NCBI GenBank assembly: GCA_018061065.1
Contig: JAGOUV010000008.1
Span: forward strand, 1 to 59,278
Length of the DNA stretch: 59,278 bases
Reading direction: 5' to 3'
Source of the DNA: Candidatus Altimarinota bacterium
Lineage (GTDB): Bacteria > Patescibacteriota > Gracilibacteria > UBA1369 > UM-FILTER-53-11
Made by a program: the position numbers and the translations under genes. This document shows positions 1 through 59,278 of the stretch, piece after piece (within the stretch, counting starts at the first letter, position 1; each line of letters begins with the position of its first letter). The notes beneath the pieces are model-generated. The model was given only the letters and a program-made list of their open reading frames with translations, was not told where the DNA came from and searched no databases.

Positions 1-101
1 AGATCGCTCACGAAATCCTCCAATAACAATGCATACGCTGCGGTAGCACCTACATTTCCGCATCCAACAATTGATATTTTAAACGAACATGATGTATTCA
101 C
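1..101 (-). CDS. L-lactate/malate dehydrogenase, N-terminal fragment (cut by window edge)
   Basis: The minus strand reads MNTSCSFKISIVGCGNVGAT and continues AAYALLLEDFVSD to the window edge. This is the first beta strand, the GxGxxG NAD-binding turn and first helix of the LDH/MDH family (2-hydroxyacid:NAD oxidoreductases). The frame is closed upstream by a TGA, so the start must be the GTG at 101 or the GTG at 107. The 101 start sits 6 nt after a TACAAT box, the spacing seen at many genes here, so I prefer it. Only about 33 codons are present, so lactate and malate dehydrogenase cannot be separated. Confidence 0.8.
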   Translation of the reverse strand, partial: MNTSCSFKISIVGCGNVGATAAYALLLEDFVSD

Positions 102-113
102 GAACACATTGTA

Positions 114-671
114 TCACAGCGACTCGAGAGTTTTAACCTCGCGTGCGGGATTTCCAGCAACAACCGTTCGTGCCGCCACATCATGAGTCACCACACTACG
201 AAAGCCAACGACAGCCGCATCATGAACGGTCACTCCTTTTAAAATGGCACACTGACCAGCCAGCCACACGTTATTGCCAATATGAATCGGTGCGGACTTC
301 ACATATGCAGGATCATTTCGATGATCGGGATCAATGCTGTGAAAATCAGTATCAATGAGCATGGCGCTACCTATGGCACACTCGTTCCCTATCGTTACCG
401 CATTTTTGCTTTGAATTGTTGTCCCATTGAGACGTGTACGCTTTCCAATAGTTATTTTTGCATGACGATCATAGGTAAAAAAACGATTGGGCTCTTCATG
501 CGCCCACAAGTTACAACCATCTCCAATGACTAATTTCCCTGGGCCGCGGTACTGAAATTTTCGATTAATAATGATATTTTTCCCAAAGGTTACGTGGTTG
601 CCGTAACGGAGGCGAAACCAGCTGACACATATGCTGCTAATGAAGTGTGCAGCAAGGTTTTTAACGTGCAT
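114..671 (-). CDS. Left-handed beta-helix (hexapeptide) acyltransferase
   Basis: This is a 185-residue protein with hexapeptide-repeat strands such as VTFGKNIIIN, LVIGDGCNL, ITIGKRTRL, VTIGNECAIG and IHIGNNVWLAG, ending in the VVAGNPAREV motif of LbH O-acetyltransferases (WcaF/Maa/NodL type). Such enzymes acetylate sugars of cell-surface polysaccharides using acetyl-CoA. The catalytic His is probably in the DTDFHSID stretch near the middle. The start is taken at ATG 671, 9 nt after a TAGTAT box; a GTG at 680 lies directly against that box. The gene lies downstream of the ilv operon terminator, so it is probably a separate unit. The substrate is unknown. Confidence 0.8.
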   Translation of the reverse strand: MHVKNLAAHFISSICVSWFRLRYGNHVTFGKNIIINRKFQYRGPGKLVIGDGCNLWAHEEPNRFFTYDRHAKITIGKRTRLNGTTIQSKNAVTIGNECAIGSAMLIDTDFHSIDPDHRNDPAYVKSAPIHIGNNVWLAGQCAILKGVTVHDAAVVGFRSVVTHDVAARTVVAGNPAREVKTLESL

Positions 672-686
672 AATAGCCACATACTA

Positions 687-785
687 GCGGATTTTTAAAA
701 ATTGCTCTAATGCAAGGAGACAAATCATCTTTCGACTAAGCCGTACAAAATGGTACGGCGCAGTAGACGATTTTTAAAAATCCGC
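687..785. repeat. 99-bp element with 16-bp perfect terminal inverted repeats
   Basis: GCGGATTTTTAAAAAT at 687-702 is matched exactly in inverted orientation at 770-785. The similarity continues inward imperfectly (TCTAaTGC against TCTAcTGC). A further hairpin, GCCGTAC/GTACGGC, lies inside at 740-759. The element sits between the ilvD terminator and the acyltransferase -10 box. It could be a MITE-like remnant or a large hairpin. No target-site duplication is evident. Confidence 0.55.
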
Positions 786-787
786 GG

Positions 788-828
788 AAAAAGACCGCGG
801 GAGATCATGGCAGTGATTGGTCCCGCGG
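788..828 (-). terminator. Intrinsic terminator of the ilv operon
   Basis: On the minus strand an 8-bp stem CCGCGGGA/TCCCGCGG (821-828 with 795-802) is followed by TCTTTTT. It lies 54 nt after the ilvD stop. A short T run on the other side means it could also work on the plus strand. A third CCGCGG copy at 782-787 gives an alternative pairing. Confidence 0.75.
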
Positions 829-881
829 CATTTTTCAACAGTAATTGATACAAAAATAACACTACTTTTGTTACGACTTTT

Positions 882-2561
882 TTATTCCGTCAGCGCTCCT
901 TCTGAAGCTGATAATGCGAGCAGAGCATATTTGTGCAAAACTCCTTTTGTATAACGGGAAACAGGTGCTTTCCATTTTTTAAAACGTGCGGCAATTTCTG
1001 CATCAGAAAGATCTACATGCAAAAGTTGCTGATCTGCATCGATGGTAATCATGTCGCCATCGCGCAATATCGCAATCGGGCCACCCGTCTGCGCCTCCGG
1101 CGCCATATGACCCACGACCATCCCGTGAGTTCCTCCAGAAAAACGACCGTCAGTAATAAGTCCCACACTATCACCCAATCCTTTTCCGATAATGGCAGAT
1201 GTTACCGCAAGCATCTCGCGCATGCCCGGCCCGCCACGCGGGCCTTCGTAGCGAATCACCACAACATCGCCTTTTTTAACTCCGCCGTTGAGAATTGCCT
1301 TGAGCGCGAGCTCCTCTCCATCGAAAATCTTTGCCGGCCCCACATGACGCGTAACTTTTACCCCACAAATTTTTGCCACTGAGCCTTCCGGCGCAAGATT
1401 TCCATGCAAAATAACGAGCGGACCGTCTTTGCGTAGAGGATTGGAAAGAGGACGAATAATCTGCTGACCTTTTTTAAGACGTGGCCATTTTTTCAAATTT
1501 TCCGCGACCGTTTTTCCCGTCACCGTCATGCAATCACCATGGATAAGACCCGCATCTAAAAGCTCCTTCATCACCGCCGGCACTCCACCTATATTGTGAA
1601 GATCTATCATCACATATTTTCCACTTGGGCGCAGATCGGCAAGATGCGGTACGCGACGTTGAATTTTCTCAAAATCCTTCAACTGCAAATCCACATTCAT
1701 CGCACGCGCAATCGCCATAAGATGCAACACTGCGTTAGTCGAACCACCGAGCGCCATGACCACCGCGATGGCATTCTCAAAGGCTTTCTTAGTCATAATA
1801 TCGCGTGGGTAAATGCGTTTTTTTATGAGCTCAAGCAACGCCTCACCCGATTTCTGTGCGCTGACCTCTTTTTCTTTTGCCACGCCCGCCATAGAAGAAC
1901 TTCCCGGCAGACTCATGCCCATCGCCTCAATTGCAGAGGACATCGTATTTGCCGTAAACATGCCACCGCACGAACCTGCACCCGGGCACGCCTTACACTC
2001 AACTGCCTTAAATTGTTTTTCAGTAATTGTTCCCGCAGCGCGCTGCCCCACCGCCTCAAAAATACTTACAATATCCAAACTTTTTCCATTGAGCGAGCCG
2101 GGCAAAATTGTTCCGCCATAGACAAAAACACTGGGAATATTAATACGCGCCATCGCGATCATCGCCCCCGGCATATTTTTATCACAACCACCAACCGCCA
2201 ACAGTCCATCAAACTGCTGCGCATTACTCACCACCTCAATCGAATCCGCAATAACCTCGCGACTTACTAATGAATACTTCATGCCTTCCGTGCCCATGCT
2301 AATGCCATCACTCACGGTAATTGTCCCAAACGTCTGCCCCTTTCCCCCGCTGCTCTCAATGCCTTTTTTTGCCGCACGAGCCAGTTTATCCAAATGAAAA
2401 TTACACGGCGTGATTTCGCTCCACCCGCTGGCAATTCCTATAATCGGCTTTTTAAAATCTGCGTCTTTGAAGCCAACCGCGCGCAGCATTCCTCTATTAG
2501 GCGCGCGCTCGGGACCATCGGTAATCGCACCGCTGCGCAATTTAAGGGATTTTTTTTGCAT
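882..2561 (-). CDS. ilvD: Dihydroxy-acid dehydratase
   Basis: IlvD dehydrates 2,3-dihydroxy-isovalerate and -methylvalerate to the 2-oxo acids that IlvE then aminates. The 559-residue length is normal for the family. The iron-sulfur and active-site motifs are present: [25 protein letters not shown], and the C-terminal [15 protein letters not shown]. It is the last gene of the operon and its start overlaps the preceding hydrolase by 20 nt. ilvC (ketol-acid reductoisomerase), which would supply its substrate, is not in this window. Confidence 0.97.
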
Positions 2562-3096
2562 ACAAATGAGTTAAGTGAGTTAATAATTCGGGAAAGGTGC
2601 GCATCTCAAAATGCCCTCGATCTTCAAAAGGCATGAGCTCTGCACCAAGAGCTTTTTCATAGGTAAGACCATGTTCAAAAGGCACATGCGGATCATTTTT
2701 AGAATAGATACAGGTCCACTTCTTAGAGCGTGCCCTGATTTTTTCAAACTCAAATGGCTTCTCAAAAAAATTCGCAATCGCTTGTTTTTCTACATTATCC
2801 ACCGGGACACCAACTAGATATACATGTGCTGCTTGTACAAAATTATCTTGCTCAAGCGCCCGCAAAATCGCCGCTCCACCCAAACTATGTGCTACAAAAA
2901 TAGTTTCAGAAAATTCGTCTTTAGGAAGATGCGAGAAAATAGTCTCAACCCACTCGTGCATCTGCGGCTTATGTGGTGAGGGAAAATCAGGCGCAATCGT
3001 CTTCATGCCTTGCGCTTGGAGCTCTTTAGAAAGCCACGTAAACCACAGCGGAAGCTCGTGATTGGCTCGAAATCCGTGAATGAAAAATATGTTCAT
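2542..3096 (-). CDS. RBBP9/YdeN-type serine hydrolase
   Basis: This is a small single-domain alpha/beta hydrolase of 184 residues. It has the oxyanion segment FFIHGF near the N-terminus, the nucleophile elbow AHSLGG, an acid in [12 protein letters not shown] and a C-terminal His in DRGHF. That layout matches the RBBP9/YdeN family, whose substrates are mostly unknown. The start is the ATG at 3096, since the open frame upstream offers only a TTG. It lies between ridA and ilvD in the ilv operon, so co-regulation with Ile/Val synthesis is expected, but I see no evident reaction for it in that pathway. Confidence 0.8.
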
Positions 3097-3108
3097 AATA
3101 AACAATTA

Positions 3109-3486
3109 CTACCTTGCGGCAATCGCCTCAACCTCCAATAAAACCCCCTTCGGCAGGGCAGAAATTTGCACTGTTGCACGTGCGGGGAACGGCTCGGCAA
3201 AATTCTTTTTGCACTCTTCATTCACCGCGGCAAAATTACTCAAATCAGTGAGATAAATAGTTAACTTAAGCACATCTTTCATCTCATATTCACCTGCTTT
3301 CAAAATACCGCGAATATTATTAAAAACCTGTGCAGCTTGCGCAGCAAACTCTGTAGAAACGACATTACCCTCTGCATCAATCGGAATTTGTCCCGAAACA
3401 AAAAGCACTCTATCCGTATGCTGGAATTCCAAACCTGGACTATATGGTCCCAACGTAGTTCCCACACTGATTGCGCGTTTTTCCAT
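3109..3486 (-). CDS. ridA: RidA family enamine/imine deaminase
   Basis: A 125-residue Rid/YjgF protein. RidA hydrolyses 2-aminoacrylate and 2-iminobutanoate, the reactive products of PLP-dependent serine/threonine dehydratases, to pyruvate and 2-oxobutanoate. Visible motifs are GPYSPG, VSGQIPID, FPARATVQI (active-site Arg) and the terminal LEVEAIA (Glu). The gene lies 17 nt after the ACT-subunit gene. Its place in an Ile/Val operon fits disposal of imines formed on the way to isoleucine, and hints that the operon also makes a threonine dehydratase activity. Confidence 0.92.
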   Translation of the reverse strand: MEKRAISVGTTLGPYSPGLEFQHTDRVLFVSGQIPIDAEGNVVSTEFAAQAAQVFNNIRGILKAGEYEMKDVLKLTIYLTDLSNFAAVNEECKKNFAEPFPARATVQISALPKGVLLEVEAIAAR

Positions 3487-3503
3487 AAAAATTGATTAAT
3501 AAA

Positions 3504-3788
3504 TTATTTTAATTTTACTGTTGCCGCACCAAGACGTTTTCCCTTACTGTATGCCATTTTCTCGATCTCGTAAATGCGCGCCAGTTTTCTAAAAATAGTA
3601 TCCGTGCGCGTCGCAATCGCAAAATCTAATAAGAATGTAGATTCCACGAGCCCGTTTTTGAGCCGCTTCGTTTTTTGCTCAACGATTTCCACTCGAAATT
3701 TCCGCATCAAAAGCATGATGCGTATAAGTGGCGTGATCGCACCACGCGTAGTTATTTTCATTATCCAAAGTGAGTGTGTAGAGGTCAT
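3504..3788 (-). CDS. Short ACT-domain protein, probable acetolactate synthase regulatory subunit
   Basis: The 94-residue product has one ACT-like layout. An edge strand LWIMKITT is followed by helix PLIRIMLLMRKF, strand VEIVEQ, strand STFLLDFAI, and helix DTIFRKLARI leading to a last strand. It starts 4 nt after the ilvB stop. That position and size match the short IlvM/IlvN-type small subunits that bind branched-chain amino acids and control the large subunit. Sequence identity to known subunits is low by eye, so the call rests mainly on fold pattern and position. The residues after the ACT unit are basic. Confidence 0.65.
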   Translation of the reverse strand: MTSTHSLWIMKITTRGAITPLIRIMLLMRKFRVEIVEQKTKRLKNGLVESTFLLDFAIATRTDTIFRKLARIYEIEKMAYSKGKRLGAATVKLK

Positions 3789-3792
3789 AAAA

Positions 3793-5505
3793 TTATCCGA
3801 TTATTTGTTCTCCAAGTGGAGTAAAGGGCGGAACCATAGGGTACACATGCTCATCAGGATCCGTGCGAAAATCAAGCAGGAACGTCCCCGGATATGCGCG
3901 CGCCTCAGCTATTGCCTCATCTATTTCTTGCGTGCGTTTCACCACACGAGAACCATGGCCATATGCCTTGGCAATTTCCGCAAAATTTATGGGCTCAAGC
4001 ATCGTCTGTGAAATATTATTTTTATACAGTAACTGTTGCCACTGACGTACAATACCCAGCACCGAATCGTTCATAATCGCGATTCTCAATCTAAGCCCCT
4101 CCTGCTTTAACGTAGCCAATTCCTGAATGTTCATCTGAAAACTTCCATCACCGCAGATCGCCCAGACTTCCCGATCCGGCGCGGCGAACGCCGCGCCGAG
4201 TGCCGCAGGCATTCCATAGCCCATCGCCCCCAATCCACCGGAAGACAACAGTGAATCAGAATTTTGAAAATCATAAAATCGTGGAATCCACATTTGATGC
4301 CTTCCCACATCGGAGGATACGATTGCCTTTCCATCCGTGATCTCGGAAATTCGGCTGATTACATAAGGCGCGGAAAGTGCTTTATTGGCTTTCCATTTTG
4401 TAGGAATATCCTCATGACTTCGCATCGGGTACTTATGCTTCATCGCAGTTATATGTGCCCACCATTCCTTAAACTGATGTTTGTTTTTTATTCGCTTATT
4501 TACTAATGCTAAATTTGCCTTTATTGAGCCATAAAATGGCAGTAATGCACTCACATTCTTATGAACTTCTGAAGGATCAATCTCAAAGTGTACAAAATGT
4601 TTCCCCTGTTTAAAAACATCTAATTTTCCCGTAATACGATCATCAAAACGTATCCCAATGCCAATTACTAAATTCGCAGCATGTACGACATAGTTTGCCA
4701 CTGCCTCACCGTGCATTCCCAACATACTCAATGAACAGGGATGTGAGAGCGGAATAGTACCCGTTCCCAACAACGTATTCACCATCGGTATGTTATGGCG
4801 CTCAATAAATGTTTTCACTGCTACCGATGCATCATCGAGAGTCACGCCGTGCCCTACCACAACCACAGGTTTTGTCTCAGGATCATCAAGCAAATTGGCT
4901 AATCTAGTAATCATTGCATCGACTGATTGCTTGGGCGTTTTTTGAAAATGATTTTCCGTCAGCTTATATTTTTGGCGCGGATCGTACCATGCCTTTGCCT
5001 GCATCGCATCTTTGGTTACATCAACGAGCACCGGTCCTGGACGGCCATGCTGTGCAATTGCAAAAGCTTCATGCATTGCATGTGCGATATCATCTGGTGA
5101 AAATATCGAGTAGCTATGCTTCACCGCTGCATACGTCATGCCTAGAATATCCGTTTCCTGAAAGGCATCTGAGCCCATAACCGAAGACGCAACCTGACCA
5201 GTGAGAAACACAACGGGAACAGAATCCATCTGCGCATTTACGATCGCGGTGAGCAAATTGGTCGCACCCGGACCAGACGTTCCCAGTGATACACCCGCTT
5301 TCTTCTGAACACGTGCATACCCATCAGCTGCAAATCCACCTGCCTGCTCATGTCGCATAAGAACATGATGAATCTGCGGATACGAGGGAAGCGCATCATA
5401 AAACGGCAATACTGCACCGCCAGGAATTCCGAACATGACATCAACATCGTTCGCAATGAGCGATTCGCAGAGAATTTGTGCACCGGTAAGTAATCGTTTC
5501 GCCAT
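3793..5505 (-). CDS. ilvB: Acetohydroxyacid synthase large subunit (biosynthetic)
   Basis: A TPP enzyme of 570 residues that condenses pyruvate with pyruvate or 2-oxobutanoate, the first common step of valine and isoleucine synthesis. The N-terminal domain has FGIPGGAVLPFYDAL and the catalytic Glu in MRHEQAGGFAADGYAR. The glycine loop is TSGPGATNLLTA, and the C-terminal TPP site is CGDGSFQMNIQELAT followed by NDSVLGIVRQWQ. The gene is 4 nt from ilvE upstream and 4 nt from the ACT subunit downstream. No Shine-Dalgarno precedes the ATG. A second, different acetolactate synthase lies at 27632. Confidence 0.96.
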   Translation of the reverse strand: MAKRLLTGAQILCESLIANDVDVMFGIPGGAVLPFYDALPSYPQIHHVLMRHEQAGGFAADGYARVQKKAGVSLGTSGPGATNLLTAIVNAQMDSVPVVFLTGQVASSVMGSDAFQETDILGMTYAAVKHSYSIFSPDDIAHAMHEAFAIAQHGRPGPVLVDVTKDAMQAKAWYDPRQKYKLTENHFQKTPKQSVDAMITRLANLLDDPETKPVVVVGHGVTLDDASVAVKTFIERHNIPMVNTLLGTGTIPLSHPCSLSMLGMHGEAVANYVVHAANLVIGIGIRFDDRITGKLDVFKQGKHFVHFEIDPSEVHKNVSALLPFYGSIKANLALVNKRIKNKHQFKEWWAHITAMKHKYPMRSHEDIPTKWKANKALSAPYVISRISEITDGKAIVSSDVGRHQMWIPRFYDFQNSDSLLSSGGLGAMGYGMPAALGAAFAAPDREVWAICGDGSFQMNIQELATLKQEGLRLRIAIMNDSVLGIVRQWQQLLYKNNISQTMLEPINFAEIAKAYGHGSRVVKRTQEIDEAIAEARAYPGTFLLDFRTDPDEHVYPMVPPFTPLGEQIIG

Positions 5506-5509
5506 ATAA

Positions 5510-6481
5510 TTAGTACGTAAAAGGTGTTAACCATTTTGAAAATTGCTTTTCTTTTCCCATGCGAACGCGGCCAAAAAACTCAGAAAGTTTTTTAGTAACT
5601 GGACCAATCGGCAACGTGTAGCGACCTAACTTCACCACCGGAGTGATAAAACTTGCCGTACCCGTCAAAAATATCTCCTCTGCTTCTAGGGCTAAGGAAA
5701 GCGGGATCTCACCCTCATGCGTGCGAATCCCCAAAACTTTTGCCATCTTTAAAACCGAATCGCGTGTCATCCCGTGCAATATAAAATCATCCATACCAGG
5801 CGTGTATAACTCACCATCTTTTACAAAAAATAAATTGCTCGTTGTTCCTTCAGTAAAAATTAATTTGCCACCCTTTCCCAATCCCAACTGGAATACATCC
5901 TCGTAAGTATGATTCGTTGAGTCGCGTAACATGCCATATTCCACATACTTTCCAGCGCCTTTTGTCTCATAGCCGCTATAACGATGCGCACGGAAATAAT
6001 CGGCGAGCGTCGCTGTCACTCCGCTGTCAGAAACATAATTACCCAGTGGGAAACACTCGATACTGATACGCGTTGAACTGCCAGCCATTGGCTTAATCAA
6101 AGCATCTGCATGGAAAATTTTGGGGCGCACATACATGCTCTGCACGCTCTTTTGCTTTTTCATGTGCTCCAAATTTGCCTGAACACACTGCACCATACCC
6201 TTCAGAACCTGCGCCGGCGTCCACGGACAACTGAGACCCAACTGTTTCCACCCTTTAAACATACGTTGCACATAATCGTTCAAGCGGAACCCCAATGCAT
6301 GCGATTCATCGACAATATTTACGCGCACTCCCTCGATCAAGAGCACGGAGTAATCCATCGATTGGCTAAATGTCCCGACAGACGGCACCCCATGATCGTC
6401 ATGATTTTTAAGTTTTCCGTCCGCCCAGTAGTAAGGCAGTACGCTCCCTTGCTGTGCTTTAAAATGTGACGTAGTTGTCAT
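5510..6481 (-). CDS. ilvE: Branched-chain amino-acid aminotransferase
   Basis: A class IV PLP aminotransferase of 323 residues that makes Ile, Leu and Val from their 2-oxo acids with glutamate. Family landmarks are the start YYWADGKL, Arg-containing YVRPKIF, the likely PLP lysine in KGAGKYVEYGML, TEGTTSNLFFVKDG, and the cofactor phosphate segment FLTGTASFITPV. Its start overlaps the stop of the threonine-synthase fusion by 4 nt, indicating translational coupling. D-amino-acid or branched-chain specificity is taken from the operon. Confidence 0.93.
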   Translation of the reverse strand: MTTTSHFKAQQGSVLPYYWADGKLKNHDDHGVPSVGTFSQSMDYSVLLIEGVRVNIVDESHALGFRLNDYVQRMFKGWKQLGLSCPWTPAQVLKGMVQCVQANLEHMKKQKSVQSMYVRPKIFHADALIKPMAGSSTRISIECFPLGNYVSDSGVTATLADYFRAHRYSGYETKGAGKYVEYGMLRDSTNHTYEDVFQLGLGKGGKLIFTEGTTSNLFFVKDGELYTPGMDDFILHGMTRDSVLKMAKVLGIRTHEGEIPLSLALEAEEIFLTGTASFITPVVKLGRYTLPIGPVTKKLSEFFGRVRMGKEKQFSKWLTPFTY

Positions 6482-8304
6482 ATATATAGTTTGTAATTAA
6501 GAATGTTGTAGGCACTCTCAAAAGCCTTGATAGAAGCCACAATAACGTCGGGCGAAGCTGCCTCACCCGTCACCTCCAAACCCGAAGCACTCTTCAAACT
6601 AAGTCGCACCTCCACCACCGCGTCAGTACCACTCGTATTGATCTGTACATTATAAAATGTCAGATGTGCACCAGTCGTATCCTTCCCCTCCAGCGCACGA
6701 TGAATCGCGCCAATAATCGCATCCACCGGCCCCACACCTTTTGCATGTGAGCCAATTTGTTGGCCCTTAAAATTAAGTAATACCCACGCCTCTGCAGGAT
6801 GATGCTGCGTTGCATGCACCGAAAAATTTTCGATGATTAAGGTCCGCTTCATACCTTCTGGCGTCTTCAAAATCGTCTCAAGAGCATATTCAATATCTCC
6901 TTTTCTGATTATTTTTTCCTTTTCGTGGAAGGATTTAATAATCTCGTATGCATTTTCAAGGGAACTCGCACTCAAGGTGACGCCAAATAATTTTTTAAGT
7001 TCAGCCTTGAGCTGCATATGCGTTGGCATTTTCTTCCAAAGTGTTTTTTCCTTATCCTCAGCCAAACTCACCTTCTTACTCTTGCCCGCACCAATAGAGA
7101 AGTAACGCTCCAACTCAGCAAGTGTTGGCTCAAGCACGGGCGACTGTACATCCGCTGATAAAATCGACTGCGGATCTTTAAGTCCATTTCCCGTTAACAC
7201 AGCGACGATCACATCATCTTTTTTTATTACGTTATTCTCAAGAAGCTTTGAGAGTACCGCCACCGGTAATGCCGCAGAAGGTTCAACAAAAAGTGATTCT
7301 GCATTTCCCAATAACTGCTGCGCAGTAATGATCGCCTCCTCACTTGCAGACTCGGCATATCCCTTAGAATTATAGAGCGCAGTCAAAACTTTTTTATCAT
7401 CCAACGGACAACCGATCCCCACTGCAGAAGCAATCGTAGAAATTGCCTCCACGGGCACAAAATTATTTTTCTTTTGACGCCATGCCTCCACAATTGTGGG
7501 AACGGTATCCGGCTGCACACCAATAAATCGCGGTAATTTCTTGATAAGTCCCAACTGCACCAACTCTGTAAAACCTTTATATATAGCGGATAAATTGGTA
7601 CCGCAACCCACCGGTACGATCACCCAATCGGGCACCACACCGTTACACTGTTTCATAAGTTCATAGGCAACAGATTTCTGCCCTTCACCACGAAATGCGT
7701 AATCACCTGCCAAATAAAATCCATAATGCTTCGCCATCTCAACTGACAACCTTACGCAATCACGATAATCACCACGCACTTTTAATACGCGCGCCCCATA
7801 TGCAATTGCCTGCGCCAATTTCCCCATAGGTGTTTTTTCCGGGATCACTACATAACACGGAATTTTTGCCTTTGCACAGTAGGCCGCTACGGATGCCGCC
7901 ATATTTCCTGTTGAGGCACAGGTTACTGCCTTCGCTCCCAACTCAATCGCCTTTGTAATTTCCACCGCGGAACCACGGTCTTTAAACACTCCTGTTGGAT
8001 TTGCGCCTTCGCACTTTAAAAATAAATTCGTGAGGCCATATTTCTTCCCCACTGCTTTTGAATGTACCAACGGCGTATTTCCTTCACCCAACGTAATAAG
8101 CTGGGTTGTTGTTGGCAGTAAGCTATTTTTCTTTAAAAATTCAAACGGTTCATCACTCCAATCCACCGATACAGGTAAACGAGGATGAGCATATACCACA
8201 TCTAATCCACTGTTACACGAGAGACATGAGCCTACTGTCTCTTGTTCGGAAAATGATTTTCCACAACTGACACATACGAGTGAATACGGTGCTGTATTTT
8301 TCAT
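6478..8304 (-). CDS. Threonine synthase-like PLP enzyme fused to a LeuA/CimA-type C-terminal regulatory region
   Basis: The 608-residue protein has two parts. Residues 1 to about 400 are a fold-type II PLP enzyme of the threonine synthase family. They carry an N-terminal zinc knuckle (C11, C14, C27, C30), GEGNTPLV, the PLP lysine K108 in NPTGVFKDRGS, the substrate loop ASTGNMAASVAAY, and the glycine loop PVGCGTNLSAIYKG. Residues about 425-480 resemble the linker helices of isopropylmalate synthase (LKKLFGVTLS, then FHEKEKIIRKGDIEYAL). Residues about 485-608 match the LeuA_dimer allosteric domain, with HAKGVGPVDAIIGAIHRAL, LTFYNVQ, GTDAVVEVRLSL and DVIVASIKAFESAYN. In LeuA and CimA this domain binds Leu or Ile. 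As first gene of an attenuated ilv operon lacking ilvA, it could be an Ile-inhibited threonine synthase or have become a threonine dehydratase. The ATG directly follows the attenuator U-tract. Confidence 0.88.
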   Translation of the reverse strand: MKNTAPYSLVCVSCGKSFSEQETVGSCLSCNSGLDVVYAHPRLPVSVDWSDEPFEFLKKNSLLPTTTQLITLGEGNTPLVHSKAVGKKYGLTNLFLKCEGANPTGVFKDRGSAVEITKAIELGAKAVTCASTGNMAASVAAYCAKAKIPCYVVIPEKTPMGKLAQAIAYGARVLKVRGDYRDCVRLSVEMAKHYGFYLAGDYAFRGEGQKSVAYELMKQCNGVVPDWVIVPVGCGTNLSAIYKGFTELVQLGLIKKLPRFIGVQPDTVPTIVEAWRQKKNNFVPVEAISTIASAVGIGCPLDDKKVLTALYNSKGYAESASEEAIITAQQLLGNAESLFVEPSAALPVAVLSKLLENNVIKKDDVIVAVLTGNGLKDPQSILSADVQSPVLEPTLAELERYFSIGAGKSKKVSLAEDKEKTLWKKMPTHMQLKAELKKLFGVTLSASSLENAYEIIKSFHEKEKIIRKGDIEYALETILKTPEGMKRTLIIENFSVHATQHHPAEAWVLLNFKGQQIGSHAKGVGPVDAIIGAIHRALEGKDTTGAHLTFYNVQINTSGTDAVVEVRLSLKSASGLEVTGEAASPDVIVASIKAFESAYNILNYKLYI

Positions 8305-8330
8305 AAAAAAAAGCCTCTCGGTTCGGAGAG
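8305..8330 (-). terminator. Attenuator terminator of the ilv operon
   Basis: On the minus strand CCTCTC and GAGAGG (8325-8330 with 8314-8319) form a 6-bp stem, followed by C and eight T residues at 8305-8312. The U-tract touches the start codon of the fusion gene, so the whole operon lies behind it. The left arm of this stem is also one arm of the alternative antiterminator at 8325-8372. Confidence 0.85.
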
Positions 8331-8372
8331 GTAGTTTAGAAGTTCATAGATTCATGCAACAACTACCTCTCC
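8325..8372 (-). promoter_or_regulatory. Antiterminator stem competing with the attenuator terminator
   Basis: The minus-strand segment GGAGAGGTAGTT (8361-8372) is the exact reverse complement of AACTACCTCTCC (8325-8336), giving a 12-bp stem. The first arm covers the last two codons and the stop of the leader peptide. The second arm includes the left arm of the terminator. A ribosome reaching the stop would cover the first arm and let the terminator form. A ribosome stalled at the Ile/Val/Leu codons would leave it free to pair and prevent termination. Confidence 0.82.
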
Positions 8373-8425
8373 TGGTTGAGGGGGATAATAATAAGTCCAA
8401 TGACGATGACTCGTTGCATGTGCAT
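8363..8425 (-). CDS. ilv operon leader peptide
   Basis: A 20-codon reading frame ending in TAG, with core RVIVIGLIIIPL. It has five Ile, two Val and two Leu codons, with the run ATT-ATT-ATC about 11 nt before the antiterminator arm. A second in-frame ATG at 8419 would give 18 residues. The first ATG lies 9 nt after the -10 box, so the mRNA probably begins at or next to the start codon. Composition, stop position and hairpins together fit ribosome-mediated attenuation by branched-chain aminoacyl-tRNA supply. The peptide itself probably has no other function. Confidence 0.85.
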   Translation of the reverse strand: MHMQRVIVIGLIIIPLNQER

Positions 8426-8463
8426 AACGCAATTACTTTAAGCGGGCATATATAAAAAGTCAA
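8426..8463 (-). promoter_or_regulatory. Promoter of the ilv leader and operon
   Basis: On the minus strand TTGACT (8458-8463) and TAAAGT (8435-8440) are separated by 17 nt, a good sigma-70-type arrangement. The leader ATG begins 9 nt after the -10 box. The VKOR gene promoter on the other strand (TATACT at 8495-8500) lies beyond it, so the two units diverge from here. Confidence 0.75.
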
Positions 8464-8506
8464 GATAGTGTTTGGCTCTCAAATACCCTACTGCTATACT
8501 GTGCAG

Positions 8507-8959
8507 GTGAATTATAAAAAATTATTATTGGCGGTTCATATTGCATCAATTTTGGGCATGCTCGTAACGGGCTATTTAATTTATCAGCACTACAAGCCAG
8601 CTGGTGAGTCGTTTTGTAATATCAATGAATATATTAGCTGCGATATTGTTAATAAAAGCGAGTATTCAGAATTATTTGGTGTAATTCCAGTATCAGTATT
8701 AGGATTTTTAAGTTATTTATTCTTCGGCGTTGTAAGTGCTTTTTGGCTCAAAAAAGGTGGCATTCCAAAGCGATTACAGTTACTCGCCACAGTGTTCGGC
8801 GTTTTCTCGCTGATATTCTCACTCTATCTCACGTATATTGAATTTTTTGTCTTATTCGCCGTTTGCATCTTCTGCCTTGCACAACAAGTCCTCATTCTTA
8901 TTATCTCTCTAATTCTTTTGTATTTATGGTACAAGCAAAAACGCGCCTTGCACTCGTAG
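8507..8959 (+). CDS. VKOR family thiol oxidoreductase (integral membrane)
   Basis: A 150-residue membrane protein with four or five hydrophobic helices. Bacterial VKOR homologues reoxidise thioredoxin-like oxidases with quinone and so drive disulfide formation outside the membrane. The loop cysteine pair is C37 and C45 (SFCNINEYISC) and the quinone-side CXXC is C120-I-F-C123. The start is the GTG at 8507, exactly 6 nt after TATACT; an ATG further upstream in frame would lie before the promoter. The gene overlaps the next one, a thioredoxin-like lipoprotein, by 34 nt. Confidence 0.88.
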   Translation: MNYKKLLLAVHIASILGMLVTGYLIYQHYKPAGESFCNINEYISCDIVNKSEYSELFGVIPVSVLGFLSYLFFGVVSAFWLKKGGIPKRLQLLATVFGVFSLIFSLYLTYIEFFVLFAVCIFCLAQQVLILIISLILLYLWYKQKRALHS

Positions 8960-9297
8960 GAATATCACTTGTTATGCTCCTGAGCGCATGTGGCAGCTCA
9001 CCTGAAATGATCGCATTTGCTAAATGTATGTCTGAAAAAGGAGCAGTTATGTATGGATCATATACGTGCATCCATTGCTTAAATCAGAAAGAAAAATTTG
9101 GCAGTGCATTTAGTGAAATCAAATATGTTGAATGTAATCCTAATAGCCCTAAAGCTGATGTTACAAAATGTGAGACGGAAAAGATTCGTGTCACACCTAC
9201 GTGGACATTCGGTGATGGTTCACGAAATGAAGGCGAAATGAAGTTGGTTGATTTGGGAGCAAAAACCAACTGCGAAGTTCCTCTTGAAGCTAAATAA
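8926..9297 (+). CDS. Thioredoxin-like lipoprotein, partner of VKOR
   Basis: The 123-residue product begins with a lipoprotein signal ending in the lipobox LLSAC (C22 would be lipidated). The mature part has a short thioredoxin-like domain with active site C48-I-H-C51, then KIRVTPTW, the cis-Pro region. The segment after the active site (QKEKFGSAFSEIKYVEC) resembles the thioredoxin domain fused to VKOR in cyanobacteria and plants. The pair here looks like the split, membrane-anchored version. The start is ATG 8926, inside the VKOR gene. Confidence 0.85.
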   Translation: MVQAKTRLALVGISLVMLLSACGSSPEMIAFAKCMSEKGAVMYGSYTCIHCLNQKEKFGSAFSEIKYVECNPNSPKADVTKCETEKIRVTPTWTFGDGSRNEGEMKLVDLGAKTNCEVPLEAK

Positions 9298-9314
9298 TTT
9301 ATATTACTTTTCAT

Positions 9315-9716
9315 ATGAACAAATTCATCTCCGGGATTAGCCTGGTAAGCACCGTACTCATTCTCAGTGCATGTGGAAGCACTACGCAAACTTCAACATT
9401 AGGCACGACAGATGCCGCCACAACAACCGAAACAGCCACGATCAATGCCAGCGTAATAACCATGCGTTCGGGGAATATGTTCTTTGAGCCCGCTGCTATA
9501 ACTGCAAAAAAGGGCGAGACGATCACGATTAATTTTGAAAACTCAGGGATGCATACCTTTGTAATCGATGAATTGGGGGTTAACGTAGACCTCAAAGGAA
9601 AGAAACAAGGTTCAATCATATTTACACCAGATAAAGCAGGAACATTCGAATTTTACTGCGATGTAGGCGATCACCGTGCAGCCGGTATGAAAGGCACGCT
9701 CACTGTTGTAGAATGA
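9315..9716 (+). CDS. Cupredoxin-domain lipoprotein
   Basis: A 133-residue protein with a lipoprotein signal (ILSAC, C20), a Thr/Ala-rich linker to about residue 45, and one cupredoxin domain. Type 1 copper ligands are all present: H80 in GMHTF, C115 in FYCDVGDH, H120 and M125. It probably carries electrons or copper on the outer face of the membrane. It follows the thioredoxin-like lipoprotein by 17 nt, so the three genes may serve extracytoplasmic redox chemistry. The partner protein is not identifiable. Confidence 0.85.
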   Translation: MNKFISGISLVSTVLILSACGSTTQTSTLGTTDAATTTETATINASVITMRSGNMFFEPAAITAKKGETITINFENSGMHTFVIDELGVNVDLKGKKQGSIIFTPDKAGTFEFYCDVGDHRAAGMKGTLTVVE

Positions 9717-10366
9717 GCTCTATGAAAGCCGTAAAGATGACTGCGCAGGTGAAAGAAATTATTGCTGCGCTAGATAGAAATTTCCCCGATCCACAGCCGT
9801 TTCTGCACTTCCAGACACCTTACGAGCTGTTGATCGCAACCATTCTCTCTGCACAATGTACCGACGAGCGGGTTAACAAAGTTACACCCGCTCTTTTTGC
9901 AGCAGCAAATACTCCAGAAAAAATGATTACCCTTTCTCAAAGTACAATCAGCAGATTAATTCACTCCTGCGGTTTTTTTAATGCGAAATCAAAAAGTATT
10001 TTAGCGACCTCGCATACGCTTATTGAAAAATTCAACGGTGTGGTTCCGGCAGATTTAGAAAAATTACAGACACTACCTGGAGTAGGACGAAAAACCGCAA
10101 GTGTCGTTCTAACACAGGCGTTTAACATCCCTGCATTCCCCGTAGATACTCACGTTTTGCGCGTTGCAAACCGGCTCAGTTTTGCAAAATCAAAAGATCC
10201 TACAAAAGTAGATCTCCAAGCACGAAAAAAAATCGCTTCATCATTGTGGCGCATAGTTCATCTTCAAATTATCTTACTTGGCCGCAGCTGGTGTCGCCCT
10301 AAACCTAAATGTCCCACCTGTCCTCTGCGAGAGGTATGTCCTTATCCGCATAAGACAAAAACATAA
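9713..10366 (+). CDS. nth: Endonuclease III
   Basis: A DNA glycosylase/AP lyase for oxidised pyrimidines, 217 residues. The helix-hairpin-helix LPGVGRKTA (121-129) carries the Schiff-base lysine K127, and D145 lies in PVDTHV. Four C-terminal cysteines for a [4Fe-4S] cluster are present with spacing C-X5-C-X2-C-X5-C, one residue shorter than the usual X6 in the first gap. The start overlaps the cupredoxin stop by 4 nt (ATGA); ATG codons at 9722 and 9737 are alternatives. Confidence 0.94.
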   Translation: MSSMKAVKMTAQVKEIIAALDRNFPDPQPFLHFQTPYELLIATILSAQCTDERVNKVTPALFAAANTPEKMITLSQSTISRLIHSCGFFNAKSKSILATSHTLIEKFNGVVPADLEKLQTLPGVGRKTASVVLTQAFNIPAFPVDTHVLRVANRLSFAKSKDPTKVDLQARKKIASSLWRIVHLQIILLGRSWCRPKPKCPTCPLREVCPYPHKTKT

Positions 10367-10393
10367 AATTATGGTATAATAGACGGATTACCT

Positions 10394-11644
10394 ATGTCCA
10401 AAACAAAAACACAAAAAAGTGAGCCAAAGCTGCTGAGTCTGCAGCACGCTGCCGATTTACGTCGCGGTACGGCTGTTGCACGCAACAGTTTACTTTTGCT
10501 CGTCATCATGATGGTGATAAAAGGCGGTGCCGGTTACCTCACCAATATCGTCGCGCTCGTAGGTGATGCGATTGGAAGCTTTTCAGACATCATCGCCATG
10601 ACGGCAATTTTTATAGGGCTTAAGCTTTCTCAACGTCACGCTAATCGTACTTTTAAATATGGGTATCATCGGATTGAAACACTGGCGACTCTCATCATCT
10701 CATTGATCGTTCTCACCCTGGGTATTCGTGTTTTTATACAAAGTTATGATCGTCTTCTACATCCCGCTGCTACTTCAAGTCATATCATCGGTATGATTAG
10801 TGCAACACTCTCGATAGGCATTTCGCTTTTCGCGTTTCATTATCAAAAAAACATCGGCAAAAAAATAAATTCTCAAGCGATGCTTGCAAGTGCGTATGAC
10901 AAACGCAATGACGCTATTGTCTCTGCGGGTGTATTTGTGAGTGTTATAGCCGATAAATACCACATCCTCTACGTAGAGGGCATCATAGGCATGCTCGTGG
11001 CACTCCTCATTATCTATACGGGACTCAATCACGGCAAAGAATCTTTGCTATATCTGCTCGATTATTGGGATAATCCTGAAATTACAAAACAAATTCAAAA
11101 AATTCTTGCTCAGTCCCCCATTATTACCGAAGTTAAAAATATCCGTCTGCGCCACGCAGGAACATATATATACGGTGAGGTTTTTGTGGAAGTAAATGCA
11201 TTCGTAGAAACAAAAGATCTACGCGATGAGCTGCATCGGCTCAACAGAGAAATTCAAAATAATATTGAGCATTTGGGCGATTTCGTGATTTATATTGATC
11301 CGCCCAAGCCTACTACTATGCGCGTTGCACTGCCTATACAAAAAGAAAACGGGCTGTCTTCACTCATTGCAACTGCACCGGAAAAAGAGTTTTTATTTTT
11401 CATTGTAGAAATTAAAAACGGCGGCATAAAAAAATTCTATCGCACTCCAGAAAAATTCTTCATGAATGATGCTGCAAAAATTATTAAACTTTTGAAAAAA
11501 GAACGCATAAATATTCTCATCTCAAGTTTGATTCATCCCTTGCTGTACTATCAGTTGCGTTTGAATAATATAAAAGTGTATCCACATTTCAACGATATTA
11601 AAGATGTGGAGAATACGATTAAACTGCTGCTTTTGGACGTATAA
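10394..11644 (+). CDS. CDF-family metal transporter with C-terminal NifX-like (FeMo-cofactor-binding) domain
   Basis: Residues about 25-215 form the six-helix cation diffusion facilitator core, followed by a cytoplasmic ferredoxin-like domain to about residue 300. Residues about 307-416 resemble the dinitrogenase iron-molybdenum cofactor-binding domain: MRVALPI start, strand FFIVEIKNGGIKKF, helix NDAAKIIKLLKK and the NNIKVYPH strand. The helix 2 metal site reads D58-A-I-G61-S-F-S-D65, so the usual His or Asp of the (H/D)xxxD motif is Gly. The helix 5 site DKRND is intact. A TATAAT box lies 13 nt before the ATG. The metal is unknown; the altered site and extra domain suggest something other than plain zinc export. 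Confidence 0.85.
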   Translation: MSKTKTQKSEPKLLSLQHAADLRRGTAVARNSLLLLVIMMVIKGGAGYLTNIVALVGDAIGSFSDIIAMTAIFIGLKLSQRHANRTFKYGYHRIETLATLIISLIVLTLGIRVFIQSYDRLLHPAATSSHIIGMISATLSIGISLFAFHYQKNIGKKINSQAMLASAYDKRNDAIVSAGVFVSVIADKYHILYVEGIIGMLVALLIIYTGLNHGKESLLYLLDYWDNPEITKQIQKILAQSPIITEVKNIRLRHAGTYIYGEVFVEVNAFVETKDLRDELHRLNREIQNNIEHLGDFVIYIDPPKPTTMRVALPIQKENGLSSLIATAPEKEFLFFIVEIKNGGIKKFYRTPEKFFMNDAAKIIKLLKKERINILISSLIHPLLYYQLRLNNIKVYPHFNDIKDVENTIKLLLLDV

Positions 11645-11646
11645 AT

Positions 11647-11681
11647 AAAAGGGCTCCCTACAAGTATAGGAAGCCCTTTTT
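11647..11681. terminator. Bidirectional intrinsic terminator
   Basis: AAAAGGGCTCCCTA and TAGGAAGCCCTTTTT form a long stem with a short CAAGTA-type loop and T runs on both strands. It lies between the convergent CDF transporter and pnp genes and serves both. It is the only convergent protein-gene junction in the window with room for a clear terminator. Confidence 0.85.
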
Positions 11682-11698
11682 GATGTTTCTACGTAACC

Positions 11699-13900
11699 TT
11701 AGAAGCGACGTGGACCGCGTGGCGGAGCACTGCGACGTGGTTCTTCTGTGTATCCCTCTGGACGTGGCAACAATGCCTTGCGTGAGAGGTTAAAGCGACC
11801 TTGATCGTCGATCTCCATAAGTTTTACCTTTACGGTATCGCCGACTTTCACTACCGTATCCATGCGATCCGTGCGTGACCAATCCCATTCTGAAATGTGT
11901 ACCAATCCGTCTTTTCCTGGAGCAATCTCCACAAAGACTCCGAAGTCCATCAAGCGAACCGCAGTTCCCTCAAAGACATCTCCCGGCTTTGGAATATACG
12001 TAATGCGGTTGATCCAATCCACGGCCAACTGACCTTTTTCCTGATTTGGCGCGGTGATCATAATCAATCCGTCCTGCTCAATGTCAATTTCACACTCTGT
12101 CTCAGCCGTGATCTTCTGAATTGTCTCACCACCCTTACCAATAACCTCACGAATCTGTTCAGGATTAATGCGGATTGAGGTAATAAGCGGAGCATAAGGT
12201 GACATAGTTTTACGTGGCTCAGGCAGAACTTTATACATCTCTGCCAAGATAAACTCACGCGCCTTGCGTGCGCGCTCGAGTGCCTCATTCATAATATCGA
12301 GAGACAATCCCTTAACTTTAATATCCATCTGAAGCGCAGTAATTCCTTTGCTTGAACCCGTTACCTTGAAGTCCATATCACCAGCAAAGTCCTCCATTCC
12401 CTGAATATCAGTCAAAATCTTGTACGTTCCATTTTTGCCATCGAAATCTTTTGAGGTAATCAAACCCATCGCAATACCTGCAACAGGACGCTTGATCGGC
12501 ACACCTGCATCCATAAGTGACAATGTTGATCCACATACAGAAGCCATAGAGCTTGAACCATTACAGCTCAAGATTTCAGAAACTAAGCGCATTGTGTAAG
12601 GGAAATCTTCTTTATCGGGAAGTACAGGAAGCAATGCACGCTCTGCCAAATCTCCATGACCAATTTCACGGCGAGAAGTACCACGTAATGGTTTGACCTC
12701 ACCTACTGAAAATGGAGGGAAGTTATAGTGATGTATATAACGCTTCACCATATCTACATCCATGGTATCGATAATCTGCGCAGCACCTGGTGAACCAAGT
12801 GTCGTAAGCGTTAATGCCTGAGTCTCTCCACGTTGGAAGAGTGCTGATCCGTGCGTGCGAGGCAAAAGGCCTGCAGCAATAGAAATTGGACGAATTTCAT
12901 CGAGCTTGCGTCCATCTAAACGGCGCTCTTTTTCCAAGATATTCTTGCGCATGTGCTGCTCAAGAACATCAACCAAATTAATCTTCAACTCTTTCTTAGA
13001 AAAAAGCTTCTCTTCCATTTGAGGAGCATATTTTTCAATCAATTTTTCTTCAATTTCGTGAATGCGCTCTTTTACCGCACCCTTTGTCATACCTCCTACT
13101 GCATCAAGCATATCCTGAGTAAGGAATGTGCTGAGTGCCTCATTTACATGAGTATTATCAGCAGAAAAGATCATGGTGCGCTCTTTAGGCTTGATCATCT
13201 CACGCAATTTCATCTGTAACTCACATATTTTCTTGATTTCAGCATGTGCCATCTCCAAAGCCTTCAACATAACATCTTCAGGAACTTCCTTACATGCTGC
13301 CTCCACCATCGTAATCGCATCCATTGTTCCTGCAACAACTAAATCCAAACGTCCCTTCTCTACTTGTGTGTAGGTCGGATTAATAATGAGCTGTTCTTTT
13401 CCTTCGCTGTCAGCAATATATCCCATGCGCACTGCGGCAACCGGACCATGGAACGGCATACCAGAAATCATCAATGCTGCAGAAGTTGCAATAATTGCAG
13501 TCGTAGCAGGATCTACCTCCATATCAGCAGATAATACCGTCGCGATAATCTGAACATCATTCGTTGCACCTTTTGGAAAAAGCGGACGAATTGGACGATC
13601 AATCAAACGAGCAGTTAACACTGCATTATCTGAAGGACGGCCTTCTCTCTTAATAAAGCGGCTTCCCTTGATCTTGCCGGTAGCGTAATAACGCTCCTCA
13701 AAATCAACCATTAAAGGGAAAAAATCTATATCCTGACGAGGTGAGTCAGACATAAGTGCCGTTGAAAGCACCTGTGTATCACCCAATGCAGCGACTACTG
13801 CACCATGCGCCTGATTTGCGAACATACCGGTCGAGAGTTTTAAAACACGACCAGCTAAATTCAGTTCTACTGAACGAACATTATCTAGGGGGTTTCCCAT
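11699..13900 (-). CDS. pnp: Polyribonucleotide nucleotidyltransferase
   Basis: PNPase degrades RNA 3' to 5' with phosphate. The 733 residues contain two RNase PH cores (about 10-220 and 320-540), an alpha-helical domain between them, a KH domain (IGKGGETIQKITAET) and an S1 domain (GTAVRLMDFGVFVEIAPGKDGLVHISEW). The tail is short and Arg/Pro-rich. The phosphorolytic site segment GSSSMASVCG is present. It lies downstream of rpsO as in many bacteria, after a 152-nt structured leader. Confidence 0.96.
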   Translation of the reverse strand: MGNPLDNVRSVELNLAGRVLKLSTGMFANQAHGAVVAALGDTQVLSTALMSDSPRQDIDFFPLMVDFEERYYATGKIKGSRFIKREGRPSDNAVLTARLIDRPIRPLFPKGATNDVQIIATVLSADMEVDPATTAIIATSAALMISGMPFHGPVAAVRMGYIADSEGKEQLIINPTYTQVEKGRLDLVVAGTMDAITMVEAACKEVPEDVMLKALEMAHAEIKKICELQMKLREMIKPKERTMIFSADNTHVNEALSTFLTQDMLDAVGGMTKGAVKERIHEIEEKLIEKYAPQMEEKLFSKKELKINLVDVLEQHMRKNILEKERRLDGRKLDEIRPISIAAGLLPRTHGSALFQRGETQALTLTTLGSPGAAQIIDTMDVDMVKRYIHHYNFPPFSVGEVKPLRGTSRREIGHGDLAERALLPVLPDKEDFPYTMRLVSEILSCNGSSSMASVCGSTLSLMDAGVPIKRPVAGIAMGLITSKDFDGKNGTYKILTDIQGMEDFAGDMDFKVTGSSKGITALQMDIKVKGLSLDIMNEALERARKAREFILAEMYKVLPEPRKTMSPYAPLITSIRINPEQIREVIGKGGETIQKITAETECEIDIEQDGLIMITAPNQEKGQLAVDWINRITYIPKPGDVFEGTAVRLMDFGVFVEIAPGKDGLVHISEWDWSRTDRMDTVVKVGDTVKVKLMEIDDQGRFNLSRKALLPRPEGYTEEPRRSAPPRGPRRF

Positions 13901-14052
13901 AGTATAAAAAGGTTAAAAATATAACCTTTCCCTCTGTCCTGATTTTAAAACCTATGAGCAGATAACAAGAAAACGTCTATGGATAGTAGTCCTATCTGCA
14001 GACATATTCCTGTTACCTCGTAGGCAGGGAGAGGAAAAGTGAGATTCCGTAA
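13901..14052 (-). promoter_or_regulatory. Structured rpsO-pnp intergenic leader
   Basis: Two features stand out on the minus strand. One is a long-range stem GCAGATA/TATCTGC (plus-strand 13956-14001 area). The other is a terminator-like hairpin, AAAGGTTA and TAACCTTT with an AT loop, followed by TTTATACT directly against the pnp ATG. In E. coli the pnp leader is cut by RNase III and autoregulated by PNPase; a similar role here is inference. The TATACT touching the ATG is too close to act as the -10 of a leaderless start. Confidence 0.5.
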
Positions 14053-14316
14053 TTATTTGCGAAGTTCGAGTTTCTCAATGAGCGCCTTATATCCAACCTC
14101 ATCAGAGTTGTGGACATAGGTGAGAAGCTTGCGTCGCTTACCCACCATCATAAGCAAACCACGTCGGGAATGATTATCTTTAGGGTGCAACTGCAAATGC
14201 TTCTGCAGCTCATTAATACGCTCAGTAACGAGAGCAACCTGCACCTGGTGTGAACCAGTATCTTTGGCGTGCTTGGCGTGCTGGCCCATTACCTTCTTTT
14301 TTTGTACGCGTTTCAT
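14053..14316 (-). CDS. rpsO: 30S ribosomal protein S15
   Basis: An 87-residue S15. It has the diagnostic core [21 protein letters not shown]-type segment, [20 protein letters not shown] and a C-terminal [12 protein letters not shown]. It binds 16S rRNA helix 22 in the platform of the small subunit. The N-terminus is unusually basic (MKRVQKKKV). It is the first gene of an rpsO-pnp unit. Confidence 0.96.
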
Positions 14317-14412
14317 GACTTTGGTAGTTTACCAGATCCCTCCTTATATATGCAAGCCTGTTGCATGTTGTATATTTCTGCCATTACCGAGTAATATCTA
14401 TCTGACAAAAGT
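14317..14412 (-). promoter_or_regulatory. rpsO leader with displaced purine-rich motif
   Basis: On the minus strand TATATAAGGAGGG is followed by a small hairpin (TGGTA/TACCA) and then the rpsO ATG. AAGGAGGG would be a perfect Shine-Dalgarno but lies more than 20 nt before the start, so it is probably part of a structured leader or lies at the transcript 5' end. S15 represses its own mRNA in several bacteria; that this leader does so is inference. Confidence 0.4.
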
Positions 14413-15342
14413 ATGAACTCAAAACAAATTATTGCAGATGCTTGGGAGTTTACGCGTGAGAACAAGCGCATTATGTGGTGGTATTCGTTCCTCCCCTCTC
14501 TTATTAATACGCTTGTAGGGATCATCTATATGACCTACCAGTTTTTTGCATTTAAGCGCTCCCCGCTCTTTGATAATGCAGATCAGAGCTTTTTAGTGGA
14601 AATGTTCGGTTCTGTTTACAATTTTCTCAATAAACATCAGTCACTCTGGATCCCTACTATAGTAACCGTGGTAGTGGTGCTCGTCTTATATACTCTCCTA
14701 CCGACCCTCTGCCAGGGAGCAATCATAAAACTCACAGCAAAAAAAAGGGCGGGTGAACATCCAGGTATCGCCATTGGCATGTCATATGGACTGCTCGCTT
14801 TTTTACCATTGCTTGAATATCACCTCCTCATAAAAACGTTTTCACTTTTTTCTGTCTTCACCGAAGCAGGATTTATTGCTCGAAATTTAGGCGCAGGATT
14901 TTTCAATGTATTAATTCCAATTTTTATTTTGCTGCTCGTCGTTGGATTTTTCCTCAATCTACTTTTCACGTATTCAGAATTTTTTATCGTCTTAGAAAAA
15001 AAACCAGTACTCACTGCAATGGGTCAAAGTGCAAAATTAGTCGTCTCAAGTTGGAAACATACATTCATAATTGGATTGTTAATGTTAATTATCGGTCTGC
15101 GTGTGATTATTAATATTATTGCAGTGATGCTTGTGCCTGCATTATTATTTTTATCAGCAGGAATTTTCGCAACGATCACACTCAAAACAATGGGCATCGT
15201 CATTAGCGGTGTACTGAGTGTTTTGGGCTTATACTTGGCCGCTTACATGAGTGGCATTTTAAATATTTTTGCAAATGCAGTGTGGACATTTACATTCATG
15301 TCACTACGCGAAGAAAAAGATATTAAAGAAATTATTGATTGA
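14413..15342 (+). CDS. Multi-spanning membrane protein of unknown function
   Basis: The 309-residue protein has about six hydrophobic segments, among them residues about 20-45, 80-100, 160-185 and 215-300. The N-terminus IIADAWEFTRENKRIMWWYSFLPSL, here split by its helix start, is typical of a family of membrane proteins with a short amphipathic lead and no known activity. No catalytic motif is visible. It resembles the YciC/glycerophosphodiesterase membrane-domain type only in topology. It is transcribed alone, divergently from rpsO. Confidence 0.7.
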   Translation: MNSKQIIADAWEFTRENKRIMWWYSFLPSLINTLVGIIYMTYQFFAFKRSPLFDNADQSFLVEMFGSVYNFLNKHQSLWIPTIVTVVVVLVLYTLLPTLCQGAIIKLTAKKRAGEHPGIAIGMSYGLLAFLPLLEYHLLIKTFSLFSVFTEAGFIARNLGAGFFNVLIPIFILLLVVGFFLNLLFTYSEFFIVLEKKPVLTAMGQSAKLVVSSWKHTFIIGLLMLIIGLRVIINIIAVMLVPALLFLSAGIFATITLKTMGIVISGVLSVLGLYLAAYMSGILNIFANAVWTFTFMSLREEKDIKEIID

Positions 15343-15528
15343 AAATTTTTTACAAATGTAAAAAAAATTCACATCGAATAATAAAACAAAAAAAAATTCA
15401 TGTAAGATTTTCTTTCACACAAATGTTTACAAAAAAATATTTGAGTATAGTATAAATTTATATTTAGTATATTTGTTAAGTAATTAAATTTTATTTTCCA
15501 AATTTTTATTTCCTAACCCAAACTTCAT
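15343..15528 (+). promoter_or_regulatory. Very AT-rich leader/promoter region of the small basic protein gene
   Basis: This 186-bp stretch is mostly A and T, with several TATAAT-like boxes (for example GTATAAATTTATA and AGTATATTTG around 15445-15475). No reading frame or stable hairpin is visible. Such DNA is consistent with a strong, upstream-element promoter for the short gene that follows. Confidence 0.45.
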
Positions 15529-15627
15529 ATGGTAGCTAAGAAAAAGAAAGTAGTGAAGAAGGCAGTGAAGAAAGTAAAGAAGGTGAAGAAGGTGGCAAAG
15601 AAGGTCACCAAGAAGAAGCGCAAATAA
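15529..15627 (+). CDS. 32-residue Lys/Val-rich histone H1-like peptide
   Basis: ATG GTA GCT AAG opens a 32-codon frame ending in TAA. About 19 residues are Lys and almost all the rest Val or Ala, in a VKKVKKVKKV pattern ending KKKRK. Composition matches bacterial histone H1-like or nucleoid-binding tails (AKKVAKK type), but this is the whole protein. It is preceded by AT-rich promoter-like DNA and followed 17 nt later by a strong terminator, which supports a real monocistronic gene. A role in DNA or RNA compaction is inference from charge. Confidence 0.75.
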   Translation: MVAKKKKVVKKAVKKVKKVKKVAKKVTKKKRK

Positions 15628-15644
15628 ATTATTTTGCATCTTCG

Positions 15645-15684
15645 AAAAAATCTCCTGCAGAATTATTCTCGGGAGATTTTTTTT
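15645..15684 (+). terminator. Intrinsic terminator after the small basic protein gene
   Basis: AAAAAATCTCC and GGAGATTTTTTTT form a stem around a 15-nt loop, with an eight-T tail. It directly follows the 32-codon gene. Confidence 0.85.
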
Positions 15685-15705
15685 GTTATGTTAATAAGTT
15701 CTTCC

Positions 15706-15825
15706 TTGTTGGGCGTTGCACGGCTGCCGCTAAGGCGGCATGGCGGATTCCTTAGAAAGGAGCCAACGCCGCGAGGCGAGTGAGGAATCCGGCTCTGCCG
15801 GTTCCGAGCGAAGCCGAGCTTATAA
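15706..15825. repeat. GC-rich dispersed repeat, copy 1
   Basis: This copy shares 33 identical bases (15718-15750) with 25535-25567 and continues with patchy identity through AGAAA, GAGCCA and GGCGAG to a common TTATAAA end. It contains a TGCCGC/GCGGCA hairpin with a TAAG loop and an outer GGCGTTG/CAACGCC pair. It is clearly richer in GC than its surroundings and lies at the 3' side of tRNA-Arg. No protein is evident. Confidence 0.75.
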
Positions 15826-15829
15826 AGTA

Positions 15830-15905
15830 TGGTACCCTCGACAGGAATCGAACCTACATCTTTCCCTTAGGACGGGACTGCTCTGATCCATTGAGCTACG
15901 AGGGC
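15830..15905 (-). tRNA. tRNA-Arg (anticodon CCT)
   Basis: The minus strand folds into a full cloverleaf. The acceptor GCCCTCG pairs with CGAGGGT (first pair G-U), the D stem is GCTC/GAGC, the anticodon loop is GTCCTAA with anticodon CCT, and the T arm contains GGTTCGATTCC. CCA is encoded at 15830-15832. It would read AGG codons. Confidence 0.93.
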
Positions 15906-15970
15906 AAAATGCACATGCAAAAAAATCTACTCGCTCATTATACCTAAGTAGAAAAAAATATCTTAATTAC

Positions 15971-16609
15971 TTATCCAACCACTGGTTCCAAAATTTTGAA
16001 CTCAGTCTGGTCTTGTGAAAGATTTGAAGGTGCAGCAATTTTCAAAACTTTTTCGTAAGATGGATTATGTATACCCATTTCTTTCAAAAATGCAGCAGCT
16101 TCTGTGTAATTAGTAGGAATAACCATGCGTGGATCAATCTGCTCAATAACTTCATGTGCTTTTCCTGCATTGAGTCCCACGTCTCCACCAACGGGTACAA
16201 ACAAAATATCTACATTACCAATAAGTTCTAACATCTCAGGAGTGAGCTTGTGTCCGACATTGCTTAAATGACAGATACGGAATCCATCAAAATTCATGCT
16301 CCAAAGAATCACAGGTAACGCCTCATCTTTTTTATCAGTATCTTTTTCTCTTGGACGATCGTACGCAGCAACACCCTGAACAATGACCGCACGAGCCTCA
16401 TACTCACCCGGCCAATCAAAAACAGTCGTCTGCTCCCCTGCTATATCAAGATTATGATTAAGTTCGCTATCAGCATTCGCCAAAATAACATCGGGAGAAA
16501 GCTTAGGCAGCTTCATACCCGCCATCTTCTCATTATAGGGGTCAATCACGACGGTCGCATTCTTGCCCTTGAGAGAAACACACGTTGATCCATGCCATGT
16601 AATATCCAT
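15971..16609 (-). CDS. Metallo-beta-lactamase-fold protein with degenerate metal motif
   Basis: A 212-residue protein of the UlaG-like MBL-fold group: start DITWHGSTCVSL, then VVIDPYN, FDWPGEYEA, HLSNVGHKL and FVPVGGDVGL. The usual metal-binding HxHxDH segment is replaced by NADSELNHN, so hydrolase activity is doubtful or relies on fewer ligands. TATAAT lies 8 nt before the ATG. It diverges from enolase. The substrate is unknown. Confidence 0.75.
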   Translation of the reverse strand: MDITWHGSTCVSLKGKNATVVIDPYNEKMAGMKLPKLSPDVILANADSELNHNLDIAGEQTTVFDWPGEYEARAVIVQGVAAYDRPREKDTDKKDEALPVILWSMNFDGFRICHLSNVGHKLTPEMLELIGNVDILFVPVGGDVGLNAGKAHEVIEQIDPRMVIPTNYTEAAAFLKEMGIHNPSYEKVLKIAAPSNLSQDQTEFKILEPVVG

Positions 16610-16649
16610 ACGGGCGCATTATAGAGGCGCAGGCAGTAATGATCAATAA

Positions 16650-17948
<1,299 letters not shown>

Positions 17949-17949
17949 A

Positions 17950-18375
17950 TTACTGCTCAATCTGAATCGTAATCCCGTGACTCAACGGCGTTTTGACCCG
18001 AATACTGGCTATGAAATCATTCCAATAGTCCCAGTTTGGGTTACTGCCTTGGCGAATTTTAACAATCAGGCCATCACTGGTGATCGCCACGCGATCAAGT
18101 CGATTACAAACCACATGTGTCGTACCGGCACCGGAATCAGTTTCACAATTTTCTGGAATGGTCATAGTAACTACCCCACCGGCGGTGATGGTTTTGCCAC
18201 TTGGCGGAGCAACAGGAGGGACGGGGTCAAGAGCAGGCGTTGGCTCAGGAGTAACCTGAACGGGCGGCAAAGCAGGAGGAAGTCTTTGCGCTGATTTATT
18301 AACAATTAGATAGGTTCCATAAATACAGGCACCTGCAACGACTACGATAGTAAGAATATATTCAATAGGTTTCAT
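17950..18375 (-). CDS. Membrane-anchored protein with Pro-rich linker, unknown function
   Basis: A 141-residue protein with one N-terminal membrane helix (YILTIVVVAGACIYGTYLIV), a proline-rich spacer at about residues 34-60, and a small beta-rich extracytoplasmic domain with two cysteines (ENCETDSG, VVCNRLD) that could form a disulfide. The start is chosen at ATG 18375, 6 nt after TATACT. No family is recognised. Confidence 0.7.
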   Translation of the reverse strand: MKPIEYILTIVVVAGACIYGTYLIVNKSAQRLPPALPPVQVTPEPTPALDPVPPVAPPSGKTITAGGVVTMTIPENCETDSGAGTTHVVCNRLDRVAITSDGLIVKIRQGSNPNWDYWNDFIASIRVKTPLSHGITIQIEQ

Positions 18376-18406
18376 GCCAAAAGTATACACTTCTCTCACC
18401 TCTCCG

Positions 18407-18910
18407 TTACAGTCTACGAACAAAATACAGCGGCAGCTGAAAACCAATTGCAAATACTAAACACATCATTGACCATAAAATAAATAACTCAAAATTCACA
18501 TAGCCGCTAAGTGCAGACTCGCCATAATTATGTGGATTAATGTAAACAGTGATCGCATCTCCTGGTATTAAACCTTTTGAAAAAGACTCTGCATGACTTT
18601 TTGTAAACAAAACCGTGTGAAACCAAGGCCCTTTATAAACAACGCCATTATAGGTGTAATGATAATGAAATGCGGTGAAGAAAATAGGAATAAATAGTGT
18701 TTTGGGCGAAAAATAAACAGGCATTGTTCGCACATCGTCATACGTTGCTTGGATGACCATCCACTGTTCATGCATACGCTGGTCTATTTGATAATTTGTA
18801 TAGGCCTTGTAACCAAAGCTGATTGCACCAAATAAGAAAAACAATGTCAAAATCCAACCCAGTATACGGGCCTTCAAAGGTTTCTGTATGTTTCTTCGCC
18901 ATACGAGCAT
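18407..18910 (-). CDS. DUF3592-like two-helix membrane protein
   Basis: The 167-residue protein has a membrane helix near residues 17-37 and another near 140-162, with a soluble beta-rich part between. Segments such as HYHYTYNGVVYKG and GDAITVYINPHN are typical of DUF3592 proteins. Their function is unknown. It lies 8 nt after the GDT1-like gene on the same strand. Confidence 0.7.
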   Translation of the reverse strand: MLVWRRNIQKPLKARILGWILTLFFLFGAISFGYKAYTNYQIDQRMHEQWMVIQATYDDVRTMPVYFSPKTLFIPIFFTAFHYHYTYNGVVYKGPWFHTVLFTKSHAESFSKGLIPGDAITVYINPHNYGESALSGYVNFELFILWSMMCLVFAIGFQLPLYFVRRL

Positions 18911-18918
18911 AGAAAATC

Positions 18919-19185
18919 TTACTTAGCAAAAAGCGTCCAGGTTCCCACCAATATAAAACCGATTCCTCCGACGAGCTTGAGCGTCTTTTCATTAAGATAA
19001 TGCGAAAGTGCACTGCCCACTAATACGGCGATCAACGTCGTTAAGACAAGCGCAAGCGCTGCACCAAAAAATACCATGACCTTGCTATGCTCTTTATTTG
19101 CAGCGAATAACAATGTAGCAATTTGTGTCTTATCCCCCAGCTCAGCAAGAAAAACGGTGATAAAAGCAGTAGTGAAAATATTCAT
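18919..19185 (-). CDS. Single-repeat GDT1/UPF0016 family cation transporter
   Basis: An 88-residue protein with three membrane helices and the signature ELGDKTQIAT. Full-length members contain two such repeats and export Mn2+ or Ca2+. This one has a single repeat and no partner copy next to it, so it would need to homodimerise. TATGCT lies 6 nt before the ATG. Confidence 0.8.
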   Translation of the reverse strand: MNIFTTAFITVFLAELGDKTQIATLLFAANKEHSKVMVFFGAALALVLTTLIAVLVGSALSHYLNEKTLKLVGGIGFILVGTWTLFAK

Positions 19186-19221
19186 ATGCCCAGCATAATG
19201 AAAGATATGACATCTTTAAAG

Positions 19222-19614
19222 TCATTTTGCCTTCCATTCGGTCGGTTGCATGAGTCCAAGACGGTTTCCCTCGGTGTCCTTTACTCCAGCGAACCATCCC
19301 ACTCCTGGAATTTCTGATTTTTCGCGGACGATCGTGCCACCTGCAGCCTTCACTGCATCAATGGCCTTATCTAAATTTTCTACTTCTGCAGTGCAGTCAT
19401 ATAAATAAAATTTTTCACTCGCCTCATCGCGTTTATACATTCCACCGTTAATACCTGGCGTTCCCTCTGGACCAGTAGTAATTCCCCAATAATCCATTCC
19501 TCCCTTCTCTTTCGTCATCATCTGATCAATTTTCCAGCCGAGTGCCTGTTCATAAAACTTTGTTGCACGATCAATATTATCCGCCTGAATTTCAAAGTGT
19601 ATGACACGTCCCAT
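19222..19614 (-). CDS. VOC (glyoxalase/bleomycin-resistance fold) family protein
   Basis: A 130-residue vicinal-oxygen-chelate protein with paired beta-alpha-beta modules: HFEIQADNIDRATKFYEQALGW, the WGITTGPEGTPGINGG segment, and IPGVGWFAGVKDTEGNRLGLMQP. These are often metal-dependent lyases or dioxygenases, but this subgroup (YdcJ/PhnB-like) has no fixed substrate. A TATAAT box lies about 40 nt before the ATG, so this gene seems to have a 5' leader. Confidence 0.85.
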   Translation of the reverse strand: MGRVIHFEIQADNIDRATKFYEQALGWKIDQMMTKEKGGMDYWGITTGPEGTPGINGGMYKRDEASEKFYLYDCTAEVENLDKAIDAVKAAGGTIVREKSEIPGVGWFAGVKDTEGNRLGLMQPTEWKAK

Positions 19615-19671
19615 ATTTAAAGTTGGTTAAAAAATAGAGCATGTTGTTCGCTCATTATACTCCTAAGGAAC

Positions 19672-20013
19672 CTAATTCGAGAAGTCGAGGATGACCTCCA
19701 GTGTACCCGTTCCTCCGCGATCAAAGCGGCCTTCATAGACGCGCATCACGCAAGGAAGATCTTTGAGATAAGCGTACAGAATAGGCTTTATCACGGGCAT
19801 GCCGTTTTTTGAGTGGAGGCCTTTTCCCGTAATAAAAAGAACTTTCGTCAGTCTGCGGTCGCGGCACTCATCCAAAAATTCATCCGCCATGCGTTTTATG
19901 TCGTGTGGCGTCAAAATTCCCTTATCGTGGAAATCAAACTCTTCCTGCGGCTTGCTCAAATTATCGTACTTATTAAGTTTTTTCTGCCGCGGTTCTTTTT
20001 TCATCTTGCTCAT
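19672..20013 (-). CDS. Small Smr-domain protein
   Basis: The 113-residue product is mostly one Smr (MutS2 C-terminal) domain: DFHDKGILTPHDIKRM, the ITGKGLHSKNG loop and GGTGTLEVIL at the end. Smr domains are nucleic-acid endonucleases; MutS2-type ones act in ribosome rescue. The usual first-motif LDLHG is altered to FDFHDKG. A Lys-rich N-terminal tail could bind nucleic acid. Confidence 0.8.
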   Translation of the reverse strand: MSKMKKEPRQKKLNKYDNLSKPQEEFDFHDKGILTPHDIKRMADEFLDECRDRRLTKVLFITGKGLHSKNGMPVIKPILYAYLKDLPCVMRVYEGRFDRGGTGTLEVILDFSN

Positions 20014-20035
20014 ATAAAATAAAAATTGAAGTTCA

Positions 20036-20371
20036 TCAAAAAATCTTGTTTAGTATCAGCAAAATACCCCAGAAAATACCAAACACGAGAACCATACGCT
20101 TTACTACAATAGTATGCGCGGGATTCTCTTTAAAAAACTTTCTATAATAGGGAATGACCTGCCATTTGTTATAAGGACTCAAAGGCGGCTCCTCCACTTC
20201 CTTATCGATAATTACTAATGCATTTCTCTCAATATCCTCGGCCTTGTACTTTCCATTTAATTTTTGAAAAATTAATGTATATACAAAATCGCGCGAATAA
20301 CGACTATGCGTACGTTGAATATATGTAATCTCCTTTTGGATTTCTGCATCTAAACTTCCTGGATGATCCAT
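20036..20371 (-). CDS. Unknown small protein with C-terminal membrane helix
   Basis: A 111-residue protein. The soluble N-terminal part includes a helix-rich EIQKEITYIQRTHSRYSR segment, and a single membrane helix (MVLVFGIFWGILLILNKIF) ends the chain. It starts 8 nt after the 27-residue basic gene and is followed by the Smr gene 22 nt on, so the three probably form one operon. No family is recognised. Confidence 0.65.
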   Translation of the reverse strand: MDHPGSLDAEIQKEITYIQRTHSRYSRDFVYTLIFQKLNGKYKAEDIERNALVIIDKEVEEPPLSPYNKWQVIPYYRKFFKENPAHTIVVKRMVLVFGIFWGILLILNKIF

Positions 20372-20379
20372 AGAAGAGG

Positions 20380-20463
20380 TTACGCATTAGGTTGACCCCC
20401 CTTCTTCTTATCCTTCTTGGGTTTCTTGGTCTCTTTGCGGTGACTGTTGTTTCCTTTAGCCAT
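20380..20463 (-). CDS. 27-residue Lys-rich micro-protein
   Basis: The minus-strand frame begins MAKGNNSHRKETKKPKKDKK and ends GGQPNA before TAA. TATGCT lies 8 nt upstream, and the next gene begins 8 nt downstream. Short proteins starting MAKGNN and rich in KKPKKDKK occur in many bacteria without known function; this is recalled and was not checked by search. It is a plausible nucleic-acid-binding peptide. Confidence 0.7.
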   Translation of the reverse strand: MAKGNNSHRKETKKPKKDKKKGGQPNA

Positions 20464-20516
20464 AGGTCTTTAGCATACACCAAACTAATTGCACTAAGTA
20501 GGTGTATTATGTGCGC
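20464..20516. promoter_or_regulatory. Divergent promoters for the micro-protein operon and the second CDF gene
   Basis: The minus-strand box TATGCT (20472-20477) is 8 nt from its ATG, and the plus-strand box TATTAT (20505-20510) is 6 nt from its ATG. The whole spacer is 53 bp. Confidence 0.65.
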
Positions 20517-21446
20517 ATGGAAAATGAACATCCCCACGGTGCGCTCGATCCTTCTCTATATACCTCTCAACAAGGTTTGCGGGCGGTTATTGCATCTTCG
20601 ATCATCCTATTTATTGGATCAATTTTGCAGCTTATCGTCGTATTAATTTCCGGAAGTGTCTCATTATTATCTGACACCGTTCATAATTTTAGCGATGCAG
20701 CCACCGCTATTCCTCTAAGTATTGCGTTCCTCATCGGAAGAAAAAAACCAAGCGAACGATTTAACTATGGATATGGAAAAATAGAAGATCACGCAAGCGT
20801 CGTTATTCTACTTTTCATGATCGCAAGTGCCATTTATGTGGCTTACGTTTCAATTGTGCGTTTGTATAATCCCGTTCCCGTAACTCACTTATGGATTGTC
20901 ATTATTGCAGCAATAGTTGGCTTCATTATCAATGAAGGCGCGGCAATCTGGCGTATAAAGGTAGGAAAACGTATTCACAGCGAGGCGCTCATCACTGATG
21001 GCAAACATGCGCGGATGGATGGTTTTACGAGCCTTGCAGTGTTGGTAGGTGCTATTGGAACGTATTGGGGATACCCGATCACCGATTCAATAGTGGGCCT
21101 ATTAATCGCGGTTGTTATTTTTCATACCGTGTGGGAGTCGGGCAAAGAAGTATATACACGCATGCTCGATGGAGTTAACCCAGAAATAATTCATCAAATA
21201 AAAGATGTTATAAAAATGATTCCAGAAATCGAAGATATATCAGAGACGCGTGCGCGCTGGGTCGGACATAAGTTGCTTGCAGAGATAAATATTGCCGTTA
21301 ATCCACATTTAACCGTTGAAAAAGGCCATGCAATAGCACTCAAAGTAAATCACGAGCTCAAGAAACAACTCAGCTTTATATCGATGGTAGTTGTGCATGT
21401 TGACCCGTTACATACCTCGGGAGAGAAACATCATCACTTGTCTTGA
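20517..21446 (+). CDS. CDF-family cation efflux transporter
   Basis: The 309-residue protein has six membrane helices and a C-terminal cytoplasmic domain. Both metal motifs are canonical: SDTVHNFSD (HxxxD) in helix 2 and DGKHARMDGFTSL (HxxxD) in helix 5, suggesting Zn2+ transport. The His-rich tail ends KHHHL. The start is ATG 20517, 6 nt after TATTAT; a GTG further upstream overlaps that box. The 3' end overlaps the opposing deaminase by 13 nt. Confidence 0.9.
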   Translation: MENEHPHGALDPSLYTSQQGLRAVIASSIILFIGSILQLIVVLISGSVSLLSDTVHNFSDAATAIPLSIAFLIGRKKPSERFNYGYGKIEDHASVVILLFMIASAIYVAYVSIVRLYNPVPVTHLWIVIIAAIVGFIINEGAAIWRIKVGKRIHSEALITDGKHARMDGFTSLAVLVGAIGTYWGYPITDSIVGLLIAVVIFHTVWESGKEVYTRMLDGVNPEIIHQIKDVIKMIPEIEDISETRARWVGHKLLAEINIAVNPHLTVEKGHAIALKVNHELKKQLSFISMVVVHVDPLHTSGEKHHHLS

Positions 21447-22732
21447 AGTCCTGCCTGCTGACCTTTTATATAGACATTCGTGATAACTGCATCATTTCCG
21501 CGATAGAGTAGTTTTGAAACTATCTCCTCGGGTTTTTGATACAAACTCGCCTCGCCCATCGGATCGATTTTTTTGTAATCTATTAGTAAGAAATCCGCCT
21601 TTTTCCCTTTTTCCAAACTGCCGATTTCATGTTCCATAGATAGTACATGTGCGCCGCCTAATGTGGCCAGATAAAAAGCCTCTGCCAACGTCATCGGTGA
21701 TCCACTTTTTCCTTCTGACGATACATACAATGATTTTGAATTCTCAATTGCTTCTTTCATCTCGTTAAACATCGACACACTATATCCACCGGCGACATCT
21801 GTTCCCAGGCTCATCTCCAGCTGGGCATTCTCATATTTTCTAAACGGCATCATTCCACTCATTAAAAATCTATTCGAGGTAGGACAATGCGCAAGTTTTG
21901 TTCCTGTTTTTTGTAGTAACGCAATTTCAGAATCATCCAAATAAACACCGTGAGCCATAATTGTTTTTGGTCCTAGTAAGCCCGCCTGGTAGTACACATC
22001 CGTGTAATTTTTATATGTAGGAAATAGTTTTTTGGTGAGCTCAATTTCTCCGCGATTTTCAGAAAGATGCGTTTGAATATAGACATTTTTTGATTTCGCT
22101 ATTTTTCCAATCTCAGTCATGAGATCAAAGGAACACGAGATAGCGAACCGCGGAGTCAGCGCATAAAAAAGACGATCATTATAACCATGCCATTTTTCAA
22201 TTAATTCTAACGATTCCGCTAGAGATGTCTCCGTCTTTTCCGTGAGAAATTCCGGGCTATTTTGATTCATCATTACCTTGCCAATCACCGCTCGAATACC
22301 AGATTTTTTCGCGTATTCAAAAGCAATATCCGTCGCCGTTTTATGTATTGTGGCATAGGTTAACGTCGTCGTTGTGCCATTTTTCAATAGATCTCTAAAA
22401 AACACCTCGGCTGATGAAGCCGCAACTTCTGTATCTTCAAACATTTTTTCTCTTGGAAATGTGTAATGCTCCAGCCACGGCAGCAATTCGTTTTCTCCGA
22501 TACCCACAAATGCATATTGAGGAAGATGGTTGTGCGTATCGATAAATCCGGGACACATAAGATAATCGGAATAGTCAAAAAATGGATAGTCCTTATATTT
22601 TCCCCTTGGATCGTCCTTTGTTACTTCTTCAATAATTCCCTCTTTCGATACGACCATAAATCCTGGATCGTAGATATCGAGCGTGGTTTTGTTTTTTGAA
22701 GAAATTATGAGCGCTTTGTAAATTGCTTCCAT
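21434..22732 (-). CDS. guaD: Guanine deaminase
   Basis: A 432-residue amidohydrolase that would turn guanine into xanthine. The metal motif is in PGFIDTHNHLPQ, followed by the guanine-deaminase segment LLPWLEHYTFPREKMF and LLKNGTTTTLTYAT. The remaining ligands lie in THLSENRGE, AHGVYLDDSE and GTDVAGGYSVSM. Its promoter overlaps that of the adenine deaminase gene in a 39-bp divergent spacer, so the two purine-salvage enzymes are probably co-expressed. Confidence 0.9.
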   Translation of the reverse strand: MEAIYKALIISSKNKTTLDIYDPGFMVVSKEGIIEEVTKDDPRGKYKDYPFFDYSDYLMCPGFIDTHNHLPQYAFVGIGENELLPWLEHYTFPREKMFEDTEVAASSAEVFFRDLLKNGTTTTLTYATIHKTATDIAFEYAKKSGIRAVIGKVMMNQNSPEFLTEKTETSLAESLELIEKWHGYNDRLFYALTPRFAISCSFDLMTEIGKIAKSKNVYIQTHLSENRGEIELTKKLFPTYKNYTDVYYQAGLLGPKTIMAHGVYLDDSEIALLQKTGTKLAHCPTSNRFLMSGMMPFRKYENAQLEMSLGTDVAGGYSVSMFNEMKEAIENSKSLYVSSEGKSGSPMTLAEAFYLATLGGAHVLSMEHEIGSLEKGKKADFLLIDYKKIDPMGEASLYQKPEEIVSKLLYRGNDAVITNVYIKGQQAGLQDK

Positions 22733-22771
22733 GCGGATAGTTTACGGCACCTTTGATACAATGGAAACATT
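22733..22771. promoter_or_regulatory. Divergent promoter between guanine and adenine deaminase genes
   Basis: The 39-bp spacer holds TAAACT (minus strand, 22739-22744, 6 nt from the guaD ATG) and TACAAT (plus strand, 22757-22762, 9 nt from the next ATG). There is no room for untranslated leaders. Confidence 0.65.
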
Positions 22772-23809
22772 ATGACTACGACATCACTCAATGATTTTAT
22801 TCAAAAAATTCCTAAAGCCGAATTGCATCTGCATATTGAAGGTACGCTTGAGCCGGAATTGATGCTTTCACTTGCTCAAAGAAACAATATTAGACTTCCT
22901 TTTGCCTCAGTGGATGAGCTTAAAAAAGCTTACAGCTTCAGCAATTTGCAGGATTTTTTAGATATTTATTATCAGGGAGCAGCGGTGCTGCAAACGGAAG
23001 AGGATTTTTATGATTTAACTTTTTCCTATCTCAAAAAAGCTCATTCACAAGGTGTGGTACATACTGAACTATTCTTCGATCCTCAGACTCATACCGACCG
23101 AGGCATTCCTTTTAAAACAGTGATTGACGGCATCATGCGTGCTTGTGAACAGGCAGCTACGGAGTTTGGCATTTCAACAAAACGTATTCTTTGTTTTCTT
23201 CGGCATTTAGATGAGGAAAGTGCCATGAAAACCCTTGAGCAAGCACTACCGTACAAAGACAGTATTATCGCGGTAGGATTGGATTCTTCTGAAGTGAATA
23301 ATCCCCCTTCAAAGTTTGAACGTGTTTTTAAAAAAGCTCGCGAAGCAGGTTTTCTGGTAACTGCTCATGCGGGTGAAGAGGGTCCGCCGTCATACGTTTG
23401 GGAAGCGCTTAATCTATTACGTGCTGCTCGCATTGATCATGGGAATAATGCTCTGCAGGATGAATCATTGGTTAAAGAATTGGTTCAAAAACGCATTCCG
23501 TTAACCGTTTGTCCGCTCTCTAATCTCAAATTAAAAGTAGTTAAAGACTTACATGAGCACCCACTTAAAAAAATGATGGAGGCTGGCTTGCTCGTGAGCA
23601 TTAATTCAGATGATCCGGCATATTTTGGTGGCTATATTGCCGATAATTATCAAGCAATCACCGAGGCGTTGAACTTATCCAAAGAAGAAATTATCCAATT
23701 AGCAAAAAACTCTTTCCAATCAAGTTTCCTCACTGCAGATGAAAAGCGAGAAATGATTACGAAAATCGAGGATTGTATCCATGGTGGTATACTTCTAACG
23801 CATACTTAA
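22772..23809 (+). CDS. Adenine deaminase (adenosine-deaminase fold)
   Basis: This 345-residue protein belongs to the ADA superfamily. Motifs are AELHLHIEGTLEPE (metal), TELFFDPQTHTDRG, HAGEEGPPSYVWEAL (catalytic Glu), RIDHG, and NSDDPAYFGGY near the end. The HAGEEGPPSY and DDPAYFGGY forms are those of the bacterial/fungal adenine deaminases (Aah1-like) rather than adenosine deaminases. The product hypoxanthine would feed purine salvage together with the neighbouring guanine deaminase. Confidence 0.88.
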   Translation: MTTTSLNDFIQKIPKAELHLHIEGTLEPELMLSLAQRNNIRLPFASVDELKKAYSFSNLQDFLDIYYQGAAVLQTEEDFYDLTFSYLKKAHSQGVVHTELFFDPQTHTDRGIPFKTVIDGIMRACEQAATEFGISTKRILCFLRHLDEESAMKTLEQALPYKDSIIAVGLDSSEVNNPPSKFERVFKKAREAGFLVTAHAGEEGPPSYVWEALNLLRAARIDHGNNALQDESLVKELVQKRIPLTVCPLSNLKLKVVKDLHEHPLKKMMEAGLLVSINSDDPAYFGGYIADNYQAITEALNLSKEEIIQLAKNSFQSSFLTADEKREMITKIEDCIHGGILLTHT

Positions 23810-23821
23810 TCATTTTCTTTT

Positions 23822-24229
23822 ATGAAAAAACGTTTCGGCATTTGGATTGATAACAAACAGGCATACATCTTCAGCGCCGACGATACGAAAGTAACTTCTA
23901 TGGAGATACTCGCTTCCGAGGTAGAGCCACATCATCACGGTGGTATTAATAGCAGTGAACACGCGACGCTCTCAAACCAGACTTCGCACGACGAACGACG
24001 GAATAACCAGATTCAGCAGTATGTGAAAAAAGTTATAGCAAAAATTCATGACGCAGATGAGATTTTGATCTTTGGACCGACAACGGCAAAAATTGCTCTC
24101 AAAAAAGAAATTGAAGAGAATAAATCGATGAGGAAAGCCCTCGTGACCGTAACGGTCGCCGATACGATGACGGAAAATCAGATGCGCCAAAGCGTACAGG
24201 ACTTCTTCGGATTGGCACACGGGGCGTGA
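23822..24229 (+). CDS. eRF1-domain-like small protein (baeRF-related), unknown role
   Basis: The 135-residue protein begins KRFGIWIDNKQAYIFSADD, followed by a His-rich linker (EPHHHGG) and a C-terminal half with KKVIAKIHDADEILIFGPTTAK. This resembles the eRF1-clan proteins with a WIDHREA-type N-terminus that are sometimes labelled translational machinery proteins. It follows the adenine deaminase by 12 nt. Function is unknown. Confidence 0.55.
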   Translation: MKKRFGIWIDNKQAYIFSADDTKVTSMEILASEVEPHHHGGINSSEHATLSNQTSHDERRNNQIQQYVKKVIAKIHDADEILIFGPTTAKIALKKEIEENKSMRKALVTVTVADTMTENQMRQSVQDFFGLAHGA

Positions 24230-24385
24230 TTTTCTGCTTGGAGCTCCTTATGGAGCGAAGTGCGAAACGGGATCGTGCACGGTGCTATATCTTTTCCACT
24301 ACAGAACAAGGTTAGTGCAACTGGTTGAGTTACACTACTCATTGAGCACCTTCAATTTTGAACATATTTATGAGATAATAAGCGG
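24230..24385. other. Intergenic stretch, no clear feature
   Basis: It contains a short GCTCC/GGAGC inverted repeat (around 24243-24258) of possible terminator type, but without a T run. GATAAT lies 6 nt before the next ATG. No reading frame or RNA is recognised. Confidence 0.4.
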
Positions 24386-25327
24386 ATGGATACTTCTCGA
24401 GATGACGATGAAATTCCCCAATTGGCTGCCAACATAGAAACCATCCAAAATCTGGAGGGACTAGATACGTTGGCAAAAATTGAACTGATATTTATTTTAC
24501 TTGGAGAGAAAATGGCCACGGAATTTTTTGTTCCAGTTGATGAGGCAGAACCACGGAAAGCAGAGGCTATACAAAATATGCTCATAGGAATGGGCTTGGA
24601 GTGTGATGCTCCTGAATTACAAGGAGATCCAGAACATGGCTATCATGCTGAACTACTAAGAGTTGCAGGAAATGTTGATGATCTGAATAAACTTTTAACT
24701 ACAAAAGATAAAAGAAAGTTTGGGGAGTTATATGGTTTCCCCTCTACAGCTATTGATGCTTTTGTGAGAGCAGAAAATGGTGAACCCGTTCGTCTTTTAG
24801 CTTTAGAAGATTTACCATCAGAAATTCAAAATGCAGAATATGCAGGTTTTGCCCGATTTTGTTTCTCGGAAAATTGGCAACAGGAATTGGAAGTTCCTAA
24901 ACGATGGAATGCAATCCTAAAAAAGTATGCACCTGCATTACACGAAAAGTTTGTACGGGAATGTGAAAGCAGTAGAGAAAGACGTCGATCAGAATTAAGA
25001 GAAATAGAAGAATCTGTTGAGGGCAATATGCACCAGTCGCCAACTACATATACCTTGGTAAATGTAGAAAGCCGCTGGGGTCAGGCATTGCCGAACAGTA
25101 AAATACGATGGTTAGATAGCGGTAATGAAGAAGTCATAGATTGGGGATCTTACGAATTGGGAAAAAAGTGGAAGCCTGAAATGACGCGCATTACGATGCT
25201 CGCACAAGTCGTACATAATTTTACTAACTTTGAACTCTCACACATTCAAGCGGATGATGGCGATGAATTGAAAGGGAACGTGAAGCTTTTTGGCGAATAT
25301 ATGAAAACTAGTTCTAACTCCCGTTAG
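24386..25327 (+). CDS. Unknown soluble acidic protein
   Basis: The 313-residue protein has an acidic N-terminus (MDTSRDDDEIPQ), mixed alpha/beta prediction, a charged helix around residues 190-215 (RECESSRERRRSELREIEES), and no signal or membrane segment. No motif points to an enzyme class. It is a stand-alone gene ahead of tRNA-Gly. Several other long proteins of this kind in the window (32006, 35681, 40040, 50401) are also unrecognised and may be lineage-specific. Confidence 0.65.
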   Translation: MDTSRDDDEIPQLAANIETIQNLEGLDTLAKIELIFILLGEKMATEFFVPVDEAEPRKAEAIQNMLIGMGLECDAPELQGDPEHGYHAELLRVAGNVDDLNKLLTTKDKRKFGELYGFPSTAIDAFVRAENGEPVRLLALEDLPSEIQNAEYAGFARFCFSENWQQELEVPKRWNAILKKYAPALHEKFVRECESSRERRRSELREIEESVEGNMHQSPTTYTLVNVESRWGQALPNSKIRWLDSGNEEVIDWGSYELGKKWKPEMTRITMLAQVVHNFTNFELSHIQADDGDELKGNVKLFGEYMKTSSNSR

Positions 25328-25358
25328 GGGTGGTAGATTTTTAACCTGTTAAATTCCT

Positions 25359-25433
25359 TGGAGCGGGTAACGGGAGTCGAACCCGTGTCTTAACCTTGGG
25401 AAGGTCACATAATAGCCGTTATACGATACCCGC
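25359..25433 (-). tRNA. tRNA-Gly (anticodon CCC)
   Basis: The minus strand gives acceptor GCGGGTA/TACCCGC, anticodon loop TTCCCAA with anticodon CCC, T arm CGGGTTCGACTCCCG, and an encoded CCA (25359-25361). It reads GGG. A second glycine tRNA (TCC) lies at 38447. Confidence 0.93.
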
Positions 25434-25480
25434 TTATGTTTTATGAGAGCGTGAGTACCCTTTAGGGTACGATACCCGCT
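25422..25480. repeat. 13-bp direct repeat of the tRNA-Gly 5' end
   Basis: TACGATACCCGCT occurs at 25422-25434, covering the first bases of the tRNA, and again at 25468-25480. A GTACCC/GGGTAC hairpin lies just before the second copy. It could be a duplicated tRNA end left by an excised element, or part of the tRNA promoter. Confidence 0.5.
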
Positions 25481-25527
25481 AATTATTTTGCGCGCAAAAA
25501 ACACTGCTAGTGTAGCATAGCAATTTC

Positions 25528-25640
25528 AACGAGCGCACGGCTGCCGCTAAGGCGGCATGGCGGATTCATAAGAAATGAGCCACGAGCGCGTAGGCGAGGT
25601 GCAGGAGGCCGCAATTAGGCCGACTAAACCGAGCCGAAGC
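25528..25640. repeat. GC-rich dispersed repeat, copy 2
   Basis: It shares the 33-bp core GCACGGCTGCCGCTAAGGCG and following bases (25535-25567) with copy 1 at 15718-15750, including the TGCCGC/GCGGCA hairpin. Patchy identity continues to the TTATAAA end. It lies about 100 bp on the 5' side of tRNA-Gly (minus strand), so each copy is near a tRNA gene but on different sides. Confidence 0.75.
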
Positions 25641-25645
25641 TTATA

Positions 25646-25694
25646 AATTAAAGCGGAGCCCACTACTTGTACACTTACGGTAGATGAGCTCCGC
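25646..25694 (-). terminator. Probable terminator of the DUF4383-like gene
   Basis: On the minus strand GCGGAGC (25688-25694) pairs with GCTCCGC (25653-25659) around a long loop, followed by TTTAATTT. It lies 29 nt after the stop of the gene at 25724. Confidence 0.6.
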
Positions 25695-25723
25695 AAGAAA
25701 CGAAAACACAAACTGAGAAACTG

Positions 25724-26125
25724 CTATGCATGAGCTGCAAAGTGGCGATGATGGGATTCACTTGTTGCCCACGCTACAGCAAGGACTCCTGCACCGAGAA
25801 TGAGATGGAGCCAATTACTAGGCATGTTCACCTGCATACCAAGCAGCTGTGTATTAGTCGGACTGACAACTACAAAACCCACAAGGGCTACCACTACATA
25901 TAAACCACCAATAACTTTGAGACCTAGATTCGCACCATGCTCGGTAGCCCCGTAGGCAAAAGCGAGGGATACTACACCCGTAAGCGCATGCACAAGACTA
26001 AGCGCGCCATCGGTCAAAAAGTATCCACGTGCACTTATCAGAGAGTTATCAAGAAAACCGAGAACACCTAGTATTAGAAATACAGCACCTGTTATGGCCG
26101 CCCATGTTTTAGTTGTAGCTCCCAT
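25724..26125 (-). CDS. DUF4383-like four-helix membrane protein
   Basis: A 133-residue protein with four hydrophobic helices. The pattern GAVFLILGVLGFLDNSL, then LVHALTGVVSLAFA and NWLHLILGAGVLAVAWA, is that of DUF4383, found in actinobacteria and candidate phyla. The C-terminus is His-rich (SHHRHFAAHA). Function is unknown. Confidence 0.75.
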   Translation of the reverse strand: MGATTKTWAAITGAVFLILGVLGFLDNSLISARGYFLTDGALSLVHALTGVVSLAFAYGATEHGANLGLKVIGGLYVVVALVGFVVVSPTNTQLLGMQVNMPSNWLHLILGAGVLAVAWATSESHHRHFAAHA

Positions 26126-26211
26126 AAAAAGTAGTGTTAAAAAATAAAGTATATGTCAGCAAATAGTACAATTTTTTCGCGAGGCAGTTACACCTGGGGT
26201 ACAATAGAACT

Positions 26212-27576
26212 ATGAAAATGCAATCTATCAATCCAGCTACAAATGACGTCTTAAAAGAATTTGAAATTATATCACTTGAGGATGCTATAAAAATCGGGGA
26301 AGAAGTAAGAGAAGCACAGAAAAAATGGCGCAAAAAAAGCGTGATTGATCGCAGCGGATATATTAAAAAATTAGGAGAGGTATTGCGCGAACATACAAAA
26401 GAATATGCACGTTTAATTTCTTTGGAGATGGGAAAACCGATCACGCAAGCCATTGCAGAGGTAGAAAAATGCGCGGTATTGTGTGACTTTTATGCACAGC
26501 AGTCCGAGGGATTTTTAGCACCGATTGTCGTACGCACCGAGGCAAAAAAAAGTTATCTGCGCTTTGATCCGTTGGGTGTTGTCTTGGCAATTATGCCGTG
26601 GAACTATCCTTTCTGGCAGGTGATTCGTTGCGCCGTTCCTGCTCTCGCAGCGGGAAATACGATGCTCCTTAAACACGCAAGCAACGTACCGCAGTGTTCA
26701 CTCGCCATAGAAGAGGCCTTTACGCTCGCGGGTTTTCCAGAAAATACCTTCCGCTCATTACTTATTCCCGGAAAAGAGGCAGACAAATTAATTGAGACTC
26801 ACGTGGTTGATGCAGTGAGCTTAACCGGCTCCACACAGGCGGGTGCAAAAGTTGCAGAAACTGCCGGTCGTCATATTAAAAAATGTGTTTTAGAATTGGG
26901 AGGAAGCGATCCCTATATTTTATTTGAAGATGCAAATGTGGAGCTGGCTACAAGTCAGGCACTCACCGCACGCATGCAAAACTGCGGACAAAGTTGTATC
27001 GCTGCTAAGCGGTTTATTGTTCACTCATCGCTCGTAGAAAAATTCGAAAAACGCATGAAAGAGTTATTTGCTACATTGGTAGTTGGCGATCCCATTGATG
27101 AAAAAACAACAGTCGGTCCGCTCGCAAAAAAAGAATTCGCCGATGGAATTGAAAAACAAGTTGAAGGAAGTATTGCCATGGGTGCAGAAGTATTATTTGG
27201 TGGCCATCGATTTGCCGGAAAAGATGCATACTTTGAGCCCACATTGTTGCGCAATATAACTCCGGAAATGCCCGTATGGAAAGAAGAAGTATTTGGCCCA
27301 GTAATGGCTTACATGAGCTTCGAAACGCCGGATGAAGCAGTGGAAATCGCAAACACCCAGCTATATGGTCTAGGAGCAAGTCTGTGGACTGAAGATCGTG
27401 CATTTGCTGAAGAACTTGCTTCACAAATCGAGAGCGGCTTTGTCTCAATAAATGCGATGGTAAAGAGCGATCCACGCCTGCCTTTTGGTGGAGTAAAACA
27501 ATCTGGTTTTGGACGCGAGATGGGTGAAGCGGGCATAAAAGAGTTTACGAATATGAAGACGATCGTCGTCCAATAA
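26212..27576 (+). CDS. NAD(P)-dependent aldehyde dehydrogenase, succinate-semialdehyde type
   Basis: The 454-residue protein is a full ALDH. It has the NAD-binding Rossmann part with MPWNYPFWQV and SLTGSTQAGAKVAE, the general-base Glu in LELGGSDPYI, the catalytic Cys in NCGQSCIAAKRF, and EEVFGPVM. The short N-terminus and the motif set are closest to bacterial succinate-semialdehyde dehydrogenases (Sad/GabD type). TACAAT lies exactly 6 nt before the ATG. The natural aldehyde is not determined by sequence. A second acetolactate synthase gene follows after 55 nt. Confidence 0.88.
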   Translation: MKMQSINPATNDVLKEFEIISLEDAIKIGEEVREAQKKWRKKSVIDRSGYIKKLGEVLREHTKEYARLISLEMGKPITQAIAEVEKCAVLCDFYAQQSEGFLAPIVVRTEAKKSYLRFDPLGVVLAIMPWNYPFWQVIRCAVPALAAGNTMLLKHASNVPQCSLAIEEAFTLAGFPENTFRSLLIPGKEADKLIETHVVDAVSLTGSTQAGAKVAETAGRHIKKCVLELGGSDPYILFEDANVELATSQALTARMQNCGQSCIAAKRFIVHSSLVEKFEKRMKELFATLVVGDPIDEKTTVGPLAKKEFADGIEKQVEGSIAMGAEVLFGGHRFAGKDAYFEPTLLRNITPEMPVWKEEVFGPVMAYMSFETPDEAVEIANTQLYGLGASLWTEDRAFAEELASQIESGFVSINAMVKSDPRLPFGGVKQSGFGREMGEAGIKEFTNMKTIVVQ

Positions 27577-27580
27577 AAGT

Positions 27581-27604
27581 CCAATAATAATTATTGATTA
27601 TTGG
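27581..27604. promoter_or_regulatory. Inverted repeat between the aldehyde dehydrogenase and acetolactate synthase genes
   Basis: CCAATAAT and ATTATTGG form an 8-bp perfect inverted repeat with an AT-rich centre, starting just after the aldehyde dehydrogenase stop. It may be an operator for the downstream gene or a weak hairpin at the 3' end of the upstream one. TACTCT, 9 nt before the next ATG, is a possible -10. Confidence 0.45.
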
Positions 27605-27631
27605 TCGGTATCGAGGTACTCTTTCTTCCTG

Positions 27632-29284
27632 ATGGCAACCGCAGCTGATCTCTTTGTACGGTGTCTCGAAAATGAAGGGGTGAAACACCTCTTTGGTTTG
27701 CCGGGCGAGGAAAATTTGGACTTTGTACAGGCATTACGAACCTCTACCATTAATTTTGTGGTGACGCGCCATGAGCAAGGTGCGGCTTTTATGGCTGATG
27801 TATACGGACGTCTCACCGGACGCGCGGGAGTGTGTTTAGCGACGCTGGGACCTGGTGCAACAAACCTGATTACAGGCGTGGCGGATGCAAACATGGATCG
27901 TGCACCTGTCGTAGCGATTACCGGCCAGGCCGACATGAGAAAAGAGCATAAAGAAAGCCATCAGTATATTGATGTTGTTCAAGCATTTAAGCCGATTACC
28001 AAGTGGAATACTCATATTATTCATGAAGATGTGATTCCAGAAGTCGTGCGCAAGGCTTTTCGCGTAGCGGAATTAGAGAAGCCGGGTGCAACGCATATTG
28101 AACTTTCTGAAGCTATTGCAGAGAGAGAGATCGTGGGCGAGAAACACAGCAAACCACTCCGCGCCGGTCCCCCACCTGTTTCACATGCCTCTCACAAAAG
28201 TTATGAAAAAGCAGTCGAGGCAATCAAGAAAGGAAAAAATGTCATCGTGCTTGCCGGAAATGGCGTCATTCGTGGCCGCGCCAGCCAGGCGCTCGTGACT
28301 TTTTGTGAAAGAAATTCATTGTCAGTCGCGAATACCTTTATGGCAAAAGGCGCAATGCCTGCGCGTAATGAATTGTTTGTGGCAACAATTGGTTTGCAGA
28401 AAAAAGATTTCGCACTTTGTGGCTTTGACCGAGCTGATACCGTCATTACCGTAGGTTATGATTTTGCTGAATACGCCCCTAATTTCTGGAACGCAGATAA
28501 CAATAAAGTAATCGTTCACATCGACTCACAGCCCGCAGAAGTCGATGAATATTACACGCCAGAGGTGGAGTTGATTGGCGATATTGGAACCACACTTGCA
28601 GAGCTTACTGAGATGACCGGCTTTAACAAAGCTTTTGATTACGCTGACAAACTGAAGGAAATTCACCGCGCAGAATATCGCGTACATAAAGACTCCATGT
28701 CGTTCCCCATCAAACCACAAAAAATCCTCTACGATCTACGCCATGCGCTTGCTGATGATGATATTGTGATTAGTGACGTGGGCATGCATAAAATTTGGAC
28801 AGCGCGCGTATATCCCGCCTATCAACCCAATACGGTTCTGATTTCAAATGGCTTTGCCTCAATGGGCATCTCTCTTCCCGGAGCGCTTGCCGCAAAAATG
28901 GTACATCCTGATAAAAAAGTGGTGGCTATTTGTGGAGATGGCGGCTTCCTCATGAACAGCCAGGAGTTAGAAACCGCACGCAGACATGGCTTGAATTTTG
29001 TCGTTTTGATTTTTGATGACAGCAAGTACGGAATGATCGAATGGAAGCAGCAAAATTACTACGGCGGTGAGTCATTTGCCATGAGTTTTAACAATCCCGA
29101 TTTTATTAAATATGCCGAAAGTTTAGGATGTGTCGGTATGCGCGTTGAAAAAACGGAAGACCTTCTCCCTACACTAAAAAGAGCACTCGCAACGCCCAAT
29201 GTCGTTATCGTAGACGTGCCCGTAGATTACACAGAGAACTTTGAATTAACTAACAGACTTGGTCACCTCGTATGTCCACTATAA
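27632..29284 (+). CDS. Acetolactate synthase, catabolic (AlsS-like) TPP enzyme
   Basis: This is a 550-residue TPP enzyme distinct from the ilvB product. Motifs are FGLPGEENLDFVQAL, catalytic Glu in TRHEQGAAFMAD, TLGPGATNLITG and the TPP site CGDGGFLMNSQELET with DDSKYGMIEWKQ. The GEENLD form and lack of an adjacent ACT subunit match catabolic acetolactate synthases that divert pyruvate to acetoin, or related uncharacterised TPP enzymes. The next gene, a hydrolase, overlaps it by 13 nt. No acetolactate decarboxylase is present. Confidence 0.85.
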   Translation: MATAADLFVRCLENEGVKHLFGLPGEENLDFVQALRTSTINFVVTRHEQGAAFMADVYGRLTGRAGVCLATLGPGATNLITGVADANMDRAPVVAITGQADMRKEHKESHQYIDVVQAFKPITKWNTHIIHEDVIPEVVRKAFRVAELEKPGATHIELSEAIAEREIVGEKHSKPLRAGPPPVSHASHKSYEKAVEAIKKGKNVIVLAGNGVIRGRASQALVTFCERNSLSVANTFMAKGAMPARNELFVATIGLQKKDFALCGFDRADTVITVGYDFAEYAPNFWNADNNKVIVHIDSQPAEVDEYYTPEVELIGDIGTTLAELTEMTGFNKAFDYADKLKEIHRAEYRVHKDSMSFPIKPQKILYDLRHALADDDIVISDVGMHKIWTARVYPAYQPNTVLISNGFASMGISLPGALAAKMVHPDKKVVAICGDGGFLMNSQELETARRHGLNFVVLIFDDSKYGMIEWKQQNYYGGESFAMSFNNPDFIKYAESLGCVGMRVEKTEDLLPTLKRALATPNVVIVDVPVDYTENFELTNRLGHLVCPL

Positions 29285-29961
29285 GCTTTCACACGGTTGA
29301 TGGAGTAGAAATAATCGGCGAATGGAATATGCCCCAGGATGCTCACCGAGCGGTGCTCTTGCTTCATATGATGCCCGCTGCACGCGATAGCTTCTTTTCC
29401 CTTACCCAAGACCTCAATAAACAAGGCATGGCCACTCTCGCGATCGATTTACGCGGTCATGGCGAGAGCGTTAGACAACTCAGTGGCTCATCACTCAATC
29501 GAGAGGCAATGGACTATGGAATTGCACTGGATTACAAAACGTTCGACGACCTGGGACACCAGAAATCTCGTCTGGATGTAGATGCTGCAGTAAATTTTAT
29601 TAAGAAAAACGGTTTTACGGAAAAACAAATTTACGTCGTGGGTGCATCAATTGGCGCAAACTTGGCACTGGATACTCTGGATCGTTACGTAGAGTTACGA
29701 AAAGCAGTATTGCTCTCCCCTGGCCTAGATTATCGCGGTATTAAAGCCGATCATTCACTGAAAGGATTAGAACCAGGCCAATCCGTTTGGATTGTTACCT
29801 CAAAATTAGACGAGTACGCGACTGAATCTTCTCAGAAATTATTTCAGCAAGACATGACAAAAGTAAAACTGACCGTCGTGGATGGCAGTGATCATGGCAC
29901 CAATATGTTCATTAGCCATGGTGAGCTACAGGAACAAATTGCCGGGTATTTGAAAGAATAG
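29272..29961 (+). CDS. Alpha/beta hydrolase
   Basis: A 229-residue serine hydrolase with LLHMMPAARDSF (oxyanion), DLRGHGES, nucleophile elbow GASIGA, acid in TSKLDEYA and catalytic His in DGSDHGTNMF. It resembles the dienelactone hydrolase/acyl esterase group. It is translationally coupled to the acetolactate synthase gene through a 13-nt overlap, which suggests a shared pathway, but the substrate cannot be named. Confidence 0.85.
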   Translation: MSTISFHTVDGVEIIGEWNMPQDAHRAVLLLHMMPAARDSFFSLTQDLNKQGMATLAIDLRGHGESVRQLSGSSLNREAMDYGIALDYKTFDDLGHQKSRLDVDAAVNFIKKNGFTEKQIYVVGASIGANLALDTLDRYVELRKAVLLSPGLDYRGIKADHSLKGLEPGQSVWIVTSKLDEYATESSQKLFQQDMTKVKLTVVDGSDHGTNMFISHGELQEQIAGYLKE

Positions 29962-29971
29962 TGGTGAGCAG

Positions 29972-30919
29972 TTAATACTTAACTGCTGGTGTGGGCGACA
30001 TATACAGCGAGTCGACTTTTCGCGTAAAACACTGGCGGCCAGCTTCGTGTTTCCAATAATTTTCGCCCTGAGGATAGACAGCGTAATACGGTACTGAATA
30101 AACATCGAGACCCTCTGAAGGCAGATCAAAAACACCACAGAGTTCAAAGCTTTTTTCGTCTATTTTTCTATACTCAAAAGGAAGATTCGTCACATTATCG
30201 CGCGGAACACGGAAACCAGTTATATCATTTTCCAACTGCGCTAACTCAGTCGGCAACTTTTTGGAATTAGTCCAATAGTTAATAACTTCTTGCTGAATCC
30301 ACGACAAACTTCCAATTCGCTCAGTATCGATACGCAACTGACGCTGCTTAAAAGGCGATCCGAAAATAACAAATGAAAGAACGACGACTGCCAACACAGC
30401 AGCAGATACACTCCACGCCAAAACACGGGAAGGACGAGAAGTGATTTCTCGCTTCACCTCGCGGAAAAAATACGCCATCACTCCACCCATTACCACTAAT
30501 ACCATCGCAATTTTAGTAAAAATATTTGCGGTAAGTTCTCCATCGAAAAAATTATTAAATAACACAATCACATCAATCATGAGGACAATTGCTGAAACGA
30601 AAATCGTAAAATAAAGGGCAAATTTTCGCACGCCTAATTCCTTCTTCTCCGGATTTGCAACAACATCTTTTCTCAAAAACCATGCGAGTCCCATAAAAAT
30701 AGGGAAACTCACAATCAAAACTGACAAACTATCTCGTATCGTAGAAAGAGACACTCCCGTATTGCCATGTATCGCATCAGGAATCAGCCGATTCACAAAC
30801 TCAAAAACTGTATTTAAAAGGCTTGTTGTGGCCATTACCAAGGTAATGAGCATAAGCAGATAAAGGAAAAAATCACGAGAATTGGAGACGTGTTTTGTAG
30901 GCGTAGTAGTTGTAGTCAT
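29972..30919 (-). CDS. DUF5671-like membrane protein
   Basis: The 315-residue protein has a Thr-rich N-terminus, five or six membrane helices in residues about 15-200, and a soluble C-terminal part (about 210-315) with two or three cysteines. The membrane part, with DFFLYLLMLITLVMATTSLL, matches the DUF5671 pattern common in candidate-phyla bacteria. The start ATG 30919 is 6 nt after TATACT; longer frames start before the promoter. Function is unknown. Confidence 0.75.
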   Translation of the reverse strand: MTTTTTPTKHVSNSRDFFLYLLMLITLVMATTSLLNTVFEFVNRLIPDAIHGNTGVSLSTIRDSLSVLIVSFPIFMGLAWFLRKDVVANPEKKELGVRKFALYFTIFVSAIVLMIDVIVLFNNFFDGELTANIFTKIAMVLVVMGGVMAYFFREVKREITSRPSRVLAWSVSAAVLAVVVLSFVIFGSPFKQRQLRIDTERIGSLSWIQQEVINYWTNSKKLPTELAQLENDITGFRVPRDNVTNLPFEYRKIDEKSFELCGVFDLPSEGLDVYSVPYYAVYPQGENYWKHEAGRQCFTRKVDSLYMSPTPAVKY

Positions 30920-30954
30920 ACCCGTAGTATAGTCCTCTGGTATAATACTGGCCA
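30920..30954. promoter_or_regulatory. Divergent promoters, DUF5671-like gene and trhO
   Basis: TATACT for the minus strand (30926-30931) lies 6 nt from its ATG, and TATAAT for the plus strand (30941-30946) lies 8 nt from the trhO ATG. The spacer is 35 bp. Confidence 0.7.
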
Positions 30955-31980
30955 ATGGTAAATCCACTTCGAAATACGGTTAATCGTGAGTTGCTACTCC
31001 AGCAGACAGTCACGGAAAAAATTCCGCGTACCACACTCTCCTTTTATCGTTATGTAACGATCGAAGATCCACGAAAATTACGCGATGAACTTTTTAAAAA
31101 ATGGTCAGCTCTTGGAGTAAAAGGCCGCATTTATATTGCAAATGAAGGCATTAATGCACAGCTTTCACTTCCCACAAAAGAACTTGATGCATTTCGCGCA
31201 CACCTTGATATCAGTGACTACTTTAAGGACATGCCTTTTAAGATTGCCGTCGAGGATGGAATATCATTTCTCAAACTCACTCTAAAAGTAAAACAATTTA
31301 TTGTTGCCGATGGCCTACCTGCGGGAACATATGACGTTAATAACGTAGGAACGCATCTTACTCCCGAGGAATTTCATGCTGCGGTGGATGATCCTAATAC
31401 AGTTGTAGTGGATGTACGCAATCATTACGAAAGTCGTATTGGAAAATTTGAAGGTGCACTTACGCCGGATGCAGACACCTTCCGTGAGGAGTTGCCATTA
31501 ATTGCGCAGATGCTTCAGGACAAAAAAGATAAGAAAATTTTATTGTATTGTACGGGTGGTATTCGCTGTGAAAAGGCTTCCAGCTATTTAAAACATCAAG
31601 GTTTTAACGATGTTAATCAGCTACATGGTGGAATTATTTACTACGCTCATGCGATGAGAGAAAAAGGTATTACACCAAAATTTAAAGGAAGAAATTTTGT
31701 TTTTGACGAGCGTTTGAGTGAAGAAGTGACTCCCGATATTCTCACTACCTGTGATCAATGTGAAGATAAGAGCAATGCATATACCAACTGTAGCAATGAG
31801 ATGTGTAATTTATTGTTTATCCAATGCGCCGGATGCCGCGAAAAAATGCACGGTGCCTGCAGTGAAAAGTGCATGAAGATTGCGCTGCTGCCTGACAACG
31901 AGCGCCGCATGCTACGCAAGAAGCAAACTCCCAAATCCCACAAACAGTTCATTTCCCGCCAGCGTCCCTCCCTAAAATAG
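30955..31980 (+). CDS. trhO: tRNA uridine(34) hydroxylase (rhodanese family)
   Basis: TrhO (YceA) makes 5-hydroxyuridine at tRNA position 34. The 341-residue protein has the N-terminal UPF0176 domain (LSFYRYVTIEDP, GRIYIANEGINAQLS), a rhodanese domain with catalytic Cys in LLYCTGGIRCEKASSYL, and a C-terminal Cys-rich zinc-like segment (CDQCEDKSNAYTNC through CSEKC). TATAAT precedes the ATG by 8 nt. Confidence 0.92.
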   Translation: MVNPLRNTVNRELLLQQTVTEKIPRTTLSFYRYVTIEDPRKLRDELFKKWSALGVKGRIYIANEGINAQLSLPTKELDAFRAHLDISDYFKDMPFKIAVEDGISFLKLTLKVKQFIVADGLPAGTYDVNNVGTHLTPEEFHAAVDDPNTVVVDVRNHYESRIGKFEGALTPDADTFREELPLIAQMLQDKKDKKILLYCTGGIRCEKASSYLKHQGFNDVNQLHGGIIYYAHAMREKGITPKFKGRNFVFDERLSEEVTPDILTTCDQCEDKSNAYTNCSNEMCNLLFIQCAGCREKMHGACSEKCMKIALLPDNERRMLRKKQTPKSHKQFISRQRPSLK

Positions 31981-32005
31981 TGAGTTGTGGTATATTTAAC
32001 CTCCT

Positions 32006-33895
32006 GTGAGCAAAACTCCTCGAGAACAAATCACCCTTAGTAACGAGCAGTACACGCACGTACGGCAGCTTGTTGGTAAAGAGTTTGATCAGATGGCTGA
32101 GGTAAATCCGGCGTATCAAATTGAACATATTACCGATGATGTACGCGCAGAAGTGTTGAATGTGCTTCAAGATAGCAAAGGTATTGAACGCGATGAAAGA
32201 GCCATTAATCATGAAGTGGTGATGTTACGCGTTGCCTATGGGGCGATGCTACGCCAAATCTACGCTGATGCTAGGCCTCCGGCACGACCAGGAAATAGGC
32301 AGTGGACCACGCCACGTCCTCCGCCAACTGCAGAGGCATGGAGGAGAGTAAGCCCAACTCCAACAAAGCGCATGCAGGCAAAATTCACGCCGACTGCGTT
32401 CCGCCGACCAAATGCGACGATCGATCAGATGATTTTCGATGTACGAGAAATAAGTCCGACTCTTCTAAAAAATCTAGGGCTCGGTGAATTTGTTATGCTA
32501 AAAAAAGAATTGCCACCGGTGAAAGAAGGAGACGCCGCAGGGAATGACCTAGAGGCACGCAAGCTCGCGGCACGAGAAGGTGCTATCCCCGGTCTAAAAG
32601 ATATTTTTAGTGATCTTACCCCCATACCAACCATGTGGGGCGTGGAGGGCTTATCAAAGAACTTCCGCATGTACATGATTGGAAAAGGTGCTGCAAAAGG
32701 AAAACTACTTATTACGCGCTCTGAAAATGGCAAATATCAAATGGGCGTTTATGATTTGCTTGGTGCGGTTCGCCGTGTAGATGAGGTGCGCCAACAGTAC
32801 GACACTGAGACCGTACACCTGCGGCAAATTTATACTTTATTAGATTCGGTATTAGATCTTATCAATGTACCTAAGGCTGAAATTCTTAATGAAGGAGATT
32901 TTGAAACGCGTACTAAACAAATTGATGCAGCTAAAAAAGATCTTGCCGCGACAGTCGAAAAATTGAAAAAAGTCCGCGATAGCGATAAAGAAAAATTGAG
33001 AGACGTCATTGAGGCGATTTCGGATTTCAAAGACAGTGTGGGTCGTGAAAATTTTGGTTCTACAGCTGCACAACTTGCACCTATAGTCAGAAGTGGAAAA
33101 TTTATAGGCTCACGTGCAGCGGGAATGAAGGCAAAAGCGGGGGCACTTGAGAGTGACCAACGTGTGTTATTAGGTGCCGCAACTGCGCATCGAAAACCTT
33201 TTGAGGATGCGTACAATACCGTAAAAGAAAATGATATTCCTGCAGAAAAAGATCTAACAGCGACTGATCGTGGGCGAATTATGGCGTATGCAAAAGTGGT
33301 CGAGCACAGCCTGAAAAGCCTTAAGCTTGAGCCATTTGCAAGTTTTGCACAGCGCATGCAATATCATATCGATGAGCTGCGTCTCTGTATTACAAAGCCA
33401 AACCGTGAACATACAGGAGAAGGAGTGAAACCAACAATAACTGAAGAATTACTTCGCGTTTTCTTGGTAGGAAAAGTAACCCTCTTCCACCGCGAGATGA
33501 TGAAGTTATATGCGAAAATTGCACTACATCAGGATACACCGCCCATTGATGAGTGGATAAAAACAACTGAAGGTATTTTGACTGCAATTGATAATCGTCC
33601 CGTGGGCAAAAAAACCTATGCGGCCGAGTTTATTCCGCTGTGGAATGCGATGAAAACATTTATAGCAGAACAGCTACAACCTGCGATTGAAGGGCTCAAT
33701 CCAGATGCGCGGCTCGACGAAAATAAATCTGACCGTGAAGGGATTAAAGAAGTAATGTCTACTTTCTTTGACCAAATTCTTATACCGTTTATGAAAAATC
33801 CCCAACCACGTTTGCGCACATTGGAAGATTTAGACGAGGCTACTTCATCAGCACGTCAACGCCCGCCCACGCCAGACGAAACACCGATTTCATAG
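32006..33895 (+). CDS. Unknown 629-residue soluble protein
   Basis: The start is GTG 32006, 9 nt after TATATT. The chain has a helical N-terminal part, a Pro/Arg-rich segment at about residues 90-125, long charged helices (for example about 290-350), and a Pro-rich acidic tail. No signal, membrane segment or enzyme motif is visible. The last 56 nt overlap the opposing TrmB-type regulator gene. I do not recognise the family. Confidence 0.65.
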   Translation: MSKTPREQITLSNEQYTHVRQLVGKEFDQMAEVNPAYQIEHITDDVRAEVLNVLQDSKGIERDERAINHEVVMLRVAYGAMLRQIYADARPPARPGNRQWTTPRPPPTAEAWRRVSPTPTKRMQAKFTPTAFRRPNATIDQMIFDVREISPTLLKNLGLGEFVMLKKELPPVKEGDAAGNDLEARKLAAREGAIPGLKDIFSDLTPIPTMWGVEGLSKNFRMYMIGKGAAKGKLLITRSENGKYQMGVYDLLGAVRRVDEVRQQYDTETVHLRQIYTLLDSVLDLINVPKAEILNEGDFETRTKQIDAAKKDLAATVEKLKKVRDSDKEKLRDVIEAISDFKDSVGRENFGSTAAQLAPIVRSGKFIGSRAAGMKAKAGALESDQRVLLGAATAHRKPFEDAYNTVKENDIPAEKDLTATDRGRIMAYAKVVEHSLKSLKLEPFASFAQRMQYHIDELRLCITKPNREHTGEGVKPTITEELLRVFLVGKVTLFHREMMKLYAKIALHQDTPPIDEWIKTTEGILTAIDNRPVGKKTYAAEFIPLWNAMKTFIAEQLQPAIEGLNPDARLDENKSDREGIKEVMSTFFDQILIPFMKNPQPRLRTLEDLDEATSSARQRPPTPDETPIS

Positions 33896-34598
33896 TGGTA
33901 AAAAAATGCTCGTGCTCAATAATCACCCCTATCATATCGTCACGGTGATATGAGTAGATGGCGACTTTGTTGCGGGGAAAAATATCAACGTGAATCTTAA
34001 TGGGAAATTTCTTGGGATCAACGTATTTTAGCTCACGCAGATGCCCTTTTTCCGTCTGTGGATATTTTTTCGTCATGGGCACATAACCCGCCACAATTCC
34101 ACGGTATAAGATTCCAAGTTCAATGCGCCGCGGCAAAAAATCTTCTTCAAGATATTTTTTCATTTCGGGATGCACTGTCTCTTCTTCAAGTCCCATAAAA
34201 CTTTCTCTTACTGAGCAAGGCTCTTCTAACAAAATTTCCGCAATTTGTTTAATGCCACTTAATCCTTCATAAAAAGTGATCTTGGGCTTTGTTGCTGCAG
34301 TATTGGAAAGTGCAAGCAGCTGCGGCAAAATTGTAGACAAACCTTTTGCATCCTCCATGTACTTGTTGATCAGTACATTGGGCTCAGTGGGAACAAATAT
34401 TTTTACTCCCGCACGCAGGTAATACGAAACAAATCCTTTTTTCTGCAGTGCCAACAAAAGACTGTACGTGGTTGTACGATTTTCATTCAGTCGCAACGCC
34501 AGACTATTCGCGCCACTCGTTCCCACCTCCAATAATTTCAAATACACGCCCACCTCTTTATCGCTCATTCCCAACTTTTCAAGTAGCTTTTGATTCAT
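33840..34598 (-). CDS. TrmB-family transcriptional regulator 1
   Basis: A 252-residue protein with an N-terminal winged helix (residues about 1-70; LGMSDKEVGVYLKLLEVG and NENRTTTYSLLLALQKKGFV) and a C-terminal effector-like domain (KITFYEGLSGIKQIAEILLEE, IEHEHFFTTMKSVFRLAWAG). This is the TrmB arrangement. It diverges from a cysteine-rich protein gene across a 117-bp spacer. A second regulator of the same type lies at 50964. Confidence 0.85.
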   Translation of the reverse strand: MNQKLLEKLGMSDKEVGVYLKLLEVGTSGANSLALRLNENRTTTYSLLLALQKKGFVSYYLRAGVKIFVPTEPNVLINKYMEDAKGLSTILPQLLALSNTAATKPKITFYEGLSGIKQIAEILLEEPCSVRESFMGLEEETVHPEMKKYLEEDFLPRRIELGILYRGIVAGYVPMTKKYPQTEKGHLRELKYVDPKKFPIKIHVDIFPRNKVAIYSYHRDDMIGVIIEHEHFFTTMKSVFRLAWAGVDVLMK

Positions 34599-34715
34599 GT
34601 TGACTTAGTTAATCGTCACTAAAAGTATAGCATTTTAATCTGTTAATTGCCAATACTGGATGATGTTTGACGTCTTTTATAGACTAATTTTCTGTTCGGA
34701 TTATAGTTGTTTACT
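34599..34715. promoter_or_regulatory. Divergent regulatory region with candidate TrmB operators
   Basis: The regulator -10 TATACT (minus strand, 34624-34629) leaves a leader of about 20 nt. The cysteine-rich gene has TATAGT (34702-34707) 8 nt from its ATG. TTAGT-N8-ACTAA (34605-34622) lies in the regulator leader, and ATCTGTTAATT (34638-34648) lies upstream of its -10. Both kinds of motif recur upstream of the second TrmB-type gene at 50866-50925. Confidence 0.5.
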
Positions 34716-35660
34716 ATGGACGCCAAACAATTTCTCATCGAGTTTAGAGAGCTGTATCGCAGCACTCCACAGATTTCTCACTGGACGCGCCAGAGCGAAA
34801 ACTGCGACTACGGTGATATTATTGTCGTCTCAAAAAACTCCTACATGTGCTTCTGGAGCTCAAATATGGACGCGAGCTTCTACTGTCACGAATCACGCAA
34901 AGATATCTCTTGCACGGACTGCACCTTCTGCGAAGAGTGCGAGCTGTGCTACGAGTGTATCGATTGCACTAAGTGCTATAACTGCAACAGCTGCCAGGAC
35001 TGCAAACAATGCATCGACTGCGAGCTCTCGTTTGGCTGCACTGGCTGTAGTAATTGCTACGGCTGTGTGGGTCTCCAGCGCAAGCAGTTTTACATATTCA
35101 ATAAGCCCTATTCCAAGGCCGACTACTTCCAGAAAATCACGGAACTCAAACAGCTTCCCCGCGAAGAATTACTTCAGGAATTTGAAAAGGTAAAGCGCGC
35201 AACTCCCCTGCTCTACATGCATCAGCTCGACAATGAAAACTCTTTTGGCGACTACTTATCCCACAGCAAAAATAGCTTCTGGTGTTTCGACAGCTTCAAC
35301 TGCGAAGACTCAATGTATATTTTTAATGCAAACTTAGAGCGCGGTGCAAAAGACTCAGCCGACTGCGGACCCATGATAAACACCGTTGAACAATCATACG
35401 ATATTGCGTTTGCCGGATTTTTATTCAACTGCCAGCACATCTACTGGTGCGACTACCTCTCCGACAGTCAGTGGTGCTCAAACCTCTGGAACTCGCAAAA
35501 CTGCTTTGGCTGCGTCTACATGAAAAATAAACAATATCACTTTCTCAACAAGCCGCTGCCAAAAGAAGAGTACGAAAATATCACGAGCCGCCTCTCAAAA
35601 GAGCTTAGGGAGATGGGAATAATCGATCTCTACGACTGTCTTTACAAAAATATTTCATAA
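34716..35660 (+). CDS. Cysteine-rich protein with a Cys-x-x ladder (core form, no zinc ribbons)
   Basis: The 314-residue protein has an exceptional ladder: from C66 to C117 every third residue is Cys, except Ser at 105 (17 of 18 positions). After it come YGCVGLQRKQFYIFNKPYSK and, near the end, FGCVYMKNKQYHFLNKPLPKEEYE-type motifs shared with the proteins at 36404 and 48716. In those longer relatives zinc ribbons flank this core; here they are missing. Similar cysteine-rich proteins are common in candidate-phyla genomes and have no known function. Metal or cluster binding, or a cross-linked solenoid, is inference. The start is ATG 34716; a TTG upstream overlaps the promoter box. Confidence 0.8.
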   Translation: MDAKQFLIEFRELYRSTPQISHWTRQSENCDYGDIIVVSKNSYMCFWSSNMDASFYCHESRKDISCTDCTFCEECELCYECIDCTKCYNCNSCQDCKQCIDCELSFGCTGCSNCYGCVGLQRKQFYIFNKPYSKADYFQKITELKQLPREELLQEFEKVKRATPLLYMHQLDNENSFGDYLSHSKNSFWCFDSFNCEDSMYIFNANLERGAKDSADCGPMINTVEQSYDIAFAGFLFNCQHIYWCDYLSDSQWCSNLWNSQNCFGCVYMKNKQYHFLNKPLPKEEYENITSRLSKELREMGIIDLYDCLYKNIS

Positions 35661-35680
35661 TTTATAATCCCACACACAAT

Positions 35681-36400
35681 ATGAATACTTCTGAAAAATT
35701 AGTCACGAGCGTACCGTTTGATGCCAATGATTTTAAGGGCTCAGAGGGTGGAGAAAGGATCTTAGGCAAAAAAGTATTACAGGCAATTGCACTGATTAGA
35801 GGAGGATTCGAAACTGAAGGCTTAAACCAAGACTTTGCCATACCTCCGCTGATGAGCGTAAGAAGTGGTCATGCAAGAGTCGTGGGGCAATTTTTAGCCC
35901 GTGTAAATCAACAAATTGGTGGTGGCGTCACTGAGGCACGCCTCACTGAAAATGACTGGCTGAGTAAAATTGGCGTAAATTTGAGAAGCTTTAGTCTACA
36001 GCCGCGCACCGCAGAGGGCGACGTGGACTTGGGAAAATTATTGGGCATGAATAGCGCCCCTACCGTTGGCATAAATGCGCGTGTCGAAGAGCCAGCAACA
36101 TCTTTACGCAGTGCACTTATTGGCTTTCAGCCGGGGAAAAACATCCAAGAAGTATTACAAGACATGAGTGGAAGCTTACGGGCACGTATCATCGGCGCAG
36201 ATGAAAAAATTGATTTTGATGAAGATACTCTGGGTGCAATAGACTCAATTAATGGAGTTACTGCAAACGACAATCAGCTGCTCGTCATTCAGGCAGATAT
36301 CGTCGACGAGGCACTTCTAATTACCTCTGGGATTCCCCATCGCTTCCTCTCCACCAGAGACGGTATGCGCGATCAACTCTACTTCTGCATCTACAATTAG
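35681..36400 (+). CDS. Unknown 239-residue protein
   Basis: This soluble mixed alpha/beta protein has no signal or membrane segment. It contains a Gly-rich GHARVVGQFLARVNQQIGGG segment and an acidic stretch IDFDEDTLGAID. It follows the cysteine-rich gene by 20 nt, so co-transcription is likely. It ends 3 nt from the stop of the opposing cysteine-rich gene. I do not recognise it. Confidence 0.65.
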   Translation: MNTSEKLVTSVPFDANDFKGSEGGERILGKKVLQAIALIRGGFETEGLNQDFAIPPLMSVRSGHARVVGQFLARVNQQIGGGVTEARLTENDWLSKIGVNLRSFSLQPRTAEGDVDLGKLLGMNSAPTVGINARVEEPATSLRSALIGFQPGKNIQEVLQDMSGSLRARIIGADEKIDFDEDTLGAIDSINGVTANDNQLLVIQADIVDEALLITSGIPHRFLSTRDGMRDQLYFCIYN

Positions 36401-36403
36401 ACG

Positions 36404-38002
36404 CTAGCCTGCAACCTCTTGCAGATAGCATTTTTCGCAGTACACGGGCTCAGGACGTTCGGGCGCATACGTGCTAAACATCTGATCCCCGCACTTTGTG
36501 CACGGACGACGATAGATACGTCGAGGATTTTTTAGCGCACGACGCTCACGATGACGACACAACCAACAATGAATGGGGTGCGGAACTCCCATGTCCTGAT
36601 AAAATTTCATTTCTGATTCAACAAGTTTGAAATTCTTTTTACACGTCGCACACGAAATTGCATCATTTACTGGCTCAAAGAGACGTGGTTCTTCATCACG
36701 CCACTTCCAGCCACGCACAAGAGTTTCTTCTTTAGTTAAAGGGAAATACTCATAGGCCACCGAGTCATTGTAGGCAAACGGTGACATCTGGACGGGCAAG
36801 AACTCACCAAACTCCCCCATTCTCCGCATATGCTCAATAATCTGCGGCACCAAGTGCTCATACTCCTCCTTCGTATATTGCATATTTAAAATGCAGTATT
36901 TTTTCTTTCGCAATCCAATGCATCCAAATAAATTTTCATTTCCTAAGCATAGATCACTATACGTGCAATTCACATTCCCCTGCCACATATTCATGCTGAA
37001 ACGGCAATTAATTATATCGTCCGCGCTCGAGACCATCTCATAACACAACTCACTGTGCGACCCGATGAAGTCCCAATCATAAATATCATTTGCATCATTT
37101 AAATGGCTTGAGTACTTAACATCCTGAAGATTATACGAATCGAAACAATACTGCGCATTTTTTGTATTTTTCAAATAATCTCCGACGGAATTTTCACAAT
37201 TCGTTACCGTCAAATATTTTCGCGGCTGTTTTTCCCACACTGTTTTTGCAATTTCCCAGGCATGCGCAACACCTTCCCGAGTTTTCAAATTAAGCTGCTC
37301 TAAAAAGGCTTTATATTCGTCGGGAGTGACCTTTTTATTGTAAATTAAATAGGACTGATTTCGTTGTCCTGTAGAGAAAATACAGTTATGACAGTTACGC
37401 ATATCATAGCAGAAAAACTGTTCACTGCAGCTATCCAACATGCTTGAGAAAAAACACCGTTCGGACTTATGAATATTAATCACTTGGAAGCAAAATCGTG
37501 AATCAAATGTGAAGTCAAAATCAACACATCGGTAATTACGATCGCTGAAACGACCATACAAAGAATCCTCATTATAATCCGCCGTCGAAACTAAATAACT
37601 ATTCTTATTTCTAAATGAGTAATTGCTGTAGTAACTATTCTCGTTTGAAATTGAGTTCAGTGACATGCGGGGAACCACACGACGCAGCTCATCAAGCTGC
37701 TGAAAAAACGGCCTACTAAAGTCAACTTCGCGCCCGTAGCTCAGCGGATCCCAGTTATCTTTCCACCACTCATCCTGATCATAAATTGTATATCCGGCGG
37801 CGGGATCATACATGGAAAGAACTTTTTTCCCGCTTTTTGCGCATACGGTATGGAAAAAACTCACCTCACTTCTAAAGGCAAGTCGGCGTTGTTGTCTGCA
37901 AGGCGGACAAAGCGTTGGCGGTGGCACATTCATTTTTTCATAAAACTTTTCGTCCTCTGCGGTAATGGGGAACTGCTGTTGGCACTGCAAACAATGAGTC
38001 AT
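36404..38002 (-). CDS. Cysteine-rich protein flanked by zinc ribbons, paralogue 2
   Basis: A 532-residue protein. The N-terminal zinc ribbon has C4, C7, C32 and C35 with the spacer FYEKMNVPPP and CPPCRQQRR. A similar ribbon (CATCKKNF through CWLCRHRERR) and a further CTKCGD/CEKCY pair close the C-terminus. The middle (about 120-420) is Cys/Tyr/Asn/Phe-rich with repeated short strands such as CFDSYNL, CENSVGDYLK and FGCIGLRKKKYCI, the last shared with the proteins at 34716 and 48716. The two long paralogues align over their whole length, including DEWW and YGR segments near residue 80. The family is recognised from candidate-phyla genomes only as uncharacterised. Confidence 0.8.
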   Translation of the reverse strand: MTHCLQCQQQFPITAEDEKFYEKMNVPPPTLCPPCRQQRRLAFRSEVSFFHTVCAKSGKKVLSMYDPAAGYTIYDQDEWWKDNWDPLSYGREVDFSRPFFQQLDELRRVVPRMSLNSISNENSYYSNYSFRNKNSYLVSTADYNEDSLYGRFSDRNYRCVDFDFTFDSRFCFQVINIHKSERCFFSSMLDSCSEQFFCYDMRNCHNCIFSTGQRNQSYLIYNKKVTPDEYKAFLEQLNLKTREGVAHAWEIAKTVWEKQPRKYLTVTNCENSVGDYLKNTKNAQYCFDSYNLQDVKYSSHLNDANDIYDWDFIGSHSELCYEMVSSADDIINCRFSMNMWQGNVNCTYSDLCLGNENLFGCIGLRKKKYCILNMQYTKEEYEHLVPQIIEHMRRMGEFGEFLPVQMSPFAYNDSVAYEYFPLTKEETLVRGWKWRDEEPRLFEPVNDAISCATCKKNFKLVESEMKFYQDMGVPHPIHCWLCRHRERRALKNPRRIYRRPCTKCGDQMFSTYAPERPEPVYCEKCYLQEVAG

Positions 38003-38028
38003 ATATGAGCATATGATAACATAGGTCT

Positions 38029-38439
38029 ATGCGCTATTGGATTGTAAAAACCGAGCCCTCCACCTACTCTTGGGAAACGTTTGAAAAAGAGAAGTCAACG
38101 TTCTGGAATGGCGTGCGTAATTACCAGGCGCGCAACAATATGCGCCTCATGAAAAAAGGCGATATGGTGTTGTTTTATCATTCAGGCGACGAACGGCAGA
38201 TTGTAGGAATTGCAAAAGTTACAAAAGAGGCCTATCCCGATCACACGGCAAAAGATCCGCAGTGGTGCATGGTGGATATTTCATACGTAAAACCGTTGAA
38301 AAAACCAGTGACACTTACGCAGGTTAAACTCGTGCCCGAGCTCAAAGATATGAAGCTCGTAAAACAAGGCCGACTCTCTGTAGCAGAGGTCAGTGAAAAG
38401 GAGTTTCAGATGGTGCTTTCGCTGGGAGAAACCAAGTAG
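38029..38439 (+). CDS. EVE-domain protein
   Basis: A 136-residue stand-alone EVE domain: YWIVKTEPSTYSWETF at the start, WNGVRNYQARNNMRLMKKGDMVLFYHSG, IVGIAKVTKEAYPD, and WCMVDISYV. EVE domains bind modified bases in nucleic acids. It diverges from the cysteine-rich gene and is followed 7 nt later by the 3' end of a tRNA gene on the other strand. Confidence 0.92.
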   Translation: MRYWIVKTEPSTYSWETFEKEKSTFWNGVRNYQARNNMRLMKKGDMVLFYHSGDERQIVGIAKVTKEAYPDHTAKDPQWCMVDISYVKPLKKPVTLTQVKLVPELKDMKLVKQGRLSVAEVSEKEFQMVLSLGETK

Positions 38440-38446
38440 AAAGTCT

Positions 38447-38521
38447 TGGAGCGGGTAGCGGGAATCGAACCCGCATCCTAGGTTTGGAAAACCCATGTAC
38501 TAACCATTGTACTATACCCGC
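38447..38521 (-). tRNA. tRNA-Gly (anticodon TCC)
   Basis: The minus strand folds with acceptor GCGGGTA/TACCCGC, anticodon loop TTTCCAA with anticodon TCC, T arm GCGGGTTCGATTCCCGC and an encoded CCA (38447-38449). Confidence 0.94.
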
Positions 38522-38557
38522 AAAAGCAAAGAGCAGGCCGATTATAACAGAGTTTTT

Positions 38558-39955
38558 TTACAACTCAAAGATCTCCCCCGGCCCAGGTGCAAAGACGTTC
38601 TTATAGCCCTGTTCCTCAAGGATGCTCTTAAACATAAGACCTTGGTTTTCTTCACCGTGAACCAGGAATATATTTTCAAGCCCTTTAATATGGGCAATAT
38701 AATCAATCAAGTCACTGCGATCGGCGTGAGCAGAAAATGCATCCATCACCACAACCTCTGCACGCAGCGAGTATGGCTCGCCAAAAATCTTCACAATCTG
38801 CTGTTTTTCAAGAAGCTTACGTCCCAGTGTATTCTGCGCCATATATCCGACAATCAAAATCGTGTTACGTGGATCTTCAACATTATTTTTCAAGTGGTGC
38901 AAAATACGACCGTGCTCACACATTCCCGCAGATGAGATAATAATACAGGGGCTCTTCACATTATTCAGATCCTTAGAGTCCTCTACATCGGTAATGTACT
39001 TCAAACGGCCAAAACCAAAGGGATTTTTCTGATCGTGCAAAAACGTCTTCCACGTATCCTCGTCTAAACACTCGGGATGCGAGGTGAAAATTTCCGTAAG
39101 ATTTACCGCGAGCGGGCTATCCACAAAAATCGGAATTTCCGGAATGCGTTTTTCTTGAAATAAAATATTCAAATAATAAACAATTTCCTGCGTGCGCTCC
39201 AATGCAAAGGCGGGAATAATAATTTTTCCTCCACGTCTACATGTGCGATTAACAATTTCCTCAAGCTGCTTATCAACATCCAAAATTGACTTGTGGAAGC
39301 GGTTTCCATAGGTACTCTCCACGAGCAAAATATCGGCGCGTTCAATCTGTACCGGATCACGTAAGAGCGGCAAATTTTTGCGGCCAAGGTCTCCCGTATA
39401 CACCACAATCCTCTGCTTGCCGGTATCTTTGTCATCGATAATTAATACAATCTGTGACGAACCAAGAATATGCCCCGCATCGCGGAAGGCGACGAGAATT
39501 CCTGGAAAAATTTCAAAAGGGCGATCGTAACTCATACCAATAAATTGGCCGAGTGTCGTACGCGCATCATCCACCGTATATAACGGCTGAATTGCAGGCA
39601 GACCCTTTTTAGCCGCACGAGCATTGAGATACATTGTTTCATGCTCTTGAATCGCTGCACTATCAAGCAACATGTGTGCGGTAATATCACGCGTCGCATG
39701 TGTAGAATAAATCGGTCCACGGTAGCCTGCACGCACGAGCGTGGGCAAATTTCCCGAGTGGTCGATGTGCGCATGTGACAAAAGCACCGCGTCAATCTTA
39801 CTGACATCATCAGACATCGTACGATTCTTAATTTCAGATTCCTTGCGATTTCCCTGCGCCATTCCAAAGTCCAAGTAAATGCGTTTTCCGTTGGCCTCGA
39901 TAAGATGGCGTGAGCCCGTCACTTCTTTTGCCGCTCCGTGGAATTTTATTTTCAT
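38558..39955 (-). CDS. Beta-CASP metallo-beta-lactamase RNA nuclease (CPSF73-like)
   Basis: The 465-residue protein begins IKFHGAAKEVTGSRHLIE and has the MBL metal motif LSHAHIDHSG, then DAGHILGSSQ, YTGDLGR and STYGNR. The beta-CASP part shows PAFALERTQE, IISSAGMCEHGRI, VGYMAQNTLGRKL and the last metal site DAFSAHADRSDL. These enzymes cut or trim RNA. Its leader is longer than most here, with TATACT/TACAAT more than 20 nt before the ATG. Confidence 0.93.
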   Translation of the reverse strand: MKIKFHGAAKEVTGSRHLIEANGKRIYLDFGMAQGNRKESEIKNRTMSDDVSKIDAVLLSHAHIDHSGNLPTLVRAGYRGPIYSTHATRDITAHMLLDSAAIQEHETMYLNARAAKKGLPAIQPLYTVDDARTTLGQFIGMSYDRPFEIFPGILVAFRDAGHILGSSQIVLIIDDKDTGKQRIVVYTGDLGRKNLPLLRDPVQIERADILLVESTYGNRFHKSILDVDKQLEEIVNRTCRRGGKIIIPAFALERTQEIVYYLNILFQEKRIPEIPIFVDSPLAVNLTEIFTSHPECLDEDTWKTFLHDQKNPFGFGRLKYITDVEDSKDLNNVKSPCIIISSAGMCEHGRILHHLKNNVEDPRNTILIVGYMAQNTLGRKLLEKQQIVKIFGEPYSLRAEVVVMDAFSAHADRSDLIDYIAHIKGLENIFLVHGEENQGLMFKSILEEQGYKNVFAPGPGEIFEL

Positions 39956-39988
39956 ATTTCTGGTTTGTTATTCAGTATATTGTACCAC

Positions 39989-40018
39989 AAAAAGGGCCCC
40001 TTTAGCGAGGGGCCCCTT
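39989..40018 (-). terminator. Intrinsic terminator of the HEATH-motif protein gene
   Basis: GGGGCCC and GGGCCCC form a strong stem with a short CTCGCTAAA-type loop, and TTTTTG follows on the minus strand. It lies 22 nt after the stop codon of the gene at 40040. Confidence 0.85.
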
Positions 40019-40039
40019 GGAAGTCATTTTAAGTACTAC

Positions 40040-41482
40040 TTACGCTGCCTCTCTTACTTTTCTATCAATCTTATCCTTAAATGCCTGGCCATCAACCAAT
40101 CCCTCGGAGTGCATACCAACTGCCAATGTAGCATCTACGCCAGCTGTATTAATTGCTGTCCTATAGGCACGGCTACCTTCGTAATAAGCTGGGGCATAAC
40201 ACATTCCTCCAGGCAACTGTCTCCAGAATTTTTTCTGTTCGCGTGGAGTAGCATCTGGGTCACGCTTTCCTCCATATTTAAATCCAATATGTTCAGTCTG
40301 AAGCAATCTCTTTTCAATATAATCTCTAATTGTCATACGGCGTTGGAAACCATCTTCAATACCAGCAAATTCTTGATTCCAACCAACTGCAGCAACCATA
40401 CGTGCAATATCTTGCAAACGATCCTGAAGCATAACAATACCCATCTCTGGGCCACAATCATCGACAACATTTTGCAACGTGCCACCGTGGAGCATTTCCT
40501 TCATTACCTGAGCCAACCCCTCTTCATTCACTGCGCGTGGAGAACTCATGGTAAGAAGCGCAGATTCAGGTCCCAGTTTCCCGGCACGACGCTGAATATC
40601 CATACAGAAGGCATTCAACCAGTGTGTCGCCTCATGCTCAGCAACATAACGAATATCGGTTTCCGTAGCAGGACGCCCGGCATTCCACTCAAAATTTGCA
40701 GCACCTGTAGCAGGCTTAGTATTAGTGCTTCCAATATATGAAAGACCTGCATCGAAGCTCATCTCAGGGAGTACATTCAATGTATAAGCACTTGTATCAA
40801 TCTGGCTTACCACGTTTCTCAGTGCAGGAACACGTTCAGCAATAACTTTCTTTGCTCTATCAATAAATTGGGTAACTGCATCAGTAATAATTTCCTTGAT
40901 TCTCGCATCATCACCACTTCCAAGATGAGGCTTGCTGTGCTCCCATGCACGGACATTATCACTCATCGTTTTTGGGTTTGTGACATGTACCCCCTCCTGT
41001 GCAAGCAAGGCCAGCATATGATCACGCGTTGCATCTATCTCTCCCTTAAACTGGCCCAATTCTGGAGCGTCCTTACCGGTGACCATGCGCCATGTTTCAT
41101 TGAAAGCGGGCGTTGCATTACCACCAAGTGAATAACGAAGACGAAGTTCAGCTACGCCAATTTCTCTTAATAAAACTCCTTTGCGGTCTTCATCGATAGT
41201 AGGATTTGTATTAAGAATGTTGCGAAGTCTAGTTGCAAGTTCAAACAGATCTTGCTTAGAAATAATATCAGCTGCATCTCCGCCTTTATCGGCATATACA
41301 CCTGGCGGTGGTAAATCATGTTTACGCATATCTGCATCTACCATTCCATGATCGGCAATACTATCTGAGTAGGGATTGTCTCCCTCTACAATATCTACCG
41401 CGTGCAAAAGGTTGCGATACCCATGATCAAACTCACTACCTTCACCGATTGGATCGATACTTTCTTGAAGTTGTTCACTCAT
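40040..41482 (-). CDS. Unknown protein with HExxH-type zinc metallopeptidase motif
   Basis: The 480-residue soluble protein is unrecognised overall but contains H283-E-A-T-H287 in VAEHEATHWLNAF. About 33 residues later NEEGLAQVMKEML offers a third Glu ligand (E320 or E321), the arrangement of gluzincin peptidases. No signal peptide is visible, so it would act in the cytoplasm or be exported by an unknown route. The acidic N-terminus contains no domain I can name. Confidence 0.6.
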   Translation of the reverse strand: MSEQLQESIDPIGEGSEFDHGYRNLLHAVDIVEGDNPYSDSIADHGMVDADMRKHDLPPPGVYADKGGDAADIISKQDLFELATRLRNILNTNPTIDEDRKGVLLREIGVAELRLRYSLGGNATPAFNETWRMVTGKDAPELGQFKGEIDATRDHMLALLAQEGVHVTNPKTMSDNVRAWEHSKPHLGSGDDARIKEIITDAVTQFIDRAKKVIAERVPALRNVVSQIDTSAYTLNVLPEMSFDAGLSYIGSTNTKPATGAANFEWNAGRPATETDIRYVAEHEATHWLNAFCMDIQRRAGKLGPESALLTMSSPRAVNEEGLAQVMKEMLHGGTLQNVVDDCGPEMGIVMLQDRLQDIARMVAAVGWNQEFAGIEDGFQRRMTIRDYIEKRLLQTEHIGFKYGGKRDPDATPREQKKFWRQLPGGMCYAPAYYEGSRAYRTAINTAGVDATLAVGMHSEGLVDGQAFKDKIDRKVREAA

Positions 41483-41542
41483 AATAAAAATAGTTACAGG
41501 GAGCTACAATACTACTATGGCTAATTATGTCAAGGTACCAAC

Positions 41543-41797
41543 TTAGGCCTTCAAAAGCAGGTCCAACTCTCCTTTTTGCTCCAATGCACTCAAATCATCA
41601 AAGCCTCCTACATGCTTCTCATTTATAAAAATCTGAGGCACCGTTAAGCGTCCGGATTTTGCGATCATCTCTTCGCGAATGCTATCTGAAGCCTCGATGT
41701 CTATCTCTGTCCACGTCTGTCCTTTTTGCTTTAAAAGGGCTTTGGCAGCCACACAATAGGGACACACTTTTTTTGTATACATGATGATATTAGCCAT
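41543..41797 (-). CDS. grxC: Glutaredoxin
   Basis: An 84-residue thioredoxin-fold protein with active site VCPYC, the cis-Pro segment LTVPQIFI and the GSH-binding GGFDDLSALE. It reduces disulfides or glutathione-mixed disulfides. TATACT lies 6 nt before the ATG. The gene for the 119-residue unknown protein lies 20 nt upstream on the same strand. Confidence 0.94.
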   Translation of the reverse strand: MANIIMYTKKVCPYCVAAKALLKQKGQTWTEIDIEASDSIREEMIAKSGRLTVPQIFINEKHVGGFDDLSALEQKGELDLLLKA

Positions 41798-41817
41798 GCA
41801 TCGAGTATAGCACTAAC

Positions 41818-42177
41818 TTAATTCAACCACTGCTGACCACGCTGTGAGAGGGCAATTTTACCGCGTATATTTTCCGTAATTTTTCCTGCAAGAAGTCTCG
41901 AATCTATATCTCCCTCTTTTTCGAATGCAAGTCGACGAACATCTTCACCTTTTGCTTTCAACTGATCGGCCATCGCATCTTTTACTTGCATCCAAAGCTT
42001 ATGATCCAGACTGTCATCCGTGTGCGCATCTCCAAAATCAATTAAATAATCGTCAAAAGTCTGCAAGTCCTCAAAAGGCAGCAAACGAATGTCTTTTGCA
42101 AACTCCCCTGCCTTACGAGCAAGGTCTAGGATATTGAGCAATCCAGGGCGGATATGGAGCACATTTTTATTTTCCAT
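41818..42177 (-). CDS. Unknown 119-residue protein
   Basis: A soluble, mostly helical protein with central DYLIDFGDAHTDD and a basic, RGKI-containing end. It diverges from rlmD across 35 bp and precedes glutaredoxin on the same strand. No family is recognised. Confidence 0.6.
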   Translation of the reverse strand: MENKNVLHIRPGLLNILDLARKAGEFAKDIRLLPFEDLQTFDDYLIDFGDAHTDDSLDHKLWMQVKDAMADQLKAKGEDVRRLAFEKEGDIDSRLLAGKITENIRGKIALSQRGQQWLN

Positions 42178-42212
42178 TTTGTTTTTGTATCTATTAATTA
42201 TACCATGCAGAG

Positions 42213-43616
42213 GTGAAAAAAGGCGACCATATAGACGTTTTGATACATGACTTGGCTTTTGGAGGCGAGGCGGTTGGAAAAATGATCGTGGACGGAAAGG
42301 CCGGTGACTTCATCGTTTTTGTTGATGGCGCGACACTTGCTGGTGAAGTCGTGACCGTAGCACTGGATAAAGTTAAGAAAAACTTTGCCCATGGAAGACT
42401 AGTAAAAGTAAGTGCTCCCGGGGCTGAACGCATTACTCCCCGCTGTAAACATTTTGGCATTTGTGGGGGCTGCAGTCTTCAGCACATGCCCTATGAGCAA
42501 CAGCTCAAGTGGAAGGAAAAAATGGTGCGTGATGCGTTAGAAAAAATTGGAGGCTTAAATGGCGTTGAGATTATGCCGATTGTGGGCTGCAGCGAGCCGT
42601 GGTTTTATCGAAATAAAATGGAGTATAGCTTCGATGGCCGCGAGGGCGGTGATGTAGTGGTGGGCCTTCATCCTAAAAAAAGTTTCCGAGAGGTTTTTGA
42701 TTTAGAAGAATGTTTTTTGGAGTCAGAGTTATCCGTGGCGATTATGAAGCGTGTCGAGCGCTGGGCAAATGAGCGCAAAATAAGTGGCTATCATTTTGGA
42801 AGAAATGCCGGCATGCTGAGGAATTTGGCCGTACGCGAGGGTAAAAACACGGGTGAGGTGCTCGTGAATCTGATGACCAATGGCGATGATTTTCCCAAAG
42901 AAAAAGAGCTCGTTGAAATTATGCAAAAAGAATTTCCGCAGATTACATCTTTTTATCGAACCTCGATTTTAGTACGAAAAGGATTCCGCACTGCGATGAA
43001 TGAGAATCTCCTCTATGGTAAAAAAACGCTGACCGAAACGCTGACGGTTTTAACCAAAGCCGGCGAACAAACCCTGCACTTTGAGATTCTACCGCAGGCA
43101 TTTTTTCAACCAAATACACGTCAGGCACAGAAATTATATGAAACAGTTCTTGCCTTTGCAGAGCCAGAAAAAGACAATCGCGTGATGGATTTATTTTGTG
43201 GTACGGGAACTATAGGCATGTTTTTTGCAAAGATCGGATGCAGTGTTATGGGAGTTGATTTAAATGAATCGGCAATTATTAACGCGCGTGAAAATGCTGC
43301 TTCAAACCAAATTTCCAATATCGAATTTATAGCCAAGGATGTAAACAAATTATTTGCCAGCGGCCCGCTTCCCTCTTCACTCTATGACCTGCTTGTGACC
43401 GACCCTCCCCGCAACGGCATCGACCCCAAACCTCTCGAAGCAATTTTGGAGATGCGCATTCCTCGCTGGATTTACGTCTCGTGCAACCCCACTACCCTTG
43501 CGCGTGACCTGCAGATTGCAACCTCACACGGCTACACGGTAAAAAAAGTGCAGCCCGTTGATATGTTCCCACAGACGTATCATGTAGAAACCGTCGTACT
43601 ACTGGAACTTGCTTAG
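42213..43616 (+). CDS. rlmD: 23S rRNA (uracil-5-)-methyltransferase, RlmD/RumA type
   Basis: The 467-residue protein has an N-terminal TRAM-like domain, the iron-sulfur segment CKHFGICGGCSLQH, and a Rossmann SAM domain with DLFCGTGTIGMFF, VDLNESAI and DPPRNGID. The catalytic Cys lies in YVSCNPTTLARDL. It methylates a uridine of 23S rRNA or of tRNA; the family members are hard to tell apart. The start is GTG 42213, 8 nt after TATACC. It ends 1 nt before the opposing gene. Confidence 0.9.
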   Translation: MKKGDHIDVLIHDLAFGGEAVGKMIVDGKAGDFIVFVDGATLAGEVVTVALDKVKKNFAHGRLVKVSAPGAERITPRCKHFGICGGCSLQHMPYEQQLKWKEKMVRDALEKIGGLNGVEIMPIVGCSEPWFYRNKMEYSFDGREGGDVVVGLHPKKSFREVFDLEECFLESELSVAIMKRVERWANERKISGYHFGRNAGMLRNLAVREGKNTGEVLVNLMTNGDDFPKEKELVEIMQKEFPQITSFYRTSILVRKGFRTAMNENLLYGKKTLTETLTVLTKAGEQTLHFEILPQAFFQPNTRQAQKLYETVLAFAEPEKDNRVMDLFCGTGTIGMFFAKIGCSVMGVDLNESAIINARENAASNQISNIEFIAKDVNKLFASGPLPSSLYDLLVTDPPRNGIDPKPLEAILEMRIPRWIYVSCNPTTLARDLQIATSHGYTVKKVQPVDMFPQTYHVETVVLLELA

Positions 43617-43617
43617 A

Positions 43618-44955
43618 TTAAGCAGCAGTATCCATCACCCCTGCACACGTATTATCCCAGTGGCATAATGGAACAAGTACCGAACGTCCTTTAAGGCGTG
43701 CGAAAAATCCCGCCTCTTGTTGTTGTCGAGCCAATGCCATTGTCTGAAGAATACGTGGTATCTGTGCCACTGTTCCTAGCGCAGTTTGCTCACGCATCAC
43801 CGCAAATATTTCTTCATCAGCGAGAAAACGTGAAATACCATCAGAACACACCATCGCGACCTTTCGTCGTTGATCATCGAACTTTACTGGAGATGAGTGC
43901 ATTTTTATGTGGCCAAAAATACCACCGGAAGTCGAAATTGAATCATCATGGGTACGTGCCGCAATAAATGCCTGCACATCTGGATCGGTCTCTGTATCAA
44001 TAATTCTTTTTGCTTTCGCATTATGTATAAAACGCAAATTGCTCACTGGATCACTCCGATCTTCCGGTGAACATTGCTGCTCAGAACTATCAGGCCAAAT
44101 AACATACCACCGTGCATCACCCCAGCTGATACAAGCTATAGCATGGCCATCAATTGCCTGCACTACCGCAAGAGTCGCACCCGACAATCTCCACTTCTTA
44201 ATGATATTTTGAGCTTTAAGCGACAAATGCGCGGGCAATCCAAGCTCCCCAACATCCAATCCATTTTCCGCACCAACCGCAACACCGCGCAAAACTGCGC
44301 GCGCCGTGGTAGGCCCGCCATCATATGACCCCATGGCATCTGCGGCAGCAATAAGCCTTTGGGCGGGCAGTGCAATAACACCATCTTCCTGTCTCTTGCC
44401 GCCTTTTCCTGCATGCGCCGTAACTGAAAAACGGCCATTGGGCGTCACAAAAAAAGAATCGGGGCTTCGTGCACCTGCCACAAGTGCTCCATTGGGGAAT
44501 CCATAATCGCATACGTCGCTCGTAAATTCAGGATAGTCACGCATTTCTGGTGAGAGTGAAAATGCAGCAGCTGCATCGAGCTTCTTCACCTCCAGAAAGG
44601 GAATCCTATCGGCGTTCATATCAGGCAAAAAAACCACTGCCATGTTTCCATTTGAATATGGCTGAATCATAAGCTGAAAAAAACAGTTGGGCTCGGCACT
44701 ATCACCGATCTCTGGAAATCCATTTTTGTTTTTTTGGAATTTAACAACTCTACCCCTCAGAAGAATTTTTCTGCCCTCAATAACACAAAAAATGTCACTT
44801 TTCTCGCGACATAATTGGCACAACTCTTTTCCTCTTTCATCAAAAACACCAACCGCATCCGTCGCATCTCCAAACTCAACACGTACATGGTTGTACGTAT
44901 CAATTTTCCCCAGAGAATTAGGGGAACTTTGCCTGTCAGGATGTTTGAAAACCAT
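43618..44955 (-). CDS. PP2C-like phosphatase with a novel N-terminal half
   Basis: In this 445-residue protein residues about 180-430 follow the PP2C order: GKRQED (186-191) in place of the NQD motif, DAMGSYDGG (206-214) for the DGMGGH metal motif, GATLAVVQAIDG, ISWGDARWYVI, AMVCSDGISRFL and WDNTCAGVM. Metal ligands are partly conserved. The first 180 residues have no recognised domain but contain two cysteines in LCQLCREK. A role in Ser/Thr dephosphorylation is likely but unproven. Confidence 0.7.
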   Translation of the reverse strand: MVFKHPDRQSSPNSLGKIDTYNHVRVEFGDATDAVGVFDERGKELCQLCREKSDIFCVIEGRKILLRGRVVKFQKNKNGFPEIGDSAEPNCFFQLMIQPYSNGNMAVVFLPDMNADRIPFLEVKKLDAAAAFSLSPEMRDYPEFTSDVCDYGFPNGALVAGARSPDSFFVTPNGRFSVTAHAGKGGKRQEDGVIALPAQRLIAAADAMGSYDGGPTTARAVLRGVAVGAENGLDVGELGLPAHLSLKAQNIIKKWRLSGATLAVVQAIDGHAIACISWGDARWYVIWPDSSEQQCSPEDRSDPVSNLRFIHNAKAKRIIDTETDPDVQAFIAARTHDDSISTSGGIFGHIKMHSSPVKFDDQRRKVAMVCSDGISRFLADEEIFAVMREQTALGTVAQIPRILQTMALARQQQEAGFFARLKGRSVLVPLCHWDNTCAGVMDTAA

Positions 44956-44964
44956 CCCATCATT

Positions 44965-46269
44965 TTACCATTTTTCCTTCAGCCAGGCGAGTGCTACTTC
45001 TTTTGTTGTGATTGTTCCTGATAGCTGTTCGTGACGCAGCGCATCCAAAATCTCTTTTAACTTTGGACCCGGCTCCAATTTCAACGTTCCCATAATATCC
45101 TCTCCGCTTAAAAGGCGTGCAGGTTCTTCCGGCATATCCTCCGTATCGGCACGATACTGCGCAAGAGTTTTATGATAATCATCTAACCGAACGGGAAGGG
45201 TACCCATCGAATCACAGCGATTGAGCTCAAGGAGATCAAGAAATTGCGGATGTAAAAACCAGTGGCGGCGACGTCCCAGTGTCATAGTAAGGACGTTGTA
45301 GACACTCATGTGATGACGAATAAGCCAGCAAATTGAATCTATATCTTTTTTTAAAAATGCGAGACGACGCAGAATTTTTCCTGCCAACTCAGCTGATTTT
45401 TCCGCGTGATGATCAAACCGAATTCGTTCAGCCTCAAAAAACGTATCCACTTTTCCAATATCATGAAAGAAAACTGCCCAGCGCACGAGGTGAGAATTTT
45501 TCTCTTCAAGTGCACGCAATGCAAGAATCGTATGATCCCACAAATCCCCTTCTTTGTGATACTCAAGTGGCTGCGGGAAGCCCTTCATCGCCTGCACCTC
45601 GGGTAAGATTACGCCGAGCACTCCAGAATCTTCCATGTCTTCCACTGCCTCTGCAAAAGATGTGTGTAGAATCATTTTTTGGAGCTCATCACGAATACGC
45701 TCACCGGAAACTTTTGCCACCAGTGCCGCATGTTTTTTTACCGCCACAAATGTATCAGGATGATACTGAAGTCCATACGTATTTTTGAATCGGATCGCGC
45801 GCAGAATTCTCAAATGATCTTCCAAAATCCGCTCGTGTGGATCGCCAATAAATCGCAGCAAATTATTTTTCAAATCTTCCTGACCGCCAACGAAATCCAA
45901 AACCTTATCTTCAATAGGATCGTAAAACATCGCGTTAATCGTAAAGTCGCGGCGCAGCGCATCCTCTTTTGCATCAGTGAATAATACCGCATCCGGACGG
46001 CGTCCGTCTGAGTACCCCCCATCCGAACGGAACGTCGCAATTTCAAAATGATGCCCATCTTCCACCGCCAACATCACTCCAAACTGCTCACCAATGGGAA
46101 TCGTTTTTTTCAAAATTTTCTTAATTTCCTCAGGCTTGGCAGACGTGGCAATATCAAAATCCTTGGGATGAATCCCCAGCAACATGTCACGCACGCAGCC
46201 CCCAGCCCAGTAGGCTTCATGACCTGCTGACCGCAACTGCTTGATAATTTCTATTGAAGTGACGCGCAT
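44965..46269 (-). CDS. cca: CCA tRNA nucleotidyltransferase with HD domain
   Basis: The 434-residue enzyme adds or repairs the tRNA CCA end. The head has AYWAGGCVRDMLLG and DFDIATSA, then RRDFTINAM and the RILRAIRF motif. A C-terminal HD domain contains FFHDIGK, HHAEKSAELA and IRHHM. The start is ATG 46269, 6 nt after TATAAT; longer frames begin before the promoter. All three tRNAs here already encode CCA, so it may act mainly in repair. Confidence 0.93.
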   Translation of the reverse strand: MRVTSIEIIKQLRSAGHEAYWAGGCVRDMLLGIHPKDFDIATSAKPEEIKKILKKTIPIGEQFGVMLAVEDGHHFEIATFRSDGGYSDGRRPDAVLFTDAKEDALRRDFTINAMFYDPIEDKVLDFVGGQEDLKNNLLRFIGDPHERILEDHLRILRAIRFKNTYGLQYHPDTFVAVKKHAALVAKVSGERIRDELQKMILHTSFAEAVEDMEDSGVLGVILPEVQAMKGFPQPLEYHKEGDLWDHTILALRALEEKNSHLVRWAVFFHDIGKVDTFFEAERIRFDHHAEKSAELAGKILRRLAFLKKDIDSICWLIRHHMSVYNVLTMTLGRRRHWFLHPQFLDLLELNRCDSMGTLPVRLDDYHKTLAQYRADTEDMPEEPARLLSGEDIMGTLKLEPGPKLKEILDALRHEQLSGTITTKEVALAWLKEKW

Positions 46270-46307
46270 AAGGAGATTATATCTGATATTATAGCGCACA
46301 CTTAACT
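46270..46307. promoter_or_regulatory. Divergent promoters, cca and tsaD
   Basis: TATAAT for cca (minus strand, 46276-46281) lies 6 nt before its ATG. TATTAT for tsaD (plus strand, about 46287-46292) lies 15 nt before its ATG. The spacer is 38 bp. Confidence 0.6.
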
Positions 46308-47375
46308 ATGCTTATTTTAGGAATCGAAAGTTCGTGTGATGAGACGTCTGTGGCCGTGGTGAAAGATGGCCGCGAGATCTTATGCAATGTGATTCATTCG
46401 CAGATCGATATGCATCGTGAAACAGGCGGCGTGGTGCCAGAAGTGGCGGCACGAGAACACGCGGTAAAAATGTTGCCCGTGCTTGAGAATGCTTTGAAAC
46501 AGGCAAAAATTAAGCTGACTGATCTCGATGCAATTGCAGTAACATACGGCCCTGGACTGATCGGATCATTGCTTGTAGGCGTGAACTGCGCGGTAACGCT
46601 CGCAGCAGTTTTGAAAATTCCCCTGATTCCCGTGAATCATATCGAGGGACATATGTACGCGAATTTCATTGGAAGAGGCAAAATGCCGGAATTCCCCCTG
46701 GTGGTACTGACTGCATCTGGTGGCCACAATGAGTTAGTGCTGTGGAAGGATCACGGAAAATATCGTTTTTTGGGTGCAACGATGGACGACGCCGCGGGTG
46801 AAGCATTCGATAAAGTTGCGCGCTTATTGGGACTTCCATATCCCGGCGGGCCGGCGATTCAAAAAACTGCAGTTGGGGGCGATCCAAACCGCTATCCTCT
46901 TCCCCGCGCGTGGGTGACGCCGTGGGATTTTAGTTTTTCCGGCTTAAAGACTGCGGTTTTGCGCCTCGTTCAAGCGCAGAAAAAATCTATGTCACCGACT
47001 ACTTATGACCTACCACCTGAGTTTGTGCGCGATGCCGCTGCCAGCTTTCAAGAATCCGTCTGTGACGTACTCGCCACAAAACTCGCAAATGCAGCAAAGA
47101 AATTCAAAGTGAAAGAAGCTCACCTGGCGGGAGGTGTATCGGCTAACAAACGCCTCCGCGAACGCGCCCGCGAACTGCTTCCAGAAAACGTACAACTAAA
47201 ATACTGTGAAGACCTCAAACTCTGCACGGATAACGCCGCTATGATCGCTACCTGCGGCTATTATCGTTACAAAAAGAGCCCGGCTCAATTCAAGACCTGG
47301 AGGCCGGTGAGCCCCGACCCAAACCTCGCAATAAAAAATTGGCCCACAAAAAGTATTGCAAAACTCAAAAATTAA
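46308..47375 (+). CDS. tsaD: tRNA N6-threonylcarbamoyladenosine synthase catalytic subunit
   Basis: TsaD (355 residues) transfers threonylcarbamoyl to A37 of ANN-decoding tRNAs with TsaB and TsaE. Motifs are GIESSCDETSVAVV, EVAAREHAVKMLPV, TYGPGLIGSLLVG, metal-binding HIEGHMYANF, ASGGHNELV, GEAFDKVARLLGLPYPGGPAI and LAGGVSANKRLRE. It lies between cca and hisS, a small tRNA-related cluster. Confidence 0.96.
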   Translation: MLILGIESSCDETSVAVVKDGREILCNVIHSQIDMHRETGGVVPEVAAREHAVKMLPVLENALKQAKIKLTDLDAIAVTYGPGLIGSLLVGVNCAVTLAAVLKIPLIPVNHIEGHMYANFIGRGKMPEFPLVVLTASGGHNELVLWKDHGKYRFLGATMDDAAGEAFDKVARLLGLPYPGGPAIQKTAVGGDPNRYPLPRAWVTPWDFSFSGLKTAVLRLVQAQKKSMSPTTYDLPPEFVRDAAASFQESVCDVLATKLANAAKKFKVKEAHLAGGVSANKRLRERARELLPENVQLKYCEDLKLCTDNAAMIATCGYYRYKKSPAQFKTWRPVSPDPNLAIKNWPTKSIAKLKN

Positions 47376-47393
47376 TCTACAATAACAGATTGT

Positions 47394-48710
47394 ATGGATA
47401 CGTATCAGACACCCAAGGGTGTGCACGACATTTTACCGGCAGACCACGAGTATTTTACTTACATTAAAAAAGTGGTTCGTCACCGCGCCCGTCAAACTGG
47501 TTTTCGTCGCATTACGACGCCCATGTTTGAGTTTACGGATGTATTTACTCGTGCCGTAGGAGACACGAGCGATATTGTCAGCAAAGAAATGTATACCTTC
47601 CAGGATCGCAAAGGCCGTTCACTTACGCTTAAGCCAGAAGGCACTGCAGGCGTGGTGCGCTCATATATCGAAAACAACATGCAGACGCTTCCTCAGCCAG
47701 TGGAGCTCTATTATATTGAACCACACTTCCGCTACGACCGTCCTCAAAAAGGTCGGTATCGTCAATTTTGGCAGTATGGTTTGGAAGTTATTGGTGAGAG
47801 TGATCCCGCAATCGACGTTCAGTTGATTTATTTGGCACTGACTATTTTGAAAGACCTGGGTCTTAAAGATTTTTTCACGCTTCAAATCAATTCGATTGGC
47901 TGCATGGCAAAAGACTGCCGCCCAAAATTCCTCGATGATTTAAAGAATTTCTATATTGGAAAAGAACGATCACTGTGTGAAGAATGCCGTACACGCGTAA
48001 GTAAAAATCCGCTTCGCTTATTGGATTGCAAGAATGAGGACTGCGTAATTTTGGCTTCCATGGCTCCTAAAATGGAGGATTATCTATGCACTCTATGTAA
48101 AGATTTTCACGAAGAGTTATTGAAATTATTGGACGGACTCAATGTTCAATATGTAAAAAATACGAAGCTTGTGCGTGGATTGGATTACTATACGAAGACT
48201 GTGTTTGAATTTTGGAGCAATGAAACCGGTGCACAAAATGCCATTGGTGGCGGTGGACGCTACGATGGTTTGATCGAGCTGATGGGAGGCCAGCCAACTC
48301 CTGCCGTAGGTTTTGCTGCCGGAATGGAGCGCATTATTGAAAATATGAAAAAGGAAGGAATCAAAGTTCCTACAAAAGATGATCTGCATGTATTCGTGGC
48401 TCAGTTGGGCTTTCAGGCTAAGCAAAAAGCATTATTGCTTATGGAAGAGTTGCGCGATCAAGGTATTAAAACGATGGGAGCACTCGGTAAAGGCGCGATC
48501 AAAAATCAGCTGCGCGTGGCAGACCGCTTCCAAGTTCCCTACACGATTATCATGGGCATTACGGAAGTACGTGATGGCACGGCCATTATCCGCGATATGA
48601 AGCGCGGCAGCCAGAAAATTGTGAAGTACGAAAACGTCTTGGAAGAGATGAAAAAGCTTATTGGTAGCGAGCAGCTCGACACGTACTCTCCCGGTGAAGT
48701 CTTGTACTAA
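47394..48710 (+). CDS. hisS: Histidyl-tRNA synthetase
   Basis: A class II synthetase of 438 residues. Motif 2 is in FRYDRPQKGRYRQFWQYGLE, the histidine-binding loops are VRGLDYYTKTVFEF and GGGGRYDGL, motif 3 is GFAAGMERI, and a C-terminal anticodon-binding domain begins near DLHVFVAQLG. The insertion has four cysteines in pairs (CEECRTRVSKNP, CTLC). TACAAT lies 10 nt before the ATG. Confidence 0.96.
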   Translation: MDTYQTPKGVHDILPADHEYFTYIKKVVRHRARQTGFRRITTPMFEFTDVFTRAVGDTSDIVSKEMYTFQDRKGRSLTLKPEGTAGVVRSYIENNMQTLPQPVELYYIEPHFRYDRPQKGRYRQFWQYGLEVIGESDPAIDVQLIYLALTILKDLGLKDFFTLQINSIGCMAKDCRPKFLDDLKNFYIGKERSLCEECRTRVSKNPLRLLDCKNEDCVILASMAPKMEDYLCTLCKDFHEELLKLLDGLNVQYVKNTKLVRGLDYYTKTVFEFWSNETGAQNAIGGGGRYDGLIELMGGQPTPAVGFAAGMERIIENMKKEGIKVPTKDDLHVFVAQLGFQAKQKALLLMEELRDQGIKTMGALGKGAIKNQLRVADRFQVPYTIIMGITEVRDGTAIIRDMKRGSQKIVKYENVLEEMKKLIGSEQLDTYSPGEVLY

Positions 48711-48715
48711 GAATG

Positions 48716-50386
48716 TTAGTAGACCTCTCCTTGGTAGCAATTCTCGCAATATATAATCTCCTCTTGGTTCGCGGCATAGGTGCTTTTTATCGGAGCACTG
48801 CACTTGTCGCAGTTGCGATCCCAGAGCGTGCGATTGTTGCGCAAAGACATACGATCAAAATGCCGACATTCAGGACAGCGGGAAGGCACGGGCATGTTCA
48901 TGTTTTTCAAGAATTTAAATTCCTGCTCGATGATCTTATAATTCTTGCCACATGTATCGCATATAAGCAGCTCAGAGAGGATCGTAGCGGGAACATCAGC
49001 AATTCGATTTGGAACCACATACGTTTGAGGCTTATTTTCGCGTGCGTCTGCATCTTTCCACTTATACCCTTTCCCCAGAGCCTCCTCTCGCCCCAACGGC
49101 TCATATTCAAAAGCAACCGTTTCATTATATGAAAATGGTGAAAGCCACATAGGAAAATAAAAACCGTACTCGCCTATTTTTTTCATGTGCTCAATTAATC
49201 GAGGTACTAATTTTTCATACTCTTCTTGCGTGTATTGCTTATTAAAAATGCAGTATTGTTTGTTACGTAACCCCACGCATCCAAATAGATTTTTTGAGTT
49301 GTAGCAAAACTGACTATAGATCAGATTTTGGCTGTGGAATACGAATAAACTGAAGAGACAGTTGTAGACACCAATAGTCCCGAGCACCTCGTAACACAGC
49401 TCACACTTGATATACATATTAGAACAATCCAAGAGATCTTTTACATTTACGCCGACCGTCACATTCATACAATCTTCACTGTCATTCACGTCATAACAAT
49501 TGGTACAGTTTTTATCGTTGATCAAAAAGTCACCAGTAGAATTTTCGCAATTAATAACATTTACATATTTATGAACACGCAATGAGCGCAACTTATCAAA
49601 CATTTTCTTGGCTTCTGCTATGCCCTCGGAAGAACCTAAATACTGCGCTACTTTTTGCTTATACTCTTCTTTTGGCAGTGGCTGATTCATGAAGTAATAC
49701 TCTTTGCCGTGCAAATTTGTAGATAAAAAACAATTACGACAGCCGCTTAAGTTTTCAGAGAAATAACAATCATTAGAGTTTTGGCTATAGTACACATAGG
49801 CACAGTGGTAGCACTTACGGACATCAAAACATTGGTACAAGAGCTCCGAATCATAACAGTAACTTGAGTCCGTCACATCGCGACAGGTCTGAAGTAATTT
49901 CCCGTAATAACAATCCTCACAGTGCTCTGAACAGCTAATCATGTGACAGTTTTTGCAGTATCCCGTGCCTGTCGTGTAGGGACAGTTATCATTTGCAACT
50001 TGTATAAGTGCCACGCGGGGAACATCTTTTAAGAGCTCACCGTATTGTTCAAAAAACCCCTTAGGAGAGTCAAAATCAAAGTCTCTTCCATACGTCATAG
50101 CATCCCAATCCTCTGCCCACCACTCGTCATGTGAATATAATTTCAAATCAGTTCCCGGCGCGTAAAGTGAGATAATCGACTGGCCAGATTTCGCAGAAAC
50201 ATTTCTATACATGCACTGCTCATTGCGGTGACTCGTGCGCACACGTGTGCGACAAGCGGGACAGTAGGGCGAGGCAGGAATCTCATATTTCACGCCATTA
50301 AAAGTGGGTGCTATGCGGCTCAGCATATTCACCTCAAACTGAGTGAACTCATAATTTTTTCCGCAATCGATACAGGTGTAACTCAT
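48716..50386 (-). CDS. Cysteine-rich protein flanked by zinc ribbons, paralogue 3
   Basis: The 556-residue protein has an N-terminal zinc ribbon (C5, C8, C42, C45), DEWWAEDWDAMTYGRDFDF near residue 85, and a long Cys/Tyr/Asn-rich middle with CxxC pairs (CKNCHMISCSEHCEDC, CYHC, CRNC). The shared motif FGCVGLRNKQYCIFNKQYT precedes a C-terminal pair of ribbons (CDTCGKNY with CPECRHFDR, then CDKC with CENC). It aligns along its length with the 36404 product. TATAAT lies 6 nt before the ATG. A TrmB-type regulator gene diverges nearby. Function is unknown. Confidence 0.8.
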   Translation of the reverse strand: MSYTCIDCGKNYEFTQFEVNMLSRIAPTFNGVKYEIPASPYCPACRTRVRTSHRNEQCMYRNVSAKSGQSIISLYAPGTDLKLYSHDEWWAEDWDAMTYGRDFDFDSPKGFFEQYGELLKDVPRVALIQVANDNCPYTTGTGYCKNCHMISCSEHCEDCYYGKLLQTCRDVTDSSYCYDSELLYQCFDVRKCYHCAYVYYSQNSNDCYFSENLSGCRNCFLSTNLHGKEYYFMNQPLPKEEYKQKVAQYLGSSEGIAEAKKMFDKLRSLRVHKYVNVINCENSTGDFLINDKNCTNCYDVNDSEDCMNVTVGVNVKDLLDCSNMYIKCELCYEVLGTIGVYNCLFSLFVFHSQNLIYSQFCYNSKNLFGCVGLRNKQYCIFNKQYTQEEYEKLVPRLIEHMKKIGEYGFYFPMWLSPFSYNETVAFEYEPLGREEALGKGYKWKDADARENKPQTYVVPNRIADVPATILSELLICDTCGKNYKIIEQEFKFLKNMNMPVPSRCPECRHFDRMSLRNNRTLWDRNCDKCSAPIKSTYAANQEEIIYCENCYQGEVY

Positions 50387-50400
50387 AGAGTGATTATAAC

Positions 50401-50817
50401 TTATTTAGTAGATAAATCCTTCCTAGCTGGCTGAGGTACTCCAAGATTACTTTCTGCCATTTCAAGAAAACCTCGCATCAAAGGCGCAGCCTGCCCTGTA
50501 AAGAAAACACGGCCACCGTCCCCTAGTCCACAACGATTAAGTGCAATATTAAATCCATCTCTATTAAGACCACCCACAAGCTGGTTAAAGTAAACATCGA
50601 CTTCAATCGCAAGATCTGAATCTGCGTCTATCATACGCTGACGAACTGCCATCATTCTTTCTAAAAGTGGCTGCCAAACAACCTCAGTATCGACAACTTC
50701 ACCAGCCTGAATTCTTGTTAATGCGGCATTGAACGTTTCTGCAAATACGGTCTCGACTTCTTCTGCAAATGAAGTATGGGGGGTAGCTGACAAACCATCA
50801 ACTGTGCGAGGATCCAT
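50401..50817 (-). CDS. Unknown 138-residue protein
   Basis: A helical soluble protein with an acidic N-terminal half and a Gly-rich end (CGLGDGGRVFFTGQAAPL). It lies 14 nt before the third cysteine-rich gene on the same strand, but that gene has its own -10 box. No family is recognised. Confidence 0.6.
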   Translation of the reverse strand: MDPRTVDGLSATPHTSFAEEVETVFAETFNAALTRIQAGEVVDTEVVWQPLLERMMAVRQRMIDADSDLAIEVDVYFNQLVGGLNRDGFNIALNRCGLGDGGRVFFTGQAAPLMRGFLEMAESNLGVPQPARKDLSTK

Positions 50818-50963
50818 AGAAAATTAATTACAAAACAAGATCGCACGGTAAGGTAAAAACCCCATTTAGTCAACTAATTGACGATGAAAACCAACAATTA
50901 ATACCCCTTTTATTATCTGTTAATTTAGGATATACTTAATTCTGACGAAATATTTCCACACAA
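50818..50963. promoter_or_regulatory. Divergent regulatory region before TrmB regulator 2
   Basis: The palindrome TTAGTCAACTAA (50866-50877) and ATCTGTTAATT (50915-50925) lie upstream of TATACT (50931-50936), which leaves a leader of about 20 nt before the regulator ATG. The 11-mer is identical to 34638-34648 beside TrmB regulator 1, and TTAGT/ACTAA half-sites recur there too. Confidence 0.5.
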
Positions 50964-51743
50964 ATGGACGCAACTACCTATCTTCAAAAATTAGGCCTCA
51001 CCGATAAAGAATCGGCATTATATATTGCCGCAATGGAATTGGGCATTTCCTCGCCCGCTTCTACGATTGCAAAACGAGCTCATGTTAATCGCACCACGGC
51101 CTATGATGTTCTTGAGACACTCGTTGAAAAAGGACTCATCATCACTCATAAGAAAAAAAATCTTTATTATTACGAGGCACTACCGCCGGAAAAATTGCCG
51201 ATTTACTTAGAAGAACAAAGCAAAAAATTCGCTCGCCTTGCGGATGAAGCAAAGGAGATTTTGCCTGAACTACGAACGCATTATCGTGCAGAACATGACA
51301 AACCGCGTGTGTATTTTTACGAGGGAGATGCAGGACTCATTCGTGTATACGAAGAAACGCTTACTTCTTCGGAGGAAATCCTGGCGTATGCAAGCGATCA
51401 GGCCAATCAAGATGCAATTCCGTGGTATTTTCCCGAATATTATAAGCGCCGCACTGAGAAGAAAATTCCCATTCGTGCGATATTTCCCGATACGCCCATG
51501 GATCGCCTTCGACACTCACTAGACGGCAAAGAGCTGCGCACGAGCTTGATCGTGCCAAAGAATATTATGGATTTCAGTCCAGAAATTAATATTTTCGATG
51601 ATAAAATTATGATCGCGGATTGGAAGGAAAAATTGGGTATAATTATCGAGAGTAAGGAGATAGCAAAAGTTTTCAAGCAATCATTTGAGCTGGCGTGGGA
51701 GTCGGCGCAAAAACATCACAAAAAATTAATGGATACGTTATAA
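50964..51743 (+). CDS. TrmB-family transcriptional regulator 2
   Basis: The 259-residue protein has a TrmB winged helix at residues about 1-70 (LGLTDKESALYIAAMELG, then AHVNRTTAYDVLETLVEKGLI), a coiled linker, and an effector-like domain (PRVYFYEGDAGLIRVYEETL). It clearly resembles the regulator at 33840. It diverges from the unknown gene at 50401 and the cysteine-rich gene beyond it, and is followed 7 nt later by the SLH protein gene. Confidence 0.86.
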   Translation: MDATTYLQKLGLTDKESALYIAAMELGISSPASTIAKRAHVNRTTAYDVLETLVEKGLIITHKKKNLYYYEALPPEKLPIYLEEQSKKFARLADEAKEILPELRTHYRAEHDKPRVYFYEGDAGLIRVYEETLTSSEEILAYASDQANQDAIPWYFPEYYKRRTEKKIPIRAIFPDTPMDRLRHSLDGKELRTSLIVPKNIMDFSPEINIFDDKIMIADWKEKLGIIIESKEIAKVFKQSFELAWESAQKHHKKLMDTL

Positions 51744-51750
51744 TAGCGAG

Positions 51751-53109
51751 GTGAAAACAAAACGACTTATTCTTGCGAGGGTTATTTGTGGACTGGTAAC
51801 GGCTTTTTCACTAGCCACCGTTGCCTACGCAGGCAGCTTTACCGATGTTCCCGATACTCACCCCAATGCGACTGCAATAGAGGCGCTTAAAGCTGCGAAT
51901 ATCATCACGGGATTTGCCGATAATACATTTGGGCCAGATCAACCATTATCACGCGCTCAGGCGATTACGATTATTGAACGGGCGCTGGGCCTGACAATTC
52001 AACGAACTGCCCAGAAACTGCCCTTTACTGACGTACCAGAGGATGCCTGGTATTACGCCTATCTTCAAAAAGCCTATGCTTTGGGTCGCGTAAAAGGATA
52101 CAGCGATAACACCGTGAAACCGGAAGACCCGGTGATCTTGCCGGATGCAATGAAATTATTGTTGGAATTTTATGGCGTCTCAAGCAAAAGTCTCGTCGTG
52201 GATGCGGTGATCTACGGTGGTATTCCCAATGATCAGTGGTACTCAAAAAACCTCCAGTATGCGAAAAATATGAATCTTATTGAACCTGATGCGAATGGAA
52301 ATTTTTCACTTTCTAGTGGTCTTACCCGCGCACAGTTTGCAGAACTGGCTTATCGCATGAGGATGGCGAAACAGACCGGACGTGCATTTGATGTTACAGC
52401 AAAATGGGTGACGACCACTCATGAAGAGAATAACTGGAAGCTGCGGCATCCTGCCGAGTGGGGCGTGTTTAAGGGGAAATTTAATAGTGTGCTGTGGCGC
52501 GGCGTGGCACAACAGCCGTTTTTTACGCGCGTCTGGCCGGGAGGCGTACAGCTCTCGATTTCAATTATAGAGAATTCAGAACAGCGAACAGCACATGACT
52601 ATTTCGCATTGATTCAGGCCAATTATCGCAATGCATACGGTATCGCAAAAACTCAATTTTCGACGACGACGATTGATGGAAAAAGTGCTTTAAAGGTAAC
52701 AGTTGCTGACGAGCGTCTCATGGATCAGTATATTGCGATTCCGGGTGGAAAATTCTTAGTGATGTATGGCCAATATGGAAGCGCACCGATCGGACAATGG
52801 TACAAAAAACAGCTAGAGCTCATCATGAATTCATATAGTTACGTAGCGACACCTACTGTTCCGGTTGAACCCGTCTTACCACTCGAAACACGACTACAAA
52901 CGTTGCGTGAACAAATTTTAGTAGAGGGGGGCTGGAACACCGTGAAAAATTTATTTAAAGACAAAAAACTTATTTCTACGGATGCCATTGGCGTGGGAAC
53001 CGGAGCGGTTGATTATTATTTTTCTGCCGAGGCAAAATACACGATAAAAGTCGAGCGCGGAACAAATACTATTTTAAATATTCGCGAGGGAGAAACGAAT
53101 GCTTTTTAA
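51751..53109 (+). CDS. S-layer homology (SLH) domain surface protein
   Basis: The 452-residue protein begins with a signal peptide (cleavage near AYAGS). Three SLH repeats follow: SFTDVPDTHPNATAIEALKA...GFADNTFGPDQPLSRAQA, PFTDVPEDAWYYAYLQKAYA, and a divergent third to about residue 210. The rest is an exported domain of unknown role. SLH repeats anchor proteins to cell-wall polymers or S-layers. The start is GTG 51751, 6 nt after TATAAT, so it has its own promoter despite the 7-nt gap to the regulator. Confidence 0.88.
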   Translation: MKTKRLILARVICGLVTAFSLATVAYAGSFTDVPDTHPNATAIEALKAANIITGFADNTFGPDQPLSRAQAITIIERALGLTIQRTAQKLPFTDVPEDAWYYAYLQKAYALGRVKGYSDNTVKPEDPVILPDAMKLLLEFYGVSSKSLVVDAVIYGGIPNDQWYSKNLQYAKNMNLIEPDANGNFSLSSGLTRAQFAELAYRMRMAKQTGRAFDVTAKWVTTTHEENNWKLRHPAEWGVFKGKFNSVLWRGVAQQPFFTRVWPGGVQLSISIIENSEQRTAHDYFALIQANYRNAYGIAKTQFSTTTIDGKSALKVTVADERLMDQYIAIPGGKFLVMYGQYGSAPIGQWYKKQLELIMNSYSYVATPTVPVEPVLPLETRLQTLREQILVEGGWNTVKNLFKDKKLISTDAIGVGTGAVDYYFSAEAKYTIKVERGTNTILNIREGETNAF

Positions 53110-53117
53110 CATTATTT

Positions 53118-54266
53118 ATGGCTCACAACTACGATAAACAGTCGCTGGCTCTTCACAAAAAATTCAAAGGAAAAATGGGGATTCAGCTCAAAGTACCCCT
53201 GAGAAATCGTGAGGATTTAAGTGTGGCGTACACGCCTGGAGTGGCGGCACCTTGTATGGAAATTGCAAAAGACCCCGTACTGGCGTACCAGTACACTCAG
53301 AAAGCGAATACAGTTGCAGTCATCACTGATGGAAGTTCTGTCCTTGGGCTGGGCAATATTGGTGGGCTCGCGGGACTTCCGGTGATGGAGGGGAAATGCA
53401 TTTTACTCAAACGGTTTGCGAATGTTGATGCCTTCCCTATCTGTCTCAACACGCAAAATCCCGACGAAATCATTAAAACGATCAAGCATATTGCACCGAG
53501 TTTTGGAGGTATTAATTTAGAAGATATTGCGGCACCGAATTGTTTTTATATTGAGGAACAATTAAAAGAAGCGGTCGACATTCCCGTCTTCCACGATGAT
53601 CAGCATGGCACGGCGATTGTTATTTTGGCCGGGCTTTTCAATGCATTAAAAGTGGTAAAAAAAGAGCTTAAGAGTGCCAAAATCGTGATTGCAGGTGCGG
53701 GAGCGGCAGGAATCGCAACAGCTCGACTGCTCATTCATGAGGGAGCGGGAGATATTATTCTCACGGATCGCAAAGGCACGATTTACGAAGGACGCGACGA
53801 CCTTAATTTATATAAAGAAAAAATTGCGAAATTTACGAATAAAGAGCGAGTTATCGGCACACTAGCTGATGCACTAAAAGGAGCGGATGTATTTATTGGC
53901 GTGTCGCATGCGCATATTGCTGATCGCCACATGATTAAGACCATGAACAAAGATGCAATCGTCTTCCCTATGGCAAATCCAACTCCAGAAATTATGCCGG
54001 AAGAGGCACTCGCGGGTGGTGCACGAATCATTGCCACAGGACGCAGTGACTATCCCAATCAAATTAATAACGTACTCGCCTTCCCTGGTATCTTCCGAGG
54101 CGTTTTGGACTGCCGCGCACGCTATATCACCGACAAGATGAAAGTGGCCGCGGCCTACGCTCTAGCTGGCATGGTAAAGAAACCAACTGCAGAAAAAATC
54201 ATACCTGGGGTTTTCGATAAAGGCGTTGCTGAGACAGTGGCAAAAGCCGTCAAGAAAGCAGTTTAG
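53118..54266 (+). CDS. NAD(P)-dependent malic enzyme
   Basis: Malic enzyme turns malate into pyruvate and CO2. The 382-residue short form lacks the phosphotransacetylase tail of MaeB. Motifs are VAYTPGVAAPCMEI, ITDGSSVLGLGNIGG, the lysine-containing KCILLKRFANVDAFPI, metal-binding INLEDIAAPNCF, FHDDQHGTAIV and the dinucleotide loop AGAGAAGIATA. The 3' end overlaps nrdR on the other strand by 17 nt. Confidence 0.93.
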   Translation: MAHNYDKQSLALHKKFKGKMGIQLKVPLRNREDLSVAYTPGVAAPCMEIAKDPVLAYQYTQKANTVAVITDGSSVLGLGNIGGLAGLPVMEGKCILLKRFANVDAFPICLNTQNPDEIIKTIKHIAPSFGGINLEDIAAPNCFYIEEQLKEAVDIPVFHDDQHGTAIVILAGLFNALKVVKKELKSAKIVIAGAGAAGIATARLLIHEGAGDIILTDRKGTIYEGRDDLNLYKEKIAKFTNKERVIGTLADALKGADVFIGVSHAHIADRHMIKTMNKDAIVFPMANPTPEIMPEEALAGGARIIATGRSDYPNQINNVLAFPGIFRGVLDCRARYITDKMKVAAAYALAGMVKKPTAEKIIPGVFDKGVAETVAKAVKKAV

Positions 54267-54696
54267 AGAGCTCTTTCTTAAACGTTTCCAAGTCCTTAAA
54301 TTGTCGATACACAGAGGCAAAACGAATATAGGCTACTTCATCGAGCTTTTTTAGTTCTTCCATCACGTCACCTCCAATAGTTTGGCTCGAAATTTCTTTA
54401 TTTAATCCCATCCATCGGCTTTCCATATTATCGATCAAGTGACGCACCTGCTCCTGAGTCACGGGGCGTTTTCCACAGGCAATCCAAATTCCCTTCTCCA
54501 ACTTATCGCGGAGATACGGCTCACGGCTGCCATCTTTTTTAATAACGATAAAGCTGGCAATCTCAATATGCTCAAAAGTCGTAAACCTAAAATCGCATTT
54601 TTCACATGAACGGCGACGACGAATTTCATTGCCCTCCGTAGTCTCACGCGAGTCAACGACCTTAGTATCTTCATGTTTGCAACGAGGACAATTCAT
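54250..54696 (-). CDS. nrdR: Transcriptional repressor NrdR
   Basis: A 148-residue NrdR with an N-terminal zinc ribbon (C3, C6 in CPRCKHEDTKVVDSRET; CEKC) and an ATP-cone domain (IKKDGSREPYLRDKLEKGI). It represses ribonucleotide reductase genes in response to dATP. TATAAT lies 8 nt before the ATG. No ribonucleotide reductase gene is in the window. Confidence 0.96.
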   Translation of the reverse strand: MNCPRCKHEDTKVVDSRETTEGNEIRRRRSCEKCDFRFTTFEHIEIASFIVIKKDGSREPYLRDKLEKGIWIACGKRPVTQEQVRHLIDNMESRWMGLNKEISSQTIGGDVMEELKKLDEVAYIRFASVYRQFKDLETFKKELSKLLS

Positions 54697-54705
54697 AGGA
54701 AGAGA

Positions 54706-55794
54706 TTATAACATACGCGCAATTTCCGTGATGTAGCTATCCGTCATGCCCGCCACGTAATCTTTTACCACTACATAGAGCGGATCACCCGCCTCACGAC
54801 GCACCACAAACCGCGGAGGTAAGAGCTCAGGATGCTTATACATATGGGCAAACACCTGACGAATAATTCCCTGACCCTTTTCTAAAATCGGCACTAATTG
54901 AGGTGCGTTATACATGCGCTCCCACAGAAAATCGCGTAGCTGCTGAACTTTTGGTTGAAAATTCGCCGAGAAACCAACGACATCAGTGGCCTGCGAAATA
55001 ACATCTTCCATCGTTTTCAATTTTGCTTTTGAAATTTGTAGTGCGGTATTGGCTAAACAATCCTGAATCATCAACATCATGCTTCGCCCGGCCAAACGTT
55101 CTTTTAAAACAAACTCGTCCAAACTTCCAAAATGCGCGAGCGCCTCTTCATATGCCTGCTTCATAAGCGGAAGCTCAAGCAACTCATCCAATTCAAATAG
55201 TTCTTCACGCAACGCGTCTTCAATGTCGTGATTGTGATAGGCGATTTCATCGGCTATATCCACCACCTGCGCCTCGAGTGTCTTGCCTTTAATCTGCTTA
55301 GTTCGCTGATCATAGAGCGTCTGGTGTTTTGCCAAGCCCTCGCGCACTTCCCAAGTAAGATTAAGTCCATCGCAGTGCGGAAAATATTTCTCCAGCACTT
55401 CCACAATACGCTTGCTCTGCTCGTTATGCTCAAAATGGCTTCCATACTCCTGCATAATTTCATTCATCGTATCCTGACCACTGTGTGCAAATGGCGTATG
55501 CCCAAGATCGTGAGCCAGTGCAATCCCCTCACATAAATCTTCATTTAAGTTCAACGAACGTGCCATATCGCGGCCAACCTGTGCCACCTCCATAGAATGA
55601 GTAAGTCGATCACGCGTATGATCCGCATGATGTGCCAAAAACACCTGTGTCTTCCCTGCTAAACGTCGAAACGCCTTAGAATGAATAATCCTGTCTCGAT
55701 CGCGCTGAAAATGAGTTCTCATGGGATCTATCACATCCGGATACTCACGACCAAGCGTTTTATTGTACGGAACGGCGTAAGGCGCTAGTTTCAT
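54706..55794 (-). CDS. dGTPase-like HD-domain deoxynucleoside triphosphohydrolase
   Basis: The 362-residue protein has the dGTPase order: RTHFQRDRDRIIHSKAFRRLAGKTQVF-type N-terminus, DRLTHSMEVAQVGR, the HD motif ALAHDLGHTPFAHSG, and DIADEIAYHNHDIEDAL. These enzymes cleave dNTPs to deoxynucleosides and triphosphate. It lies 9 nt upstream of nrdR on the same strand, and both act on dNTP pools, but nrdR has its own -10 box. Confidence 0.92.
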   Translation of the reverse strand: MKLAPYAVPYNKTLGREYPDVIDPMRTHFQRDRDRIIHSKAFRRLAGKTQVFLAHHADHTRDRLTHSMEVAQVGRDMARSLNLNEDLCEGIALAHDLGHTPFAHSGQDTMNEIMQEYGSHFEHNEQSKRIVEVLEKYFPHCDGLNLTWEVREGLAKHQTLYDQRTKQIKGKTLEAQVVDIADEIAYHNHDIEDALREELFELDELLELPLMKQAYEEALAHFGSLDEFVLKERLAGRSMMLMIQDCLANTALQISKAKLKTMEDVISQATDVVGFSANFQPKVQQLRDFLWERMYNAPQLVPILEKGQGIIRQVFAHMYKHPELLPPRFVVRREAGDPLYVVVKDYVAGMTDSYITEIARML

Positions 55795-55820
55795 AAGGTG
55801 GGGAAATGTATTATACCACT

Positions 55821-56735
55821 ATGAAGCTTTCTGCTTTGATTGATCAATTTCTGGAGCATTGTGAGATTGAAAAAAATCAGTCGCTCAAAACGATTGATAA
55901 TTATAGCCGCTATTTAAAACGATTCGAAAAATTTGCGGGGGATATTTCTGTTGAGACCATTACGTTGGATTTAGTTCAAAAATACCGCATTCAATTAAAC
56001 AGACCCAATGAAAAAACGGGAGATACGCTCGCACGAAAAACCCAGAACTATCACATTATTGCGCTGCGTGCGTTTTTGAAATATTTAATTAAGCGTGACC
56101 ATACAACACTGGCTCCAGAAAAAATTGAGTTGGGAAAGATTCCCGAGCGCACGGTGGAATTTCTCAATCAAGAAGAGGTTGTGCGATTATTTGAGGCGGT
56201 TCCCGAAGATTCCCCAAGCCGTCTGCGTGATATCGCGATTCTCGAGACGCTTTACTCCACCGGTCTGCGTGTCAGTGAATTGGCAAACCTCAACCGTCAG
56301 CAAGTCGATCTCAAGCGCCGCGAATTTATGGTACGTGGTAAAGGCCGCAAGCCGCGCATCGTCTTTCTTACGGAAAAAGCAGTTGAGCGTATTCAGGCAT
56401 ATATCAAAAGCCGTGAAGATGCGTTTGAACCATTGTTTATTAATGCTGGGCGCAGTCGCGCCGCACTCGATATCACAAAAGGTGAACATCGCAGATTGAG
56501 CACGGTGTCTATTGAGTCAATGGTTCGGAAGTTCGCCATGCTCGCGGGGATCACAAAAAAAGTCACTCCACATACGCTAAGACATTCTTTTGCCACAACC
56601 CTTCTGCAAAATGGTGCTGATATTCGCGCCGTTCAGGAGATGCTGGGACACTCCTCAATAACAACGACCCAAATCTATACCCACCTCACTAACCAGCGGC
56701 TACGGGAAGTCCATGACAAGTTCCACAAAGGGTGA
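55821..56735 (+). CDS. XerC/XerD-type tyrosine recombinase
   Basis: The 304-residue protein has an N-terminal SAM-like core-binding domain and a catalytic domain with Arg in LYSTGLRVSELANL, HTLRHSFATTLLQNGAD, LGHSS and the nucleophile Tyr in TTQIYTHLTNQRL. Length and motifs match the chromosome-dimer-resolving XerC/D rather than phage integrases. The start is ATG 55821, 6 nt after TATTAT; frames starting upstream lie across the promoter. No dif-like site was found nearby. Confidence 0.92.
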   Translation: MKLSALIDQFLEHCEIEKNQSLKTIDNYSRYLKRFEKFAGDISVETITLDLVQKYRIQLNRPNEKTGDTLARKTQNYHIIALRAFLKYLIKRDHTTLAPEKIELGKIPERTVEFLNQEEVVRLFEAVPEDSPSRLRDIAILETLYSTGLRVSELANLNRQQVDLKRREFMVRGKGRKPRIVFLTEKAVERIQAYIKSREDAFEPLFINAGRSRAALDITKGEHRRLSTVSIESMVRKFAMLAGITKKVTPHTLRHSFATTLLQNGADIRAVQEMLGHSSITTTQIYTHLTNQRLREVHDKFHKG

Positions 56736-56762
56736 TAAAATAATGCCTTTTGTACATTTTTT

Positions 56763-58544
56763 ATGGCTATGGCAGAAGCCCAATTAACCCCTAGCGAGGG
56801 TAGATTAACATCTCGAGAAGTTGAAGATCGAAAGCTTGCGGCAAGCTACTGGCGCATGCTCACCCAGGCAGGCGCACTCGAAAATCAACATGAAGGTGAG
56901 TTTACTACATTTGAGGCAGCCAACTTCGTGCGACAACAAAATAAAACGCTGCGCGTCCCCAGTGACTTGCATTTTAATGCGCTCAAAAGCGTGGTGAGTC
57001 CTGAATTTTGCGATGAGATAGAACAATGCTGGTTAATAGCTGTTGATTCGGTAAGAACATGGCACACGCAAAAAAGAATGTTAAATGAAAAGTGGAAGAA
57101 ACCACCCGCAGTTCTTGATGAACAAATCGATCCGGCACTGAGAAATGTGGCTACACAAATCAGAGAGCGTTTCAGGGGTGTCGTGCGTACTATTTTTGCA
57201 CGACCAAAGCGAAAAACAGGCGAATTGCCTGACTTCACGAATCCAACAGAGAGTCCCGCATTAGAACTATGGATTAATGATGAAAAAAATAATAGAAAAG
57301 GTTATCAGGATGCATACAATAATATGCTCGCAGCATTTAATAACTACTTTGAAAAACTTCTGGAAGTCCCGCCTGAGGGAGTGGAGAAACCTCCTGCAGT
57401 GCCACTTGATGACCCACGTCGAGGACATATAATTCTGCTCAACAGACAAATGAAGGAGCTGCGTGCAGCCGACTTAGGAATTGGACAGGCAAAAGGAAGT
57501 CATCACAAACAACCGGGCAAACGAATGCGAAATCACAATGAAGACCCCAAAGAACCACCTGCGGCTTATGTCACACATGAGAAAGAAGTGGTTGAGACAC
57601 TATTTACTGACGTTCTCCAATTTTCGAGAAAAGAACCTACCTTGAAAGGATTCAAATTTGTTTTTACGATCCTACTCGCGGCTCTGCATGACGTTGGTGA
57701 AGATACAAAAATTACCATCGAGTATGTACAAGACTTGATCGAAAATCGCGTTCAGTATTTAGATTCCAGTATTGCTTCTCATGCGCGCAGTTCCTATGAA
57801 CCTCACGTTACGCAGGATCGATTTATAAAAAAACGCATACACATATTGAGCGATGAACCTTATGGAAAGGGTAAAAATGCAAAAAATGTCTATCAACTTT
57901 TGGCTGATGCATTACGTGCCCTGTCAAAAAACAGCGGACTGACTGAGGAAGAAAAAAACGTCGCATTCAAGCAGAATTTATTTGGAAGAACAAAAACAAG
58001 GGAACTTTTGCAAACTGAAAAAGAACCTCGACAAGGAATCAGCCATGACAAACCAACTTCGGAAACAGGAAAATTATTCCCAGAGAGTTATGATACAGAG
58101 GTTGATTGTATGCTGGTAAAAATGAATGCGATTGCACGGGATCGACTTGAAGATAAGCAGGCTATTTTCATGGTAAAACTTCTTGATCGATCCAATAACA
58201 TGAAAACATGCGGTTTTATCAAACCTGAAAAACAAAGAAAAATGTTGCGTGCCACCGTAACGCGTCTTATTGCTTACGGCATGATGGATTGGAATCACGA
58301 CGCGGCACCACTCTATAATACCCTTCCGCGATTAATTGATATTACCCATAGAGAATACGAGCGGTTCAAAAGTGAAGAAACGGACGGACGGAAAAATTCA
58401 CTTTGGGAAGATGCAGATGAAGCCATCTTACAGCAGCTGCGAGTTTGGAAATGTTTAGTCACCCGGTGGCCAGACGATGCAGATGTAATCCGACATCGAA
58501 CACAATATAACGTTGAGCGCGCTTCGTATTTGAGTGCCGCATAA
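56763..58544 (+). CDS. Divergent RelA/SpoT-type HD-domain protein with long N-terminal extension
   Basis: In this 593-residue protein the first 265 residues are unrecognised and basic near residues 220-260. The following part resembles the SpoT hydrolase domain: H272 in YVTHEKEVVETLF, H309-D310 in LLAALHDVGEDTKITIEYV, and D475 in VKLLDRSNNMKT, equivalent to the vKLADRlhNMrt motif. All four expected metal ligands are present. A large insertion separates the motifs, and no synthetase, TGS or ACT domain follows. It could hydrolyse (p)ppGpp or another nucleotide. The start may be either ATG 56763 or ATG 56769. Confidence 0.65.
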   Translation: MAMAEAQLTPSEGRLTSREVEDRKLAASYWRMLTQAGALENQHEGEFTTFEAANFVRQQNKTLRVPSDLHFNALKSVVSPEFCDEIEQCWLIAVDSVRTWHTQKRMLNEKWKKPPAVLDEQIDPALRNVATQIRERFRGVVRTIFARPKRKTGELPDFTNPTESPALELWINDEKNNRKGYQDAYNNMLAAFNNYFEKLLEVPPEGVEKPPAVPLDDPRRGHIILLNRQMKELRAADLGIGQAKGSHHKQPGKRMRNHNEDPKEPPAAYVTHEKEVVETLFTDVLQFSRKEPTLKGFKFVFTILLAALHDVGEDTKITIEYVQDLIENRVQYLDSSIASHARSSYEPHVTQDRFIKKRIHILSDEPYGKGKNAKNVYQLLADALRALSKNSGLTEEEKNVAFKQNLFGRTKTRELLQTEKEPRQGISHDKPTSETGKLFPESYDTEVDCMLVKMNAIARDRLEDKQAIFMVKLLDRSNNMKTCGFIKPEKQRKMLRATVTRLIAYGMMDWNHDAAPLYNTLPRLIDITHREYERFKSEETDGRKNSLWEDADEAILQQLRVWKCLVTRWPDDADVIRHRTQYNVERASYLSAA

Positions 58545-58565
58545 AGTAGGTCTATAATTCAGGGT

Positions 58566-59278
58566 ATGGCAATTGAAAAAAACAATCCGTTAGTAGTTAT
58601 GGGCGTAATTTTGGGTCTAAGTTTAATGTTGAGCGCAGGTATTGGCGCGTATAGTTTTTATAAAGTACGCTCGCTGGATAATTCACTTTCCGTGACGGGT
58701 TCTGCACGAAAACAAGTGACCTCCGATACGGTAAAGTGGACTACAGAACTTTCTCACAGTACGGAAAATCTACAGGAGGGAAATACCCTTATGCAAAAGG
58801 ATAAAGCAGCCGTCATCGCATTCTTAAAAGAAAGTGGTTTTGCGGAAAAAGATATCGAGGTCTCCCCTACTTTTATGGATCACTACACCGACTACAACCG
58901 GGGACAAACGGACGGAAAGAATTTCACTCAATACAACTTCCGCCAAACATTTGAAATTGAGTCATCAGATATTGGAAAAGTAACTAAAGTGGCAAAAAAT
59001 ATAGATCCGCTCACTCAGAAAGGAGTTCAGTTGAGCACCCAATCTCTCGATTATTTTTATTCTAAACTTCCTGAGTTGCGGGTTGAGTTACTTGGCGAGG
59101 CAATAAAAGATGCCCGTGTGCGTGCCGCAAAAATCGCGGAGAGTGATAACCAAGAAGTCGGCTCACTTCAATCTGCAAGTGTGGGGGTCGTACAAGTCTT
59201 GGCACCAAATTCTACCGATATTTCAGACTACGGCACCTACGACACCTCTAAGATCGAAAAAGAGGTTATGGTAACGGT
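58566..59278 (+). CDS. SIMPL-domain (DUF541) exported protein, cut by window edge
   Basis: The frame opens at ATG 58566, 7 nt after TATAAT, and runs open to the window end (237 codons). A single N-terminal membrane helix (VVMGVILGLSLMLSAGIGAY) is followed by the SIMPL start LDNSLSVTGSARKQVTSDTV. FRQTFEIESSDIGKV and the ARVRAAKIAES segment also fit the family. SIMPL proteins are periplasmic or surface proteins of poorly known function. Confidence 0.87.
   Translation, partial: MAIEKNNPLVVMGVILGLSLMLSAGIGAYSFYKVRSLDNSLSVTGSARKQVTSDTVKWTTELSHSTENLQEGNTLMQKDKAAVIAFLKESGFAEKDIEVSPTFMDHYTDYNRGQTDGKNFTQYNFRQTFEIESSDIGKVTKVAKNIDPLTQKGVQLSTQSLDYFYSKLPELRVELLGEAIKDARVRAAKIAESDNQEVGSLQSASVGVVQVLAPNSTDISDYGTYDTSKIEKEVMVT

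Follow-up and report, generated by a model that had tools for sequence, protein, structure and literature searches.

Sequence evidence for a ribosome-mediated ilv attenuator with a probably leaderless leader peptide in Gracilibacteria, and for amino acid-matched leaders across the class

Results

A probable attenuator in front of an ilv operon

The window analyzed here is a stretch of 59,278 nucleotides (contig JAGOUV010000008.1) from the genome of a Candidatus Altimarinota bacterium of the class Gracilibacteria (1.3 Mb, 98.5% complete). It carries an ilv operon running from 8304 to 882 on the minus strand, which, together with a VKOR-like gene on the plus strand (8468-8959), flanks the element described below (Table 1). 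The first structural gene of the operon, a PALP-LeuA-domain fusion, passes the cut-off of the NCBIfam threonine synthase model TIGR00260. Because a separate thrC exists, in a thr operon of the same genome (AK-HSD, asd, thrB, thrC, and ilvC, named from their sequences), and because ilvE, ilvB, ridA, and ilvD come after the fusion gene, threonine deaminase (IlvA) is a better guess at its role than threonine synthase. Since ilvC and leuA are encoded elsewhere in the genome, the pathway to isoleucine, valine, and the leucine precursor is present; the 94-residue frame that stands in the place of ilvN gave no match in a family search. The fusion is found class-wide and suggests that the isoleucine branch is under feedback control through a LeuA-type domain. 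Several genomes of this class yield protein matches that span 11-15 in-frame TGA codons, a mark of the Gracilibacteria/Absconditabacteria code that makes a Patescibacteria-like origin likely.

Table 1. Features of the ilv locus, of two further leaders in the same genome, and of ilv leaders in related genomes (positions are those of the window unless a contig is given)
Feature	Position	Strand	Sequence or basis
-35 box TTGACT	8463-8458	minus	direct reading; TTGACN or TTTACA here in nearly all related leaders
-10 box TAAAGT	8440-8435	minus	17 nt after -35; predicted +1 at ~8428
Leader peptide frame	8425-8363	minus	MHMQRVIVIGLIIIPLNQER, then stop; 20 codons plus TAG, no Shine-Dalgarno site
Possible protector arm (segment 1)	8420-8411	minus	CATGCAACGA; in first leader codons
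Antiterminator 5' arm (segment 2)	8372-8361	minus	GGAGAGGTAGTT; spans leader stop codon
Protector-arm partner	8362-8353	minus	TTGTTGCATG; just 3' of antiterminator arm
Antiterminator 3' arm (segment 3)	8336-8325	minus	AACTACCTCTCC; includes terminator 5' arm 8331-8326
Intrinsic terminator	8331-8314	minus	CCTCTC-CGAACC-GAGAGG; arms 8331-8326 and 8319-8314, then C
T8 tract	8312-8305	minus	adjoins structural ATG at 8304
PALP enzyme + LeuA allosteric domain fusion, first structural gene	8304-6478	minus	Pfam PF00291 + PF08502
ilvE-like branched-chain aminotransferase	6481-5510	minus	family match
ilvB, acetolactate synthase large subunit	5505-3793	minus	TIGR00118 above cut-off
94-aa frame in ilvN place, between ilvB and ridA	3788-3504	minus	position
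ridA (enamine/imine deaminase family)	3486-3109	minus	family match
ilvD, dihydroxy-acid dehydratase	2561-882	minus	TIGR00110 above cut-off
thr leader, Thr/Ile-rich	L152 (G000:C13) 10797-10856	minus	MFMSRLVTITTTTITTITS, then stop; before AK-HSD/asd/thrB/thrC/ilvC operon
leuA leader, Leu-rich	L069 (G000:C19), ~250-380 nt before leuA at 852		MIISSLILVAILIMLKVLELRTPAREYVRIQK, then stop; with terminator
ilv leader, G026			MKNVSIIGIIINTRY
ilv leader, G081			MHKFATIISIVVIIIF
ilv leader, G087			MKRLILIISVLIIIL
ilv leader, G019/G030			MKKLALSLLIIVIIIL
ilv leader, G076			MNKSFSIISFVIIDL
ilv leader, G113			MNKNIIIISP
ilv leader, G104			MKNTIIIIDL
ilv leader, G069			MKYFAQAIIAIIIIL
ilv leader, G017			MKTSPKYIIGIIIIPR
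ilv leader, G028			MIFPRSELVLVEIIILFS

All the parts that a sequence-only reading of this DNA had named (a promoter, a 20-codon frame, an antiterminator of 12 bp, and a terminator that overlaps it and ends in a T8 tract) are present where it had placed them. The leader ATG lies 9 nt past the -10 box, and nine of the 20 codons specify isoleucine, valine, or leucine, in the order V, I, V, I, L, I, I, I, L. The two antiterminator arms form 12 of 12 Watson-Crick pairs, and antiterminator and terminator are mutually exclusive because AACTACCTCTCC includes the 5' half of the terminator. The full segment has a computed folding energy of -32.2 kcal/mol (z = -3.3), with one of 200 shuffles equally good. 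A detector requiring an ATG frame no longer than 25 codons, eight or more of them I/L/V, together with a strong terminator and a competing stem of 10 bp or longer matched this site alone on both strands of the window, and gave no match in 40 random windows of equal dinucleotide composition. The arrangement noticed at 8305-8463 is confirmed and is not due to chance. Nine nucleotides separate the terminator 3' arm, GAGAGG, from the ATG of the fusion gene, and the arm could act as a Shine-Dalgarno (SD) site once freed by the antiterminator. In this the fusion gene is an exception, most other genes in this part of the window having no SD site.

Ribosome position selects between the competing stems in computed folds

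In the computation a ribosome was set on each leader codon in turn, with its 3' edge 12 nt past the A site, and the RNA beyond it was folded. In the window leader the antiterminator prevails at all regulatory codons through codon 14 (terminator probability 0.00 at codons 6-14), and from codon 16 to the stop codon the terminator prevails (probability 1.00 from codon 17). Computed folding supports the proposal that stalling at Ile/Val/Leu codons favours read-through, the antiterminator forming when the ribosome stands there and the terminator when it has reached the stop. The size of this switch is 0.89 in the window leader vs 0.00 when the segment between leader and terminator is shuffled (p = 0.02). 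The switch also exceeds that of shuffles over 12 leaders (one of a near-identical pair omitted; combined p = 2.5e-8) and over 27 further leaders of the class (combined p = 1.4e-9), these combined values being indications of strength and not exact probabilities because the relatives are not independent. Individually, a window-like switch is seen in G081, G087, G113, G017, G028, and G026; G076 and G104 show it in part, G069 shows it weakly (even a ribosome at the stop codon gives a weak terminator there), and G019/G030 do not show it at equilibrium. With the ribosome on most or all of their Ile codons, the equilibrium folds of G019/G030 and G104 favor the terminator.

The same element had been described as a minimal three-segment attenuator, which is doubtful in view of a possible protector (1:2) pairing of 10 bp between 8420-8411 and 8362-8353 (-16.1 kcal/mol, p = 0.04 vs shuffles). 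A corresponding pairing is found in G081, G087, and G017, and several other leaders are without it (combined p = 0.003 over all leaders). With a candidate protector in the window and in three relatives, some of these attenuators probably follow the classical four-segment plan; a 1:2 stem is not convincing in every leader. In free RNA the state with 1:2 and 3:4 stems (-27.5 kcal/mol) is less stable by 4.7 kcal/mol than the 2:3 state (-32.2 kcal/mol); its 1:2 stem may be made first as transcription proceeds.

The ilv leader is conserved in the class

Of the 353 genomes of the class, 37 carry the fusion gene or its PALP portion, and in 12 of these 37, including the window genome, an Ile-rich leader with a terminator stands directly before the fusion gene or the first gene of its operon (Table 1). 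The fusion proteins of the leader-bearing relatives are 42-51% identical to that of the window; other genomes of the window's own family contain no fusion gene. The sequences of the stems vary (CTCTC, CTCGC, and CCCGC types) and the competing pairings are kept. Loss of the leader frame or of the mutually exclusive stems in relatives would have spoken against an attenuator; both recur in 11 other genomes. A protein-based search for related loci returned a single, distant actinobacterial match.

An attempt at a structured covariance model was given up: the stems drift in sequence and in position, so that RNAalifold detected no pair common to the leaders at fixed columns. The model used, R1, is therefore a sequence-only profile, built from 11 leaders and searched over the class. 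It recovered the twelve leaders at 29-58 bits and found others outside its training set, before ilvA (G318, G311), before citramalate synthase type genes (G316, G317, G112, G103, G143), and before 2-isopropylmalate synthase (leuA) type genes (G310, G054). Searched over the wider phylum, R1 gave matches of 20-26 bits in 12 genomes that do not belong to the class; most of these matches have no clear cognate gene downstream and are not claimed, the one plausible case being G551, from another class, in which an Ile-rich leader, MRRIEIIDIIIAPRKGGFFA, and a terminator precede a small gene and ileS (L143, G551:C3:438400-446000, ~570-670). This may represent attenuation of a tRNA synthetase gene; the simple fold model did not show a switch in this leader.

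In the remaining fusion-gene genomes the gene lies within another operon in some cases, and two have a T-box-like motif before it: one in G098 (L017, 2565-2732, G098:C33), scoring 30 bits where the Rfam cut-off is 93, and one recognized by eye in G102 (L009, G102:C11). We read these as another tRNA-sensing device at the equivalent place. They also lend some color to the idea that the window terminator is governed by a riboswitch, a T-box, or a protein, the frame being a by-product. We consider this very improbable: an Rfam search of the window leader gave no family at a useful score, the T-box riboswitch covariance model (RF00230) did not match it, and RNAalifold detected no conserved RNA core beyond the frame and the stems.

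Leader codons match the downstream pathway

The window genome, which was both searched and sampled, has at least three such leaders (ilv, leuA, and thr). The thr leader has the layout TTGACG-18-TATAGT-9 nt-MFMSRLVTITTTTITTITS and stop, followed by an 8-bp antiterminator and a terminator, and the leuA leader the layout TTGACC-16-TAGAAT-10 nt-MIISSLILVAILIMLKVLELRTPAREYVRIQK and stop, followed by a terminator; a small frame lies between this terminator and leuA. No Trp leader was found within 230 nt before trpE in this genome, where a TrpR-like regulator gene, identified by eye, sits directly before the trp operon (L154, G000:C5:19900-22500, minus).

Among relatives, examples include a Thr leader before AK-HSD (MNAAKIIITTTTTTTIM), Lys leaders before lone aspartokinases (MHVVSQIKKAKKSTS, MHFQIVDKKSKKLIS), a Leu leader before leuA (MQKQLLLLELLLLRD), Trp leaders before trpE (MNTYIVKNWWQLSTFRRRKS, MIRTNTTWWNWNQKSRF), and a leader at one hisG locus (MTSFVREIASHHHASLRT). 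When leader types were assigned by a mechanical rule and counted against gene sets (Fisher p), Ile leaders occurred at 9 of 33 ilv-fusion loci vs 0 of 116 others (p = 5e-7), Thr leaders at 4/8 AK-HSD loci vs 1/141 (p = 2e-5), Lys leaders at 7/22 aspartokinase loci vs 1/127 (p = 4e-6), Leu leaders at 4/26 leuA loci vs 1/123 (p = 0.003, one of the four matches, L200, being doubtful), and Trp leaders at 3/30 trpE loci vs 1/119 (p = 0.03, with L262 doubtful among the three). The resulting table is nearly diagonal, and this match between codons and pathway is the strongest evidence, at the level of sequence, that the frames would act as control peptides.

Leaders with Lys codons (KKxKK) and terminators were seen in seven genomes (L165, L167, L168, L169, L173, L174, L179), and neither a lysine riboswitch nor a T-box reached the Rfam cut-off at 20 aspartokinase-type loci. 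Two of three matches to a His leader proved to be tails of a TrpR-like gene, leaving the one in G113, and the "His-rich" matches before leuA were tails of the upstream gene.

A short frame rich in Ile, Val, and Leu resembles small membrane peptides, and the product could in principle be a functional hydrophobic peptide (type I toxin-like or membrane-bound) with a terminator of its own, any regulation of ilv being incidental. Hydrophobicity does not explain the Thr-, Lys-, and Trp-rich peptides found at equivalent places before the matching pathways, and the position of the competing antiterminator is conserved, so that we give this idea scarcely any credence.

Many of the leaders are probably leaderless

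The best promoter scores over 39 leaders have a median of 12.4 (9.2 in shuffles), the distance from the -10 box to the ATG is 5-12 nt in 23 of the 39 (24% in shuffles), and no SD motif is present within the 20 nt before the ATG in 38 of them. Given those 23, many of these leaders are probably leaderless. In the window, the 9-nt spacing predicts a 5' leader of ~3 nt, with the start site expected from the promoter position (~8428) lying 3 nt 5' of the ATG. It should be noted that SD sites are rare throughout the window, so that a missing SD site is by itself no proof of leaderless initiation, and that a leaderless start is not universal, since the ilv leaders of G026, G019, G030, and G069 and most of the Lys leaders begin 19-30 nt past the best -10 box, also without an SD site.

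These longer spacings, together with the abundance of SD-less genes in the window, would fit attenuation on a conventional mRNA that starts further upstream and whose leader ATG is found without SD help. We think this unlikely for the window leader: 17 of 20 Ile-type leaders, from distant families, have their best promoter at a distance of 6-12 nt from the start codon, and no better -35/-10 pair than that in Table 1 occurs in the 60 nt searched.

Proposed mechanism

The element in the window very probably controls the ilv operon by classical ribosome-mediated transcription attenuation, a reading supported by computation. The central claim of the sequence-only reading, an attenuator of this kind with a probably leaderless leader in a Patescibacteria-like genome, is strengthened by the conservation of the leader, the stems, and the promoter-ATG spacing and by the amino acid-matched leaders elsewhere. 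In the course of events that we infer, transcription would start ~0-3 nt from the leader ATG, and a ribosome would load on the leaderless or near-leaderless 5' end. When charged tRNA-Ile, -Val, or -Leu is scarce, the ribosome would stall on the Val-Ile-Val-Ile or Leu-Ile-Ile-Ile run, leaving segment 2 free to pair with segment 3 and to sequester the 5' half of the terminator, and RNA polymerase would read through into the operon. When charged tRNA is abundant, the ribosome would reach the TAG codon and cover segment 2, allowing the terminator to form and transcription to stop in the T8 tract. If the leader is not translated, its first codons could pair with 8362-8353 (segment 1 with its partner), and termination would be favored.

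Discussion

Leader-peptide attenuation is best known from Proteobacteria and Actinobacteria, and the deep, small-genome lineage studied here is widely thought to live by scavenging. Taken as a whole, the data make it reasonably likely that the class makes broad use of SD-less, largely leaderless attenuators for Ile/Val/Leu, Leu, Thr, Lys, Trp, and perhaps His, with the Lys leaders standing before aspartokinase, and possibly, in another class, with an Ile leader ahead of ileS. If so, these members of the lineage make their own amino acids and regulate the synthesis by sensing charged tRNA, transcription is tightly coupled to translation on mRNAs that are leaderless or SD-less, and the age of attenuation and the number of its origins can be tested by comparison. 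Terminated leader RNAs would also be ready markers of amino acid stress in uncultured cells, as seen in metatranscriptomes.

The mechanism itself is known, and what appears to be new is the range of lineages, no report having been found for this Patescibacteria-like class: searches of the open-access literature for attenuation or leader peptides in Patescibacteria, Gracilibacteria, or the Candidate Phyla Radiation yielded nothing relevant. Likewise, no report of lysine-codon leaders before aspartokinase was found in the open-access literature, and these leaders may represent a new specificity.

The ilvGMEDA, thrABC, leuABCD, his, and trp attenuators of E. coli and Salmonella combine a matched leader peptide with 1:2, 2:3, and 3:4 stems and an intrinsic terminator. 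The leaders described here share with them the amino acid-matched leader, the competing stems, and the intrinsic terminator, and the thr leader of the window genome, MFMSRLVTITTTTITTITS, resembles their ThrL. They differ in that no Shine-Dalgarno site precedes the leader, that the 5' leader is predicted to be a few nucleotides long or missing, and that leader and stems are more compact.

The sequence-only reading knew of no described case, which holds for the lineage, apparently undescribed in this respect, and not for the device, since leaderless ilv leaders are known from three actinobacteria. In Corynebacterium glutamicum, the ilv leader peptide is encoded on a leaderless transcript with a terminator and an antiterminator (PMC11857589); in C. 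diphtheriae, the ilvB leader peptide comes from a leaderless transcript (PMC5784534); and in Streptomyces lividans, IlvL, LeuL, TrpL, and ThrL are leader peptides from leaderless transcripts (PMC8079986). The C. diphtheriae and S. lividans leaders are like ours in being leader peptides before amino acid genes, read in our case from probably leaderless transcripts, and unlike ours in that several of them have no clear intrinsic terminator; in the S. coelicolor ilvB leader, codon changes were without effect on regulation (PMC1262725). Another close comparison is with the ilvBNC leader of Corynebacterium (the ilvB-II motif), in which transcription starts 1 nt from the start codon of the 15-residue IlvL (PMC11857589, PMC10272879). 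Both systems have a short I/L/V-rich leader frame, and the terminator, antiterminator, and antiantiterminator that precede the acetolactate synthase operon in Corynebacterium (PMC11857589, PMC10272879) have counterparts here, the last of them putative. The window element belongs to another phylum and has other sequences; unlike its corynebacterial counterpart, it would control a PALP-LeuA-domain fusion followed by ilvE-ilvB-ridA-ilvD, and its U tract directly adjoins the first ATG.
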